A stretch of DNA of 47,781 nucleotides from Nitrososphaerales archaeon (GTDB lineage Archaea > Thermoproteota > Nitrososphaeria > Nitrososphaerales > CADDZS01). The notes under the pieces were generated by a model. It saw only the letters and a list, made by a program, of their open reading frames with translations, made no database searches and was not told the DNA's origin. The stretch covers positions 1 through 47,781 of the forward strand of contig JASHPO010000071.1 of NCBI GenBank assembly GCA_030038075.1, read 5' to 3'. Numbering within the stretch: position 1 is the first letter of the stretch; each line of letters begins with the position of its first letter. Below, piece by piece: positions 1-47,781 of this stretch. The position numbers were made by a program, and so were the translations under genes.

Positions 1-1
1 G

Positions 2-864
2 TGCGAGATCGTAAAGCACGGAATCAGACACAACAAATTCGGAGACATTCAACGCTTTACTTGCAAGTCATGCGGTAACAGGTTCGTCCACAATCTCGGC
101 TTTGAACACATGAAGCACAATCCAAAGGCGATCACGGCAGCTATCAATCTGTACTTTGAAGGAGAGAGCCTGAGAAACACCCAAAACTCGCTGAGGCTTC
201 TCGGTACTCAAGTCTCATATCAAACAATCCACAACTGGATAACCAAGTACGTTTCCCTGATGGGCAAGTACACCGATCAGCTTCTGCCTCAAGTGGGAAA
301 TGCTTGGAGAACCGATGAGCTCGTTATCAAAGTCCAAGGCGACATGAAATATCTATTTGCTTTCATGGACGACGAAACCCGCTTCTGGATAGCGCAACAA
401 GTCTCCCAGCACAAGGGTACTTCGGACGTAAAGCCGATGTTCAAAGAAGCTCAGAGAATAGCGGGCAAGAATCCAACTTCAGTAATCTCAGATGGAGCTA
501 GAAATTTTGCCGAAGCTACCAAGTATTCTACGAGAAATCAAAGCCTGTTGAGCTGAGGACAAAGCACATTCGAGACGTTACCTTTGACGGACAACGCCAT
601 AATAACAAGATGGAGAGATTCAACGGCGAGCTACGCGACCGCGAAAAAGTAACTCGCGGTCTAAAGAAAGATAATTCTCCAGTCCTCAAGGGACTACAGA
701 TTTTTCACAACTATGTTCGCCCGCACATGGGTTTGAACGGCAAAACACCCGCCGATGTAGCGGGAATCAAAGTCAACGGTTCGGACAAATGGCTAACACT
801 GATTCAGAACGCGAGCCATGTCCCGAAAGTTGACACGAACAAAAACGAGGCTCATGTCCCATGA
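2..864 (+). pseudogene. IS6-like DDE transposase, frameshifted and cut by window edge
   Basis: The frame open from base 2 encodes a zinc-ribbon end (CKSCG near base 60), a helix-turn-helix region and a DDE core with the first Asp in RTDEL and the second in ISDGA. It stops at 554-556. The homologous continuation (HIRDVTFDG, then NNKMERFNGE with the catalytic Glu) lies in another frame and ends at 864. Comparison with the copy at 1192-1947 places a one-base deletion near 521-525, so the gene is inactive unless translated through a frameshift. The N-terminus lies left of the window. The family assignment (IS6/IS240-like DDE domain) rests on motif recognition only. Confidence 0.85.
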
Positions 865-869
865 ACTTG

Positions 870-893
870 AAAGAACCAGGAATCCGGTTCTTT
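870..893 (+). terminator. Hairpin with T run after transposase remnant
   Basis: An 8-bp inverted repeat, AAAGAACC at 870-877 and GGTTCTTT at 886-893, ends in a short T run six bases after the transposase stop. It looks like a transcription terminator, or part of the element's right end. Archaeal termination relies mainly on T tracts, so its function is inferred. Confidence 0.4.
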
Positions 894-929
894 TAACTTG
901 TAGGGCCCCGGCATGAGTTTCTCTTTGTG

Positions 930-1199
930 TTAACCGTCGGGCCCCGAAGTCCCGGAGTCATCGTTCACTTTGTCGAAAGCTGGAACGCTTTTCCAAAATC
1001 GTCTAACTGGTTTGATTATGAGGACAAGAAAGACGATCATCAGAGCGAGAACAGCATAGATGAATACGAACGTGAAAAGAGGATTTTTTGAAAGGGGAGT
1101 CAGAAAGAGTATGACGAAAACCGAAGCAAATAGAGAGATGGCTATGCCAAAATAAATTAGGGGATGCTTGTGCCAATCCTTCGGTATTTCTTCAGCCAA
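930..1199 (-). CDS. Small two-helix membrane protein
   Basis: An 89-residue protein with a short charged N-terminus (MAEEIPKDW), two hydrophobic helices at about residues 14-33 and 41-62, then a basic stretch and a polar tail. The start overlaps the 3' end of the upstream transposase by 8 bases, which suggests it may be co-transcribed and translationally coupled. I do not recognise a family. It could be IS cargo or a host gene flanked by two insertions. Its clear membrane-protein character argues against a chance ORF. Confidence 0.55.
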   Translation of the reverse strand: MAEEIPKDWHKHPLIYFGIAISLFASVFVILFLTPLSKNPLFTFVFIYAVLALMIVFLVLIIKPVRRFWKSVPAFDKVNDDSGTSGPDG

Positions 1200-1947
1200 A
1201 GTTTTCGAGTTTTGTCCCGGTAGTCCCGGAATTGAGCTTTGCGTTTTGAATTAGTGTTATCCACTTGTTCTCTCCTTCAACTTTAATCCCGGCGACTTCG
1301 GCCGGAGTCTTTTCGCCTAGGCTCATGTGGGGTTTAATGTAATTGTGGTAGATCTGAGCTCCCTGAAAGATCGCCGAGTCTGCTCTCTTTACGCCTCGGA
1401 TTACCTTCTCTCTGTCCCGGAATTCACCGTTAAGTCGCTCTTGCTTGTTGTTGTGGCGCTCTCCGTCGAAAGTAATGTCCCGGATATGCCTCACTTGTTC
1501 GGTTCTCGGTAGATTGCGATTCCAGAAAACGTTAGTGGTAGCTTCTGCGAAATTCTGAGCTCCGTCTGAGATTATCGCTGTCGGGTTCTTTCCCGCTATC
1601 CTCTGCGCCTCTTTGAACATCGGTTTCACATCGCTTGTACCTTTATGTACGGAGACTTGTTGAGAAATCCAAAAGCGGGTTTCATCGTCAAGCATAGCGA
1701 ACAAGTATTTCTGATCGCCTTTCACTTTCACGTATAGCTCGTCTGTTCTCCAAGCGTTGCCGACCTGAGGCTGTAATTTATCAAGATAGCCGTTCATCAG
1801 GGATACGTAGCGCCTTATCCACTTGTACACCCCGACGTACGAAATCTTCACGCCTTGCATAGCTAGGAAATTCTGAATCTTTCGATAACTCTCATGCTGA
1901 AAATAGAGCTGGATAGCTGAAGTGATTACTTTAGGTGAAGCATGCAT
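1192..1947 (-). CDS. IS6-like DDE transposase lacking its zinc ribbon
   Basis: A 251-residue transposase with an N-terminal helix-turn-helix region (residues ~1-50) and a complete DDE core: Asp in RTDEL, Asp in IISDGA and Glu in the NNKQERLNGE segment. It is clearly homologous to the frameshifted copy at 2-864. In frame upstream of the start only about ten codons (SEFLAVGFER) are open before a stop. They match the end of the zinc ribbon of the other copy, so the N-terminal ribbon has been lost. The catalytic core is intact, but DNA binding may be impaired. It lies convergent to the first copy. Confidence 0.8.
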   Translation of the reverse strand: MHASPKVITSAIQLYFQHESYRKIQNFLAMQGVKISYVGVYKWIRRYVSLMNGYLDKLQPQVGNAWRTDELYVKVKGDQKYLFAMLDDETRFWISQQVSVHKGTSDVKPMFKEAQRIAGKNPTAIISDGAQNFAEATTNVFWNRNLPRTEQVRHIRDITFDGERHNNKQERLNGEFRDREKVIRGVKRADSAIFQGAQIYHNYIKPHMSLGEKTPAEVAGIKVEGENKWITLIQNAKLNSGTTGTKLENFG

Positions 1948-2044
1948 TCGCTCAAAGCCAACAGCGAGAAACTCAGATTAATAATCGAGTCGGCTAGTTT
2001 TGTTCAATCGTCTTTTGTTCCATTGATTACTTTCGGGTGCTACG

Positions 2045-2122
2045 TTACTTGAAAGCCCGCACTAGGACTATTACTATGACGGTCAAGACGACGATTAAGA
2101 TTATTCTCTGTACGATAGACAT
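2045..2122 (-). CDS. Possible 25-residue single-span membrane peptide
   Basis: An ATG at 2122-2120 opens a 25-codon frame. After MSIVQR it is almost entirely Ile, Val and Leu, and it ends RAFK, the make-up of a minimal membrane-spanning peptide. No database family is recognised and no clear promoter is seen. A chance hydrophobic ORF is possible. It is the only coding-like feature in the roughly 300 bases between the transposase and the beta-propeller gene. Confidence 0.3.
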   Translation of the reverse strand: MSIVQRIILIVVLTVIVIVLVRAFK

Positions 2123-2251
2123 ACAGAATTGCCTACTTCATCGCTTCGATAAGTAAAAGTGTTCAATTCGACTCTGCGAGTTTCTAGTTCTTTGATTACC
2201 GGGTTCTCTTTGTCCAGTGTGAACGCCTTACGTAAGCAACTAGAACAACCT

Positions 2252-3532
2252 TTAGCTGCTTCCTGACCTCTTCACTCTTTTTGCCAGAAAGATCCCGCCC
2301 AGTACAAGAAACAGGGCTGCGTTGACCCCCACTATTCCCAGATAGCTCCACGAAATCGAAATGGAACTAGAGCTCTTGCTGGAGGATGAAGTAGTTACTG
2401 TACTTGAACTCACCGGAGCTGACACTGATGTACTGCTTATAGTGCTCGTAGCTGTAGTACTCGTTTTGATGCTGCTAGAAGAGGATGTTGGCAAAACGCT
2501 TGAAGTTGTGGACGGAGTCAAGGATGTGGTCGCCGTGGACGGAGCGCCCACCGAGAATACGGAAACAGTAGTCAAGCCCTCGTTTGACACGAAGGCTTCG
2601 CCCATGCCAGAGTCATAAGTCACGTAATAATCAAAGTATCCAACACTAACATATGTGACAGCGGCCGCAGTCTGATTGCTGTCCGGAATTATGGCAACGT
2701 TGTCGGAATCAGCGTCTGCGACGAGCATTTCAGCTTGAGCAGGGTCATACGCCAGGCCATAAGCGACTGTTCCAGTCCGAACAGTTGTTACGATCGAATT
2801 GGTACTGTCAGAAATTATCGCGACTGAAGCCCCATACGACACAAAGATTTGACCCGTTCCAGAGTCGTATCCGACACCGTAGGGCTGGTTCACTCCAGTG
2901 ATCGTCGTCAGCACGGTGTTTGAGCTATCTGATATCACGGAGACCGAGTTGCCTCCGTTGTTCGCCACGAATATCTCGCCCTTCGCGGGGTCGTACGCCA
3001 GGCCGTAAGGCTGGCTCCCCACAGTTACGTTAGCCACAACCTTGTTGCTGCTGTCGGAAATCACAGCGACGCTGTTGGTGCTGGGACTGCTGACGAAGAC
3101 TTCTCCCTTGCCAGAGTCGTACGCCGCTTCGTTCGGCTCTGTTCCAACGTTCACAGTGGCAACGACGGTGTTCGTGCTGTCGGAAATAACCGAGACGGTA
3201 TTGCTATTGCGGTTGACTACGAATATCTCACCTTTGCCCGAATCATAGGTGATTCCATACGGATTGTCACCCACCGTTATGTTGTCTATCACTTTGTTTG
3301 TGCTGTCAGATATCACCTGAGCAAAGCCGGGTTTGCTAGGCCCATTCGGGTCACTATTAACAAAGACTTCACCCTTCGCGGAGTCGTATACTATAGCCTC
3401 TCCACCGCCGTTTATAGTGGTGACCGCAGGAGCTGCTCTGACTATAGGAATCACGGCTGACCCTAGAATCAACAGTCCAAGGAGAACAACTGCCATCACA
3501 GCAATTCTATTTTTGCCCGAGGTGGAGATCAA
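2252..3532 (-). CDS. Surface-anchored YVTN/NHL-type beta-propeller protein
   Basis: A 426-residue secreted protein. A hydrophobic signal segment covers residues ~10-33. Seven repeats of about 42 residues follow, each with the pattern YDSxKGExFV and then VISDSTN, which is the expected number of blades for a seven-bladed YVTN-type propeller. A Ser/Thr-rich stalk spans ~330-395. A C-terminal transmembrane helix and basic tail (AKRVKR) anchor it, so the propeller should face outwards. Such proteins are abundant on archaeal surfaces; ligands are unknown. The start is TTG, chosen because a TATA box lies about 35 bases upstream. Confidence 0.85.
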   Translation of the reverse strand: MISTSGKNRIAVMAVVLLGLLILGSAVIPIVRAAPAVTTINGGGEAIVYDSAKGEVFVNSDPNGPSKPGFAQVISDSTNKVIDNITVGDNPYGITYDSGKGEIFVVNRNSNTVSVISDSTNTVVATVNVGTEPNEAAYDSGKGEVFVSSPSTNSVAVISDSSNKVVANVTVGSQPYGLAYDPAKGEIFVANNGGNSVSVISDSSNTVLTTITGVNQPYGVGYDSGTGQIFVSYGASVAIISDSTNSIVTTVRTGTVAYGLAYDPAQAEMLVADADSDNVAIIPDSNQTAAAVTYVSVGYFDYYVTYDSGMGEAFVSNEGLTTVSVFSVGAPSTATTSLTPSTTSSVLPTSSSSSIKTSTTATSTISSTSVSAPVSSSTVTTSSSSKSSSSISISWSYLGIVGVNAALFLVLGGIFLAKRVKRSGSS

Positions 3533-3562
3533 AATAATCGCGCCTTACCGAGAAAAAGTCTA

Positions 3563-3570
3563 GATTTAAG
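3563..3570 (-). promoter_or_regulatory. TATA box of the beta-propeller gene
   Basis: CTTAAATC on the minus strand lies 31-38 bases before the TTG start at 3532. That is the spacing expected for a leaderless or nearly leaderless archaeal transcript. Confidence 0.5.
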
Positions 3571-3699
3571 AATTTTGAGAATCGTCCTTTATCATCAAGA
3601 CAATGCATGATTTCTTTGGAAGCAAACCAAAGGTCTGTCCGGATTAGAATCCGTATTATATGTACGATAACCTCCGGATCATAAATAGACTATGTGGAG

Positions 3700-4446
3700 C
3701 TACGCAAAGACTATCAGACTTCCAATGACGTAGAGGATGCCCGCGGCAGCTGCTCCTACAAGAAGCATTTCAATTCCAGCTCTCCAGAATTTTCTCCCAG
3801 CGAGGCTACCTTTCCAAGCTCCAGCGCCGTATAGAAACACCAGTGAAACGCAAACGGAGAAGATTATTGATACCGTTTTTGCCGAGAAAACTAGGTATGG
3901 GACAAGTGGAACTAGAGCGCCCACAAGAAATGAGAGTCCGATCACTCCTGCAGATTTTAGAGGATTTTCGAGCCTCGCCTCGTTGATTGACTCCTCGTGC
4001 ATGAGCATATCTTCGAGCCATTTTTTCCTGTTTGAAGCAATCCTCCTTACTACGAGGTCTGACTCCTCTTTGCTCAAGCCCTTGTTGCGATAGAACTCTT
4101 TCAGCTCCTGTTTCTCCTCCTCTGGCTCGTGCTCGATTTCGTAGGCTTCTCTTTTTTTATCAGCCAAGAACAGGTCTCTTTCGGTGCGCACGGCCATCAA
4201 GCCTCCAAAGAACATGGAAACTGATCCGGCGAGCATTGATGCAAAGCCTGCGAGCCTGATTATCCCCAGGTCTCCCAGAGCACCTGAAAAGCCTGCGAGG
4301 AATGCTAAATTCGTGACGAGGCCGTCGGAGAGTCCGAGGGCGAATTTGCTTAAAAGTCCCCTTCCCTTGATGTGCGGATGTTTTTCCTGTATACCCTTCG
4401 GCGGCGTATTGCCACTTTTCTTATTTTCTTCCGCAGCCGATACCAA
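3700..4446 (-). CDS. VIT1/CCC1-family metal transporter
   Basis: A 248-residue membrane protein of the vacuolar iron transporter family, expected to move Fe2+ or Mn2+ across the membrane. Residues ~35-75 carry the family's first helices with SDGLVTNLAFLAGFSGA. A charged cytoplasmic metal-binding stretch rich in Glu follows (EHEPEEEKQELKEFYRNKG). Three more hydrophobic helices occupy ~165-248. The polar N-terminus is about 30 residues. The start is TTG at 4446; an in-frame stop lies just upstream. Neighbours are unrelated, so it is probably monocistronic. Confidence 0.85.
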   Translation of the reverse strand: MVSAAEENKKSGNTPPKGIQEKHPHIKGRGLLSKFALGLSDGLVTNLAFLAGFSGALGDLGIIRLAGFASMLAGSVSMFFGGLMAVRTERDLFLADKKREAYEIEHEPEEEKQELKEFYRNKGLSKEESDLVVRRIASNRKKWLEDMLMHEESINEARLENPLKSAGVIGLSFLVGALVPLVPYLVFSAKTVSIIFSVCVSLVFLYGAGAWKGSLAGRKFWRAGIEMLLVGAAAAGILYVIGSLIVFA

Positions 4447-4635
4447 TATGACAGCTCACCGCAAATGAAAGCAGAACTATCTGTTTCTAATGTCCTATAG
4501 GTTTTGTGTTTCGAGTCGCGAAATTCCCAAATTGAGCTCCCTTCCTTTGTACCGCAAATCCCTATTTCTTACTCCGACAGGCAATTCATCTAATCGTGAG
4601 GTTGAACTGCGACACTCCGATGATTCCTCCATCGG

Positions 4636-4770
4636 CTACGGTTTGCTCGATTTGGATACGCATAAATTTATGACGACTCGGTCAAATGCCTTCTCCACAT
4701 TTCTTAGGTATTTCAGAAATAACTCTGAATCTTCATTGTCGTCATTTTTTCTTTTGTCGTAATCATACAA
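4636..4770 (-). CDS. Small hypothetical protein after nuclease gene
   Basis: A 44-residue frame starting with TTG at 4770, five bases after the stop of the upstream nuclease gene. A strong Shine-Dalgarno sequence GGAGGT sits at the end of that gene, about seven bases before the start. The product begins MYDYDKRKNDDNEDSE, is acidic at first and has a short hydrophobic stretch later (FDRVVINLCV). No family is recognised. The ribosome binding site and spacing are the main support. Confidence 0.4.
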   Translation of the reverse strand: MYDYDKRKNDDNEDSELFLKYLRNVEKAFDRVVINLCVSKSSKP

Positions 4771-4775
4771 AAGAA

Positions 4776-5288
4776 TTACCTCCAGTCGAGTAATGACTTC
4801 GCCTCGCGCTGCATTAGAACTTCGATTTCGTTCCGAGATTCCTCCCAATTAAGAACGAAATCTGAAATCTTGTGTATCGGAACCACAGGAACTCCATTCC
4901 CCAGGATGTGAAGGGATTCGTCATGCAGGGTGACTATAACGGGAATCACATCAATTTTTTCCTCCTGAAGAAGTCTCATAGATCTGCCAAGCTGACGATC
5001 GGCCACACCGAGCATCGAACGGTAACCAACGGTTCGCTTCCAGTGCTTACAATCTACGGCGAATGCCAGACCGTTCTTTGATGCCACGAGATCAATTTCT
5101 GCACGCGGCTTGCGAAACCTAACGTTCCTTCGAGTCTCGAAACTGAGCGCCTTAAATGCGGATTCGGCAAGGGTTTCGAATTCCTTCCAATCCAAGCTAG
5201 AACCCAACGCCTCCGGGTCCGAGCCGTTTTGCATCAGCTCGAAGCATATTGGCTGCAAGCTCAAAACGATTTCTCTGAAGGTCTCCAT
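4776..5288 (-). CDS. PD-(D/E)XK restriction-endonuclease-like protein
   Basis: A protein of about 170 residues with a Mrr/Holliday-resolvase-like nuclease core. A helix with Glu (DWKEFETLAESAF, ~34-46) is followed by AEIDLVA and then AVDCKHWK, giving the E...D...DxK arrangement of the metal-dependent active site around residues 65-85. No specificity domain or methyltransferase is adjacent, so it is more likely a housekeeping DNA-repair or stand-alone nuclease than a classical restriction enzyme. TTG (5291) and ATG (5288) are adjacent possible starts; ATG is preferred. Confidence 0.75.
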   Translation of the reverse strand: METFREIVLSLQPICFELMQNGSDPEALGSSLDWKEFETLAESAFKALSFETRRNVRFRKPRAEIDLVASKNGLAFAVDCKHWKRTVGYRSMLGVADRQLGRSMRLLQEEKIDVIPVIVTLHDESLHILGNGVPVVPIHKISDFVLNWEESRNEIEVLMQREAKSLLDWR

Positions 5289-5324
5289 CAACGCGTAAAT
5301 AGATCCATAACATTCCTTTCTGGA

Positions 5325-5510
5325 ATGGCCGGCGGCAAGGAAAAGGTCATCATAGCGCTGGGACTAATTGTCTTGGCGCTAATATTGGATCTCACTTCCT
5401 ACCAATCTCCGCTGGCTCTAGGGCAACTTTTGATCTCATTCGCGTTCGCGATAGCGGGCGCGCTGGTCGGCATCCGCGGGCTGGTAGATTTTCTCGCGGA
5501 GCGTTGCTAA
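5325..5510 (+). CDS. Small two-helix membrane protein
   Basis: A 61-residue protein starting MAGGKEK, with two hydrophobic helices (about 8-24 and 30-52) and a short polar tail. It overlaps the 3' end of the convergent ABC ATPase gene by four bases. It resembles the short membrane proteins of unknown function common in thaumarchaea, but I cannot name a family. A longer reading from 5229 is possible but would run antisense to the nuclease gene and lacks support. Confidence 0.55.
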   Translation: MAGGKEKVIIALGLIVLALILDLTSYQSPLALGQLLISFAFAIAGALVGIRGLVDFLAERC

Positions 5511-6499
5511 TACAACCAGCAGGATACCCAGTGACCCTCTTCAATTTGTTTTAGGTGCGGAACCTCCTTTGAACAGATTTCCATCGCATACGGACACCTC
5601 GGGTGAAACTTGCACCCCGATGGATGAGCGGTTCCCTGTGGAATTTCGCCCCTAATGTTTATTTTTTTTATGATTTCCCGCTGACTCGTGTCGATGTTCG
5701 GAGAAGCCTCGAGAAGGGCTTTCGTGTAGGGATGCAGCGGTGTGTTTACGACTGCATTCGTAGTTCCGAGTTCGTCAATTTCCCCGAGGTACATGACAGC
5801 GATGCGATCCGCGATCGAGCTCGCAACGGCCATTTCGTGAGTGATGAACAGAAACGCAACTCCAAAGTCCGCAGCTATTTTTTTGACAATGCTGAGTATC
5901 TCCCCCTTCAGAGATACGTCCAGCATCGAAACGGGTTCGTCAGCGACTACGAACAGTGGGTTAAACAGTAAAACGCGGGCGATGCCGATTCTCTGCCTCT
6001 GACCGCCTGAAAGTTGAAAGACATAACTTCCGAGAATGTCTTCCGATAGTCCCACGGCTTCGAATACCTTGTTTATTCTCTCGTCGATCTCTTTTCTGTC
6101 ATTTACGCCTTGAGCCTGCAGAGGGATCCGTAACGTGTCGTAAACCTTCATGTTCGGGTCAATGGAAGAGAAAGGATCCTGGAAAATTATCTGCAATTTT
6201 TTCCTGAGATTCTTCCATTGTCTGCCCTTTGCGGCTGAGACTATTATTTCGCGGTCTCCGTCCCGGAGGATGATGCTACCGGAAGTGACTTTCGTGAGGC
6301 CGATTGCCGCCCGTCCGAGCGTTGTCTTGCCAGAACCGCTCTCGCCCACTAGCCCTAGAGTTTCTCCTTTGCGAATTTCAAGACTGACTCCATCAACGGC
6401 CTTTATCGTCTTTCGCTTCTGCAGAAAGGGTTTTTTTGTGAAATCAACGTGGACGTCCTTGAAGGCAATGACGGGTTCTCTAGTAGAGCCAGCAGGCAA
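5507..6499 (-). CDS. dppF: Peptide ABC transporter ATPase, OppF/DppF type
   Basis: A 330-residue ATP-binding subunit that powers a type I importer at the inner membrane face. Walker A is GESGSGKTT (~52-60), the signature is LSGGQRQR, Walker B is FVVADEP, and the D-loop is followed by the H-loop ITHE. The C-terminal oligo/dipeptide-transporter extension has a cysteine cluster (SGCKFHPRCPYAMEIC ... SCWLY) like that reported to bind a 4Fe-4S cluster in some Dpp ATPases. It overlaps the upstream ATPase gene by 20 bases and is the last gene of the operon. Confidence 0.9.
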   Translation of the reverse strand: MPAGSTREPVIAFKDVHVDFTKKPFLQKRKTIKAVDGVSLEIRKGETLGLVGESGSGKTTLGRAAIGLTKVTSGSIILRDGDREIIVSAAKGRQWKNLRKKLQIIFQDPFSSIDPNMKVYDTLRIPLQAQGVNDRKEIDERINKVFEAVGLSEDILGSYVFQLSGGQRQRIGIARVLLFNPLFVVADEPVSMLDVSLKGEILSIVKKIAADFGVAFLFITHEMAVASSIADRIAVMYLGEIDELGTTNAVVNTPLHPYTKALLEASPNIDTSQREIIKKINIRGEIPQGTAHPSGCKFHPRCPYAMEICSKEVPHLKQIEEGHWVSCWLY

Positions 6500-7418
6500 C
6501 CTTCTGTTTCTCCTTGACGGTGAGTAATTTCGGTTCCGAATTTTTGCATATTTCCATCACGTGTGGGCAACGGCTGGCGAAGCTGCAGCCAGGTGGGAGA
6601 TTTGCGAGATCCGGCATGTACCCGCCAATTCCTTTGATATGCAAATTTTTCAATGTAGGTATTGAAGCTATCAATCCCTGCGTGTAGGGATGTTTAGGGC
6701 TGTTGAATATCTCATCGGCCGAGCCGACCTCGACCGCCTTGCCGGCATACATGATGTAAACTCGATCAACGATTTCTGAAAGTAGAGCGAGATCATGCGT
6801 GATGAGCAGTATCGAGATCTTCTTGTCGAGCCTAAGTTTCTTTAGCAGATTGATGATGCTCGTCTGGGTAATTACATCAAGCGCCGTCGTCGGTTCGTCT
6901 GCAATCAAGAAATCCGGATCTACCGCGAGTGCCATCGCGATAAACGCGCGCTGTTTTTGCCCGCCGGATAGTTCATGCGGATATCTTGTGGCTGTCTCCG
7001 AATCTAGATCGACCATTTTCAAAAGATCATCAAGCCTCTTTTTTCGATCGCCCATGTAGTTGTGTATCTCCAATACTTCGTTGATCTGATAGCCGATCGT
7101 GAAAACAGGGGTGAAACCATTCATCGACCCTTGGAAGATCATTGCAATTTTTTTCCAGCGATACTTCTCCCGAAATTCCTCCGACTGAATCTTAAGCACG
7201 TCAGATCCATCGAAGAACACATTCCCGCCGGCAATCCTTCCGGGCCGCATGATGAGTCTTGAGATAGCAAGTGCGAGCGTAGTTTTACCGCAGCCGCTCT
7301 CACCGGCAAGGCCCACGACTTCGCCTCTATCAACCGTCAGATCCATCCCGTCTACGGCTTTGACATCTCCTCTAGCGGACGAGAAGTACACCTTCAAGCC
7401 GCTCACTTCGAGCATCAT
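6480..7418 (-). CDS. dppD: Peptide ABC transporter ATPase, OppD/DppD type
   Basis: A 312-residue ATPase partner of the preceding subunit. Walker A is GESGCGKTT (~36-44), the signature is LSGGQKQR, Walker B is FLIADEPTTALD and the H-loop is ITHD. The C-terminal oligopeptide domain has four conserved cysteines (PGCSFASRCPHVMEIC and ACWLY). Its start overlaps the permease stop by four bases, typical of translational coupling. With the adjacent permeases and binding protein it should form a peptide or other small-solute importer. Confidence 0.92.
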   Translation of the reverse strand: MMLEVSGLKVYFSSARGDVKAVDGMDLTVDRGEVVGLAGESGCGKTTLALAISRLIMRPGRIAGGNVFFDGSDVLKIQSEEFREKYRWKKIAMIFQGSMNGFTPVFTIGYQINEVLEIHNYMGDRKKRLDDLLKMVDLDSETATRYPHELSGGQKQRAFIAMALAVDPDFLIADEPTTALDVITQTSIINLLKKLRLDKKISILLITHDLALLSEIVDRVYIMYAGKAVEVGSADEIFNSPKHPYTQGLIASIPTLKNLHIKGIGGYMPDLANLPPGCSFASRCPHVMEICKNSEPKLLTVKEKQKVACWLY

Positions 7419-8794
7419 TTGTTGCTGACCCGAGGGGCTATGATCCTCTCAAGAGCAAAGCCGATCAGCACGAACGGCACTGCTGTGACTATAATCATCA
7501 GCCCGGGAAAAGTGACCCACCACCAAAAACCGTACAGCGCCGCCTCGTTCGCAAATGCGGCATCCAGTATGGAACCCCACGTTATGAGGTTCGGCGGCTG
7601 GATGCCGAGGAATCCCAAGGTCTCAGCCAGTATGATCCCCGCAGGTATAGTGAGAACCGTGTAGGCAATCGAAACAGGAATCAGTCTCGGCATGAAATGA
7701 GTGAAGAAAGAACGTAGAGCGGGTACGCCCATTGCCTTGTCTGCTTCGATGTAGGTCTGCGATTTGATCGAAAGTGAAACGGTGCGTGCTATTATGGCAA
7801 AGAATGGCCACGTCAAAAAGGCGATAAGCAGCGACTCTATCGTTAAAGAGAGCGTGACCGTGTAGGACAGTGCGACCAAGAAAGGAAGAGCTGGGAGTGC
7901 GAGGAACACCAAAGTTACCCACTGCATGACGCCATCCTTTCTCGCCCCTAGATATCCGGAAATCCCTCCAAATATTACGCCGCCTATTACTGCGACGACC
8001 GAGGTCAGCACCCCGAGTTCGATTGCGTTTGGCAAGCCAGCCAATATTCCCAGAGTAATCGGTCTTCCGAGGTAGTCCGTTCCCATTGAACCGTAAGAGT
8101 TGCCGAGAACAACCAAGAGCGAGCTCGTCGACATGTTCAAGGGAGAAGTAGCGATGACTTGAACTGTGACTTTGTAAACGCCTGACTCAACCGCACCTGA
8201 AAGAATGCTTGATCCGTTCTTGTCGAAAAGCGCGTCCACGACCTGCGATGGAGACGGGGACGCAACGTACTCATTTGTCTGAGTGAGAATGTATTGCGCC
8301 GCCGCCGACTTGAAACTTTGCGTTTCAGCATCGTATTCGTTACCGGTCTGAACCGCCGGAATTGAAATCTGGATCGAGATCCCGTCTGGTTTCGTCCATG
8401 TGATCGTGCCCGAAAGCGCGCTATTTGCGAAGATCGGTAGAAATATAACGTCCTGCGGGGTCGAAGGAGAATTCCACGTAAAGTCAAACGAATTTGAATA
8501 TTCAAAGACATCCGATGAACCTGAAGCGAGCGATACGCTCCAAGGCTTCAGGGATGTACTAATTGTAGGAGAAACCTTTTCGCCCAAGTAGTTTACCCAT
8601 GTCGGTGGAGCGTGTATCGGATTTGTAGTCCAGTTTGCAGGGTTCTCCCACTTTACGTAGATATTCCCTGGTATAGTTGCGAGTGAATACACGGCAAGAG
8701 CTAGCAAAATCAGAACAAAGCCTACTCCCACCTTGCCCGATTTTGATTTTAGAAGTTCCTTCCCTACTGTTTTCCAAAGACTCTCCGTTTCAAT
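7415..8794 (-). CDS. dppC: Peptide ABC transporter permease, DppC type, with large external insertion
   Basis: A permease of roughly 460 residues. A first helix (~18-36) is followed by about 200 residues of polar sequence that should lie outside the cell. The conserved BPD permease core follows, including MGTDYLGRPITLG and the EAA loop (YIEADKAMGVPALRSFFTHFMPR). Typical DppC proteins are nearer 300 residues. The start is uncertain: no ATG, GTG or TTG fits at the junction, and the in-frame ATT at 8794 overlaps the preceding TGA stop. An in-frame TTG at 8860 would give a 70-base overlap with dppB. Confidence 0.85.
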   Translation of the reverse strand: METESLWKTVGKELLKSKSGKVGVGFVLILLALAVYSLATIPGNIYVKWENPANWTTNPIHAPPTWVNYLGEKVSPTISTSLKPWSVSLASGSSDVFEYSNSFDFTWNSPSTPQDVIFLPIFANSALSGTITWTKPDGISIQISIPAVQTGNEYDAETQSFKSAAAQYILTQTNEYVASPSPSQVVDALFDKNGSSILSGAVESGVYKVTVQVIATSPLNMSTSSLLVVLGNSYGSMGTDYLGRPITLGILAGLPNAIELGVLTSVVAVIGGVIFGGISGYLGARKDGVMQWVTLVFLALPALPFLVALSYTVTLSLTIESLLIAFLTWPFFAIIARTVSLSIKSQTYIEADKAMGVPALRSFFTHFMPRLIPVSIAYTVLTIPAGIILAETLGFLGIQPPNLITWGSILDAAFANEAALYGFWWWVTFPGLMIIVTAVPFVLIGFALERIIAPRVSNK

Positions 8795-9848
8795 CGCTCC
8801 CCGTTTTGATGCGCGGATCGAGCAAACCGTACACAAGGTCGCCGATGTACAATCCCACAAGTAGGAATATCGTCAGCACGAACGTGATTCCTATTATGAC
8901 TGGAACGTCGTTTGCGATGACGGCCTCGTAGGTCAAGAGACCAACGCCTGGCCAGTTAAACACGATCTCGGTCGTGAGGCTTCCTGCAAACGATCCCGTA
9001 ACTGCAAGTATCGACTGAGTCGTGATCGCTGGAGATGCAGTCCTGAGAACGTGCCGGAACATTATTCGCGATTCAGAGATCCCCCGTGCCCTAGCCGTGA
9101 GAACAAAATCCTCCCCGATGGTCGAAATCACCAAGCTTCTAATCACGTAAGCAAAGCCGCCCAGTCCGACGATCAAAAGGGAGATCAGAGGTAGCGTCAT
9201 GTGGTCCATGACGCTCCCCACGTAGAAGATTGGGTTATGAGGCACCGGCACCGAAGTGATACCCGAGCTGGGGAATAGTTTGACGCTGTAGGCAAGGCCT
9301 GCAATAAGCAAAAAACCGAGCCACCAAGCCGGTAGGCTGGAATGTACCACAGCAACAAATGGTACGAGTCTATCCCATACGCTGCCCGCCGATCTTGCAG
9401 CGAGCAATCCGATTACCGTTCCTATCAAAATCAGAAGCAGTGTACCGGTTGTGAAAAGTAATATCGTGTTTGGAAGGTATGCCCTGAGTATCGCTGAAAC
9501 GTCAGTGGAACCGCTGGGCGCTCGCAAGAAATACGCGTTGCCAAAATGAAACGTCAGAAGCTTGATTATTTGCAGCGAAAATTTCTCGGGGAGCGGTTTG
9601 TTGAAACCAAACTGCGAAAGGTAAGTGGCTTTGTATGTCGCAACGAGGTTGGATATCTCTTGGTTCGTCAGATCGCCGGTATTGTGCTTTAGAAGTTCCT
9701 CCTCGTATTGGCCCGCTACAAAGTTCGCCGATTTGGTTATCACCTCCTGAATTACTGGATAAGTTCCAAGGTAGAGAATCGAAACTGTGGCCATTAGAGC
9801 TAAAAAATACGATACTGTTTTCTTCACCAAGAAAGCGAGATAGCCCAA
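8790..9848 (-). CDS. dppB: Peptide ABC transporter permease, DppB type
   Basis: A 352-residue permease with an N-terminal signal-anchor helix, an external stretch of about 80 residues, then five membrane helices of the BPD_transp_1 domain. The EAA loop is seen in DFVLTARARGISESRIMFRHVLR, followed by the typical FNWPGVGLLTYEA segment and the C-terminal LLDPRIK motif. It is the first gene of the dppBCDF cluster, 185 bases downstream of the binding-protein gene on the same strand. Confidence 0.92.
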   Translation of the reverse strand: MGYLAFLVKKTVSYFLALMATVSILYLGTYPVIQEVITKSANFVAGQYEEELLKHNTGDLTNQEISNLVATYKATYLSQFGFNKPLPEKFSLQIIKLLTFHFGNAYFLRAPSGSTDVSAILRAYLPNTILLFTTGTLLLILIGTVIGLLAARSAGSVWDRLVPFVAVVHSSLPAWWLGFLLIAGLAYSVKLFPSSGITSVPVPHNPIFYVGSVMDHMTLPLISLLIVGLGGFAYVIRSLVISTIGEDFVLTARARGISESRIMFRHVLRTASPAITTQSILAVTGSFAGSLTTEIVFNWPGVGLLTYEAVIANDVPVIIGITFVLTIFLLVGLYIGDLVYGLLDPRIKTGSD

Positions 9849-10033
9849 ATTTTATCCACTATAGATACTAGGCAGTGAAAGTGGTACAGACAAACCCACC
9901 CACGGCTTAATGCCCGCCCTCTGATCGGTCACATCCGATGAGAACCCAGATGCGCGGTTTTGCATCACTTCGTGTGCACTAATGTATCGGAAAAAGATTT
10001 TGGTCTCCGAGAAGACACGCCCGGAGATACCAA

Positions 10034-12736
10034 TTAGCTCGTGGACGGCGTGGCTGGAGGAGGTTGTGCAGGGGCTGGCTGGGCTGCCGGTCTTCTCCTC
10101 ATCGCAAATACCACACCGATGACCACTATCACTACAACTACTGCCGCGATGACATAAAGCGTAGTATTGCTAGAGGTCGTCGTGGTAGTGGCGGTGGAAC
10201 TGCCAGTCGAAGTAGTTGTCGCCGATGATGCGGTAGAAGATACTACCGTCACAGAGGTCTGGTACGGGTTGATTAACGATGAATTTGAAGAAGAGGAATA
10301 GACTGTCAACGAATAAGTTCCCGTAGCGAGCGAAGAAGGAATGTTAAACGTCGCCGTGCCTCCGCTTACCGACGTAGCCGTTTCTTGAAGTACTACCGCG
10401 TTGTTAGAGACGAATTGAGCTACAGCGTTGACTCCTGCTTGCGGCACTGAATGGTTGGAACCTATTACTGTCGAAAGCGTGGTAACTGTAAATGTACCTC
10501 CCTGTGTCAGGACCGATGGTATCGAGGTGCCATCAGTGGTTATGCTTGTTGCCTGCGCAAACAGTTGCGGGGGGAAAACCGCTCCGGCGTTGAAGTATGG
10601 ATTCTTTGTCAGGATTGCATAGTTCGGCGTGTTGGTGGTTTGGTACGCCGATACATAGAACGGACCGTCGCTTATAAGGGCGTTTCCGTTTGTCGAAATG
10701 AAGCTAGTCTCGGCAGTATAGCCCGACGCTGCAGAGCTCGCGTTGACAAGAGTTATGCCAGTCAATTTCGCGAGTTGTGTGAACTGGGCCGGTACATATG
10801 AGGTTGAAGCGTAGTTGGACAGCGCAGTATCTATCGATGCCACATCCGTTGGGCTAACCAAGCTCAGCCAGTCTATACCCTCCGACTGCGCCGTCGCCTC
10901 GTCCCAGGCTGCCTTTCCTGAAGCGACGACATTCGACATTGCCTGGTACAACTGCCAGGGGAACATGTTACCACCCGGTAGCGCATATCCTAGAGGGAAC
11001 ATGTCGGTCACAGCATTGTATACAGCGAAATTCGAGTCGGGGTAGAAGTACGAAGAGTAGATCTGAAGAGTCGTTGAATTCACAATATTGAAGCCGAGGA
11101 CGGTGCTGAGATCTGGCGCGTAAATGCCATTGGCAGAATCGTAAATGGGACTGTTGGTATTGAATGTGGCGTTTTCGGCGACGACATACTGATAGAGCAT
11201 GTCTGCGAGTGTGATAGGCTGTCCGTCGTCCCACTTGTCGTTATTGAACAGTGGAGCGAAATTCGCAGTGACAACCGTTTTTGCGTCAGTCCCTGCAGGC
11301 ACGTTAGCAAAGTCACCAGTAGTATAGTTGTAATACAAGGCGCTTGACGGAACGGCGATGTTTGCGGTATCGCTTATGCTATTCAGTTGAGTATTGATTC
11401 CTATTAGGTAAGGATAGCCGGTACTCGGCTGGTAATAAAACAGCGGAAGGACAACCCCGGCTGCTAGATCCACACTATACAGATCTTGAAAACCCTGGAA
11501 CGGATTCGAAGATCCTTGGTTTAGGTATCTGACTCCGATGTCTACCTTCCCGGTGGAGGAAGTCATTGTCAGGTATGATATCGTATTCAGAACAGGAGAC
11601 TCTACGAAATTCGGAGTAATGTTGGAGACTAGGCTAGGATTGTAGGCGTACGCAGCAAGCGAAGTCGCCAGCCAAATTCTGGTAGACAATTGGAAGCTTA
11701 GAGCAGTCAGGTTTTCAAGTAATGAAGCCCTCTGGGCAGTGTTGTTAAAATTCCCAGAGAGCAGAGACTCGTCGATTTGATCCGCTTGATTTGACGTCGA
11801 AATTAGCGAAGCATTTTCGTAGGCCGAATCGTTAAACTCTCCCATAGCAAGACCGTTCGAATCGCTGTAAGGAGGCAGTTCGCCAATTGCCCCGGTGAAT
11901 GTAGCGAGTAAGCTTTCATCGTAATAGCCGTACACGCCGCCCCACTGCTCAACGGCAAGATCCCAAGTGGCATTGACGGGGTCGGAACCGTAGATCAGAG
12001 AATTCTGCACTGAGAGGTCGCCTTGTTTGATTGAAACAGTGAAACCAAGAGTAGTAAGCTGGTTCGCCAGAAATCCTGCATAAGTTTCTCTAACAACATC
12101 GTCTGTTCTCTGGAAGACGTAGACCGTAATTGGACTACCTTGATACATCCATTTTCCGCTTGATAGAGTGGCACCGGCGGCGTGCAAAACCGGGTAAATT
12201 GTTGCGTTAGCTTCGGGGATACTGTAATTGTAATAACCGGCGTACTGCGCAGTCACATTGGACACCGTGAGCGTATCAGGTTCGCCGGAGTACGGGGTAA
12301 TGCCGGCGATACCGTTCCCGTCAAGTAACGTGGAGCTGCTGACGAAGTAGCTTCTGTCGACTATATAGTTTAGAGCCTGTCTGACCTGAGTGAACTGGAA
12401 GGGGTTAAAGCCAAAAGTCGTGTTTGTTGGATTTACCAGAACATCGTACAAGGCGTAGGGCACTGAGAGCGTACCAAAACTTGAACTCAATTCGGATTGC
12501 TCGGTTGAAGTAAGAGCGTAATCGTATGAAGCTATCTTGCCCGCCTGAAGGTCAGCGATTGCTGAAGAATCTACTCCGTTATAACTTGTAAGTGTAATTT
12601 GGCTAAGGCCCGGCGAGCTTGGATTAGCGGCCGTGGAATATGAGAGATTCCCGAAATTAGTGGAAAAAACTTGGAGCGCGAAAAGAGCGAGAACGGTTAC
12701 GACTAGAATTCTAACGACAGTTCCGGGTCTGGTCAT
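10034..12736 (-). CDS. dppA: Membrane-anchored substrate-binding protein of peptide ABC transporter, permuted SBP family 5
   Basis: A 900-residue extracellular solute-binding protein with a signal segment (~8-27), a long ectodomain, a Ser/Thr-rich linker (~830-855), one transmembrane helix (~857-877) and a basic, proline-rich tail. Family-5 motifs are present in unusual order. The C-terminal-half motif (VRQALNYIVDR, ~118) comes before the N-terminal-half motif (KWDDGQPITLADM, ~497), and the SDGPFYVSAY segment follows at ~687. A beta-sandwich-like domain precedes the stalk. The position upstream of dppBCDF and the shared strand support the role; substrate unknown. Confidence 0.88.
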   Translation of the reverse strand: MTRPGTVVRILVVTVLALFALQVFSTNFGNLSYSTAANPSSPGLSQITLTSYNGVDSSAIADLQAGKIASYDYALTSTEQSELSSSFGTLSVPYALYDVLVNPTNTTFGFNPFQFTQVRQALNYIVDRSYFVSSSTLLDGNGIAGITPYSGEPDTLTVSNVTAQYAGYYNYSIPEANATIYPVLHAAGATLSSGKWMYQGSPITVYVFQRTDDVVRETYAGFLANQLTTLGFTVSIKQGDLSVQNSLIYGSDPVNATWDLAVEQWGGVYGYYDESLLATFTGAIGELPPYSDSNGLAMGEFNDSAYENASLISTSNQADQIDESLLSGNFNNTAQRASLLENLTALSFQLSTRIWLATSLAAYAYNPSLVSNITPNFVESPVLNTISYLTMTSSTGKVDIGVRYLNQGSSNPFQGFQDLYSVDLAAGVVLPLFYYQPSTGYPYLIGINTQLNSISDTANIAVPSSALYYNYTTGDFANVPAGTDAKTVVTANFAPLFNNDKWDDGQPITLADMLYQYVVAENATFNTNSPIYDSANGIYAPDLSTVLGFNIVNSTTLQIYSSYFYPDSNFAVYNAVTDMFPLGYALPGGNMFPWQLYQAMSNVVASGKAAWDEATAQSEGIDWLSLVSPTDVASIDTALSNYASTSYVPAQFTQLAKLTGITLVNASSAASGYTAETSFISTNGNALISDGPFYVSAYQTTNTPNYAILTKNPYFNAGAVFPPQLFAQATSITTDGTSIPSVLTQGGTFTVTTLSTVIGSNHSVPQAGVNAVAQFVSNNAVVLQETATSVSGGTATFNIPSSLATGTYSLTVYSSSSNSSLINPYQTSVTVVSSTASSATTTSTGSSTATTTTTSSNTTLYVIAAVVVVIVVIGVVFAMRRRPAAQPAPAQPPPATPSTS

Positions 12737-12766
12737 CTAATTCTCTGGTCAGCAACAGTATTCACA

Positions 12767-12776
12767 TATTTATACT
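12767..12776 (-). promoter_or_regulatory. TATA box of the binding-protein gene
   Basis: AGTATAAATA on the minus strand, 31-40 bases before the ATG at 12736, matches the archaeal TATA consensus well and implies a very short leader. It probably drives strong expression of the binding protein. No equally good box is seen in the 185-base gap before dppB. Confidence 0.65.
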
Positions 12777-12872
12777 TAGTTGAACCTTTTAGTTATTTTC
12801 TATAACAATAACTAGAAAGCAATTGCATCTTTTAGGCAAATATCTCGTAATTTGTGCAAATATTCAATGCCG

Positions 12873-14168
12873 TTATTGCACTGGCGGCAGTTCTCCTACG
12901 CTGGACACGACCGGCTCGATATTCTTGCTGAACAAGTTTGGTACAAAGGTAATCAGCAAAAGCGCCATCCAGGGCGTAACCTCGCGAGGGATAAAAAGCA
13001 GAATCAAGCTAAAAGCTTCGAAAATGATTGCACCCTTTCGCGAAGAGAATAAGGGCAATGCAAGAGGAGTAACACCCGCGAAATAATACTTGTAAACGCC
13101 CCTCCCAAAAAACGTGAAGAAGAGGAGCAGAGCCGTAAACAAGTACAAAATATAATCGTTCGTCGTGAGCTTCCTCCTCGTGAAATACAGATGTAGGATG
13201 AGAATAACGTAGGCTATCGCGAAAATGTAATTCAGGTACGCGTATGTATCAACGGCGAGCCATTGTAGGTTCGCAAATTTTACGAGACCCAGAAAAGTCG
13301 TTAGCCTAGTTGGCTGAGAGAGGTTGTAGACAAAAGTCGTGGGCGTGGAAGGTCCAGCGCCGGGCGGATTTCCAAGAATCGGAAACTGGAGTGCCCAGAA
13401 ATACGTTTGCGGTTTTTGAAAAATGTAGGGGGTAGAGATCAGTATCAGTGACGCAACGTAAAGTGTAACAAACGCTATTGTCTTTTTCGTAAAGCCGACA
13501 GTCTTCAACATGATCACCAAAAGAATCGGAATAAGAATTACGGCAGTTTGCTTGAAACCGGTTGACACCGCAAGCGCAAGCGAAGAAAAGATCCACCTTT
13601 GCTTTAGGAAAAAGTAAATTCCGAGCATCAGAAAGAAAGTGGTCGGACCAGGGTTTAACCACATCAAGTCATTGTAAAACAAATTTATCGGATTGAAGAT
13701 CCAGAAAAGCGAAACCGCGAAAGCCACCTTGCTGTTACCCGGAAATAAAAATTCCTTTGCTATGAGGTAGATCGGAATCACCGTTAGGGCGTCGAACAGG
13801 ACAAGCGCGACAGCTGGAGACCAAGCGAGGCCGTCAAGTGCAAAAGCTGCCAGCGTATAGAGAAACAGGGGCGGGTAGTTGTAAACTATTGGAAGATTGT
13901 ACGCGCTATCTCCCGAAAGAAAGGGATTGACTAGGCATTTCAGGTAAAGATCTCGATAGTCAGTGTAGGCTTCCAGATCAGCCAGAGGAGAATTATAAAC
14001 TGGAAAACCAGAAGTTGAAGAGCCGCATGAAGAGAGCTCCGCCCTCGTTGAGGAAATCCCAACAATGGCCAATCCTATAAGGAAAATCCCGAATTTCGCG
14101 ACCAGAGAAAGCAATAGGGTCCAGTTGAAACTGAAAAAGTTCCTCTGGCTAGCCATGGCCAAGCTCAT
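12873..14168 (-). CDS. GT-C-fold membrane glycosyltransferase, putative
   Basis: A polytopic protein of about 430 residues with roughly ten membrane helices. The first external loop holds acidic positions (DLEAYTDYRDLY) and is followed by NYPPLFLY, the layout of lipid-phosphosugar-dependent mannosyltransferases of the GT-C class (DUF2029/PIG-M-like). It probably adds a sugar to a lipid or glycoprotein at the outer face. The ATG at 14168 is preferred over the one at 14219, because the latter would overlap the start and promoter of the divergent gene at 14213. Confidence 0.65.
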   Translation of the reverse strand: MSLAMASQRNFFSFNWTLLLSLVAKFGIFLIGLAIVGISSTRAELSSCGSSTSGFPVYNSPLADLEAYTDYRDLYLKCLVNPFLSGDSAYNLPIVYNYPPLFLYTLAAFALDGLAWSPAVALVLFDALTVIPIYLIAKEFLFPGNSKVAFAVSLFWIFNPINLFYNDLMWLNPGPTTFFLMLGIYFFLKQRWIFSSLALAVSTGFKQTAVILIPILLVIMLKTVGFTKKTIAFVTLYVASLILISTPYIFQKPQTYFWALQFPILGNPPGAGPSTPTTFVYNLSQPTRLTTFLGLVKFANLQWLAVDTYAYLNYIFAIAYVILILHLYFTRRKLTTNDYILYLFTALLLFFTFFGRGVYKYYFAGVTPLALPLFSSRKGAIIFEAFSLILLFIPREVTPWMALLLITFVPNLFSKNIEPVVSSVGELPPVQ

Positions 14169-14182
14169 CTCTGGAGAATGGG

Positions 14183-14189
14183 TTTTAAG
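14183..14189. promoter_or_regulatory. Shared bidirectional TATA-like element
   Basis: TTTTAAG on the plus strand lies 24-30 bases before the ATG at 14213. Its complement CTTAAAA lies about 15-25 bases before the minus-strand ATG at 14168. One element could serve both divergent genes. This is inference from spacing. Confidence 0.4.
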
Positions 14190-14212
14190 CCTATGATGCG
14201 AAATGACAGAAG

Positions 14213-14356
14213 ATGCCATTTTATTACGATCCGGCGTTTGAGTGGGGTCTCATTATTGCGATTGCAGGTATCTCGGCAATAGCAGCGACTGTTTCTATTC
14301 TATTGCTCCCTGAATCCAATGAGAGGGAACAGAAAGCTACTGATATTACGGCGTGA
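14213..14356 (+). CDS. Small single-span membrane protein next to the respiratory locus
   Basis: A 47-residue protein: a short acidic N-terminus (MPFYYDPAFEWG), one membrane helix (~13-35) and a charged tail (PESNEREQK). A TATA-like element lies at the right distance, and another membrane-protein gene follows after six bases. Its proximity to the cytochrome b and Rieske genes suggests an accessory role in that complex, but nothing in the sequence proves it. Confidence 0.6.
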   Translation: MPFYYDPAFEWGLIIAIAGISAIAATVSILLLPESNEREQKATDITA

Positions 14357-14362
14357 TCAATT

Positions 14363-14881
14363 ATGTTTGGGTCTAGTTATCTTCAATTTGGAAACAATCC
14401 GGTAGCGCTGGCGGAATGGTTCGTCGCTTCTGCAGCTCTTATTCTCCTTGTAACTATGGTATACATTTTCATTCTGAACAAATCTCCCCCGCCAGAAACG
14501 ATGACTCAAATGAAACTCGAGACACTGTCATTGTCGAGCGATCCCGCTCCGATACTAACCAGCGCGCAGGACGCCCTAAAGACTGGTGACACTAAAAAGA
14601 CAATTGAGCAGGCAGTGAAAGCTGTTAGGACACTACTCGCAAATCTGCTCAGAGGGACCGGTGCAGACCTTCAAAACATGAACGTGAGCGACATGGCTTA
14701 CCTCGTTCAGACAAAGGCTACGAGGGCGCCTGACATTACTCAGCCAATCTATCAGCTCAACCTTCTGAACTTGAAAGCAGCCCAATCTCAGCCAATTAAT
14801 CTGCAGGAAGCAGAGTGGTCAGTTAATACTGCAAACTGGTTGAGCCAGCTGATATCAGCTCAGCAAATCAGCTTAAACTGA
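14363..14881 (+). CDS. Membrane-anchored alpha-helical protein near cytochrome b
   Basis: A 172-residue protein with one N-terminal membrane helix (~18-37) and a soluble, helix-rich domain (ILTSAQDALKTGDTKKTIEQ, then repeated AVKAVRTLL patterns). It follows the 47-residue gene after six bases, so the two form a small operon, and it ends eight bases from the convergent cytochrome b gene. It may be an accessory subunit or scaffold of the respiratory complex. I do not recognise a named family. Confidence 0.65.
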   Translation: MFGSSYLQFGNNPVALAEWFVASAALILLVTMVYIFILNKSPPPETMTQMKLETLSLSSDPAPILTSAQDALKTGDTKKTIEQAVKAVRTLLANLLRGTGADLQNMNVSDMAYLVQTKATRAPDITQPIYQLNLLNLKAAQSQPINLQEAEWSVNTANWLSQLISAQQISLN

Positions 14882-14889
14882 TTTCAAAT

Positions 14890-16263
14890 TTATAGTGGTC
14901 TGCTGTACCTATACAGATGGACCATTAGGGCGAACAGGACGAGTACGCCTCCAAGGTCGAACATTGTCAGGTTTGGAAAGTGGTGAACGAACGCGATCGA
15001 AGCCATCGCGTTTAGCAGAACCTGCACGACGAAGATCACTCCCAGTATTATCAAAATCCATTGCGATGAGAGGAAATTGACTACCTGAGGAGCTTTTCTG
15101 CCCCTAGAAATCTGGCCGCCCGACTTTGAGGCCATGTATCTCAACACCGCATAAGTCCCCACGTAGCAGAGCGCCGCGATCAAAAGCATAGAGCCGAATA
15201 TCTGCACTGGGTCGATGAAAAGTGCCTGCGTGGGTGTTAGGGCGGCCTCGTTGATGTAAAAGCCCCAGTAAGTGGTCAAAAGTATCTGTCCGATGCTTGC
15301 GATTCCAAGAGCCGTGAAGAAAGGTCTGTCCTTCCAAGAGAACTTTTTGCTCTTGTCAACGAACGGGATGAGTAAAAACATCAGAATGAACAGTGAAGGG
15401 AGCAATATTCCGGCGATGAACTTGGGCATGAACGTCCTCAGGAAAGCGTAGAGGCTCGTCAGGTACCATTCAGGGAGGGTATAGCCAACGTTTACCGTGG
15501 GAGTGTACTGGATTCCGAGAGAAACAGGGTACATTCCGCCGAGCAGCAAGATCGCTCCCGTAACAGCGGCGACAACAGGAACGTCGAATGTCAAGATCTT
15601 GGGAAAGTGAACGAGCATCAAAACGATCATGACGACTGGAAGGATGAAGATGTGTAGCGCGTAAAACCTTAGAATGAAATCCGGAAAGCCCCGACCGAAT
15701 ATCGTGTGAACAAGTAGAGGGCCGACAGACGGCGTTGCGTAATTGAGCGAAACGCCGATGCTGACTGCGAGAACCGCTCTAGTATTCAGGATGATGTCGT
15801 AGCCGGTGAATGCCTCCAGTATTGTAATCGTCCCAAAAATCACACCGGTGACCCAGATGATTTCGTTCTTGATCTTGAACCGACCACTAAAGTAGTTGTA
15901 GTACATGTGCGCCAGGGCTAGGAAAACCATCGCGTTCGAGGCATAGTAGTGCATGTTGCGCACAATAACGCCGTAGGGTATAGTGTTGTTGATCAGCTGG
16001 ACGCTAAGCCACGCGCCTGTTAGTGATGGCGTGTAAAACAAGAGAAGCAATGCTCCGGTGACACCCAGTATCAAGAAATTGAAAAAAGTCAAAAAGCCCA
16101 GATAAGGCAGTGGGCTCGTGAATCTTTTCGGAATGTTAATCTTGTAATAGAGCCAGCCAGTTCTATCCAGTCGATCTATAGTCCAGTCATACAGTTTCTT
16201 GATCAGAGAGATAATGCCAACCCTCCGCTCCGGGGCTGGCTGTGTTTCTGATGTTGTTGCCAT
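14890..16263 (-). CDS. Cytochrome b of a complex III-like (b6f/bc1) complex
   Basis: A 457-residue membrane protein that oxidises quinol and carries two b hemes. Heme-ligand histidines are visible in NMHYYASNAMVFLALAHMYY and in YALHIFILPVVMIVLMLVHF. The Qo-site PEWY motif is present (LPEWYLTSLYAFLR), and further helices follow, so the cytochrome b6 and subunit IV parts are on one chain. It lies 20 bases downstream of the Rieske gene and is probably co-transcribed. Electrons would pass to the Rieske protein and then to the divergently encoded cupredoxin. Confidence 0.93.
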   Translation of the reverse strand: MATTSETQPAPERRVGIISLIKKLYDWTIDRLDRTGWLYYKINIPKRFTSPLPYLGFLTFFNFLILGVTGALLLLFYTPSLTGAWLSVQLINNTIPYGVIVRNMHYYASNAMVFLALAHMYYNYFSGRFKIKNEIIWVTGVIFGTITILEAFTGYDIILNTRAVLAVSIGVSLNYATPSVGPLLVHTIFGRGFPDFILRFYALHIFILPVVMIVLMLVHFPKILTFDVPVVAAVTGAILLLGGMYPVSLGIQYTPTVNVGYTLPEWYLTSLYAFLRTFMPKFIAGILLPSLFILMFLLIPFVDKSKKFSWKDRPFFTALGIASIGQILLTTYWGFYINEAALTPTQALFIDPVQIFGSMLLIAALCYVGTYAVLRYMASKSGGQISRGRKAPQVVNFLSSQWILIILGVIFVVQVLLNAMASIAFVHHFPNLTMFDLGGVLVLFALMVHLYRYSRPL

Positions 16264-16283
16264 AACTGATCTTGATTTACATT

Positions 16284-17366
16284 TTAACAGTTCAAGCCGC
16301 AGCCAACTTGGCCGACAATGTTCGTGGCGGAAATTGTTCCGTCAGAAGCTATTTTGATCGTCGCGTGAGCGAGCCAGTTATTGGGAGGGGTTTGTAACGA
16401 GGCCGGCCCCGCGACCGCCAAGCCTGCTTCTGTTGATTCCACACTTCCAGCCACTCCTCCCGGAAGATATTGGCTCCCATGACAAGGACAAATTCCTCGG
16501 TCGGCTGTAGGATCGTAGCTCCATAGGCACCAGAGATGAAGGCACACTCTGCTAAGCGCAATAAAAGTGTCACCAGAAATAGGATCAACCGTCCCAAAAG
16601 TGCCCGCAGTCCATCCCTTTGGAAGGTGAATGATCACCCACTGTCTGAAAGTATCATTGTCAATATTGGCATTTCCGGTGTAGGGATAAATGAACGTCGT
16701 CCAACTGTTTGCGGTGGAAATGTTCGTATTAGTAGTTAGAAGTGTAGCGCCTGTCGCAGAGTCAGTAAGTACCTGAGTCACTGCCGCGGTACTTCCGCCA
16801 ACAGAACCAGTGAGATACGGCTCCAAAACACCGAATTGACCTACGGCGACAATTCCTCCTGCCACCGCCAACACTTTGATAAAATTTCGTCTTGAAATCT
16901 CGGCCTTGCTCTCGGGCGGCTTTGATGGGGCCGCTGGTCTTGAAACGCCGACACTTGCTGGACGAGGGGTTGCAACCGCAGGTCTGGGAGCGGCCGCTGC
17001 AGCTGGTTGCCCAGTTTTAGGCGTACCGACAGGAGTTCCGACGGTCGGTCGCGGCGAGCCAATGGGAGTTCCTACAGTAGCTTTGGGGGCCCCAACAGGA
17101 GTGCCCACCGTCGGTCTGGGAGTGCCAACAGGTGTTCCAACTGTCGGTCTAGGCGTTCCAACTACTGGTCTCGTAGTTTGACTCGTACCTGATGGAGGCT
17201 GCGTTCCGATTGGAGTTCCGACTTGGGGACGAGGAGGCGTGGACTGTCCTATGGGAGTGCCTACTCTCGGGCGCGAAGGCTTTGGAGTCTCCTCTGGCTT
17301 TGATTCTGGTTGCTCAGTTTGTTCTTGAGTCGACTCTTTATCGCTGCCTTCTTGGCTTTCAGACAA
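16284..17366 (-). CDS. Rieske iron-sulfur protein with VGTP-repeat N-terminus
   Basis: A 360-residue protein. The C-terminal domain holds the 2Fe-2S ligands in CLHLWC and CPCHGSQY, close to the canonical CTHLGC/CPCHGS boxes. A twin-arginine motif (SRRNFIK, ~160) precedes a hydrophobic anchor (~165-185), so the folded domain would be exported by Tat and stay anchored. The first ~150 residues are unusual: an acidic start, then a Pro/Gly/Thr-rich region with about nine VGTP motifs. Start is TTG. It is the first gene of the Rieske-cytochrome b operon. Confidence 0.93.
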   Translation of the reverse strand: MSESQEGSDKESTQEQTEQPESKPEETPKPSRPRVGTPIGQSTPPRPQVGTPIGTQPPSGTSQTTRPVVGTPRPTVGTPVGTPRPTVGTPVGAPKATVGTPIGSPRPTVGTPVGTPKTGQPAAAAAPRPAVATPRPASVGVSRPAAPSKPPESKAEISRRNFIKVLAVAGGIVAVGQFGVLEPYLTGSVGGSTAAVTQVLTDSATGATLLTTNTNISTANSWTTFIYPYTGNANIDNDTFRQWVIIHLPKGWTAGTFGTVDPISGDTFIALSRVCLHLWCLWSYDPTADRGICPCHGSQYLPGGVAGSVESTEAGLAVAGPASLQTPPNNWLAHATIKIASDGTISATNIVGQVGCGLNC

Positions 17367-17408
17367 AAGTTCAGACTACCCTAGTCAAATTTTGAAATCG
17401 GAAGATTG

Positions 17409-17416
17409 TATTTAAG
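17409..17416 (-). promoter_or_regulatory. TATA box of the Rieske-cytochrome b operon
   Basis: CTTAAATA on the minus strand lies 43-50 bases before the TTG start of the Rieske gene, within the 218-base divergent region shared with the cupredoxin gene. Confidence 0.5.
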
Positions 17417-17542
17417 TATTGAGAGCGAATTTGTTTTGATCTATTTTTCAAAACAATTTTTCATAACAAAAAATGCGACTGCCACAATTTACTGAAATCT
17501 TTAGAATGAATTGCAATTGGAAATAGTGTGCTAACCAATAAT

Positions 17543-17550
17543 CTTTAAAT
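17543..17550 (+). promoter_or_regulatory. TATA box of the cupredoxin gene
   Basis: CTTTAAAT lies 35-42 bases before the TTG start at 17585, giving a leader of about ten bases. Confidence 0.5.
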
Positions 17551-17584
17551 CAAGAAATTCAAACGACAGGGTTGTTTCTTTTCT

Positions 17585-18328
17585 TTGGCCGCATCAGCTC
17601 CTGTTAAAACGCTCCGAGCTACAGGTCCTGTAATTATAGTCATATTGGTAGTTGCAGTGGCATTACTAGGGTATTTTCAGCTAGTCTACTATCCCTCAAT
17701 CGCCCCCACCTCAACCACTACCTCAAGTACAACGACGATTGCGGTGGATCCGATTGTTGTGAACGTTACAATCCCCGACGGCGCCTCTGACAATGGTATG
17801 CCTACCTCCTTCTACTATCAACCAGATGTAGTAACTGTGTACATTGGCTACAACGCAACCGTGAGGTGGACGAATAACGACACTGGTGTTATGCACACGG
17901 TGACGGCAGACGGAACGCCGCCGGATCCAAGATTTGCCACATTCGGACCCAGTTCTTCGCCTTATAACAACGTCTACCCAGTAGGCTTGGGAACTCCAAC
18001 GGAAGTGAACTTTACCTTCACAATTCCGGGCGATTACAATTACTCATGCTCCTACCATCCCTGGATGAAGGGTGAGGTTATCGTGGAAACGGCCCCCAGT
18101 GGTCTAGTTACCAACTCAACTTCGAGCGCCAGCACTGTTTCAAACACCAGTACTGTAGCGACTTCAGCAGCCATTCTGCCTGGAATTCAGCTAGATTCGG
18201 CCACCGCTTTTGCAAGCAGCCTTGCCACACGGACTGGTTCTGGAATTGCGCCCTGGAGCGTAAACTTGTTCAGCAGTCTGTTTGAAGCAAAGGGACTGAT
18301 CCCGGCTGCTCTGACAAAAACCTCGTAA
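17585..18328 (+). CDS. Membrane-anchored plastocyanin-like cupredoxin
   Basis: A 247-residue blue-copper protein. An N-terminal membrane anchor (~14-35) precedes a cupredoxin domain (~55-175). The copper ligands are visible: His in VMHTVTAD, then Cys, His and Met in YSCSYHPWMKG. It probably accepts electrons from the Rieske protein. A Ser/Thr-rich segment and a C-terminal tail of about 50 residues follow. The last 142 bases run antisense to the DUF99 gene. Start is TTG, supported by a TATA box and by the position of the anchor. Confidence 0.9.
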   Translation: MAASAPVKTLRATGPVIIVILVVAVALLGYFQLVYYPSIAPTSTTTSSTTTIAVDPIVVNVTIPDGASDNGMPTSFYYQPDVVTVYIGYNATVRWTNNDTGVMHTVTADGTPPDPRFATFGPSSSPYNNVYPVGLGTPTEVNFTFTIPGDYNYSCSYHPWMKGEVIVETAPSGLVTNSTSSASTVSNTSTVATSAAILPGIQLDSATAFASSLATRTGSGIAPWSVNLFSSLFEAKGLIPAALTKTS

Positions 18329-18762
18329 CCGGTCTCAAGTTTTAGTCTGGTAGAATCTCCCAGCTTATGTAACAGTCTGATCTTCTCATCAGCGACCTTT
18401 TCTGAGAAATGCGATTCGATGTTTTCGGCGAGATTGGATTTCGATCTGCTAAAACTCAGTGCGACGACAGGTATCTTCAACTTTAAGTAAATCTCATCAA
18501 TGTCGAGGACGTTGTATAGGCTCAGCACACTACCTGAAATCATTATTGCATTCACGTCGTTCCTTCTCAAGTGAGTGTACAGGTCTATTGTCGAAGCTGT
18601 CGCGTCCGAGCCGGAAATTTTCAATTTGGAGCGAGTAAAACCGTCGATTATGAGATCGCTTCGCATCACGACACCAGCGAGGGTGGAGTATTCCTGATTT
18701 TTCCTGAAACTTTCAGCAACGCCCAGAACTCGGATGGCTTTTTTTTCCAAATGTAGTGGCAT
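18187..18762 (-). CDS. DUF99 (UPF0215) family protein
   Basis: A 191-residue protein that I recognise as DUF99, a family distantly related to endonuclease V. Typical segments are RVLGVAESF near the start, AGVVMRSDLIIDG, the DATASTIDLY segment, MISGSVLSLYNVLDID and the C-terminal IPEPVRVARLLAKA. Its function is not established. The conserved C-terminal segment lies inside the overlap with the cupredoxin gene, so the overlap is not an artefact of over-extension on this strand. The start codon overlaps that of the divergent gene at 18761. Confidence 0.85.
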   Translation of the reverse strand: MPLHLEKKAIRVLGVAESFRKNQEYSTLAGVVMRSDLIIDGFTRSKLKISGSDATASTIDLYTHLRRNDVNAIMISGSVLSLYNVLDIDEIYLKLKIPVVALSFSRSKSNLAENIESHFSEKVADEKIRLLHKLGDSTRLKLETGYEVFVRAAGISPFASNRLLNKFTLQGAIPEPVRVARLLAKAVAESS

Positions 18763-19174
18763 GCCTTACTTTGACCAGTTGTTTACGTCAAATAACTTGT
18801 GTTTAATCGCGAGTGCAGATGTCCACGGTTTTCCTTACAGATACGAATATAGGGTAAATACCCAGAGTGATTCCAGATCTTGTGATAATTGGAAAATGAC
18901 AGTCCGCGTTAATCTCGGAGAACTGATGAACCCGTACATGACCGCCAGAATGTTCATAAAATTCGTCCAGTCCAGCCGAGCTATTCTGATTCCCAAGGAT
19001 TTCAATGGGAACACCGTTCTAATCATCGACGCTCAGGACTCTATCGTGATTTCGGAGAAAGTAAAGCGAGTGAGGGCAGATTTGAAATACGAAGTGTTGG
19101 GTCAGTCCTTCGAGGAAGTACTCCGTCAAACGGACAGGGCGATCAAGGACAAAAAAGCGTTCCTGATCGAATGA
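18761..19174 (+). CDS. Hypothetical protein of 137 residues
   Basis: The reading from ATG 18761 gives MPYFDQLF and a mixed alpha/beta soluble protein ending in a charged helix (DRAIKDKKAFLIE). I do not recognise a family. The ATG shares bases with the start codon of the divergent DUF99 gene (CATG at 18760-18763), so the promoters must lie inside each other's coding sequence, or one start is wrong. An upstream ATG in frame at 18734 is possible but would increase the overlap. Confidence 0.6.
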   Translation: MPYFDQLFTSNNLCLIASADVHGFPYRYEYRVNTQSDSRSCDNWKMTVRVNLGELMNPYMTARMFIKFVQSSRAILIPKDFNGNTVLIIDAQDSIVISEKVKRVRADLKYEVLGQSFEEVLRQTDRAIKDKKAFLIE

Positions 19175-19222
19175 AAAAATTCGGAGATGGCGCTTGTCGC
19201 GCCAAGCATCGGAATGCCGGAT

Positions 19223-19450
19223 TTAGTTAGATGAGCCCATATGGCTCCAGACGAACAGGAAAACCAGCATTACTAGGGAGCCAGCCAGTCCAGAAATCGC
19301 TGCACCAACTATCGTTGCGTTGGCAGCGCCGAAGATGTCGGTTAATCCTACGAGGAATGGTATTCTCACAAGGTATGCTATGAATCCCAGTGCGTATCCT
19401 ATCAGCCAGAATCCGAACAGTATAGGTCCGCGACCCATTTGAGCTGTCAT
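19223..19450 (-). CDS. Small two-helix membrane protein
   Basis: A 75-residue protein with two or three hydrophobic segments (GPILFGFWLIGYALGFIAYL and the Gly/Ala-rich AAISGLAGSLVMLVFLFVW), a short N-terminus and a polar end. No family is recognised. Downstream of QueD on the same strand with an 82-base gap, so it probably has its own promoter. Its membrane-protein composition supports a real gene. Confidence 0.55.
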   Translation of the reverse strand: MTAQMGRGPILFGFWLIGYALGFIAYLVRIPFLVGLTDIFGAANATIVGAAISGLAGSLVMLVFLFVWSHMGSSN

Positions 19451-19532
19451 GGACGTTCGGAGCGGAAAATACGCTATAGAGCGGGCAAGTGAATAATCCT
19501 AGACAAAATATGCTAGAATTTCTTCTACGCTC

Positions 19533-19871
19533 TCATGCTTCAACAGCGCACCATTTGCCCTGACCTTCAAAGAACTGCACTCTCGTAATCGGCAATTCTT
19601 TTCTCAATTCAGTGAAGATCCAGTTGGCTATCGTCTCGGAGGTAGGTCGTTCGAATTTCTCATTGAGATCCTTGTGATCGACCTGAGACAAAACCTGCCA
19701 GCACTTTTCCTCCATCTCCTTAAAGTCCATTATCATACCATCGGAGCGCATCTGGCCGTACAGTTCCACGATTACTTTCGCAGTGTGGCCGTGCCGGACT
19801 CCGCACTTTGGATGACCTGGAAGAAGGTGGCCGTAATCGACGAAGAATTCCATTCCGAGACCGGTTTTCAA
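19533..19871 (-). CDS. queD: QueD / 6-pyruvoyl-tetrahydropterin synthase family
   Basis: A 112-residue enzyme of the T-fold family that converts dihydroneopterin triphosphate to a carboxy- or pyruvoyl-tetrahydropterin. Zinc-binding histidines are at GHLLPG and in the HGH motif, and the active-site Cys is in PKCGVRHGH. The PTSE and late FFEG segments match the family. The start overlaps the stop of the GTP cyclohydrolase gene by four bases, so the two act in sequence. The likely product is preQ0 precursor for archaeosine, though a pterin cofactor role cannot be excluded. Confidence 0.88.
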   Translation of the reverse strand: MKTGLGMEFFVDYGHLLPGHPKCGVRHGHTAKVIVELYGQMRSDGMIMDFKEMEEKCWQVLSQVDHKDLNEKFERPTSETIANWIFTELRKELPITRVQFFEGQGKWCAVEA

Positions 19872-20689
19872 AGGAAGGCTCTCTCAATTTCGGAGACAGC
19901 GTTGTGTTTGTGGATCGACTCAAACGAGGTTGCACGAATCCTGACCTTGCCCTTGAAGTTCAGGTTCTTTGCGAGTCGAAAACAATCGCGGGCGACATCC
20001 TCGACGAATTTCGGATTTCTAAACATCTCTTCGACCACCGCGGCCTCGTCGTTTGTTTTTAGCACTGTATATGTAGGAGAACTGAAACTCTTTTCGCAGA
20101 TTTCGATGAGTTCTTCCAGCCTGATCTCCACATCGATGGGGACCTCGACCCAGAGGTCAACTTCTGCTCGTTGGACGTGCGCCTTGCCCTTTGTGGTTTC
20201 CAGGCTATGAGGGCAGAGCGTGTTTCCTACGGCTTTCACTCTCAGATTCTTGAAAAAAGTTCCGTTTCGAGATACGACTCCGACAACAACGTCATAGGGC
20301 TCGTCTGTTGGCTTGTTTGTGACGGGCGTGTGTCGTCTGAGAAGCAGAGTCGTTTTTATCGAAATCTCTCCATTGGAATATTTGTGCCGATTCTTGAGCT
20401 CGGTCAAAATATCAAGGCCGAGCATTTCGAAGCTGTCCTTGGGCTGCCTCGATCCCTTGGAAACGACCTCGTTTATGGACTCGACAAGACGGGACATGTG
20501 GATGCCCTTGCGTTCAGTATCAAGGTCGATGAAGAGATCAATTTCAGCTGTAAAGAAAGAGCCAGCGCTGTTCGTGAGTTTCAACCCGGTGCGCAAACCG
20601 GAGACCCCGACACGGTCAATAATCTCCTTTACCTTAGGGAGGCGATCTTGTGTCGGTTGGCTGTCTTGAAAAGTCTGAACCTCGGTCAA
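19868..20689 (-). CDS. GTP cyclohydrolase, FolE2/MptA type (COG1469)
   Basis: A 273-residue enzyme opening GTP to a dihydroneopterin phosphate, the first step of pterin and deazaguanine synthesis. The family motif RKGIHMSRL is at ~60, and the active-site Cys appears in NTLCPHSLE with the nearby HVQRAEVDLWVE strand. The C-terminus has the expected FESIHKHNA segment. Translationally coupled to queD (four-base overlap). The canonical FolE2 box reads CPCSK; here the second Cys is His. Whether it is of the FolE2 (triphosphate) or MptA (cyclic phosphate) class cannot be told from sequence alone. Confidence 0.9.
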   Translation of the reverse strand: MTEVQTFQDSQPTQDRLPKVKEIIDRVGVSGLRTGLKLTNSAGSFFTAEIDLFIDLDTERKGIHMSRLVESINEVVSKGSRQPKDSFEMLGLDILTELKNRHKYSNGEISIKTTLLLRRHTPVTNKPTDEPYDVVVGVVSRNGTFFKNLRVKAVGNTLCPHSLETTKGKAHVQRAEVDLWVEVPIDVEIRLEELIEICEKSFSSPTYTVLKTNDEAAVVEEMFRNPKFVEDVARDCFRLAKNLNFKGKVRIRATSFESIHKHNAVSEIERAFL

Positions 20690-20750
20690 AGGAGATTCAA
20701 AGATCGGTTGGGCAAGTTAAGGTTATAAAAGAATGCGGTAGCCGCGCGCT

Positions 20751-21083
20751 CTAATAGTAGTAGGCCTCGACTGGCGACTTCAAATACTTGCTCGCAAAGT
20801 TCCACGCTGCTTCGGCAGTCTCGAAATATTTCCACTGCTCCTTGCCACCGGGAACGAACTGGTTTGACACTTCGTCAAATACTCTCTCTTTGATGTTGAT
20901 GCAGAACCTATCGTCGCACTTTGTGAGGAAGACGAACGCACCTTTCGGGTATCCGGGAACTTCGGCGACAAACCTGATTCCTTCGTCTAGGTCCAGGCCC
21001 CAGAGGAGCGTTTTAAGTTCCCGAAGTTGGGTAATTTTCCTTTCAGCGTAGGCATCGTTGCCTGCTGGTTTTTCTTCGCTCAA
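20751..21083 (-). CDS. Conserved-looking hypothetical protein
   Basis: A 110-residue soluble protein with a charged helix first (AERKITQLRELKTLLWGLD), then strand-rich sequence including CDDRFCINIKERVFDE, and an aromatic end (VEAYYY). The pattern resembles small thaumarchaeal proteins of unknown function. No catalytic motif is seen. It is upstream of the pterin genes on the same strand with a 60-base gap, so read-through co-transcription is possible. Confidence 0.65.
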   Translation of the reverse strand: MSEEKPAGNDAYAERKITQLRELKTLLWGLDLDEGIRFVAEVPGYPKGAFVFLTKCDDRFCINIKERVFDEVSNQFVPGGKEQWKYFETAEAAWNFASKYLKSPVEAYYY

Positions 21084-21224
21084 ATCTGTTTGAAGTGAAC
21101 CGCACTAGGATAAAAGCTAATAATTGCCCGAGGCGAGTGCTATTTAGCCCTCTTTGACAACGGTTTGACGTAACCTCGACCAAAATATTACTCCCAGGGT
21201 TTAGATAATCTAGAAAGTGTTTTT

Positions 21225-22385
21225 TTGCGAATCTTTGATACTTTGTCGCGCTCCAAGGTCGAGATACTAGACAGTGATGACTTCAAAATGTTCGTCTGCG
21301 GTCCGACGGTGCAGGACAATGTGCACTTGGGGCACGCCAAGACGTACATAGCGTTTGACGTACTGGCGAGATGGCTCCTAAAGCGCGGAAAGCAGATTTT
21401 TTTCGTAATGAACATAACGGATGTTGACGACAAAATCTTCGACCGGGCAAAGCAAGAGGGTACGCCCTACATGCAGATTGCTGACAAATTTTTCAACGCC
21501 TTTATGGAGGATCTGGACGCTCTAAATATAGCGACGGTGAGCAAGTTCGATAGAGTCTCAAATTTCATCGACGAATCCGCGTCGCTGGTAAAGCAGCTCC
21601 TTGACTCTGGAAAGGCGTACAGACTTGACGGCAATGTGTACTTTGACACGTCAAAGGCCGTAGATTACGGCAAGCTTTCGCACCAATCTCAGATAAGCCT
21701 CAAACTAAAGCAAATCGACGCGGCTCCTGGGAAAAGAAATGGCGTGGACTTTTTGCTTTGGAGGTCGGTTCCGGAGGAGAACGAAGGAGTATGGCATTCG
21801 GTGGTTGGAAACGGGAGACCGGGCTGGCACATAGAAGACAGCGCCGTTGCCTTCTCAGAGTTCGGCGGCCCGTACGACCTTCACGGTGGGGCGAGTGAAC
21901 TGATCTTTCCGCATCACGAATCAGAGCTAGCACAGGACGAGGCAATATCGGGCGAGGTTCCGTTCGTCAAGATATGGATGCACACAGGACTGCTTCTAAA
22001 AGGGGAGGAGAAAATGAGCAAGAGTCTCGGAAATGTTGTGACAATAAGACAGGCGCTTTCGAAATTCACAGCGGATGAGATCAGGTTTCACTTTCTGAAG
22101 CGCCACTACAGGGAATCCTTCGAGTACGATCAGAAGTCGTTGGAGCATAGCAAAGATGAGTTCAGACAGGTTATTAATGCGGCAAATCTTGCGCCTCGGG
22201 ACTCGAAGATCGGGCATGCTTCAGGAAAAGAATGGGAAGAGTTTTGCTTGCAGATGGACGACGATCTTCGGACTCCAGAAGCGCTTTCAACACTACTGAG
22301 GGTCAGCAAATCGATTAGAGAAGACAAGCCAGAACTACATGCCACCTTCTGGAACATGGTCGAGTCCCTAGGTTTCAGACTTTGA
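21225..22385 (+). CDS. cysS: Cysteinyl-tRNA synthetase, short form
   Basis: A 386-residue class I synthetase charging tRNA-Cys. The HIGH motif reads HLGH (PTVQDNVHLGHA) and KMSKS is intact. Three of the four zinc/cysteine-site ligands known from the E. coli enzyme are visible: Cys in FVCGPTVQD, and His and Glu in FPHHESE. The second Cys is replaced by Asp (WHIEDSA). At 386 residues it is shorter than the usual ~460, with a reduced C-terminal anticodon-binding region. Start is TTG. A GNAT gene follows with a four-base overlap. Confidence 0.92.
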   Translation: MRIFDTLSRSKVEILDSDDFKMFVCGPTVQDNVHLGHAKTYIAFDVLARWLLKRGKQIFFVMNITDVDDKIFDRAKQEGTPYMQIADKFFNAFMEDLDALNIATVSKFDRVSNFIDESASLVKQLLDSGKAYRLDGNVYFDTSKAVDYGKLSHQSQISLKLKQIDAAPGKRNGVDFLLWRSVPEENEGVWHSVVGNGRPGWHIEDSAVAFSEFGGPYDLHGGASELIFPHHESELAQDEAISGEVPFVKIWMHTGLLLKGEEKMSKSLGNVVTIRQALSKFTADEIRFHFLKRHYRESFEYDQKSLEHSKDEFRQVINAANLAPRDSKIGHASGKEWEEFCLQMDDDLRTPEALSTLLRVSKSIREDKPELHATFWNMVESLGFRL

Positions 22386-23185
22386 ACGAAGACATTGCGA
22401 AATTTCAAAAAATGCTTCTTAACGAGCGCTCGTTTGACAGATTATTCTGCGATGTTGCAAACTCGAACAGGTTTGATCTCTACTACAATACGAGCTTTGC
22501 TGACGACCCCGTATTCAACCACGCTATAGTCGACGACGCAATTCTCGATTCCTCGTATTCTACTGACGCGGACTCTTTGCTAATCTTGCTCAGCGAAATC
22601 AAATCCGTAGCTCTCGGCAGAGATGTGATGCTCACCATTTTCGTTGAAAGATTCTGGAAACTCTGCGAGCGGCTGGAGAGCGCCGCAATAGAAGATGGAT
22701 TCGTGGTTGCTGGCTCGATGAACATTCTCTCAAAAAAAATAGGCAAAGCTCTCCAGAAATTCAATGAACCTATCGATGTTTTCGAAACCGAGGATATCTC
22801 GTTATGGAACCAGACGTTCATGCGTTCGTATTCGATCGGTCAAAAATGGGCGCCAGAGTTGATAAGAAGAGAAGAGATGTTTTTGAGCGATCCTTCGACT
22901 CGTTTGTTTCTTGCTACGGAAAAGGAGTCAGACTTGCCTTCCGGATGTCTCCTTGTTCACAGAACTCCAAGCGATTATCTGGGAATATACTGCGTGGGTA
23001 CAGTCCCGGAGAGACGACATAGGGGCGTAGCCAAAGCTCTCCTTGCTGCGGTTGAGAATCTTGCCATCGAACTGCATTGCGAAAATCTCACGCTGCAAAC
23101 GATCGAGAGCGATGGAGTCACTCCGATGTATCTGGGACTGGGGTTTAATCTAGACTTCCAAAGAGACGTATTGAAGTTGCCCTGA
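22382..23185 (+). CDS. GNAT-family N-acetyltransferase
   Basis: A 267-residue protein whose last ~100 residues form an acetyl-CoA-binding GNAT domain: YLGIYCVGTVPERRHRGVAK gives the motif A pyrophosphate loop, and MYLGLGF the motif B end. The N-terminal ~150 residues are a helix-rich region without recognised motif. The TTG start overlaps the cysS stop (TTGA), so it is translationally coupled to CysRS. Substrate unknown. Confidence 0.8.
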   Translation: MNEDIAKFQKMLLNERSFDRLFCDVANSNRFDLYYNTSFADDPVFNHAIVDDAILDSSYSTDADSLLILLSEIKSVALGRDVMLTIFVERFWKLCERLESAAIEDGFVVAGSMNILSKKIGKALQKFNEPIDVFETEDISLWNQTFMRSYSIGQKWAPELIRREEMFLSDPSTRLFLATEKESDLPSGCLLVHRTPSDYLGIYCVGTVPERRHRGVAKALLAAVENLAIELHCENLTLQTIESDGVTPMYLGLGFNLDFQRDVLKLP

Positions 23186-23252
23186 TTCTTGCGTCAGAGT
23201 TTATCAAGATCTTAAATGTGCGCTCACCAAACCGAGGAATCTATGTGGCATA

Positions 23253-24440
23253 TTAGGTAGTCGAGATGAATTCCGGTTTGCTTTCTTTTCCCATGCGTCT
23301 GCAACCCGAATCCGTGATAGCGAGGGTGTCGCCGAGACTCAATCCAAACTTCAAGTCCTTAGTCATTCCGTGTGGCTCTAGCTCGATGGTCATGTTTTCC
23401 TTGAATACAAAAGATCTGTCTAGCATGTGTAGCGGTTTGGCGGGAATTGTTCCAATCGGTTGTTCGATGGACAAACCCATGCCGTGAAACATGGGATTTG
23501 AGAAAGTGTATCCAGCTTTCAGTATAGGCATTAGTACTATATCTTCGAGCTCTCCGGCGGTCAGGCCGGGTCTCAGGGTATTGTATCCCAAGGTGTAGCC
23601 TTCCGAGCATGCCTCGAAAACACGCTTCCACTCTTTTGTTGGAGTTCCAGCGACAAACGGCTGGTTATACTGGATTTCGTAGCCAAGATATCTGACAGCA
23701 AATTCTGTCAGAATGACCTCGTTTTGCTTCACGGGCTTTGTACCGGGCGTGTCGACAAATGCCATGTTCACCCCTGCGTGCGTGATGTTGTCGCCGAATG
23801 AATAAGCGAAAAAATTGCCAATCTCAGCACCGCGTTCATACATAGTCGTTATTGCGCCGAGTTTCATAGCCCTGTGGTCTGCCGAAGGTTTTGCATTCTT
23901 TCTTATTGATTCGATAACCTGGGCCCCGATCTGCGAGGCAATTTCCATGCATTTCAATTCGGCCGGCGTCTTGATCTGCCTTGCGGCCTCGACCATGTTC
24001 GAAACATCGACTAGTTCAGCCTCTTTCAGGTCGGAGACAAGCCCCACGTAAGTTGAGTGAGGAAATCCGTATTCTACCCAATATTTGTCCGCAGAAACGA
24101 TCCCGATCTTCCCTTTGTCCAAGTTTAGCTCATGCATTTTCTCGGTGATGCCGCGCGAGTAATGAGGATGAGCGTTGCGCACTTCGGATACCCACGCGCC
24201 CTTCCAGCTTCCCTTCCCAACGTGACCGAAAAATGGAAACATTGTGGGTTCACCATAGAGCGGAAACAAGAGATAGCCTTCAGGAATGTTGGAAAGATAT
24301 CGGAGGCTGCCGTTCGAGTAGTTTATAGCTTTGTTCCCGTAAACTACAAGACAGTCTAGTCCTTCGCGCTTCATCTCTTCGCGTATGGTTTTCCAGCGTA
24401 GATCTCTTTCATCGAAGGTTAGGGGATTTTCGAGCTGCAA
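23253..24440 (-). CDS. M24-fold (creatinase/Xaa-Pro peptidase-like) protein, metal ligands altered
   Basis: A protein of about 395 residues with a creatinase N-terminal domain (RWKTIREEMKREGLDCLVVYG) and a C-terminal pita-bread domain. The HGMGLSIEQP and ELEPHG segments are conserved, but both Asp ligands of metallopeptidases appear replaced (TEFAVRYLGYEIQ in place of the D...D strand), and the last Glu is Asp. Creatinase-type hydrolases also work without metal, so it is probably not an aminopeptidase. The TTG at 24440 is chosen because a TATA-like TATTTATC lies about 15-25 bases upstream. Confidence 0.75.
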   Translation of the reverse strand: MQLENPLTFDERDLRWKTIREEMKREGLDCLVVYGNKAINYSNGSLRYLSNIPEGYLLFPLYGEPTMFPFFGHVGKGSWKGAWVSEVRNAHPHYSRGITEKMHELNLDKGKIGIVSADKYWVEYGFPHSTYVGLVSDLKEAELVDVSNMVEAARQIKTPAELKCMEIASQIGAQVIESIRKNAKPSADHRAMKLGAITTMYERGAEIGNFFAYSFGDNITHAGVNMAFVDTPGTKPVKQNEVILTEFAVRYLGYEIQYNQPFVAGTPTKEWKRVFEACSEGYTLGYNTLRPGLTAGELEDIVLMPILKAGYTFSNPMFHGMGLSIEQPIGTIPAKPLHMLDRSFVFKENMTIELEPHGMTKDLKFGLSLGDTLAITDSGCRRMGKESKPEFISTT

Positions 24441-25049
24441 ACTGATGAGCCGAGATAAATACGTGAATAATATACACATTTTGAGCGCGAATGAGCATGA
24501 GCTCGGAGGGTCCTAACAACGACCAAGTGCTTTAATTTGTGCGCAAATCATCGAGTCATCCGTGCTCAGCGACTCGACAAACGTGGAGCCTTAATTGCCG
24601 CGTTATCCGTGTTTCAAATCGCCAGTGTGTTCAAAAAGGGGACGGGATTCAAGACTGCTTTGATTCAAATTATTGCCTCCGAATAAACCTGATTCATGTG
24701 CATTTACACAGAAAGGGTACCAAGATTCAACGAGTGCTGGCATAACCTAAGACACACCATGCTACTCAGAGCCTCAATGGTGGTCGTAGCATCAAATGCG
24801 CGTCACGCCAGCCGCGCGCACAGAGTGGATGGCAGCAAGAGTTTACACCAAATAAATCCTGGGCATTGTGACAAGACCTGGGAGAACATAACCACAGGGG
24901 TTGCACGCGGGTGGCTAACTGCGCTCTGGTGGGATTGGCAGAATCGAACTCCGCTCGAGCGGGAAGGATTCGAAACAAGGTGGTTTTGTCGAGGTTAACC
25001 CCTACTACCAAGCAGTTCTTAGAAAGCATTTTCAGAGAGCGAAGGATCT
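24441..25049. other. Intergenic region without a confident gene
   Basis: No convincing ORF is present. A perfect 12-base palindrome (CCGCTCGAGCGG) is at 24951-24962, next to two T-loop-like motifs on the minus strand and a 3' end reading CCCACCA, which loosely resembles a decayed tRNA. A TATA-like element of the M24 gene is at 24454-24462. Otherwise nothing is recognised. Confidence 0.4.
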
Positions 25050-25598
25050 ATGATATCATTACAAGACTTGACTTCCAGCTTGAGCGAACCCAGACCGTCA
25101 CTCGACAAACACGGTTTCATAGCCCATACAGAAGAGATTGTGATCGAAGTTCCATTGAAACGTTTCGACGAATGGTCATGGTCTACCTCTCTGGACTCGG
25201 TTCTCAAGGGAACGAAAAGAATCTCTCGCGTGGTTCGTACTGAGATAATTGAGGGAACATGGGGTGAAGTTGGCGCAAGGCGCCGTGTCATCATGGAGGA
25301 TGGCAACGAGGCTGTAGAAGAAATTCTGGAGAACGTTAGACCGACGTTGTTCCGTTATCAGGTATGGGGCTTCACGAACAGAGGCAGAATCCTGACCAAC
25401 TATGCTATTGGCGAGTTTCGCTACAGTGAAGACTCGGGTAAAACAAAAGTGAAGTGGACTTATTCCTTCCACAGAAGATTCCTTCTCGCGGCGCCTTTCC
25501 TTTCGAGATTCGTGAAGACCGATTTTTCGGAGTTCATGCGCAATGCCCTACAGACAATAAAACAAAAGGCGGAACAGCATCACTCCGAGCAACAGTGA
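25050..25598 (+). CDS. SRPBCC (START/polyketide cyclase-like) domain protein
   Basis: A 182-residue soluble protein. From residue ~25 it shows the SRPBCC pattern: a first strand (HTEEIVIEVPLKRFDEWSW), helices, then strands GTKRISRVVRTE, ARRRVIMEDGNEAVEEIL and FRYQVWGF, and a long C-terminal helix (FSEFMRNALQTIKQKAEQ). Such proteins bind hydrophobic ligands in a cavity; the ligand cannot be predicted. It stands alone on the plus strand before the tRNA cluster. Confidence 0.7.
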   Translation: MISLQDLTSSLSEPRPSLDKHGFIAHTEEIVIEVPLKRFDEWSWSTSLDSVLKGTKRISRVVRTEIIEGTWGEVGARRRVIMEDGNEAVEEILENVRPTLFRYQVWGFTNRGRILTNYAIGEFRYSEDSGKTKVKWTYSFHRRFLLAAPFLSRFVKTDFSEFMRNALQTIKQKAEQHHSEQQ

Positions 25599-25639
25599 TC
25601 AATCCCTGTAATCATTCACCCAACGGCCTTCAGGGTGCG

Positions 25640-25709
25640 TGGACAAGACGGGAATATAACCCTGAAACTGATCCTTAGGACCGCCGTTTTACCATTAAAC
25701 TACTAGCCC
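25640..25709 (-). pseudogene. Degenerate tRNA-like sequence
   Basis: The minus strand starts GGGCTAGTAG and has a textbook D arm (GTTT-AATGGTA-AAAC). A T-arm-like GGGTTATATTCCC follows, then CTTGTCCA, which pairs with the 5' end with one mismatch and one G-U pair. No proper five-pair anticodon stem can be drawn, the T loop lacks C56, and the total is 70 nt, short of a standard tRNA. It also overlaps an 8-bp inverted repeat (TTCAGGGT/ACCCTGAA, 25630-25664). It is either a decayed tRNA gene or one with unusual processing; the anticodon is unassigned. Confidence 0.4.
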
Positions 25710-25873
25710 GACACTTATTGGGCTGGACAGAAGTAAGGAGGTTCGCTCTGTCGTTGAGTGTTGGAATTCCTATCAAACAAAGTTGCTACTGCTGATGAAG
25801 AATGCTGGGTTCAGGGCTAAGAGAAGCCCACACAGGGCTTTCAAAATCCTAAAGCCCACTGCCAAATAGTAAA

Positions 25874-25970
25874 TGGGCTCGGAGGGACTTGAACCCACGA
25901 CCCCCGCCGTTTTCTTGCTAGAATCGTTAGCAGTCAGAGCGGTGTCCTAACCAAGCTAGACGACGAGCCC
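25874..25970 (-). tRNA. tRNA-Val(GAC) with a 22-nt intron
   Basis: The acceptor stem GGGCTCG/CGAGCCC is complete with A73. The mature anticodon stem CCGCT/GGCGG has loop CTGACAC, giving anticodon GAC. The intron is 25911-25932 and lies between positions 36 and 37, which is non-canonical. Its ends fit a relaxed bulge-helix-bulge: GCTA/TAGC inner helix, TCT/AGA central helix and three-base bulges. T arm GTGGG/CCC with TTCAAGT loop is normal. Confidence 0.9.
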
Positions 25971-26039
25971 ACTTTCAAAATTTACTTTGAAAGTTCGCTT
26001 AAATGCTTTCTCAGAAAAATGTTTGCAGAAATTCGAAAG

Positions 26040-26127
26040 TGGACTGGAGGGGATTTGAACCCCTGACCTCTCGCGATCACGGAAAAATCTTGCGAGGCGA
26101 GCGTTACTACCACTGAACTACCAGCCC
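26040..26127 (-). tRNA. tRNA-Ala(CGC) with a 15-nt intron
   Basis: The acceptor GGGCTGG/CCAGTCC contains the G3-U70 pair that marks alanine tRNAs. The mature anticodon arm is CTCGC-CTCGCAA-GCGAG, anticodon CGC. The intron is 26075-26089, between positions 38 and 39. A four-pair central helix (TCGC with GTGA, one G-U) and three-base bulges at both junctions support this splice site. The T arm AGGGG-TTCAAAT-CCCCT is perfect. Confidence 0.92.
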
Positions 26128-26238
26128 ATCCAATTTGCAACTCTTATCGAATTCGAATAGATGAACATTCGGGTCTGTCGTGCGATGAAAACAGAAGATT
26201 AAAAAAAGGAGTTTGGTCTCTTTTCGTGGAATCTACCT

Positions 26239-26349
26239 GGGCCGGTAGCTCAGCATGGGCTTCTCCAAAAGAGGGATGCACTTAGAGCGCGTGACTGATA
26301 ATACTCGACAGAGATCACGAGGTCGCCGGTTCAAATCCGGTCCGGCCCA
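26239..26349 (+). tRNA. tRNA-Ile(GAT) with two introns
   Basis: Acceptor GGGCCGG/CCGGCCC with A73, and T arm GCCGG-TTCAAAT-CCGGT. The anticodon stem CGTGA/TCACG has loop CTGATAA, anticodon GAT. Intron 1 (26259-26281, 23 nt) is in the D loop. It forms a perfect bulge-helix-bulge: GCAT/ATGC central helix, bulges GG^G and AC^T. Removing it leaves the D loop AGCATGGTTA. Intron 2 (26301-26313, 13 nt) fits the canonical 37/38 position; repeated bases leave a shift of one or two nucleotides open. Confidence 0.93.
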
Positions 26350-26616
26350 TTCACGCTAATCGATAATTTCGGCTGCGCGCTTCCATCGTCTATTTATGAC
26401 GATCGAAGTTTAATGATTCACTGGTTCCTTCAAGAATTAAAAGCGATTATTGGGTAGCAGTGAGTTAGACATGGCCTCCCGCCCTAACCTCGTACCTTTG
26501 TACCTGTCATCTCAAAAGACCTGAATTCAGCGCAGGCGCCTTGTTACTATGTGACATGCAATATTTGTAAGAAATCAATTGTTTCAATGGGAATAATCAA
26601 TGAAAACATAGGGGTA

Positions 26617-26747
26617 CCCCCTAGGAGGAGGATCGGAGCTAGCTAATGTCTTTCGAGTTGGGGCGGGTCTCAGGTACGGGTCTTTTGATCAGGTCTTTGC
26701 ATCTCGTCAAACGTCGAGAAAGTTGTTGCCGCATATCAAAGATGTTT
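26617..26747 (+). ncRNA. Conserved ~130-nt element, copy A (putative small RNA)
   Basis: This block matches the minus strand at 32521-32645 at roughly four of every five positions or better, with only a few 1-2 base gaps. Blocks shared exactly include GGAGCTAGCTA, TGTCTTTCGA, GGTCTCAGGT, TTTGATCAGGTCTT, CGTCAAACGTCGAG and GTTGTTGCCGCAT. It lies in a gap between tRNA-Ile and the zinc-ribbon gene. It also contains a 58-codon ORF (26646-26822) with GGAG seven bases before its ATG. Copy B carries a frameshift and an early stop in that frame, so an RNA or DNA-level function is preferred. No known RNA family is recognised. Confidence 0.5.
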
Positions 26748-26822
26748 CCGGATTTCTGCCGCTGCGCAAGAGCAATTGATGAAGACTCGACTTTGGGCCT
26801 CTTCATATTCACTCTAAATTGA

Positions 26823-26832
26823 GCTATATAGC
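26823..26832 (+). promoter_or_regulatory. TATA box before the zinc-ribbon gene
   Basis: GCTATATAGC lies about 67-76 bases before the ATG at 26899, implying a leader of about 40 bases. It begins just after the ORF inside copy A ends. Confidence 0.4.
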
Positions 26833-26898
26833 GACTATAGTCTAGTTAGCGAAGCGATTTATCGGACGTGATCAGATAGGAATCGGCCGTAAGACAAG

Positions 26899-27099
26899 AT
26901 GGACTACGGCCTAAACAGCTGCCGGCGTTGCGGAAAAGAAATCAGACTGAATCATATCGGCTTTTACAGGCTGAATGAGGCAACAGACAGGTTCGAGCTA
27001 GAGTGCGAGGACTGCTACTCGATCGGCGAGGTCACCTTTGGGGCGGGCGTCCGATTTGTCGGCTCCTATCCTAAACTAAAGATCTCAATGGATTCCTGA
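26899..27099 (+). CDS. Small zinc-ribbon protein
   Basis: A 66-residue protein with two CxxC knuckles, CRRCGKEI (~8) and CEDCYS (~39), spaced as in a single zinc ribbon. A strand-like tail follows. It might bind nucleic acid or a protein partner. It sits 112 bases upstream of ftsZ on the same strand, but a TATA-like element before ftsZ suggests separate transcription. Confidence 0.65.
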   Translation: MDYGLNSCRRCGKEIRLNHIGFYRLNEATDRFELECEDCYSIGEVTFGAGVRFVGSYPKLKISMDS

Positions 27100-27162
27100 T
27101 ACGAATCACGATTCGACTCGCGAAATTCGTGTCCATGTTTACGTTTCGGGCTTCGCAAAAGG

Positions 27163-27170
27163 TATTATTT
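27163..27170 (+). promoter_or_regulatory. TATA-like box of ftsZ
   Basis: TATTATTT lies 42-49 bases before ATG 27212 and 30-37 before the in-frame TTG at 27200, so either start would have a short leader. Confidence 0.4.
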
Positions 27171-27211
27171 GCGAAAGCACGATTCTCAATGAAAATATCT
27201 TGTCGTACGAC

Positions 27212-28261
27212 ATGGACGCTCAACAAAGAATGGACGAAATGCTGGAATCTGAGAAAATCGAGGCGATAATGCGAGCCGCGAGGCCGCAAGTCGCGGTGAT
27301 CGGAGTCGGTGGTGCTGGTTGTAACATCGTATCCTGGGTCAAGGAAAAAAAGGGTGGAGTCTCGGGAGCAAAACTGATCGCTGCGAACACGGACGCAACT
27401 CACTTGAGCATCGTAAAGGCTGATAGGAGAGTACTGCTCGGCGAAAAGACCACGAAGGGAATGGGAGCAGGCGGATATCCGCAGCGCGGAGAGCAAGCAG
27501 CGAGAGAGTCTTTAGAACAGGTAAAGAAAGACGCCGCGGGATCTAACATTATTTACGTCGCAACCGGCCTCGGCGGAGGAACCGGAACGGGCGCCTCGTG
27601 GGTTATCGCAAACGCTCTAAAACCTACGGGAGCTCTCATGATAGGCGTCGTGACGCTGCCGTTCGCAGTTGAACGGTTCAGGTACAACAACGCGAAAGTA
27701 GGTCTGGAACACTTGAGGGCCCAGTGTGACACTGTGGTCGTTTTGGACAACACTAAACTTGCAAAGGTCGCGGGAGACCTGCCGCTCAAGGAAGCGCTTG
27801 GCGTCGCAAACGAGCTTGTCGGCGAATTTGTCAAAGGAATTACTGAAACGATAACGACAGCCAGTTTGATCAACATCGACTTTGCGGACATTCGGGCGAT
27901 CATGGAAAAGCGCGGAATCGCAGCCATGGGAGTCGGCGAAGCGCACGGCGACGACAGGATCGAAAGAGCGGTCCAGTCCGCATTGGACGCGCAGCTTCTG
28001 GACATCAAGGACGCGACAAAAGCTTTCGGAGTGCTGATTCACGTAACCGGAGGAGAGGACATTACTCTGGACGAGGTAACGCAGGCCGGCGAAATGATTA
28101 CCAGATCGCTGCCGCCAAAGGCGAGAGTCGTCTGGGGAGCGAGAGTCGATCCCTCGCTGCAGGGACGAGTTCGAGTGATGGTCGTTTTGACTGGCGTCGA
28201 AAGTACATTCCTAGCAGAGCACCCAAGCGCGGTAACTAGAATCCTGCGGGCGCGAAACTAG
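27212..28261 (+). CDS. ftsZ: FtsZ-family tubulin-like GTPase
   Basis: A protein of about 350 residues with a full FtsZ GTPase domain. The N-terminal nucleotide loop is GVGGAGCN (~31), the tubulin signature is GLGGGTGTGAS (~115), and the T7 loop NIDFADIRAIM supplies the catalytic acidic residues. It should therefore polymerise and hydrolyse GTP. It has no long C-terminal tail. Many thaumarchaea divide with the Cdv/ESCRT system and carry FtsZ homologues of uncertain role, so division function is not assured. TTG at 27200 is an alternative start. Confidence 0.93.
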   Translation: MDAQQRMDEMLESEKIEAIMRAARPQVAVIGVGGAGCNIVSWVKEKKGGVSGAKLIAANTDATHLSIVKADRRVLLGEKTTKGMGAGGYPQRGEQAARESLEQVKKDAAGSNIIYVATGLGGGTGTGASWVIANALKPTGALMIGVVTLPFAVERFRYNNAKVGLEHLRAQCDTVVVLDNTKLAKVAGDLPLKEALGVANELVGEFVKGITETITTASLINIDFADIRAIMEKRGIAAMGVGEAHGDDRIERAVQSALDAQLLDIKDATKAFGVLIHVTGGEDITLDEVTQAGEMITRSLPPKARVVWGARVDPSLQGRVRVMVVLTGVESTFLAEHPSAVTRILRARN

Positions 28262-28276
28262 AAAAAAGTATGGACC

Positions 28277-28420
28277 CTGCCGGGCTCGGCGCTCGGCAGA
28301 AGAACCGGGCTCACCAAAGAGTTTCCGGCGCAGGATCGGTTGATCCAAATTCTGCGACAGATACTCTTCCCGGAGCGGATTTTCACTCCGTTTCTACAAG
28401 CGGAGAGTTCTTCCACTCCG
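28277..28420. repeat. Row of four hairpins downstream of ftsZ
   Basis: Within the 365-base gap between convergent ftsZ and gpmI lie four inverted repeats: CTGCCG/CGGCAG (28277-28299), GGATC/GATCC (28333-28346), and two similar 20-base units CGGAG...CTCCG (28371-28390 and 28401-28420) spaced 30 bases apart. They may form terminators for both genes or a structured RNA. The rest of the gap (28421-28626) holds a TATA-like CTATATAT near 28477 and no convincing ORF. Confidence 0.5.
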
Positions 28421-28626
28421 TCTCGATAAGAGAGGATTTGCGGACTGACATGGCATCGATTTTTATGGAGACTAGCTATATATCCAGAATCTGCATTTTC
28501 AATACAGATTTATGATCAATAACAAGGTCTGAGGGCTGTATTCAGGCCAATTTTGCGATTTGTAAACACGTTTCATATCGAACAAGTGAATTAAGTTGGA
28601 CGTATCCTTGGAGCACAAGCCGGCCT

Positions 28627-30192
28627 TTAACCCGTTTTTTGAATCAAAGGCTTTCCGCTCATAGCGCTAGGCTGTGCTATTCCCATGGCCTTCAGAACGG
28701 TGGGAGCAATGTCGATCAAGCCAGGTTTTCTTGGCGTGCCGATTTTCCATTTTTTAGAAACTATAATCAGCGGAACTGGGTTTGACGTGTGGGCGGTGTG
28801 AGGCTGCTTTGTTTCGTGACTGAACATCTTCTCCGCATTCCCGTGATCTGCGGTGACGATGAGCGTGAGGTTTTCTGACTCTTTCTCCCAAGCTTTGATT
28901 ATGAGTCCGAGATCGCGGTCAACCGTTTCAACTGCCTTTATCGTTGCCGGAACCTTACCGGAGTGCCCAACCATATCGGCGTTGGCAAAGTTGACGAGGA
29001 TAAATCCGTACCTTTTGCTCTCGATTGCCCTAACCGTCTCCGAAGCGATCGCGTTGGCGCTCATTTCGGGGCTGGAATCATAAGTACTGACTTTGAGCGA
29101 CGGGACGAGAGTCCGATCTTCGAGCTTTCTAGGTTTTTCGACCAGACCGTTGAAGAAGTAAGTCACGTGTGCATACTTTTCAGTTTCCGCAATATGGAGC
29201 TGTCGAACGTTGTTCTTTTCCAAGACAACGCTCAAGGTGTCGGGAATCCGCTCCCTTCCCAATAGTGCTCTAACTTGCTTGAATTTCGGATCGTAGACTG
29301 TCATGGAGACAATTTCGACTCTGGGCCTCACAGATTCCCTGCGGTCAAACTGATTTCCAAATTCTCTAGTGCTAAAAGAAAGCGACTTTGTGAGCTGGCG
29401 CGCCCTGTCGGGTCGAAAGTTGAAGAAGAGAACTAGATCGCCGTTTCTCATCCCCCGGTAAGAGCGGTTGACAAGAGGAACGAAGAACTCGTCGTTGACT
29501 CCACTCTCGTAGGATTTCCTCACGGCTTCGGTCGGTTCATCAAACTTTTCTCCGTCGGCGTAGACTATTGCGTGATAAGCAAGTTTTGTTCGATCCCAGC
29601 GGTTGTCACGATCCATCGCGTAAAAGCGACCGCTTATAGTCCCGATGGAGGAATTTCCGATTTTTTCGAGATGGTCTTCAAGATCTCGAACAAAATTCAG
29701 ACCGCTTTGCGGAGGCGTGTCTCTCCCGTCCAGAAAGGCGTGAACGACGATTTTGTCGATTCCGCTATTTTTAGCGATTTGAAGTAGTGCGTAGAGATGC
29801 TCTATGTGGCTGTGCACGCCGCCGTCGGAAGCGAGGCCCATGAGATGCAGAGCTCCATTTCTCCGTTTGAGTCGCCGAAACGACGAAAGCAGAACAGGGT
29901 TCTTGGCTAGTCGGCCGGAGTTGATCTCGTCGTGGACACGCATCAGGTCTTGGAAGACTATTCTCCCGGAGCCAATCGTGAGGTGGCCGACTTCAGAATT
30001 TCCCATCTGACCGCGCGGAAGGCCAACGCATTCGCCAGAAGCGCAAAGCTCAGTTTCGCCAAAGCGCTTTTCGATCGAGTCGAAATTTGGTTTCTTTGCC
30101 AAGCTGATCGCGTTGTGCTCTCCGGGAGAATCGATGCCCCAACCGTCCAGAATGATCAGTACGACAGAGTGTTTTTTGATTTCCTTTTTCAC
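28627..30192 (-). CDS. gpmI: 2,3-bisphosphoglycerate-independent phosphoglycerate mutase
   Basis: A 521-residue bimetallic enzyme interconverting 3- and 2-phosphoglycerate in glycolysis/gluconeogenesis. The first metal-binding Asp is in VVLIILDGWG, the phospho-accepting Ser in GQMGNSEVGH (~65), the phosphotransfer-domain segments HAFLDGRDTPP and NFRPDRARQL follow, and later metal sites are NADMVGHSG and TADHGNAE. It is the long GpmI form typical of bacteria, not the shorter archaeal ApgM, so ancient transfer is plausible. Transcribed alone, convergent to ftsZ. Confidence 0.95.
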   Translation of the reverse strand: MKKEIKKHSVVLIILDGWGIDSPGEHNAISLAKKPNFDSIEKRFGETELCASGECVGLPRGQMGNSEVGHLTIGSGRIVFQDLMRVHDEINSGRLAKNPVLLSSFRRLKRRNGALHLMGLASDGGVHSHIEHLYALLQIAKNSGIDKIVVHAFLDGRDTPPQSGLNFVRDLEDHLEKIGNSSIGTISGRFYAMDRDNRWDRTKLAYHAIVYADGEKFDEPTEAVRKSYESGVNDEFFVPLVNRSYRGMRNGDLVLFFNFRPDRARQLTKSLSFSTREFGNQFDRRESVRPRVEIVSMTVYDPKFKQVRALLGRERIPDTLSVVLEKNNVRQLHIAETEKYAHVTYFFNGLVEKPRKLEDRTLVPSLKVSTYDSSPEMSANAIASETVRAIESKRYGFILVNFANADMVGHSGKVPATIKAVETVDRDLGLIIKAWEKESENLTLIVTADHGNAEKMFSHETKQPHTAHTSNPVPLIIVSKKWKIGTPRKPGLIDIAPTVLKAMGIAQPSAMSGKPLIQKTG

Positions 30193-30299
30193 TCTCTATT
30201 CCTCGAACAAGAAAGATATACTCGGCAAGTTTCGAGCGAATTAAAATTAATTGGATTCAGACGGGTCTCATAAGGCCCGGCCTCGAGAGAAACGTACTT

Positions 30300-30540
30300 G
30301 TGGTGGGGCTGAGCTCGATGCTGGCGACATTCGGGAATACTCTCTGGTTTTACTTTCTTCCGGTGTATTACATGCAGGAATTCGGCGCCACGCCGTTTGA
30401 ATATTCCGACAATACCCGCGCTGGTCGTCAGCGGGTACCTCCTCTCAATAAAGCCGCAGCTACCCTTTTACGCAAACTCCATAATGGGAGCGATTGCACT
30501 GGTTTTACTGCTTGTTTTCACTCGAAAGTCGCCATCATGA
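30300..30540 (+). pseudogene. MFS transporter remnant with large internal deletion
   Basis: The frame from GTG 30300 (open further upstream) reads like the first helix of a major facilitator (LATFGNTLWFYFLPVYYMQE). Near 30400 it becomes unlike a membrane protein. In a shifted frame the sequence IPTIPALVVSGYLLS and IMGAIALVLLLVFTRKSPS reads like the last helix and C-terminus, ending at TGA 30538-30540. About ten helices are missing between them, so the gene has lost its middle and is inactive. Its old stop overlaps the start of the next gene (ATGA). Confidence 0.7.
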
Positions 30541-30956
30541 TTTATACCCGCACGGATTTCAGAAAAAGCGTCTTGTCCGAAAAACAATCTCTCGAATCCA
30601 GGAAATACGAGTTTACGGTCGACGGCACGATGCCCGTTCTGGAGTTTGACCTGAGCGCCGGGGATGAAAAAGAGAAATTACATCTGGAATTGTACAATCC
30701 GCTCTCTAACGAAATCTTTGAAGCTAAATTTGTCAAAGGCAGGCTCGAAGTGGACAGGGACGGTTCCATCACCTATTTCACGACCAGCGCTGAAGAGGTA
30801 AACGTTTCTTTGTTCTGCGGAAGAAATCTGACAATCAAATTGACGAAAAGCGGAGACGTCACGATAAAGACGCCCTCGAAGATAGTTTTGATCGAGGAAG
30901 ACAGGCCCAGGACTAATGGAGTCACCTCTGACACCGTCAAGCTCAAGCTAAAGTAA
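30537..30956 (+). CDS. Hypothetical protein formerly coupled to an MFS transporter
   Basis: A 139-residue soluble, strand-rich protein with charged residues throughout (MIYTRTDFRKSV, VLEFDLSAGDEKEKLHLELYNP). The ATG overlaps the stop of the MFS remnant, so it was once translated as the second gene of that operon, and loss of the transporter may affect its expression. A longer in-frame reading starting in the remnant is misleading. It ends directly against the convergent Nop10 stop. No family is recognised. Confidence 0.6.
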   Translation: MIYTRTDFRKSVLSEKQSLESRKYEFTVDGTMPVLEFDLSAGDEKEKLHLELYNPLSNEIFEAKFVKGRLEVDRDGSITYFTTSAEEVNVSLFCGRNLTIKLTKSGDVTIKTPSKIVLIEEDRPRTNGVTSDTVKLKLK

Positions 30957-31115
30957 TCACTCATACCTGGAATGTACCCTGTAGCGCAGGTATCTGTCGT
31001 CCGGGGAGAACTTTGGCGGGTGCGGCGTTACTGTTTCACTGGAGCCGCACCTGGGGCACTTTTCATTTAGTGTATAATTCTGGCAGACCCTGCACTTTCT
31101 CAGGATTTTATTCAA
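30957..31115 (-). CDS. nop10: Nop10-like H/ACA RNP protein
   Basis: A 52-residue protein that stabilises Cbf5 in H/ACA ribonucleoproteins guiding pseudouridylation. It has the small zinc ribbon CRVCQNYTL ... CPRCGS, then the conserved PPKFSPDDRYLRYR motif. The TTG start lies inside the last codons of the eIF2-alpha gene (eight-base overlap), consistent with the conserved archaeal eL44-eS27-eIF2A-Nop10 order. Its length is typical. Confidence 0.93.
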   Translation of the reverse strand: MNKILRKCRVCQNYTLNEKCPRCGSSETVTPHPPKFSPDDRYLRYRVHSRYE

Positions 31116-31926
31116 GTTGTTTTCGCGATTCCTCTCTGGTGAACGCGAACTTGCCGTGGCTTTTCTCGATAGTCGTTTTTATCTTGTCCAGCGCGTTCTG
31201 CAGCGCCCTCTCGCCGACCCTGTAATTCTCTGCCTTGACTGTGAGCCTGTACTTTGGCGTTCCCAAGTACGTGACGCTGACCTGCACTCCCGAACCCTTC
31301 ACGTCTTCACCTGCTCTCAAAGCCTTCTTTATCACCTCGATGCCGTCCGATGCCTTTACTCTAATATCCATGATTCCCCTCACCTCAACTACCGGGATTG
31401 CGATCTTTTCTTTTGAGACAGCTTCTATGATCTCTGCCTTCCCAGGATCTAATCCTAATTTCTGGACTGCCTTTGGACCGCGCCTCGCGATGTCTTCAAA
31501 GCCGTCGTAGACCGAGTCGTACTGCTCCAAAATTTGGTCTTCTAGAGCACGTAGGGAGTTTTCATCCGTCGATAATCTAGTCTTCAGGGCGTCGAGAATT
31601 AACCTTGCCTTTTCGGTTTTCTTTAGCTCGATTATCTTTGCCTTTCTTTCTTCGCTCGAGACCTGCCTTAATGTGAGGTCGATTTCCCTTCGCGCCCGGT
31701 TTACCCTGATCACTTTCAGTACTATCTTCTGTCCGGGCTTTGCGTAGCGCTCAATGTCCCTGACCCATCCGGTTGCGATTTCGCTGATGTGTAGAAAGGC
31801 TGGGAGCTTGTTGTATTCGTCTAGGCTGACGTAGACTCCGTGAGGCGTAATCTCGTTGACGCTCGCGATAACGAGCTCGCCCTCTTCGGGCATCTGCTGG
31901 GGAGCCTGCACGTCGCCTACTGACAA
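31108..31926 (-). CDS. eif2a: Translation initiation factor aIF2 alpha subunit
   Basis: A 272-residue subunit of the trimeric factor that brings initiator tRNA to the ribosome. An S1 domain covers ~14-90 (GELVIASVNEITPHGVYVSL, HISEIATGWVRDI), followed by the helical middle domain and a C-terminal alpha/beta domain (GVQVSVTYLGTPKYRLTVKA). It is third in the eL44-eS27-eIF2A-Nop10 operon, twelve bases after the eS27 stop. Confidence 0.95.
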   Translation of the reverse strand: MSVGDVQAPQQMPEEGELVIASVNEITPHGVYVSLDEYNKLPAFLHISEIATGWVRDIERYAKPGQKIVLKVIRVNRARREIDLTLRQVSSEERKAKIIELKKTEKARLILDALKTRLSTDENSLRALEDQILEQYDSVYDGFEDIARRGPKAVQKLGLDPGKAEIIEAVSKEKIAIPVVEVRGIMDIRVKASDGIEVIKKALRAGEDVKGSGVQVSVTYLGTPKYRLTVKAENYRVGERALQNALDKIKTTIEKSHGKFAFTREESRKQLE

Positions 31927-31938
31927 ATTAACACTTTC

Positions 31939-32154
31939 TTAGGTATAGTCCAGTCTCTTCACTTCAGCGGCCAAGCTGTCGGTGTATTCGATCTTGCCGC
32001 CGGTGTTGTGCGCTAGAATTTCGCCGCACTGCTTACACTTTACAGGTTCAGTGCTGTTCGAATAAAAGACGTTCTCAGTGCCACACTTTACGCACGTTCC
32101 GGACAGAAACTGGCTGCTCGGTCTCGGGATTCCGATCCTTTCCTTCTTTACCAA
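31939..32154 (-). CDS. rps27e: Ribosomal protein eS27
   Basis: A 71-residue small-subunit protein with a four-cysteine zinc ribbon (CVKCGTENVFYS ... CKQCGEIL), ending in the usual Gly-rich and acidic tail. The start is one base from the eL44 stop, so they are co-transcribed. Length is normal for archaea. Confidence 0.94.
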   Translation of the reverse strand: MVKKERIGIPRPSSQFLSGTCVKCGTENVFYSNSTEPVKCKQCGEILAHNTGGKIEYTDSLAAEVKRLDYT

Positions 32155-32155
32155 T

Positions 32156-32434
32156 TTACTGCTCGATCTCCAGCTTGCGCAGCCTGATTCCTAACCTAGT
32201 TACATACTTGCCGCACACCTTGCATTTCAATCTGAGAATCTGTTTCTTCGTTGTCTTTGCGGTCCTGACTAGCTTCGGGAACTTTTGTCCGCCGTAGCCG
32301 TGAATATCTTCTTCGTGTCTTCTCGCGCCCACTGCCGTCGCCCTCTGCTTTCCCGCCTTGTACAATGACACGGTATGCGCGGTGTGCTTGTTGCACTTTG
32401 GGCAGTAGGTGTTCATTTCTTTTACCATCTTCAT
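32156..32434 (-). CDS. rpl44e: Ribosomal protein eL44
   Basis: A 92-residue large-subunit protein near the tRNA E site. Zinc-binding cysteines are in YCPKCNKHTAH and LKCKVCGKY, and the central GYGGQKFPK segment is conserved. First gene of the operon. Several Met codons lie close together (1, 3, 7); the first or third is likely, given the TATA box about 34 bases upstream. Confidence 0.95.
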   Translation of the reverse strand: MKMVKEMNTYCPKCNKHTAHTVSLYKAGKQRATAVGARRHEEDIHGYGGQKFPKLVRTAKTTKKQILRLKCKVCGKYVTRLGIRLRKLEIEQ

Positions 32435-32467
32435 CTTAAATCAACTACGAGCCAATTCAAATTCTGC

Positions 32468-32477
32468 CTTTATAACC
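32468..32477 (-). promoter_or_regulatory. TATA box of the eL44 operon
   Basis: GGTTATAAAG on the minus strand, 34-43 bases before the ATG at 32434, is a good archaeal TATA box. It lies downstream of the conserved element copy B, so that element is not part of the eL44 leader. Confidence 0.6.
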
Positions 32478-32520
32478 AATCTGGTTCGTCAAAACTTGAA
32501 GTACAGCGGCAAAAACGCAA

Positions 32521-32645
32521 AAACATCTCTGAAATGCGGCAACAACTACTCGACGTTTGACGCGTTGAAGACCTGATCAAAGACCCGCACCTGAGACCTG
32601 CCCTAAATCGAAAGACAATAGCTAGCTCCCCCCTCCCCTAGGGGG
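32521..32645 (-). ncRNA. Conserved ~130-nt element, copy B (putative small RNA)
   Basis: Inverted partner of copy A at 26617-26747, with the same blocks in the same order. It begins with the self-complementary CCCCTAGGGG and GAGCTAGCT. After the shared part come two T5 runs (TTTTTGCGTTTTT), which could terminate a transcript in archaea, and only then the eL44 TATA box. This supports an independent short transcription unit. The frame open in copy A is broken here by a missing T and a stop after thirteen codons. Confidence 0.5.
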
Positions 32646-33015
32646 CTCTGTCAAGTCTTCGTCCTTCGAGCAGAGTTCCTCTTTGCTCAAATTTTTGCTG
32701 ATTGAAGAGCTCGGTAAGCAATAGTCCCAGCCCCAAGCAAATACGAGGCTGCCGAGAGCAGAGAGAACCAAGACAGAGCTACCGCCTAGTCGAGGACACA
32801 ACTAGAGAGTCGGAATACAATGGTGAGAAAGAATATCGTAGTGGGCGGCGAGTCCTTGAATCAGAGCTAAGAGCCCAATCGCAATTTGCAGCTAATGAAA
32901 TGATAACGTATTATAACGAATTTATTCGCAAGTTACTTAGCAATATGGTTCGCAGTAAATTAGCTTTCCCAAACACGCTCTTAGAGCGAAAATCCTCCCG
33001 CAGGAATCTCTTGAA
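32646..33015. other. Intergenic region between copy B and pcc1
   Basis: No confident gene. On the minus strand an AT-rich segment with TTATAATAC near 32907-32915 could be a promoter directed towards copy B, about 260 bases away, which would give an RNA of about 370-390 nt. A plus-strand ORF here is low in protein-like character. Nothing else is recognised. Confidence 0.35.
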
Positions 33016-33348
33016 TTAACCTTTCAAAGGCCGTTCTTCAACCGCCCTTATGCTGTTCAGCGATGTTGCAACCAGCCTCAGGTTGGTGTTCAGACTCGCC
33101 CTCAGTGAAATCAGATCGTCTGCGTCGAATTTCATGGAAAGCTTGCCTTTCCGTGTGCGAAGCGACATTCTGCAGCGTTTAGCGTTGTCGCACTCTGGTG
33201 CCATTGCAGCTTCCAGCGCGCCGAGAACCTTACTGTCTCCGATGATTTCTACTCGCAGCTGTGCAGAGGAGACTTTACTTCGCCGTACTGATGTCGTAGG
33301 CTTCCCCTGCGATCTTGAATCGACAGGTAGTACAGCTCCAGATCCCAA
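33016..33348 (-). CDS. pcc1: KEOPS complex subunit Pcc1
   Basis: A small subunit of the KEOPS complex that makes t6A at position 37 of ANN-decoding tRNAs. The core from about residue 28 (AQLRVEIIGDSKVLGALEAAMAPE ...) matches Pcc1, including the RTRKGKLSMKFDADDLISLRAS dimer strand and helix. The only standard start in frame is TTG at 33348, which overlaps the eL43 gene by 74 bases. An unusual start nearer 33275 is possible. It is the last gene of the exosome superoperon. Confidence 0.85.
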   Translation of the reverse strand: MGSGAVLPVDSRSQGKPTTSVRRSKVSSAQLRVEIIGDSKVLGALEAAMAPECDNAKRCRMSLRTRKGKLSMKFDADDLISLRASLNTNLRLVATSLNSIRAVEERPLKG

Positions 33349-33499
33349 TGCTCTCTCTTCTAAACCTGGTAGAGCCGCACGATGGGCATCTCCTCGTTCT
33401 TTTCAGGTTGCCCATGATTCTGCTGTAGCGCTTGCGAACTGTCGAGCCGTACCTTGCGCCGAGTCCCTTGAGGCTACCGCGATCAGAAGAATTAGACAT
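33275..33499 (-). CDS. rpl37ae: Ribosomal protein eL43 (L37Ae)
   Basis: A 74-residue large-subunit protein. GLGARYGSTVRKRYSRI is the conserved N-terminal part and the zinc ribbon is CPSCGSTRFRRESIGIWSCTTC. It overlaps rrp42 upstream by eight bases and pcc1 downstream, matching a gene order seen widely in archaea. Confidence 0.93.
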   Translation of the reverse strand: MSNSSDRGSLKGLGARYGSTVRKRYSRIMGNLKRTRRCPSCGSTRFRRESIGIWSCTTCRFKIAGEAYDISTAK

Positions 33500-34316
33500 A
33501 GTTGGCGCCCTGTTTTATTATCGATCTTATTTCTTCGCCTTTAAGCTTAGCCGTTTCGGCAGCCTGCAGTACCTGCTCTATCGTCAGAGTTCCCGGCAAC
33601 CCCTTTTGTCCCGCGCAGATGTTTCCCCTGTCGTCGGAGACAAGCGTAATGCGAGCCTCCATCACCGCTTCTTCCTCGTCTGTCGGGTCGACCAGAAGGT
33701 TATCTCCGATCCTCGCTTGAGTAATCGCTATCGGAACCGTTTGTATCGGGAGGGGAATAGTTTCTTCCGTTTTTACCGGCTTGCCGTCTGAGTCGAGTGA
33801 ATATTTCGGAATTTTCGCGGTGAGTAAAGCTGCTACAACAGAATAGGAGGTCGCGTCGAACAAGTTGCCATCGACGTTGATAATGCTCACATCTACAAAG
33901 ACAGCGTAGACGTGCTTTCCCTCAACCAAAACAAGTTTCGAAACGTCGATCATCCCAGACTCTCTGATCCCGCGGTCGGTCACCCTTGCCAGTTCGATAG
34001 TGTCCTCGTCGGGTGGTCCCGGCTCCGCGTATGGCGACGCCAGAGGCAAAATTTCGGCGCCGACAACCAGTAGACCTTTGTCTGGAGTGTCCGGGAAAGG
34101 AGCTCCCAGATTGACCTTGATTCCAGCAATAACCTCGGTGTTTCCGAGTTTTATTCTGGCAGAGCCCTCGGCCTTTTCAATTACGCCAGTTTCCACGACT
34201 AGCTCTCGAATGTCCTTGAAACCTCGTCCGTCCAGTCTTTTTCCCTTGCTCAGAAGGTCGTTCATCTGAGTGCGTCTAAGCTGCTCGACGACCAGTGTTT
34301 TCTTGACGGCAGACAC
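33492..34316 (-). CDS. rrp42: Exosome core subunit Rrp42
   Basis: A 274-residue RNase PH-fold protein, the non-catalytic partner of Rrp41 in the hexameric exosome ring. Typical segments are KRLDGRGFKDIRELVVETG, LGNTEVIAGIKVNLGAPFPDTPDKG and the late DPTDEEEAVMEARITLVSDD. Its start overlaps the rrp41 stop by one base, ensuring balanced expression of the two ring subunits. Confidence 0.95.
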   Translation of the reverse strand: MSAVKKTLVVEQLRRTQMNDLLSKGKRLDGRGFKDIRELVVETGVIEKAEGSARIKLGNTEVIAGIKVNLGAPFPDTPDKGLLVVGAEILPLASPYAEPGPPDEDTIELARVTDRGIRESGMIDVSKLVLVEGKHVYAVFVDVSIINVDGNLFDATSYSVVAALLTAKIPKYSLDSDGKPVKTEETIPLPIQTVPIAITQARIGDNLLVDPTDEEEAVMEARITLVSDDRGNICAGQKGLPGTLTIEQVLQAAETAKLKGEEIRSIIKQGANYV

Positions 34317-35068
34317 TACTGTCCGCCCTCCTGCATTTCACCGTTGCCGAAATAGCGCTTGATAAGAGCCTCTCTTTGAAGCTGGTAGACCTTCCTGCAA
34401 CCTTCCAGTGCCCAATTGAAACCTTTGTTAAATTCCTCGGGATTCAGCTGACCGTCTAGTTGCAGCAATGTGACCTGATTGGAGTTCGGCATTATCGCGA
34501 TCGGCAAATCCGCCTGGCCCTCCTTGTCTTCAGTATCGTCCACGTCCAAGACTACTTGTCCAGCTACCTTTCCTGCAGCACATGCTACAACTAGATCGCG
34601 CATATTGATACCGGCGTCTGCGAGTGCAACTGAGGCCGCACAGATACTGGCGCACCTTGATCCCCCGTCTGACTGGAGTATCTCAACGTAAACATCGATC
34701 GCCGTTCTAGGATAGTCCTCGAGCATCAGCGCGGGCTCAAGAGCCTCCCTGACAACCTTGGAAATTTCGATTTCTCTTCTCGATGGAGCAGGATTTTTTC
34801 TCTCGTCGGTCGAGAAAGGAGACATGTGATACCTGCATCTCAAGAGACTCCTATCCGGCAGTGCGTTGTGCTTCGGGTGGACTTCCTTCGGTCCGAAAAC
34901 ACCAGCCATTATCTTGTTCTTCCCGAAGTGAATCAGTGCCGAACCGTCGGCATTCTTCAGGACGCCAACTTCGATCGATACCGGACGAAGCTCGTCTATC
35001 TTTCTTCCGTCGTGTCGTAGCCCTTCTGCATTTATGAGACTGCTACTGTCTCCTCCTTGCTTTCCCAA
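34316..35068 (-). CDS. rrp41: Exosome catalytic subunit Rrp41
   Basis: A 250-residue phosphorolytic RNase PH-fold subunit degrading or tailing RNA 3' ends. It shows LRHDGRKIDELRP, the RNA-binding arginines in SLLRCRYHMSPFSTDERK, QSDGGSRCASICAASVALADAG and the active-site Asp region (ADLPIAIMPN). Co-directional with rrp4 (36-base gap upstream) and rrp42. Confidence 0.96.
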   Translation of the reverse strand: MGKQGGDSSSLINAEGLRHDGRKIDELRPVSIEVGVLKNADGSALIHFGKNKIMAGVFGPKEVHPKHNALPDRSLLRCRYHMSPFSTDERKNPAPSRREIEISKVVREALEPALMLEDYPRTAIDVYVEILQSDGGSRCASICAASVALADAGINMRDLVVACAAGKVAGQVVLDVDDTEDKEGQADLPIAIMPNSNQVTLLQLDGQLNPEEFNKGFNWALEGCRKVYQLQREALIKRYFGNGEMQEGGQ

Positions 35069-35104
35069 TTTTGTTCACTTTTTTCCTAATTCGTAATATT
35101 CATT

Positions 35105-35899
35105 CTATTCTTCGGCTGATTCTTCATAGGCGGCTTCAGCCTGCTCGATGGTCTCCTGACCTTGAGCCGGCGCTTGCGGTTCCTCGGATGCGACTGGAGG
35201 TTCTCCACTTAATTCCTGCTTCTGGGCGGCAGTCAAGCCGAGCATCGCCTGCACCTTCTCTGTCAAGTCCGCGGAATGGGCTTCTTCCTCTACAAGGTTA
35301 ACGGCCTTTGCGGCCTTTAGAGAATCTTCAGTCCCGCCAACTATTATCACGACACCATTCTGACCGATAAGCATCCTGCAGTGCGATCCGGCTTCGATGG
35401 ATTTTATCATCGAGCCTTTTTTGCCTATCAACCGCGGAACCTTCGCAGGTGAAATCTTTACAACAAGACCTCTGGGTATTCTCCCCAATCCAGGTCCAGA
35501 AATGGAAAGCAACGGGTCCCTTGTCCTGTCGAACGCGATTATTCTGGCTGCAATCATATCTCCGACCTTCAATTTGTCCGTCAGCGAGTCTTTCGCAGGG
35601 GAGTAGTCGCGACCGAAAACTGAGGCGGCGGGCAAAATTCCAAAGAAGCATGAATTGATGTCCGCTTCCCAAGCAAAAGCGCTGTAGTCGACAATCTTTC
35701 CCACGACTAGATCATCAATCCTCGGGAGGTACGGCCCTGAAAGTGCAACTACTCTCGCGGTGTCATGACCGATCTCCGCCATTCCTATTCTGGTAGCGAC
35801 CAATTTGTCTCCCATTCGGACTACATTCAAATCTGCACGTAAATTCCCACGCGCGACAATCTCGCCTGGAATAACATATCTTCTCCTTACTTCTGGCAC
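35105..35899 (-). CDS. rrp4: Exosome cap subunit Rrp4
   Basis: A 264-residue RNA-binding cap protein. The N-terminal domain starts RRYVIPGEIVA. An S1 domain follows (~60-130), then a KH domain with the GxxG-type loop (VPRLIGKKGSMIKSI, ~155-170). The last ~50 residues are an acidic, Ala/Glu/Pro-rich tail, longer than in many archaea. It recruits substrates to the Rrp41/42 ring. Confidence 0.95.
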   Translation of the reverse strand: MPEVRRRYVIPGEIVARGNLRADLNVVRMGDKLVATRIGMAEIGHDTARVVALSGPYLPRIDDLVVGKIVDYSAFAWEADINSCFFGILPAASVFGRDYSPAKDSLTDKLKVGDMIAARIIAFDRTRDPLLSISGPGLGRIPRGLVVKISPAKVPRLIGKKGSMIKSIEAGSHCRMLIGQNGVVIIVGGTEDSLKAAKAVNLVEEEAHSADLTEKVQAMLGLTAAQKQELSGEPPVASEEPQAPAQGQETIEQAEAAYEESAEE

Positions 35900-35935
35900 G
35901 AAATCTCACTTTATTTCTTATACTAAATTAGCTTT

Positions 35936-36625
35936 CTATCTGATCAGTGAAGCTTGGGCCGTTCCCTTGGTTAGGGAGCCCAGTCGGTCAATCAGGGTCG
36001 AGTGGACTCCGGCGGGTATTTCAATGATTACAGTTAATCCGCCGTCAGGCCCCCACTCCTCTTTTGAGATTTCGCCCACGCCTTTTAGCGCGCCAAAGGA
36101 TTGAGAGGCAAATTGCGGAGGCACCTTTACCAACAATTTGATTTTCTCTGACTTTAGAGGAAGAATTCCTCGTAGCGAATCGATGACGCCCTTCGCCTGC
36201 TCGTTAGCATCCTTGAAGGGGTCGATAGTCAGCCTCACCTCAGCCATCGCCTGCTCTATGCGTAGCGGGGGATGCGGGAGGCCGGTCCTGGGATCTACGA
36301 AATTCCTTGCGATGATGGAAACTATTTGCTTTCTTTTTTCTTCGACCAACCGTCGTCGCTGCTCTGTGGTAAGATTTAGGTCGCCTTTTCTCAGAATTAT
36401 TGTGGCAATTTGTATAAAGTCAGTCGTCTTGAACGCTTTTGCTAGCTTTTCGGCCGGAACCCTCAGGCCCTTATTGGCATCTGAATAAACCTCATCTGAA
36501 GCGACGATTTGGGAGACCTCAATGTTCCTTCCAAATTTAAAATCCAAGGCAGGGTCAGGATGTACGAGTATCTCAAAATGCTCGCCTTCGATCGACAGGC
36601 GAACCGTGCTAAATTTTGACGACAA
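35936..36625 (-). CDS. sbds: SBDS ribosome maturation protein
   Basis: A 229-residue three-domain protein, orthologue of the Shwachman-Bodian-Diamond protein that helps release aIF6 from the large subunit. The first domain holds VHPDPALDFKFG and VSQIVASDEVYSDANKG, the helical middle contains LTTEQRRRLVEEKRKQIV and IARNFVDPRTGLPHPPLRIEQ (split here by eye), and the C-terminal domain is ferredoxin-like. The start is TTG. Between psmA and rrp4 as in other archaea. Confidence 0.95.
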   Translation of the reverse strand: MSSKFSTVRLSIEGEHFEILVHPDPALDFKFGRNIEVSQIVASDEVYSDANKGLRVPAEKLAKAFKTTDFIQIATIILRKGDLNLTTEQRRRLVEEKRKQIVSIIARNFVDPRTGLPHPPLRIEQAMAEVRLTIDPFKDANEQAKGVIDSLRGILPLKSEKIKLLVKVPPQFASQSFGALKGVGEISKEEWGPDGGLTVIIEIPAGVHSTLIDRLGSLTKGTAQASLIR

Positions 36626-36708
36626 AAAGTTCCCGACTCTTCCTAGGGTTAACGCCGATTTCAGCGAAAGGTCTCATGGAGCGTATAGCCCCAGAAAAAG
36701 ACCCCTAC

Positions 36709-37449
36709 CTATTGCGAAGGAGGTGACTTTGCTCCGCTTTTTGCCTTCTCGGCGTAGCTGTCGACTTCGGCGTCTGACAATCGCCTCATGAGTTTCGTAT
36801 CCACTGGAACGACAGCCATCTTGATGTGACGCGTGCCTGTTTTGTCCTCGCTGACCAAGTAAATCGATTCTACCGCCAAAGTGAGGGCATCATCGATGGA
36901 AATGTCCTCTTTGTATTTCTGCTCTAGATATTCGCCGACTTGATCTGCACCAGCGCCAATTGCGATTGCGAAATAACCCACGTAAGTACCGCTCGGATCT
37001 GTTAAGAATAGTTGCGGTCCGTTAGAGTCCACTCCCGCAATAATCAGAGAAACACCGAAAGGTCTCACACCAGCGTACTGAGTATATTGCTGACATTGAT
37101 CGGAAAGCCTCTTAGCTACCGACTCTACGTCAACAGGTTCGTCGTAAACAAGTTTGTTGCTCTGGGCGACAATTCTAGCCTGATCGACTTGGACGCGCGC
37201 GTCAGGAATGTAGCCGGCCGCCGCGACTCCCAAGTGGTCGTCAACCTGAAAAATCTTCTGCGTTTCGCCGGGAGTCTGTAATTTTCTAGGGCGCTCCTCA
37301 ACGGCGAGAATAACACCGTACTTTGTCCTGACGCCGACTGCGAGAGTACCTCGTCTTACAGTCTCAATGGCGTATTCAACTTGATAGAGGCGACCATCCG
37401 GAGAAAAAACTGTGATGGCCCGGTCATAACCTGCAGCTGCTGGAAACAT
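36709..37449 (-). CDS. psmA: 20S proteasome alpha subunit
   Basis: A 246-residue subunit of the outer proteasome rings. The N-terminal gate and signature are clear (YDRAITVFSPDGRLYQVEYA), followed by the conserved RRGTLAVGV and GVRPFGVSLIIAG. A short Lys/Ser/Pro tail ends the protein. It is the first gene of the psmA-sbds-rrp4-rrp41-rrp42-rpl37ae-pcc1 superoperon, which links protein degradation with RNA processing and ribosome maturation. Confidence 0.96.
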   Translation of the reverse strand: MFPAAAGYDRAITVFSPDGRLYQVEYAIETVRRGTLAVGVRTKYGVILAVEERPRKLQTPGETQKIFQVDDHLGVAAAGYIPDARVQVDQARIVAQSNKLVYDEPVDVESVAKRLSDQCQQYTQYAGVRPFGVSLIIAGVDSNGPQLFLTDPSGTYVGYFAIAIGAGADQVGEYLEQKYKEDISIDDALTLAVESIYLVSEDKTGTRHIKMAVVPVDTKLMRRLSDAEVDSYAEKAKSGAKSPPSQ

Positions 37450-37558
37450 AGTGTAGAACCACTTAAAATGCCTCTAGCTGCGGATTTAAGTTTTGAGCCT
37501 GCAACTTTGCCATAAACGGAATGCTTGATAATTCGACTGCGAAAGAGGGAATGAACGA

Positions 37559-38047
37559 ATGAATATTCCAGGAAAAAAATTCTCGATAATTGAGACAATC
37601 GAGTTTCATGGCCATCCCAACATTCTCGGGACTCATCGCAATACGATTGAGGTAACCAAAGATGCAGAGATATCGAAACGAGGAGACTGCATAGTTGGTG
37701 TGAATGCTTCCAAGGCGAGTGCGGATCTCAGTCAGTCCTTGAAGCAACACATCCAAAGCGGAGGTAGACTCTCTTTTCTGATAAGTGTCAATACCTTGAG
37801 CTTCACTTTTCAAGGTAAGGGAAGAAAAGAACTTGATCTCACCAATCAGCATGAGCTGGTCTTTAGAAGATCGGAGTTTCCTAGCGACAGGACTGTAGCG
37901 ATCTCCTGCGATTTTGCCGCAATCGATATTCCACGAAAAATGATTACCGCTTTGCAAAGTAGAAACACGCAAGGCTTTCTTGCGATCAGAGCTTTAGATT
38001 TTCAGGCTTCCGAAATAGACCCCACGCCTATGTTCATAGAATCGTGA
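37559..38047 (+). CDS. DUF371 family protein
   Basis: A 162-residue protein with the archaeal DUF371 core: IEFHGHPNILGTHRNTIEVT, then KRGDCIVGVNASKA. Function unknown; the fold is predicted to be beta-rich and the His/Asn-rich motif could bind a ligand or metal. It precedes the DNA glycosylase gene by six bases, so the two are probably co-transcribed. Confidence 0.8.
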   Translation: MNIPGKKFSIIETIEFHGHPNILGTHRNTIEVTKDAEISKRGDCIVGVNASKASADLSQSLKQHIQSGGRLSFLISVNTLSFTFQGKGRKELDLTNQHELVFRRSEFPSDRTVAISCDFAAIDIPRKMITALQSRNTQGFLAIRALDFQASEIDPTPMFIES

Positions 38048-38053
38048 ATCGGG

Positions 38054-38956
38054 TTGTCGGAGGCGCAAATAGCCTTTTCCAAATTCGATTTTGATCCATC
38101 GCTAACGCTCGACTCGGGGCAAGTTTTTCGTTGGAGTGCGTTAGACGAGTCGCGGCGAGAGTGGATCGGAGTGGTAAGGCAGAATCTGTTGAGAGTCACG
38201 AAGGAAGGTGCGTTTGTAGTCGGCGGATCAAATCCAGATTCCGAATTGATTCAAAGTTATTTTTCATTCGACGAAGACCTCGATTCGATCTTCTCCACAT
38301 TTCCTCCGGATGAAATCCTTGAATCAGCAAAACTACAGCTTCGGGGATTGAGGCTTCTGAGGCAAGATCCTTGGGAGTGTCTAATTTCCTTCGTCTGTTC
38401 TATAAACTGCAATATCCCGTCGATAAGGCTTAAGATCGAGAATCTCTCTCGGCGATTTGGAAGGAAAATCGACACAAGTTTAGATCTCAGAGCAAACGCA
38501 TTCCCTTCCGCCGAATCACTCGCAAAAGCGTCAAAACGAGATCTTCTTGCTTGCAAACTGGGGTTTCGCTGGAAATACGTGAAATTCATAGCTAGAAAAG
38601 TGGCTGCGGGCAATCTCGATCTGGAGAGATTGACAAGCGTTCCATATTACGACGCATTTCCTGAATTGATCAGCGAAGTCTCTGGGAAGACTTTCGGAGT
38701 AGGTCCGAAGGTTGCGGACTGCACTTTGCTATATTCGCTACATAAGACTGAGGCATTTCCGATCGACGTATGGATATTGCGCTGCCTGAGGAAATATTAC
38801 GGAAAAGAAATTCCAGACAATAATTCCGAGTCCCTGACGCCGAAAAAGTACTTCACTGTTTCAGATTCTATGCGCAGAAGATTCGGCAAATATGCAGGGT
38901 ATGCCCAGCTCTATCTCTACGTGATGATGCGCGGCGAGTCGAATCACTCTATGTAG
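38054..38956 (+). CDS. ogg: 8-oxoguanine DNA glycosylase/lyase, OGG1 type
   Basis: A 300-residue base-excision repair enzyme. The N-terminal OGG domain begins DPSLTLDSGQVFRW. The helix-hairpin-helix has the catalytic Lys in FGVGPKVADC (~220), and the catalytic Asp follows in FPIDVWILR. The order and spacing match the OGG1 family rather than the archaeal AGOG family. The start is TTG. Its last 13 bases overlap the 3' end of the convergent leuS. Confidence 0.92.
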   Translation: MSEAQIAFSKFDFDPSLTLDSGQVFRWSALDESRREWIGVVRQNLLRVTKEGAFVVGGSNPDSELIQSYFSFDEDLDSIFSTFPPDEILESAKLQLRGLRLLRQDPWECLISFVCSINCNIPSIRLKIENLSRRFGRKIDTSLDLRANAFPSAESLAKASKRDLLACKLGFRWKYVKFIARKVAAGNLDLERLTSVPYYDAFPELISEVSGKTFGVGPKVADCTLLYSLHKTEAFPIDVWILRCLRKYYGKEIPDNNSESLTPKKYFTVSDSMRRRFGKYAGYAQLYLYVMMRGESNHSM

Positions 38957-41841
38957 AGCGCGGGCTTGAATGGACTTGCGAAAATTGCCTTCCCCTTTGG
39001 ATCATATTTTTTCGCCTCATTTGCAGCGTGAACCACGATCTCCAGGCTGAGTTGTTTCTGAAGGGAAGCACTGGCTCCATAGTAGAGCGTAGTCTCTATG
39101 ACTCCCTCTGTCTTACGATAGTTTTCAAGGAATGTCTCTCCGAGCTCGTTGATAGTTTTGGAGATCTTGCTTGCAGCAGTGGCAGCGTCTTTTTTCTCGA
39201 TCTCTGGATGGGCGGAGAAAAAGTGCCGCAGAGCGTCGCTAGTCTTCGTTCCGTCTTTTCTTGATTTCATGATCTCGGAAAACAAGTCGTATTGCCACTT
39301 TGGCGCAATGTAAATGTGAAGGGATTTCATCTGCTGCGGGATTAGTTTGAGAATGTTCTTGGCATCATCAACAACTCGTTGTAGTAGAATCTGTCCCAGT
39401 TCGGCCTCGGGATGGACTTTGGTCTCGTCTAATTTTGGAAACTCGGAGACTGCGATCATCCCTTTCTTTCCGCGCGTTTCGTTGATTTCCTCGGCCGAAT
39501 ATGGAAGGAATGGGGCGAGTAGTTTGATCCATGTATCAACCGCATAAGTTACTAGATTAGACGGGCGAACCTCGCTCTGAGCCATGTAGTCCCTTAGGTC
39601 GTTCCAGTATGCGTAGAAAGCCTCCTGGAAAGCAGACTTGGTTTTCATCATGTCCAAGTTTGAAGAAACTCGCGCTATATGCTTCTGGATCTGGTTCTCC
39701 AGCCAAAGATCTGAGAGACCTATGTTTCTTGAATTAGCGCCGGAGGATTCGAACGAGTTGACAAAGCTGGGGAGTGAATTGATCTTTAGCTGAATGTCTT
39801 TGGTGTTCTTATCTCTCCAGTCAACATCATCCATACCTTCTGCTCCATCCATGAGCCCCGCTCGTAAAGCATCAGCGCCGTACGATTGAAGGGCGTTCGA
39901 TATGGTGATAATATTTCCCTTGCTCTTGCTCATTTTTTCGCCTTCGACCATCATCATTCCGTTTGCGGATATTCCCTTGGGCCACAGCGTGCGCGGAAAG
40001 AATGCCGCATGCTGAAATACGAAGAAGAGGAGGTGGTTTGGAATTAATTCCTTGGCAGAATTTCTGAGGTTGACCGGGTACCAGTAACGAAACTCGCTTC
40101 TCATAATCTCGATATCTTTTGATTTGACTCCGGTCCTTTTAGCTACTTCCTTTAGATCGCCCTGCCCCAAGAAAACATAGTTGAAAAATTCGTCGCTCAA
40201 TGAATCTGCTGAGATGTGTAACTTTTTGAGCGCTGGTCTGATTGTGTAAAACGCCATGTAAATCGTCGAATCACTTAACGTCTCAACTATCCAGCCGGGG
40301 GACCAGGAAAGCGGTGTCCCTAGACCAACCTTCCTCGCGCATGGCCAGTCCTTTATCCAATCGACGACATCGTGGAACCATTGCTTGGCGCTTTCTGGAA
40401 AAATTTCAGCATTATTCACGCACTCGTGTGCGAGCTTCTTCCACTCCGGGTCTGAATATTTCAGAAACCACTGGTCTTGGAGCACTTTCACTATGCATTC
40501 CGTCAAGCAGCGGCACACTACCTTTTCAGGCAGGTCGTACATCGAACTGGCGAGATCTAGTTGCTTTAACTCTTCGATGATCAGTGGTTTAGCGTCGTTG
40601 ACCATCCTTCCTTTGTACTTTCCTGTTTTTTCGTTTAAGACGCCTTGGTGAAACTCTTTCTTGTAAACTAGGGCAGTCGCCTCTTCAATCTTAGGATCTG
40701 CCTGATTTTTGATCTTCATTTCCTCAATGATTTGCTGTGCCGGGAATTCGGCCATTCCCGGGACCGTTATGAGAGATACCGGCATTATTTCGGCCAGCTC
40801 GTTCTCGTCTATGCCGTATAGCGTGGGACTCTGTTTGTCGGACTGGATATCTCGAAGCGCTATGTAGTCCATGGGTGCGTGAGCGGGCACACTGTAAACT
40901 ACTCCAGTGCCATTGTCCGGATCTACAAACGTGGCGGGTAAAATAATTAGAGCGTCTTCCTGCCTCATCGGGTTTAGGGCGTACCTTCCGATGAGATCTT
41001 TTCCTTTGATTTCCCTAATCGTAGTTATTTCTCTCAGCTGATTACTGAGCTTCATCGCTGCTCTTTTGCTCACGATCCAATCGTATTTTCCGTCAACCCT
41101 AATCTTCACGTAGTCTGCGTCGGGATTGAGCCACATATTGGTCACTCCGTAAATCGTTTCAGGACGGAAGGTTGCGGCAGGCAGATAGGCATCATCTCCA
41201 TCCAGTTTGAATAATACGAGAGTGTATTCCTCCCAAGTGACGCCTTCGCCTTGAACGCGATCGTGGTCGCCAGTTGGACTCTGATCTCTTGGACACCATA
41301 CGACTGGATGAGTTCCACGCGTAACGTAGCCCTTCTCACGCAATACGTTGTACTGCCAGATCACGAATTTGTTGAAGGTAGGTTCCAGATCGGTCGTGTG
41401 GAATTCCCTCCTCCAATCAATCGAAAGGCCAAGCTGTTTTAGAGCAGCCCTCCCGGAATCCGTGTAGTATTGCGCCATGTATTTGGGGTCGTAGAATTTC
41501 TTGATCTCTTGCGGCGATATCCCGTCTATTTCTATGAACTCTCTAACCATCGCCTTGTCCCCGTTCGCGAGCCGCTCTGCCGCTGCGACGATTGGCTGAC
41601 CTGTCCAGTGCCAAGCCCAGGGAAACAGAACATCGTAACCTTGCATTCTTTTGTAGCGGGCGTAGACATCTACTCTGACCGAAGTAAATGCGTGCCCGAT
41701 GTGGAGAGGACCGTTCATGTACGGAAATGGAAACGTGACAAACTTCTTCTCTTTCTTCGGATCTGGGTCAGATTCGAAGATTCGCCCCTTTTCCCAGCGT
41801 TCCCTCCACTTGTCTTCAATGCCCTTGTCCATTTCGTTCAC
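38944..41841 (-). CDS. leuS: Leucyl-tRNA synthetase
   Basis: A 965-residue archaeal/eukaryotic-type class I synthetase. HIGH is in NGPLHIGHAF (~45) and KMSKS in EGEKMSKSKGN (~637). The CP1 editing domain lies between (~170-420), with the conserved TFRPETIYGVTNMW. The helical anticodon-binding region and C-terminal domain follow. It starts eight bases after the alaS stop, so the two synthetases form an operon. Confidence 0.95.
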   Translation of the reverse strand: MNEMDKGIEDKWRERWEKGRIFESDPDPKKEKKFVTFPFPYMNGPLHIGHAFTSVRVDVYARYKRMQGYDVLFPWAWHWTGQPIVAAAERLANGDKAMVREFIEIDGISPQEIKKFYDPKYMAQYYTDSGRAALKQLGLSIDWRREFHTTDLEPTFNKFVIWQYNVLREKGYVTRGTHPVVWCPRDQSPTGDHDRVQGEGVTWEEYTLVLFKLDGDDAYLPAATFRPETIYGVTNMWLNPDADYVKIRVDGKYDWIVSKRAAMKLSNQLREITTIREIKGKDLIGRYALNPMRQEDALIILPATFVDPDNGTGVVYSVPAHAPMDYIALRDIQSDKQSPTLYGIDENELAEIMPVSLITVPGMAEFPAQQIIEEMKIKNQADPKIEEATALVYKKEFHQGVLNEKTGKYKGRMVNDAKPLIIEELKQLDLASSMYDLPEKVVCRCLTECIVKVLQDQWFLKYSDPEWKKLAHECVNNAEIFPESAKQWFHDVVDWIKDWPCARKVGLGTPLSWSPGWIVETLSDSTIYMAFYTIRPALKKLHISADSLSDEFFNYVFLGQGDLKEVAKRTGVKSKDIEIMRSEFRYWYPVNLRNSAKELIPNHLLFFVFQHAAFFPRTLWPKGISANGMMMVEGEKMSKSKGNIITISNALQSYGADALRAGLMDGAEGMDDVDWRDKNTKDIQLKINSLPSFVNSFESSGANSRNIGLSDLWLENQIQKHIARVSSNLDMMKTKSAFQEAFYAYWNDLRDYMAQSEVRPSNLVTYAVDTWIKLLAPFLPYSAEEINETRGKKGMIAVSEFPKLDETKVHPEAELGQILLQRVVDDAKNILKLIPQQMKSLHIYIAPKWQYDLFSEIMKSRKDGTKTSDALRHFFSAHPEIEKKDAATAASKISKTINELGETFLENYRKTEGVIETTLYYGASASLQKQLSLEIVVHAANEAKKYDPKGKAIFASPFKPALYIE

Positions 41842-41849
41842 GCAAAAAT

Positions 41850-44609
41850 CTACGCGATGGAGCTGGATTGATTTTTTGACAACGAATTTAACACAATCGC
41901 TCCAAGATCCCCGATCGAGTCAGGTCTTCGGTCGGCGCCTCCCTGGGCGAATCTGGGATTTCCTCCTCCTGAACCGCCTATCGATTTGGCGATCTCGCTT
42001 ACGAGGAGACCTGCCTTGAAACCCTTCTTTTGAGCGACATCTCCGGAGAAGATGATAATTCTCGTGCGCGAATTTTCCTCGAATATCGCAATGTAGATTA
42101 AAGAAGGATTTGACTTGCATAACCTATCGCCTACGATAAGATGATACTCGGAATCAAGGCCCTCTTCGTAGACCGAGACGTATAGGTTGACTCCGCTAAC
42201 GATCTCCTGGCTCATCTTCGAAGCTTCGGTTACCATGAGCTCGGCAAGTCTCTTTGCCAGCTGCTTTGCATTTCTGCGAGTAGTCTCAGAATCAGCTTTC
42301 ATGTACGAAATGGAAGAGGACAACTTTTCGGTTGGAGTTTCAAGCTTTGCAGAAGAATCGAGCAATACTGATTCTAGTTTTTCAATATAGATTACGCCAG
42401 CTTCGCCCGCCACATATTCCAGGCGCTCCACGCCGTCTTGAACTCTTTCTGACTTTATTATCTTGATTATTCCGACCTCTCCGGTGCGTTTGACGTGGGT
42501 TCCGCCGCACGCTTCGATGTCAAACCCTTCGATGTTTACTATCCTCAGCATCTTTACTGGCGCCGCCCCGCCCTGGTACAGGCTGAAGCCGTATTTTTGT
42601 TCAGCCTCATTTCTGGGAATCCAGGAGATGTTGACCGCGAGGTTACGCCTCACAATTTCGTTTGCAAGCCTTTCGATCTCAAGAACCTGATCCCGAGTCA
42701 AGTGCGCAAAGTGCGTAATGTCCAATCGTCCCATATCGATATCCTTGAAGGCAGAATGTTGCCAAACCCACGGTCCCAAAACCTTTTTGGATGCTCCGTT
42801 CACAATGTGGGTTGCAGTATGGTGCCTCGTAATTAGCGATCTGCGCTTGGAGTCCACTATCCCTTCTATCTCGTCCCCCTCGGCAAGCTTCCCGTCCAAT
42901 CCCCTAATGTGGTGCAAAACGGTGTTGTTTACCTTGACTACGTCATCAACCGTCAGGCCGTTGATAGTTCCGTGATCTGGCTCCTGCCCTCCGGCTCTGG
43001 CGTAAAAGGCAGTTGAATCCAGTACAACGAACTCACCAGGAAGTATCCTGACTACTTTTGCCCTAAATTCGAACTGATCGACATTCTCGTAGAAGATCAA
43101 TTTAGTCGCGGGAACCTGGCCCATCTCTTGAATGACAGTTTGGCCTTCCCCTCTCTGAACCATGTGCCTAGAAATAATGCGGTTGTAAAAGTCTGCCGGA
43201 GGTTCGATATCGAGTCCCGCCTCTCTCAATAATTCGGGCGTTATTCCCTCGCTGTCGTAAAGCTCGACCAGTTTCTCGACATCAAGTTTTTGATTTTTCT
43301 TTGAAATTGATTCGATGATTTTCGAGGCTCTTTCTCTGGAGTTTGAGTACTTTTTCACCTCCACATCGAATATGATTCCTACATCTTCCACATGTTCTGA
43401 AAGCTCGGGATACATTCCATTCAAAGATTCTGCGTGCCAGCGCGCTAGTTCAGTAAGATCAAGTTTGATTCCTAGATAGTCCAGGAAATCGAGAGATCTT
43501 CGTAAAATTGCGCGGAGATTGTAGCCCCCGCCGACGTTGCTTGGAAGCATCCCGTCCGCAATTCCGAATAATAGAGTTCTAGTATGATCGACGAGCGAAT
43601 AAATCGCCTGGATTCGTTGAACCTTTCTTCTCAGATCTGCCTCGAGAACTCCGAGATCCTTTGCAATGTTTGAATAGTCGGCCGCGGACCCCTTGAACTG
43701 GTCAATGTCGAGAGAACCCGCCAGCTTGAAGTATCCGTCGAGCGATCTGTCGGAGCCGATAGATAATCCCGTGCTTTTCCTGAATTTGTCGAGAACGGAA
43801 GCGAACACTGCGTCGTAACTGTTGTAGGTTCCCTGCGATACCCAGACAAAGCGCTCCAGCCCGGCTCCCATGTCGATCACTTTTTCGCGATATTCCTTGT
43901 ATTCAGCCGGAGTGCCTTCGTAGGCGGTAAAGACAGCGTTTCCAAGTTCCAGGCCTCCGACATAGTACTCGAGGCTGTTTCCAAAGGCGCCGGGACCGAG
44001 CCACACGTCCTCCTTGAAAACGACTTTTTTCCTGTCGACACCGAACTCCTCCGTCAACAGCCGATAGTCTAGCTCAACGCATCTGTCCTTCCAATACCCC
44101 TTCTCGTTGGCTAACGCGTGTTGTCCAATCATGCAAAAAGATGTGTAGTGCCTACCGGTGACTCCTACATTCGCTACGTCAGAGAATCGAAGGCAGAACT
44201 GAGGTACTATGAGCGGATTATACGGGAACTCGAAGACAACCTTGCCCGATTCTATCCTTTGAAAATCTACGATAGAAGCGATCGTAAAATAAAGATCGGG
44301 ACGCCATCTGCACACGACAGGGTATCTTGAGACTGGCTGGTGTCCATTTTTGCGGAAAAACGACTCGACCTTTTTCCAAGCAGTGACGTAGTCCACACTG
44401 ATCTTTGTTGCAGGCGAACCTAGGAATTCGTACTGCTGACAGGGTTGCTCTGGACAGGTAGTGCGAGTCTCATCCAGCGTCCAGTAAAATCCACCGCAGC
44501 TTGGACACTTTTTTCGCAGGAAGCCCAAGTCGTTGAAAAGCGCGACACGATAGTACTTATCAGGTTCTGCGGAGAACCGCTTTCTGAGCAGCTCTTTCTC
44601 CTGAGGCAA
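41850..44609 (-). CDS. alaS: Alanyl-tRNA synthetase, archaeal type
   Basis: A 919-residue class II synthetase. The archaeal N-terminal zinc segment CPSCGGFYWTLDETRTTCPEQPC (split by eye, ~36-58) precedes the catalytic core with RYPVVCRWRPDLYFT. The editing domain shows HHTATH (~596) and CGGTH (~700), and a C-Ala-like domain ends the protein. The tRNA-Ala gene in this window carries the G3-U70 pair it should recognise. Confidence 0.95.
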   Translation of the reverse strand: MPQEKELLRKRFSAEPDKYYRVALFNDLGFLRKKCPSCGGFYWTLDETRTTCPEQPCQQYEFLGSPATKISVDYVTAWKKVESFFRKNGHQPVSRYPVVCRWRPDLYFTIASIVDFQRIESGKVVFEFPYNPLIVPQFCLRFSDVANVGVTGRHYTSFCMIGQHALANEKGYWKDRCVELDYRLLTEEFGVDRKKVVFKEDVWLGPGAFGNSLEYYVGGLELGNAVFTAYEGTPAEYKEYREKVIDMGAGLERFVWVSQGTYNSYDAVFASVLDKFRKSTGLSIGSDRSLDGYFKLAGSLDIDQFKGSAADYSNIAKDLGVLEADLRRKVQRIQAIYSLVDHTRTLLFGIADGMLPSNVGGGYNLRAILRRSLDFLDYLGIKLDLTELARWHAESLNGMYPELSEHVEDVGIIFDVEVKKYSNSRERASKIIESISKKNQKLDVEKLVELYDSEGITPELLREAGLDIEPPADFYNRIISRHMVQRGEGQTVIQEMGQVPATKLIFYENVDQFEFRAKVVRILPGEFVVLDSTAFYARAGGQEPDHGTINGLTVDDVVKVNNTVLHHIRGLDGKLAEGDEIEGIVDSKRRSLITRHHTATHIVNGASKKVLGPWVWQHSAFKDIDMGRLDITHFAHLTRDQVLEIERLANEIVRRNLAVNISWIPRNEAEQKYGFSLYQGGAAPVKMLRIVNIEGFDIEACGGTHVKRTGEVGIIKIIKSERVQDGVERLEYVAGEAGVIYIEKLESVLLDSSAKLETPTEKLSSSISYMKADSETTRRNAKQLAKRLAELMVTEASKMSQEIVSGVNLYVSVYEEGLDSEYHLIVGDRLCKSNPSLIYIAIFEENSRTRIIIFSGDVAQKKGFKAGLLVSEIAKSIGGSGGGNPRFAQGGADRRPDSIGDLGAIVLNSLSKNQSSSIA

Positions 44610-44691
44610 TACGCTTCCCGAAAATAATCCAGTTTAGGCGTTTATTAATTGACTGCTTCGCCCGAAGATTTTCTAGTACGGCTAACGTCAG

Positions 44692-46389
44692 TTAACTTTC
44701 GCTTTCGTACTCTTCGACGAGATCGTGAGCTCTGTCCACCAGAGAGTTCGTTTGACCTTGCAGCCTTCTTTCGTTGCCTTGCTGGACTCTGTTGAAAGTT
44801 TCCTCCTTCATTTTCTTTGAAATTAACTGGTCATAGGCGTTCAATGTATCTCGCACGGCACGATCGAATTCTCTGTCGTTCGCCAATACCTCGTTTATAC
44901 CCGCTTGAACCGTAGTAGTAATTCCGCTCGAAAGTTGGGACCTGATCTGTCCTATCCTTGAGTTCGTCTTTGATCTGACCTCATCAATTCTGGATCTAGT
45001 AACCACTAAGTCGTTTCTTCCGAGGGAGGTACCTTTCGCCTTCAATTCAGAGAGCAATTCGTTAGTACTGGAGACCTTTTCCTCGACGGCTTTGACCAAG
45101 TTATCGAATATAGAACCGGCACCCTCGGTCTCTGGCTTTGGTCTGAAGACAACTGCTGCTACGAAGACACCGATGAAAAGTATCGCGGCAATCGGAAGAG
45201 CATCTGCCGTCGCTGACGCAATTCCCACTCGGAATTGAAGGGAAGCGCTTCCTGTTCCTGTCTCATTGGCAAATGTGGCCGACTCCGATAGCTGCTTTCC
45301 CATTATTTTCACCCCCGGTACGGAAGTGGAGATGATTTTGTACGAATCAACTATCCCACCGACCGGCACAGTTGTCGGTATCGTAATTGTATACACACCG
45401 TTGGAGACCTTCCAGTACTGGCTTGCAAGTGGATATTGAAATATCAGAGTCGCAGCGCTGTTTGGCTGAATTTCTTGGTTCGTGTCGTTCAGTCCAATTA
45501 CGTCTCCGCTCATAGAGATCGGGGCGATGTTGCTCAGCGGTGGTTCGTTAGCAGGTACAGCTGTAAGATTACCAGATATAGATAGCGGGGTGTATTGCAG
45601 TTCTGAAATGGTGTTGAGCCCTAAATTATCCAAGTTTATTGTGTCCTTTACGATGATTTGCCCGCTTGCGGCGATCGAGAGCTGCCTTGTAATGGAAGTA
45701 AAGTCCAGCGAACCCGAGTTATACGGAGTGGACAGAATCTGTACGCCAAAGGCATTGAGAGTAGAGTTAGGGCTGGCTGTGGTGAAATTCCAAGTTTGGG
45801 TGGCTTGATTTACCGATATGAATTGCGCGAATCCAACGTCTGTCAAAGCCGTGGTATTTGAGACCGATGTGTCTTGATACGGAAAGTCCACCTCGGTATA
45901 GATATTGGTCAAATTAATGCTTATCGACGGACTGTCTAATACCGGAGCAACGAAGTAACCAGAACTGTTTACTGCGATGAGCGAATCAAGTACCCAAAAG
46001 GATAATCCCGCCGTGGCGTTTGGGCCGCTCAGGCTGCTCGCAAATGAAAGAGTAATCTCAACGGTATTGTTTGAAACGCTTGTTGACGTGGTCGTGCTAA
46101 CTGTCGTCGAGCCCTGATCAGCATACGCGCTGAGGGCAACGAGGTGAGCCTGATAAGAAGAAGGAAAACCAAAGGTAACAGAACTCAAAGCCGTAGCATT
46201 GCTAGAACCGTAAAGAGTCTCATTCACCTGAAACTGCCCATAAGGGTTGTAGGTCTGAATATTGTCCAAAGAATACCCAGTAGCAGATGATTGTGCCGAG
46301 GTATGGGAGACAAGGCTTGAACCGAATGCGCCTAAGAGCAAAGTTGTGAAGAGAATTAATGCCACTAAAAGAGACATCTTAGAAGGCAT
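44692..46389 (-). CDS. Large surface membrane protein, weakly ribophorin I-like
   Basis: A 565-residue protein: signal peptide (~8-33), a beta-rich ectodomain of about 340 residues with many N-x-S/T sites, one transmembrane helix (~395-415), then a cytoplasmic region of about 140 residues predicted to be helical/coiled (EEKVSSTNELLSELKAKG, MKEETFNRVQQGNERRLQGQ). Segments such as FQYPLASQYWKV followed by YTITIPTTVP recall ribophorin I/OST1 and may point to a glycosylation-linked role, but this is a weak impression. Possibly a surface sensor or S-layer-associated protein. Confidence 0.6.
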   Translation of the reverse strand: MPSKMSLLVALILFTTLLLGAFGSSLVSHTSAQSSATGYSLDNIQTYNPYGQFQVNETLYGSSNATALSSVTFGFPSSYQAHLVALSAYADQGSTTVSTTTSTSVSNNTVEITLSFASSLSGPNATAGLSFWVLDSLIAVNSSGYFVAPVLDSPSISINLTNIYTEVDFPYQDTSVSNTTALTDVGFAQFISVNQATQTWNFTTASPNSTLNAFGVQILSTPYNSGSLDFTSITRQLSIAASGQIIVKDTINLDNLGLNTISELQYTPLSISGNLTAVPANEPPLSNIAPISMSGDVIGLNDTNQEIQPNSAATLIFQYPLASQYWKVSNGVYTITIPTTVPVGGIVDSYKIISTSVPGVKIMGKQLSESATFANETGTGSASLQFRVGIASATADALPIAAILFIGVFVAAVVFRPKPETEGAGSIFDNLVKAVEEKVSSTNELLSELKAKGTSLGRNDLVVTRSRIDEVRSKTNSRIGQIRSQLSSGITTTVQAGINEVLANDREFDRAVRDTLNAYDQLISKKMKEETFNRVQQGNERRLQGQTNSLVDRAHDLVEEYESES

Positions 46390-46579
46390 CGATTCACCGG
46401 CCCGATAAAATACGCGATTGTCAAATTCCGTTTTAAAGACTTTCTATCATTTTCGATTAATTGAACTCATCAATGACTATTTTTTTGAAACTACGCGAAT
46501 TAATTTCAGATTTAGATCACTGTTAGTTAAGAATTTTAATCGCGTTTGAGTCGAGCTTTGAAGAGCCAAAGAAAAAGCA

Positions 46580-47781
46580 TGACAGTTCACAAATTTCTTC
46601 CAAATTCGGACGAAAAAATCATGGGCGTCATGCTTCAAAAGTTGGGGTTGAGTGATGTTTCGGAGTTATTCTCTGACATTCCTAGCGCAGTTCGCCTGAA
46701 TCGACCGCTTGACTTGCCCAGCGCGCTGAGTGAAATTGAATTGGAAAAATTGGTGAGCTCCAAAATTTCAAAAAACAAGTCAGCTCCGGAATGCCTGAAT
46801 TTTATTGGTGGAGGAAACTGGTTGCATCACGTCCCCTCCATTGTTGATGAAATTCTGAGTAGGAGCGAATTCTACACGGCGTACACTCCCTATCAACCGG
46901 AAATAAGTCAGGGTATGCTTCAGGGATTGTTCGAGTATCAGAGCGAGATCTGCGAACTGACGGAAATGGACGTCGCTAACAGTTCCTTGTACGATTGGGG
47001 CACCGCGCTGGGAGAAGCAGGGAGAATGGCTAACAGGGTGACAAAGCGGAAGAAAATATTGGTTCCGAAGAACGCCTCACCTGAAAGGGTGGGTGTGCTA
47101 CAAACCTATGCCGATCCCGCCGGGATTGAAATCGACCAAGTAGATTATGATTCCTCGGGGAGAATCGACATTGGTTCGCTAGAGTCCAAATTAAGCCAAG
47201 ATGTTGCGGCGCTGTACATCGAAAACCCGAACTTTCTGGGAGTAATCGAAGAACAAATTGAATCTATAGTACAGAAATGCCACTCTCTTGGTGCCCTCGT
47301 CATAGCGGGGGTCAACCCGATAACGCTTGGACTTTTGAAACCACCCGGCGCCTACAACGCAGACATTGTAGTTGGAGACGGTCAGCCTCTGGGACTGTAT
47401 CCGAACTTTGGCGGCCCTCTGATGGGAATTTTTGCAACCAGAGAGGAACCAAATTTATTGAGGCAGATGCCAGGAAGATTGATCGGAGCCACTCTTTCGA
47501 AGGACGAGAAGAGACGGGGATACACAATGGTACTGCAAACCAGAGAACAGCATATTCGTCGAGAGCATGCAACCTCCAACATTTGCACAAATGAAGCGCT
47601 GTTCGCTCTTGCAGTAAGCATCTATTTGGCAAGTATGGGACCAGAAGGAATGAAGGAAATTGGAGAGCATATCGTTTCAAACTCCAACTATGCTTTGAAG
47701 CGCTTTCAAGAGGAGCGTTTCAGTTCGCCATTTTTTACTGGGTCGTTTTTCGGAGACGTGAGCCTTCAAACACGAAATACT
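46580..47781 (+). CDS. gcvPA: Glycine dehydrogenase (decarboxylating) subunit 1, partial
   Basis: The first 400 residues of the alpha subunit of the split glycine decarboxylase P-protein, cut by the window edge. It is recognised by LNFIGGGNWLHHVPSIVDEI, YTPYQPEISQGMLQ and NFGGPLMGIFA. With subunit 2, which carries the PLP lysine, it decarboxylates glycine and loads the H-protein. It starts at ATG 46580, with TTTTAAT at 46531-46540 a possible TATA box. Confidence 0.95.

Follow-up and report, generated by a model that had tools for sequence, protein, structure and literature searches.

The window, that is, the whole 47,781-nucleotide stretch of DNA analysed here, carries at positions 10034-12736 of the minus strand a gene with an ATG start that encodes a 900-residue protein. 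Its open reading frame, its match to PF00496 and its alignment to PDB entry 7fi3 identify a circularly permuted SBP_bac_5 protein, in which the canonical C-terminal half of the substrate-binding protein (SBP), here half B, precedes the canonical N-terminal half A. The chain begins with a hydrophobic segment that is likely a signal peptide (residues 1-36, 12629-12736; helix 4-23 in the AlphaFold2 model). Half B follows (residues 41-383, 11588-12616) and contains VRQALNYIVDR at residue 118 (12353-12385). Half A (residues 384-720, 10577-11587) contains KWDDGQPITLADM at residue 501 (11198-11236) and, later still, SDGPFYVSAY at residue 689 (10643-10672). A predicted Ig-like beta-sandwich spacer (residues 728-833, 10238-10555; modelled strands 730-832, pLDDT mostly 79-94), which gave no Pfam match in this copy, leads into a Ser/Thr-rich linker (residues 834-858, 10163-10237; low pLDDT over 837-862) and a C-terminal transmembrane helix (residues 859-880, 10097-10162, also a helix in the model) with a MRRRP tail. 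A first-pass annotation had described the same interval as a membrane-tethered 900-residue protein; its coordinates are correct, the hydrophobic N-terminal segment and C-terminal helix bear out the tether, and all three motifs occur in the sequence and order it gave, except that KWDDGQPITLADM had been placed at about residue 497.

The permuted SBP gene heads an OppB-C-D-F operon, with four genes lying directly after it on the same strand. These encode an OppB/DppB-type permease (8790-9848; PF00528, 1.3e-36), a 481-residue OppC/DppC-type permease (7415-8860; PF00528 on residues 294-479, with a stretch of about 200 residues before the permease domain), and OppD/DppD-type (6480-7418) and OppF/DppF-type (5507-6499) ATPases, each with ABC_tran and oligo_HPY domains. 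The two permeases and two oligo_HPY ATPases that characterize an Opp/Dpp importer thus adjoin the gene. Just upstream of the SBP gene, positions 12873-14219 (minus) encode a protein that spans the membrane several times and matches ALG3 mannosyltransferase weakly. Elsewhere in the window, a large secreted or membrane protein (44692-46389, minus) and a 218-residue open reading frame (30300-30956, plus) had no Pfam match.

We compared the protein with PF00496 in both half orders, as the first-pass annotation had proposed. The native sequence matched over residues 41-281, corresponding only to profile positions 145-362 of 368 (1.1e-15; 58.1 bits against a cut-off of 32.4 bits), whereas reordering the halves to A-B in silico produced one continuous match over positions 28-362 and raised the score from 58.1 to 77.4 bits. 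An NCBIfam search returned weak partial matches only, and half A searched alone against Pfam gave no match, though profiles locate it clearly. Against the PDB, single-sequence phmmer aligned residues 415-702 with residues 29-295 of 7fi3 (1.7e-14) and residues 109-266 with residues 401-567 of the same chain (1.5e-5), in swapped order. This entry is TkOppA, the oligopeptide-binding protein of Thermococcus kodakarensis, crystallised with a pentapeptide; like the window protein it is archaeal and of the long type, and both halves align over nearly its whole chain, but its order is the canonical A-B. A 22-sequence family profile covered 7fi3 in two swapped-order stretches, 18-309 and 314-722 (E 5.5e-99). 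For half B, A1 profile 33-373 corresponds to 7fi3 314-722 (163 bits); for half A, A1 profile 387-678 corresponds to 7fi3 18-309 (178 bits) and the A3 profile to 7fi3 20-305 (E 3.1e-48).

The protein therefore has a significant match to SBP_bac_5 (cluster C) and contains each canonical half once, but its order is B-A rather than the canonical N-to-C order, making it a circularly permuted variant and not a standard family member. The bacterial proteins DppA, OppA, NikA and AppA belong to the same Pfam family, PF00496, with profile matches to 1xoc, 1dpp and 1uiu; unlike the window protein, they are A-B in order, about 500 residues long and devoid of the C-terminal beta-sandwich and membrane helix. 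Because the early motif lies within a true C-terminal half, its position is not coincidental. Taken together, PF00496, the 7fi3 profile alignment and the in silico reordering agree with the circular permutation first proposed from the motif order, and we regard it as virtually certain that the gene encodes one complete family-5 SBP with its halves in B-A order.

An AlphaFold2 model of the full chain, built from a 22-row alignment (mean pLDDT 79.7, pTM 0.77), contains the beta-sandwich at residues 730-832, the disordered Ser/Thr-rich linker and the C-terminal helix at 859-880. Foldseek ranked 7fi3 first, aligning 337 columns of its 724-residue chain; since Foldseek keeps sequence order and cannot detect a whole-chain match of a permutant, this partial match is as expected. 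Half A modelled alone (pLDDT 87.5) aligned with 7fi3 over 335 columns (TMq 0.74, rmsd 2.9), and half B was placed on 7fi3 by sequence. These half-by-half matches and the AlphaFold2 confidence suggest that the full chain would adopt a single compact two-lobed fold.

We then surveyed how widely this order occurs. The source genome encodes nine PF00496 proteins, of which only the window protein is permuted, the other eight (8/8) starting at profile positions 1-11 as canonical members do. The window protein was matched by 44 of 61 relatives, some of these matches touching the C-terminal tail only. In the first locus set, all family open reading frames (112/112) were in B-A order; they came from ammonia oxidisers, Caldisphaera, Acidilobaceae, Geoarchaeota, Nezhaarchaeota, Chloroflexi and one Spirochaetes MAG, and the same order was found in named records of Nitrosopumilus, Nitrosarchaeum, Nitrosotenuis and Caldisphaera. 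A phylum-wide search at E <= 1e-8 matched 267 of 398 genomes, with long collinear B-A copies in at least 139 of the 398 (all 150 matches listed were of this kind). The B-A arrangement thus occurs in no fewer than one in three of the species sampled from the phylum, and its carriers are abundant archaea, including ammonia oxidisers. Among 201 Chloroflexota genomes, 19 had a single long collinear match, and in two others the match was split into two collinear pieces (about 21/201). Neither this breadth, Chloroflexota included, nor the repeated change of order described below had been anticipated in the first-pass annotation. In one Chloroflexi MAG, a tandem pair of permuted SBP genes precedes genes for B, C and an ATPase (L102:5410-10310).

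The linker from B to A is short and nearly constant (median 20 residues, 5-95% range 20-25, n=158). A second permuted group consists of shorter proteins, mostly of about 610-800 residues, that share the cut of the long type and show two PF00496 stretches in swapped order; the profile of this group aligns, again in two pieces of exchanged order, with many canonical SBPs of known structure. Its loci (L171, L167, L175, L178, L211-L231, L261 and L262, the last two from two group f35 genomes) span many families of the phylum. A different SBP_bac_5 permutant was found at L232:661-2835 (minus), with order B2-A-B1, a cut inside half B and a PF00496 score of 293 bits; an MG2-type (Ig-like) domain and a membrane helix follow its binding domain.

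To follow the half order through the family, we used a tree of 84 reordered sequences, with groups named by gene order before tree building. At least four order changes were needed on this tree, whose canonical sequences came largely from a single phylum. Topologies uniting all permuted proteins (AU p 7.1e-7) or the permuted long proteins (AU p 4.8e-5) in one clade were rejected. In the careful tree, canonical TkOppA and L168 grouped with four permuted proteins (100/98), and none of its bootstrap trees united the permuted long proteins; separate half trees gave six order changes for A and four for B. Because the order does not track one clade, it changed several times, and the permutation seems to have arisen more than once. 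It is possible, at rather less than even odds, that archaeal family-5 SBPs underwent permutation on a number of separate occasions, several of them at a shared seam and one or more elsewhere, and that every event was accompanied by a folded C-terminal stalk and membrane helix, as a recurrent move of the tether point that left the fold unchanged. It is also possible, if somewhat doubtful, that one ancient permutation founded all permuted proteins and that the canonical long proteins (TkOppA, L168/L169 and L163) are later reversions: long and short types share the cut site and the beta-sandwich spacer, and a single switch suffices once the canonical long proteins are removed from the tree. Such a history, however, would require at least three separate reversions, each losing the spacer between half A and the anchor, is at odds with the rejection of both permuted clades, and leaves the L232 cut to have arisen separately.

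In the permuted protein, the canonical C- and N-termini are joined by the short constant linker, and new termini open at the seam between the end of half A (GP-Y...NP-Y) and the start of half B (the strand before an ALQAGK-type sequence). The resulting chain, in the order signal peptide, B, A, beta-sandwich, linker and membrane helix, would fold into one two-lobed binding protein held on the membrane beside the OppBC pore. A likely route is tandem duplication and trimming, from AB-AB to B-A, no intermediate of which was seen. Between the binding domain and the C-terminal helix lies a spacer with a median of 131 residues in the long and 114 in the short permuted proteins, compared with about 15-34 in the canonical ones sampled; members of each permuted group share ancestry, which confounds this correlation with order, and the canonical sample is small (n=17). 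The spacers of the two permuted groups look related (profile hhalign E 1.8e-6). From the longer spacer we infer that permutation may have shifted the membrane attachment away from the canonical C-terminus and onto the A/B seam, the site of the folded spacer; this relocation might itself be why the proteins permuted, a suggestion we make with reserve.

The gene neighbourhood points to a role in import. The order SBP-B-C(-D-F) recurs in relatives, often with the permuted gene first, and several relatives have SBP-B-C without D/F alongside. An alternative, which we judge unlikely, is that the protein is a surface receptor or scavenging protein without a tie to import, since in many ammonia-oxidising archaea the gene is unlinked to OppB/C: at many Nitrosopumilaceae loci (L042, L044, L046, L058, L061 and others), OppB/C were absent within 8 kb of the permuted SBP gene. 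A PF00528 search nevertheless found OppB/C-like pairs elsewhere in the complete ammonia-oxidising archaeal genomes checked, countering an orphan status, and OppB-C-D-F come immediately after the gene in the window and are again its neighbours in relatives. A PF19300 search of Nitrosopumilaceae gave no match and is uninformative, as PF19300 also misses the window's own OppB. It is very likely that the window protein serves the adjoining importer. The ligands of family-5 proteins also include sugars, nickel and heme; the one here is probably an oligopeptide. Overall, we assign a probability of roughly 0.85 to the protein being the extracytoplasmic SBP, with a circularly permuted fold, of an ABC importer of the Opp/Dpp type that most likely takes up oligopeptides.

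A natural precedent is TpMglB-2 (Tp0684), a circularly permuted glucose-binding protein termed 'type Ic / cluster Bc', whose authors suggested a link between permutation and tethering (PMC4990184). Both it and the window protein are tethered binding proteins of ABC importers that underwent circular permutation in nature; TpMglB-2 differs in being bacterial, of type I/cluster B fold, sugar-binding and cut elsewhere, whereas the window protein is archaeal, of family 5/cluster C and anchored at its C-terminus. The best sequence and fold matches of the window protein are cluster C proteins, which places it outside cluster Bc. The authors of that study also considered that the permuted part had been acquired from another gene (PMC4990184), and the first-pass annotation had likewise allowed for a fusion of two half domains. 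Halves A and B of different SBP genes might have been joined in B-A order, and the two half trees do differ in detail (six versus four order changes). The nearest relatives of the window protein are nevertheless identical in the separate half trees, and the family profile finds the same best PDB chain for both halves. Permutation thus stands, and a fusion as its genetic route is improbable.

The length of the protein, 900 residues against about 520 in bacterial OppA, could suggest a pair of full SBP domains, or SBPs fused in tandem whose halves are poorly recognised. This very improbable reading was rejected, as we found one A match and one B match whose two stretches cover 7fi3 once; the halves, one copy each, total 683 residues, close to the roughly 700 of canonical-order TkOppA, and the extra length is made up of beta-sandwich, linker and membrane helix. 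An assembly artefact or frameshift is negligibly probable even though the source genome is an incomplete draft of 170 contigs, because the B-A order is conserved in single-contig genomes of 97-99% completeness from many families and in the named Nitrosopumilus, Nitrosarchaeum, Nitrosotenuis and Caldisphaera records.

Circular permutation is unexpected in a family so large and well studied. Open-access full texts yielded no report of a circularly permuted family-5 SBP, and the one paper naming both circular permutation and SBP_bac_5 did not link the two; absence from open-access texts does not prove novelty. As annotation models see mainly half of the permuted proteins, it is easy to misjudge how far these proteins range and what they bind. 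The order has switched repeatedly, and canonical proteins stand next to permuted ones among close relatives; this amounts to a natural experiment on the causes of protein permutation, and bears as well on how a surface-anchored binding protein must be oriented towards the ABC pore.

The OppC-type permease of the window (7415-8860, minus) and its ammonia-oxidising archaeal homologues, of about 450-500 residues, share a further feature, in that the stretch of about 200 residues is Ser/Thr-rich and probably extracellular. The unusual binding protein could dock at this stretch.
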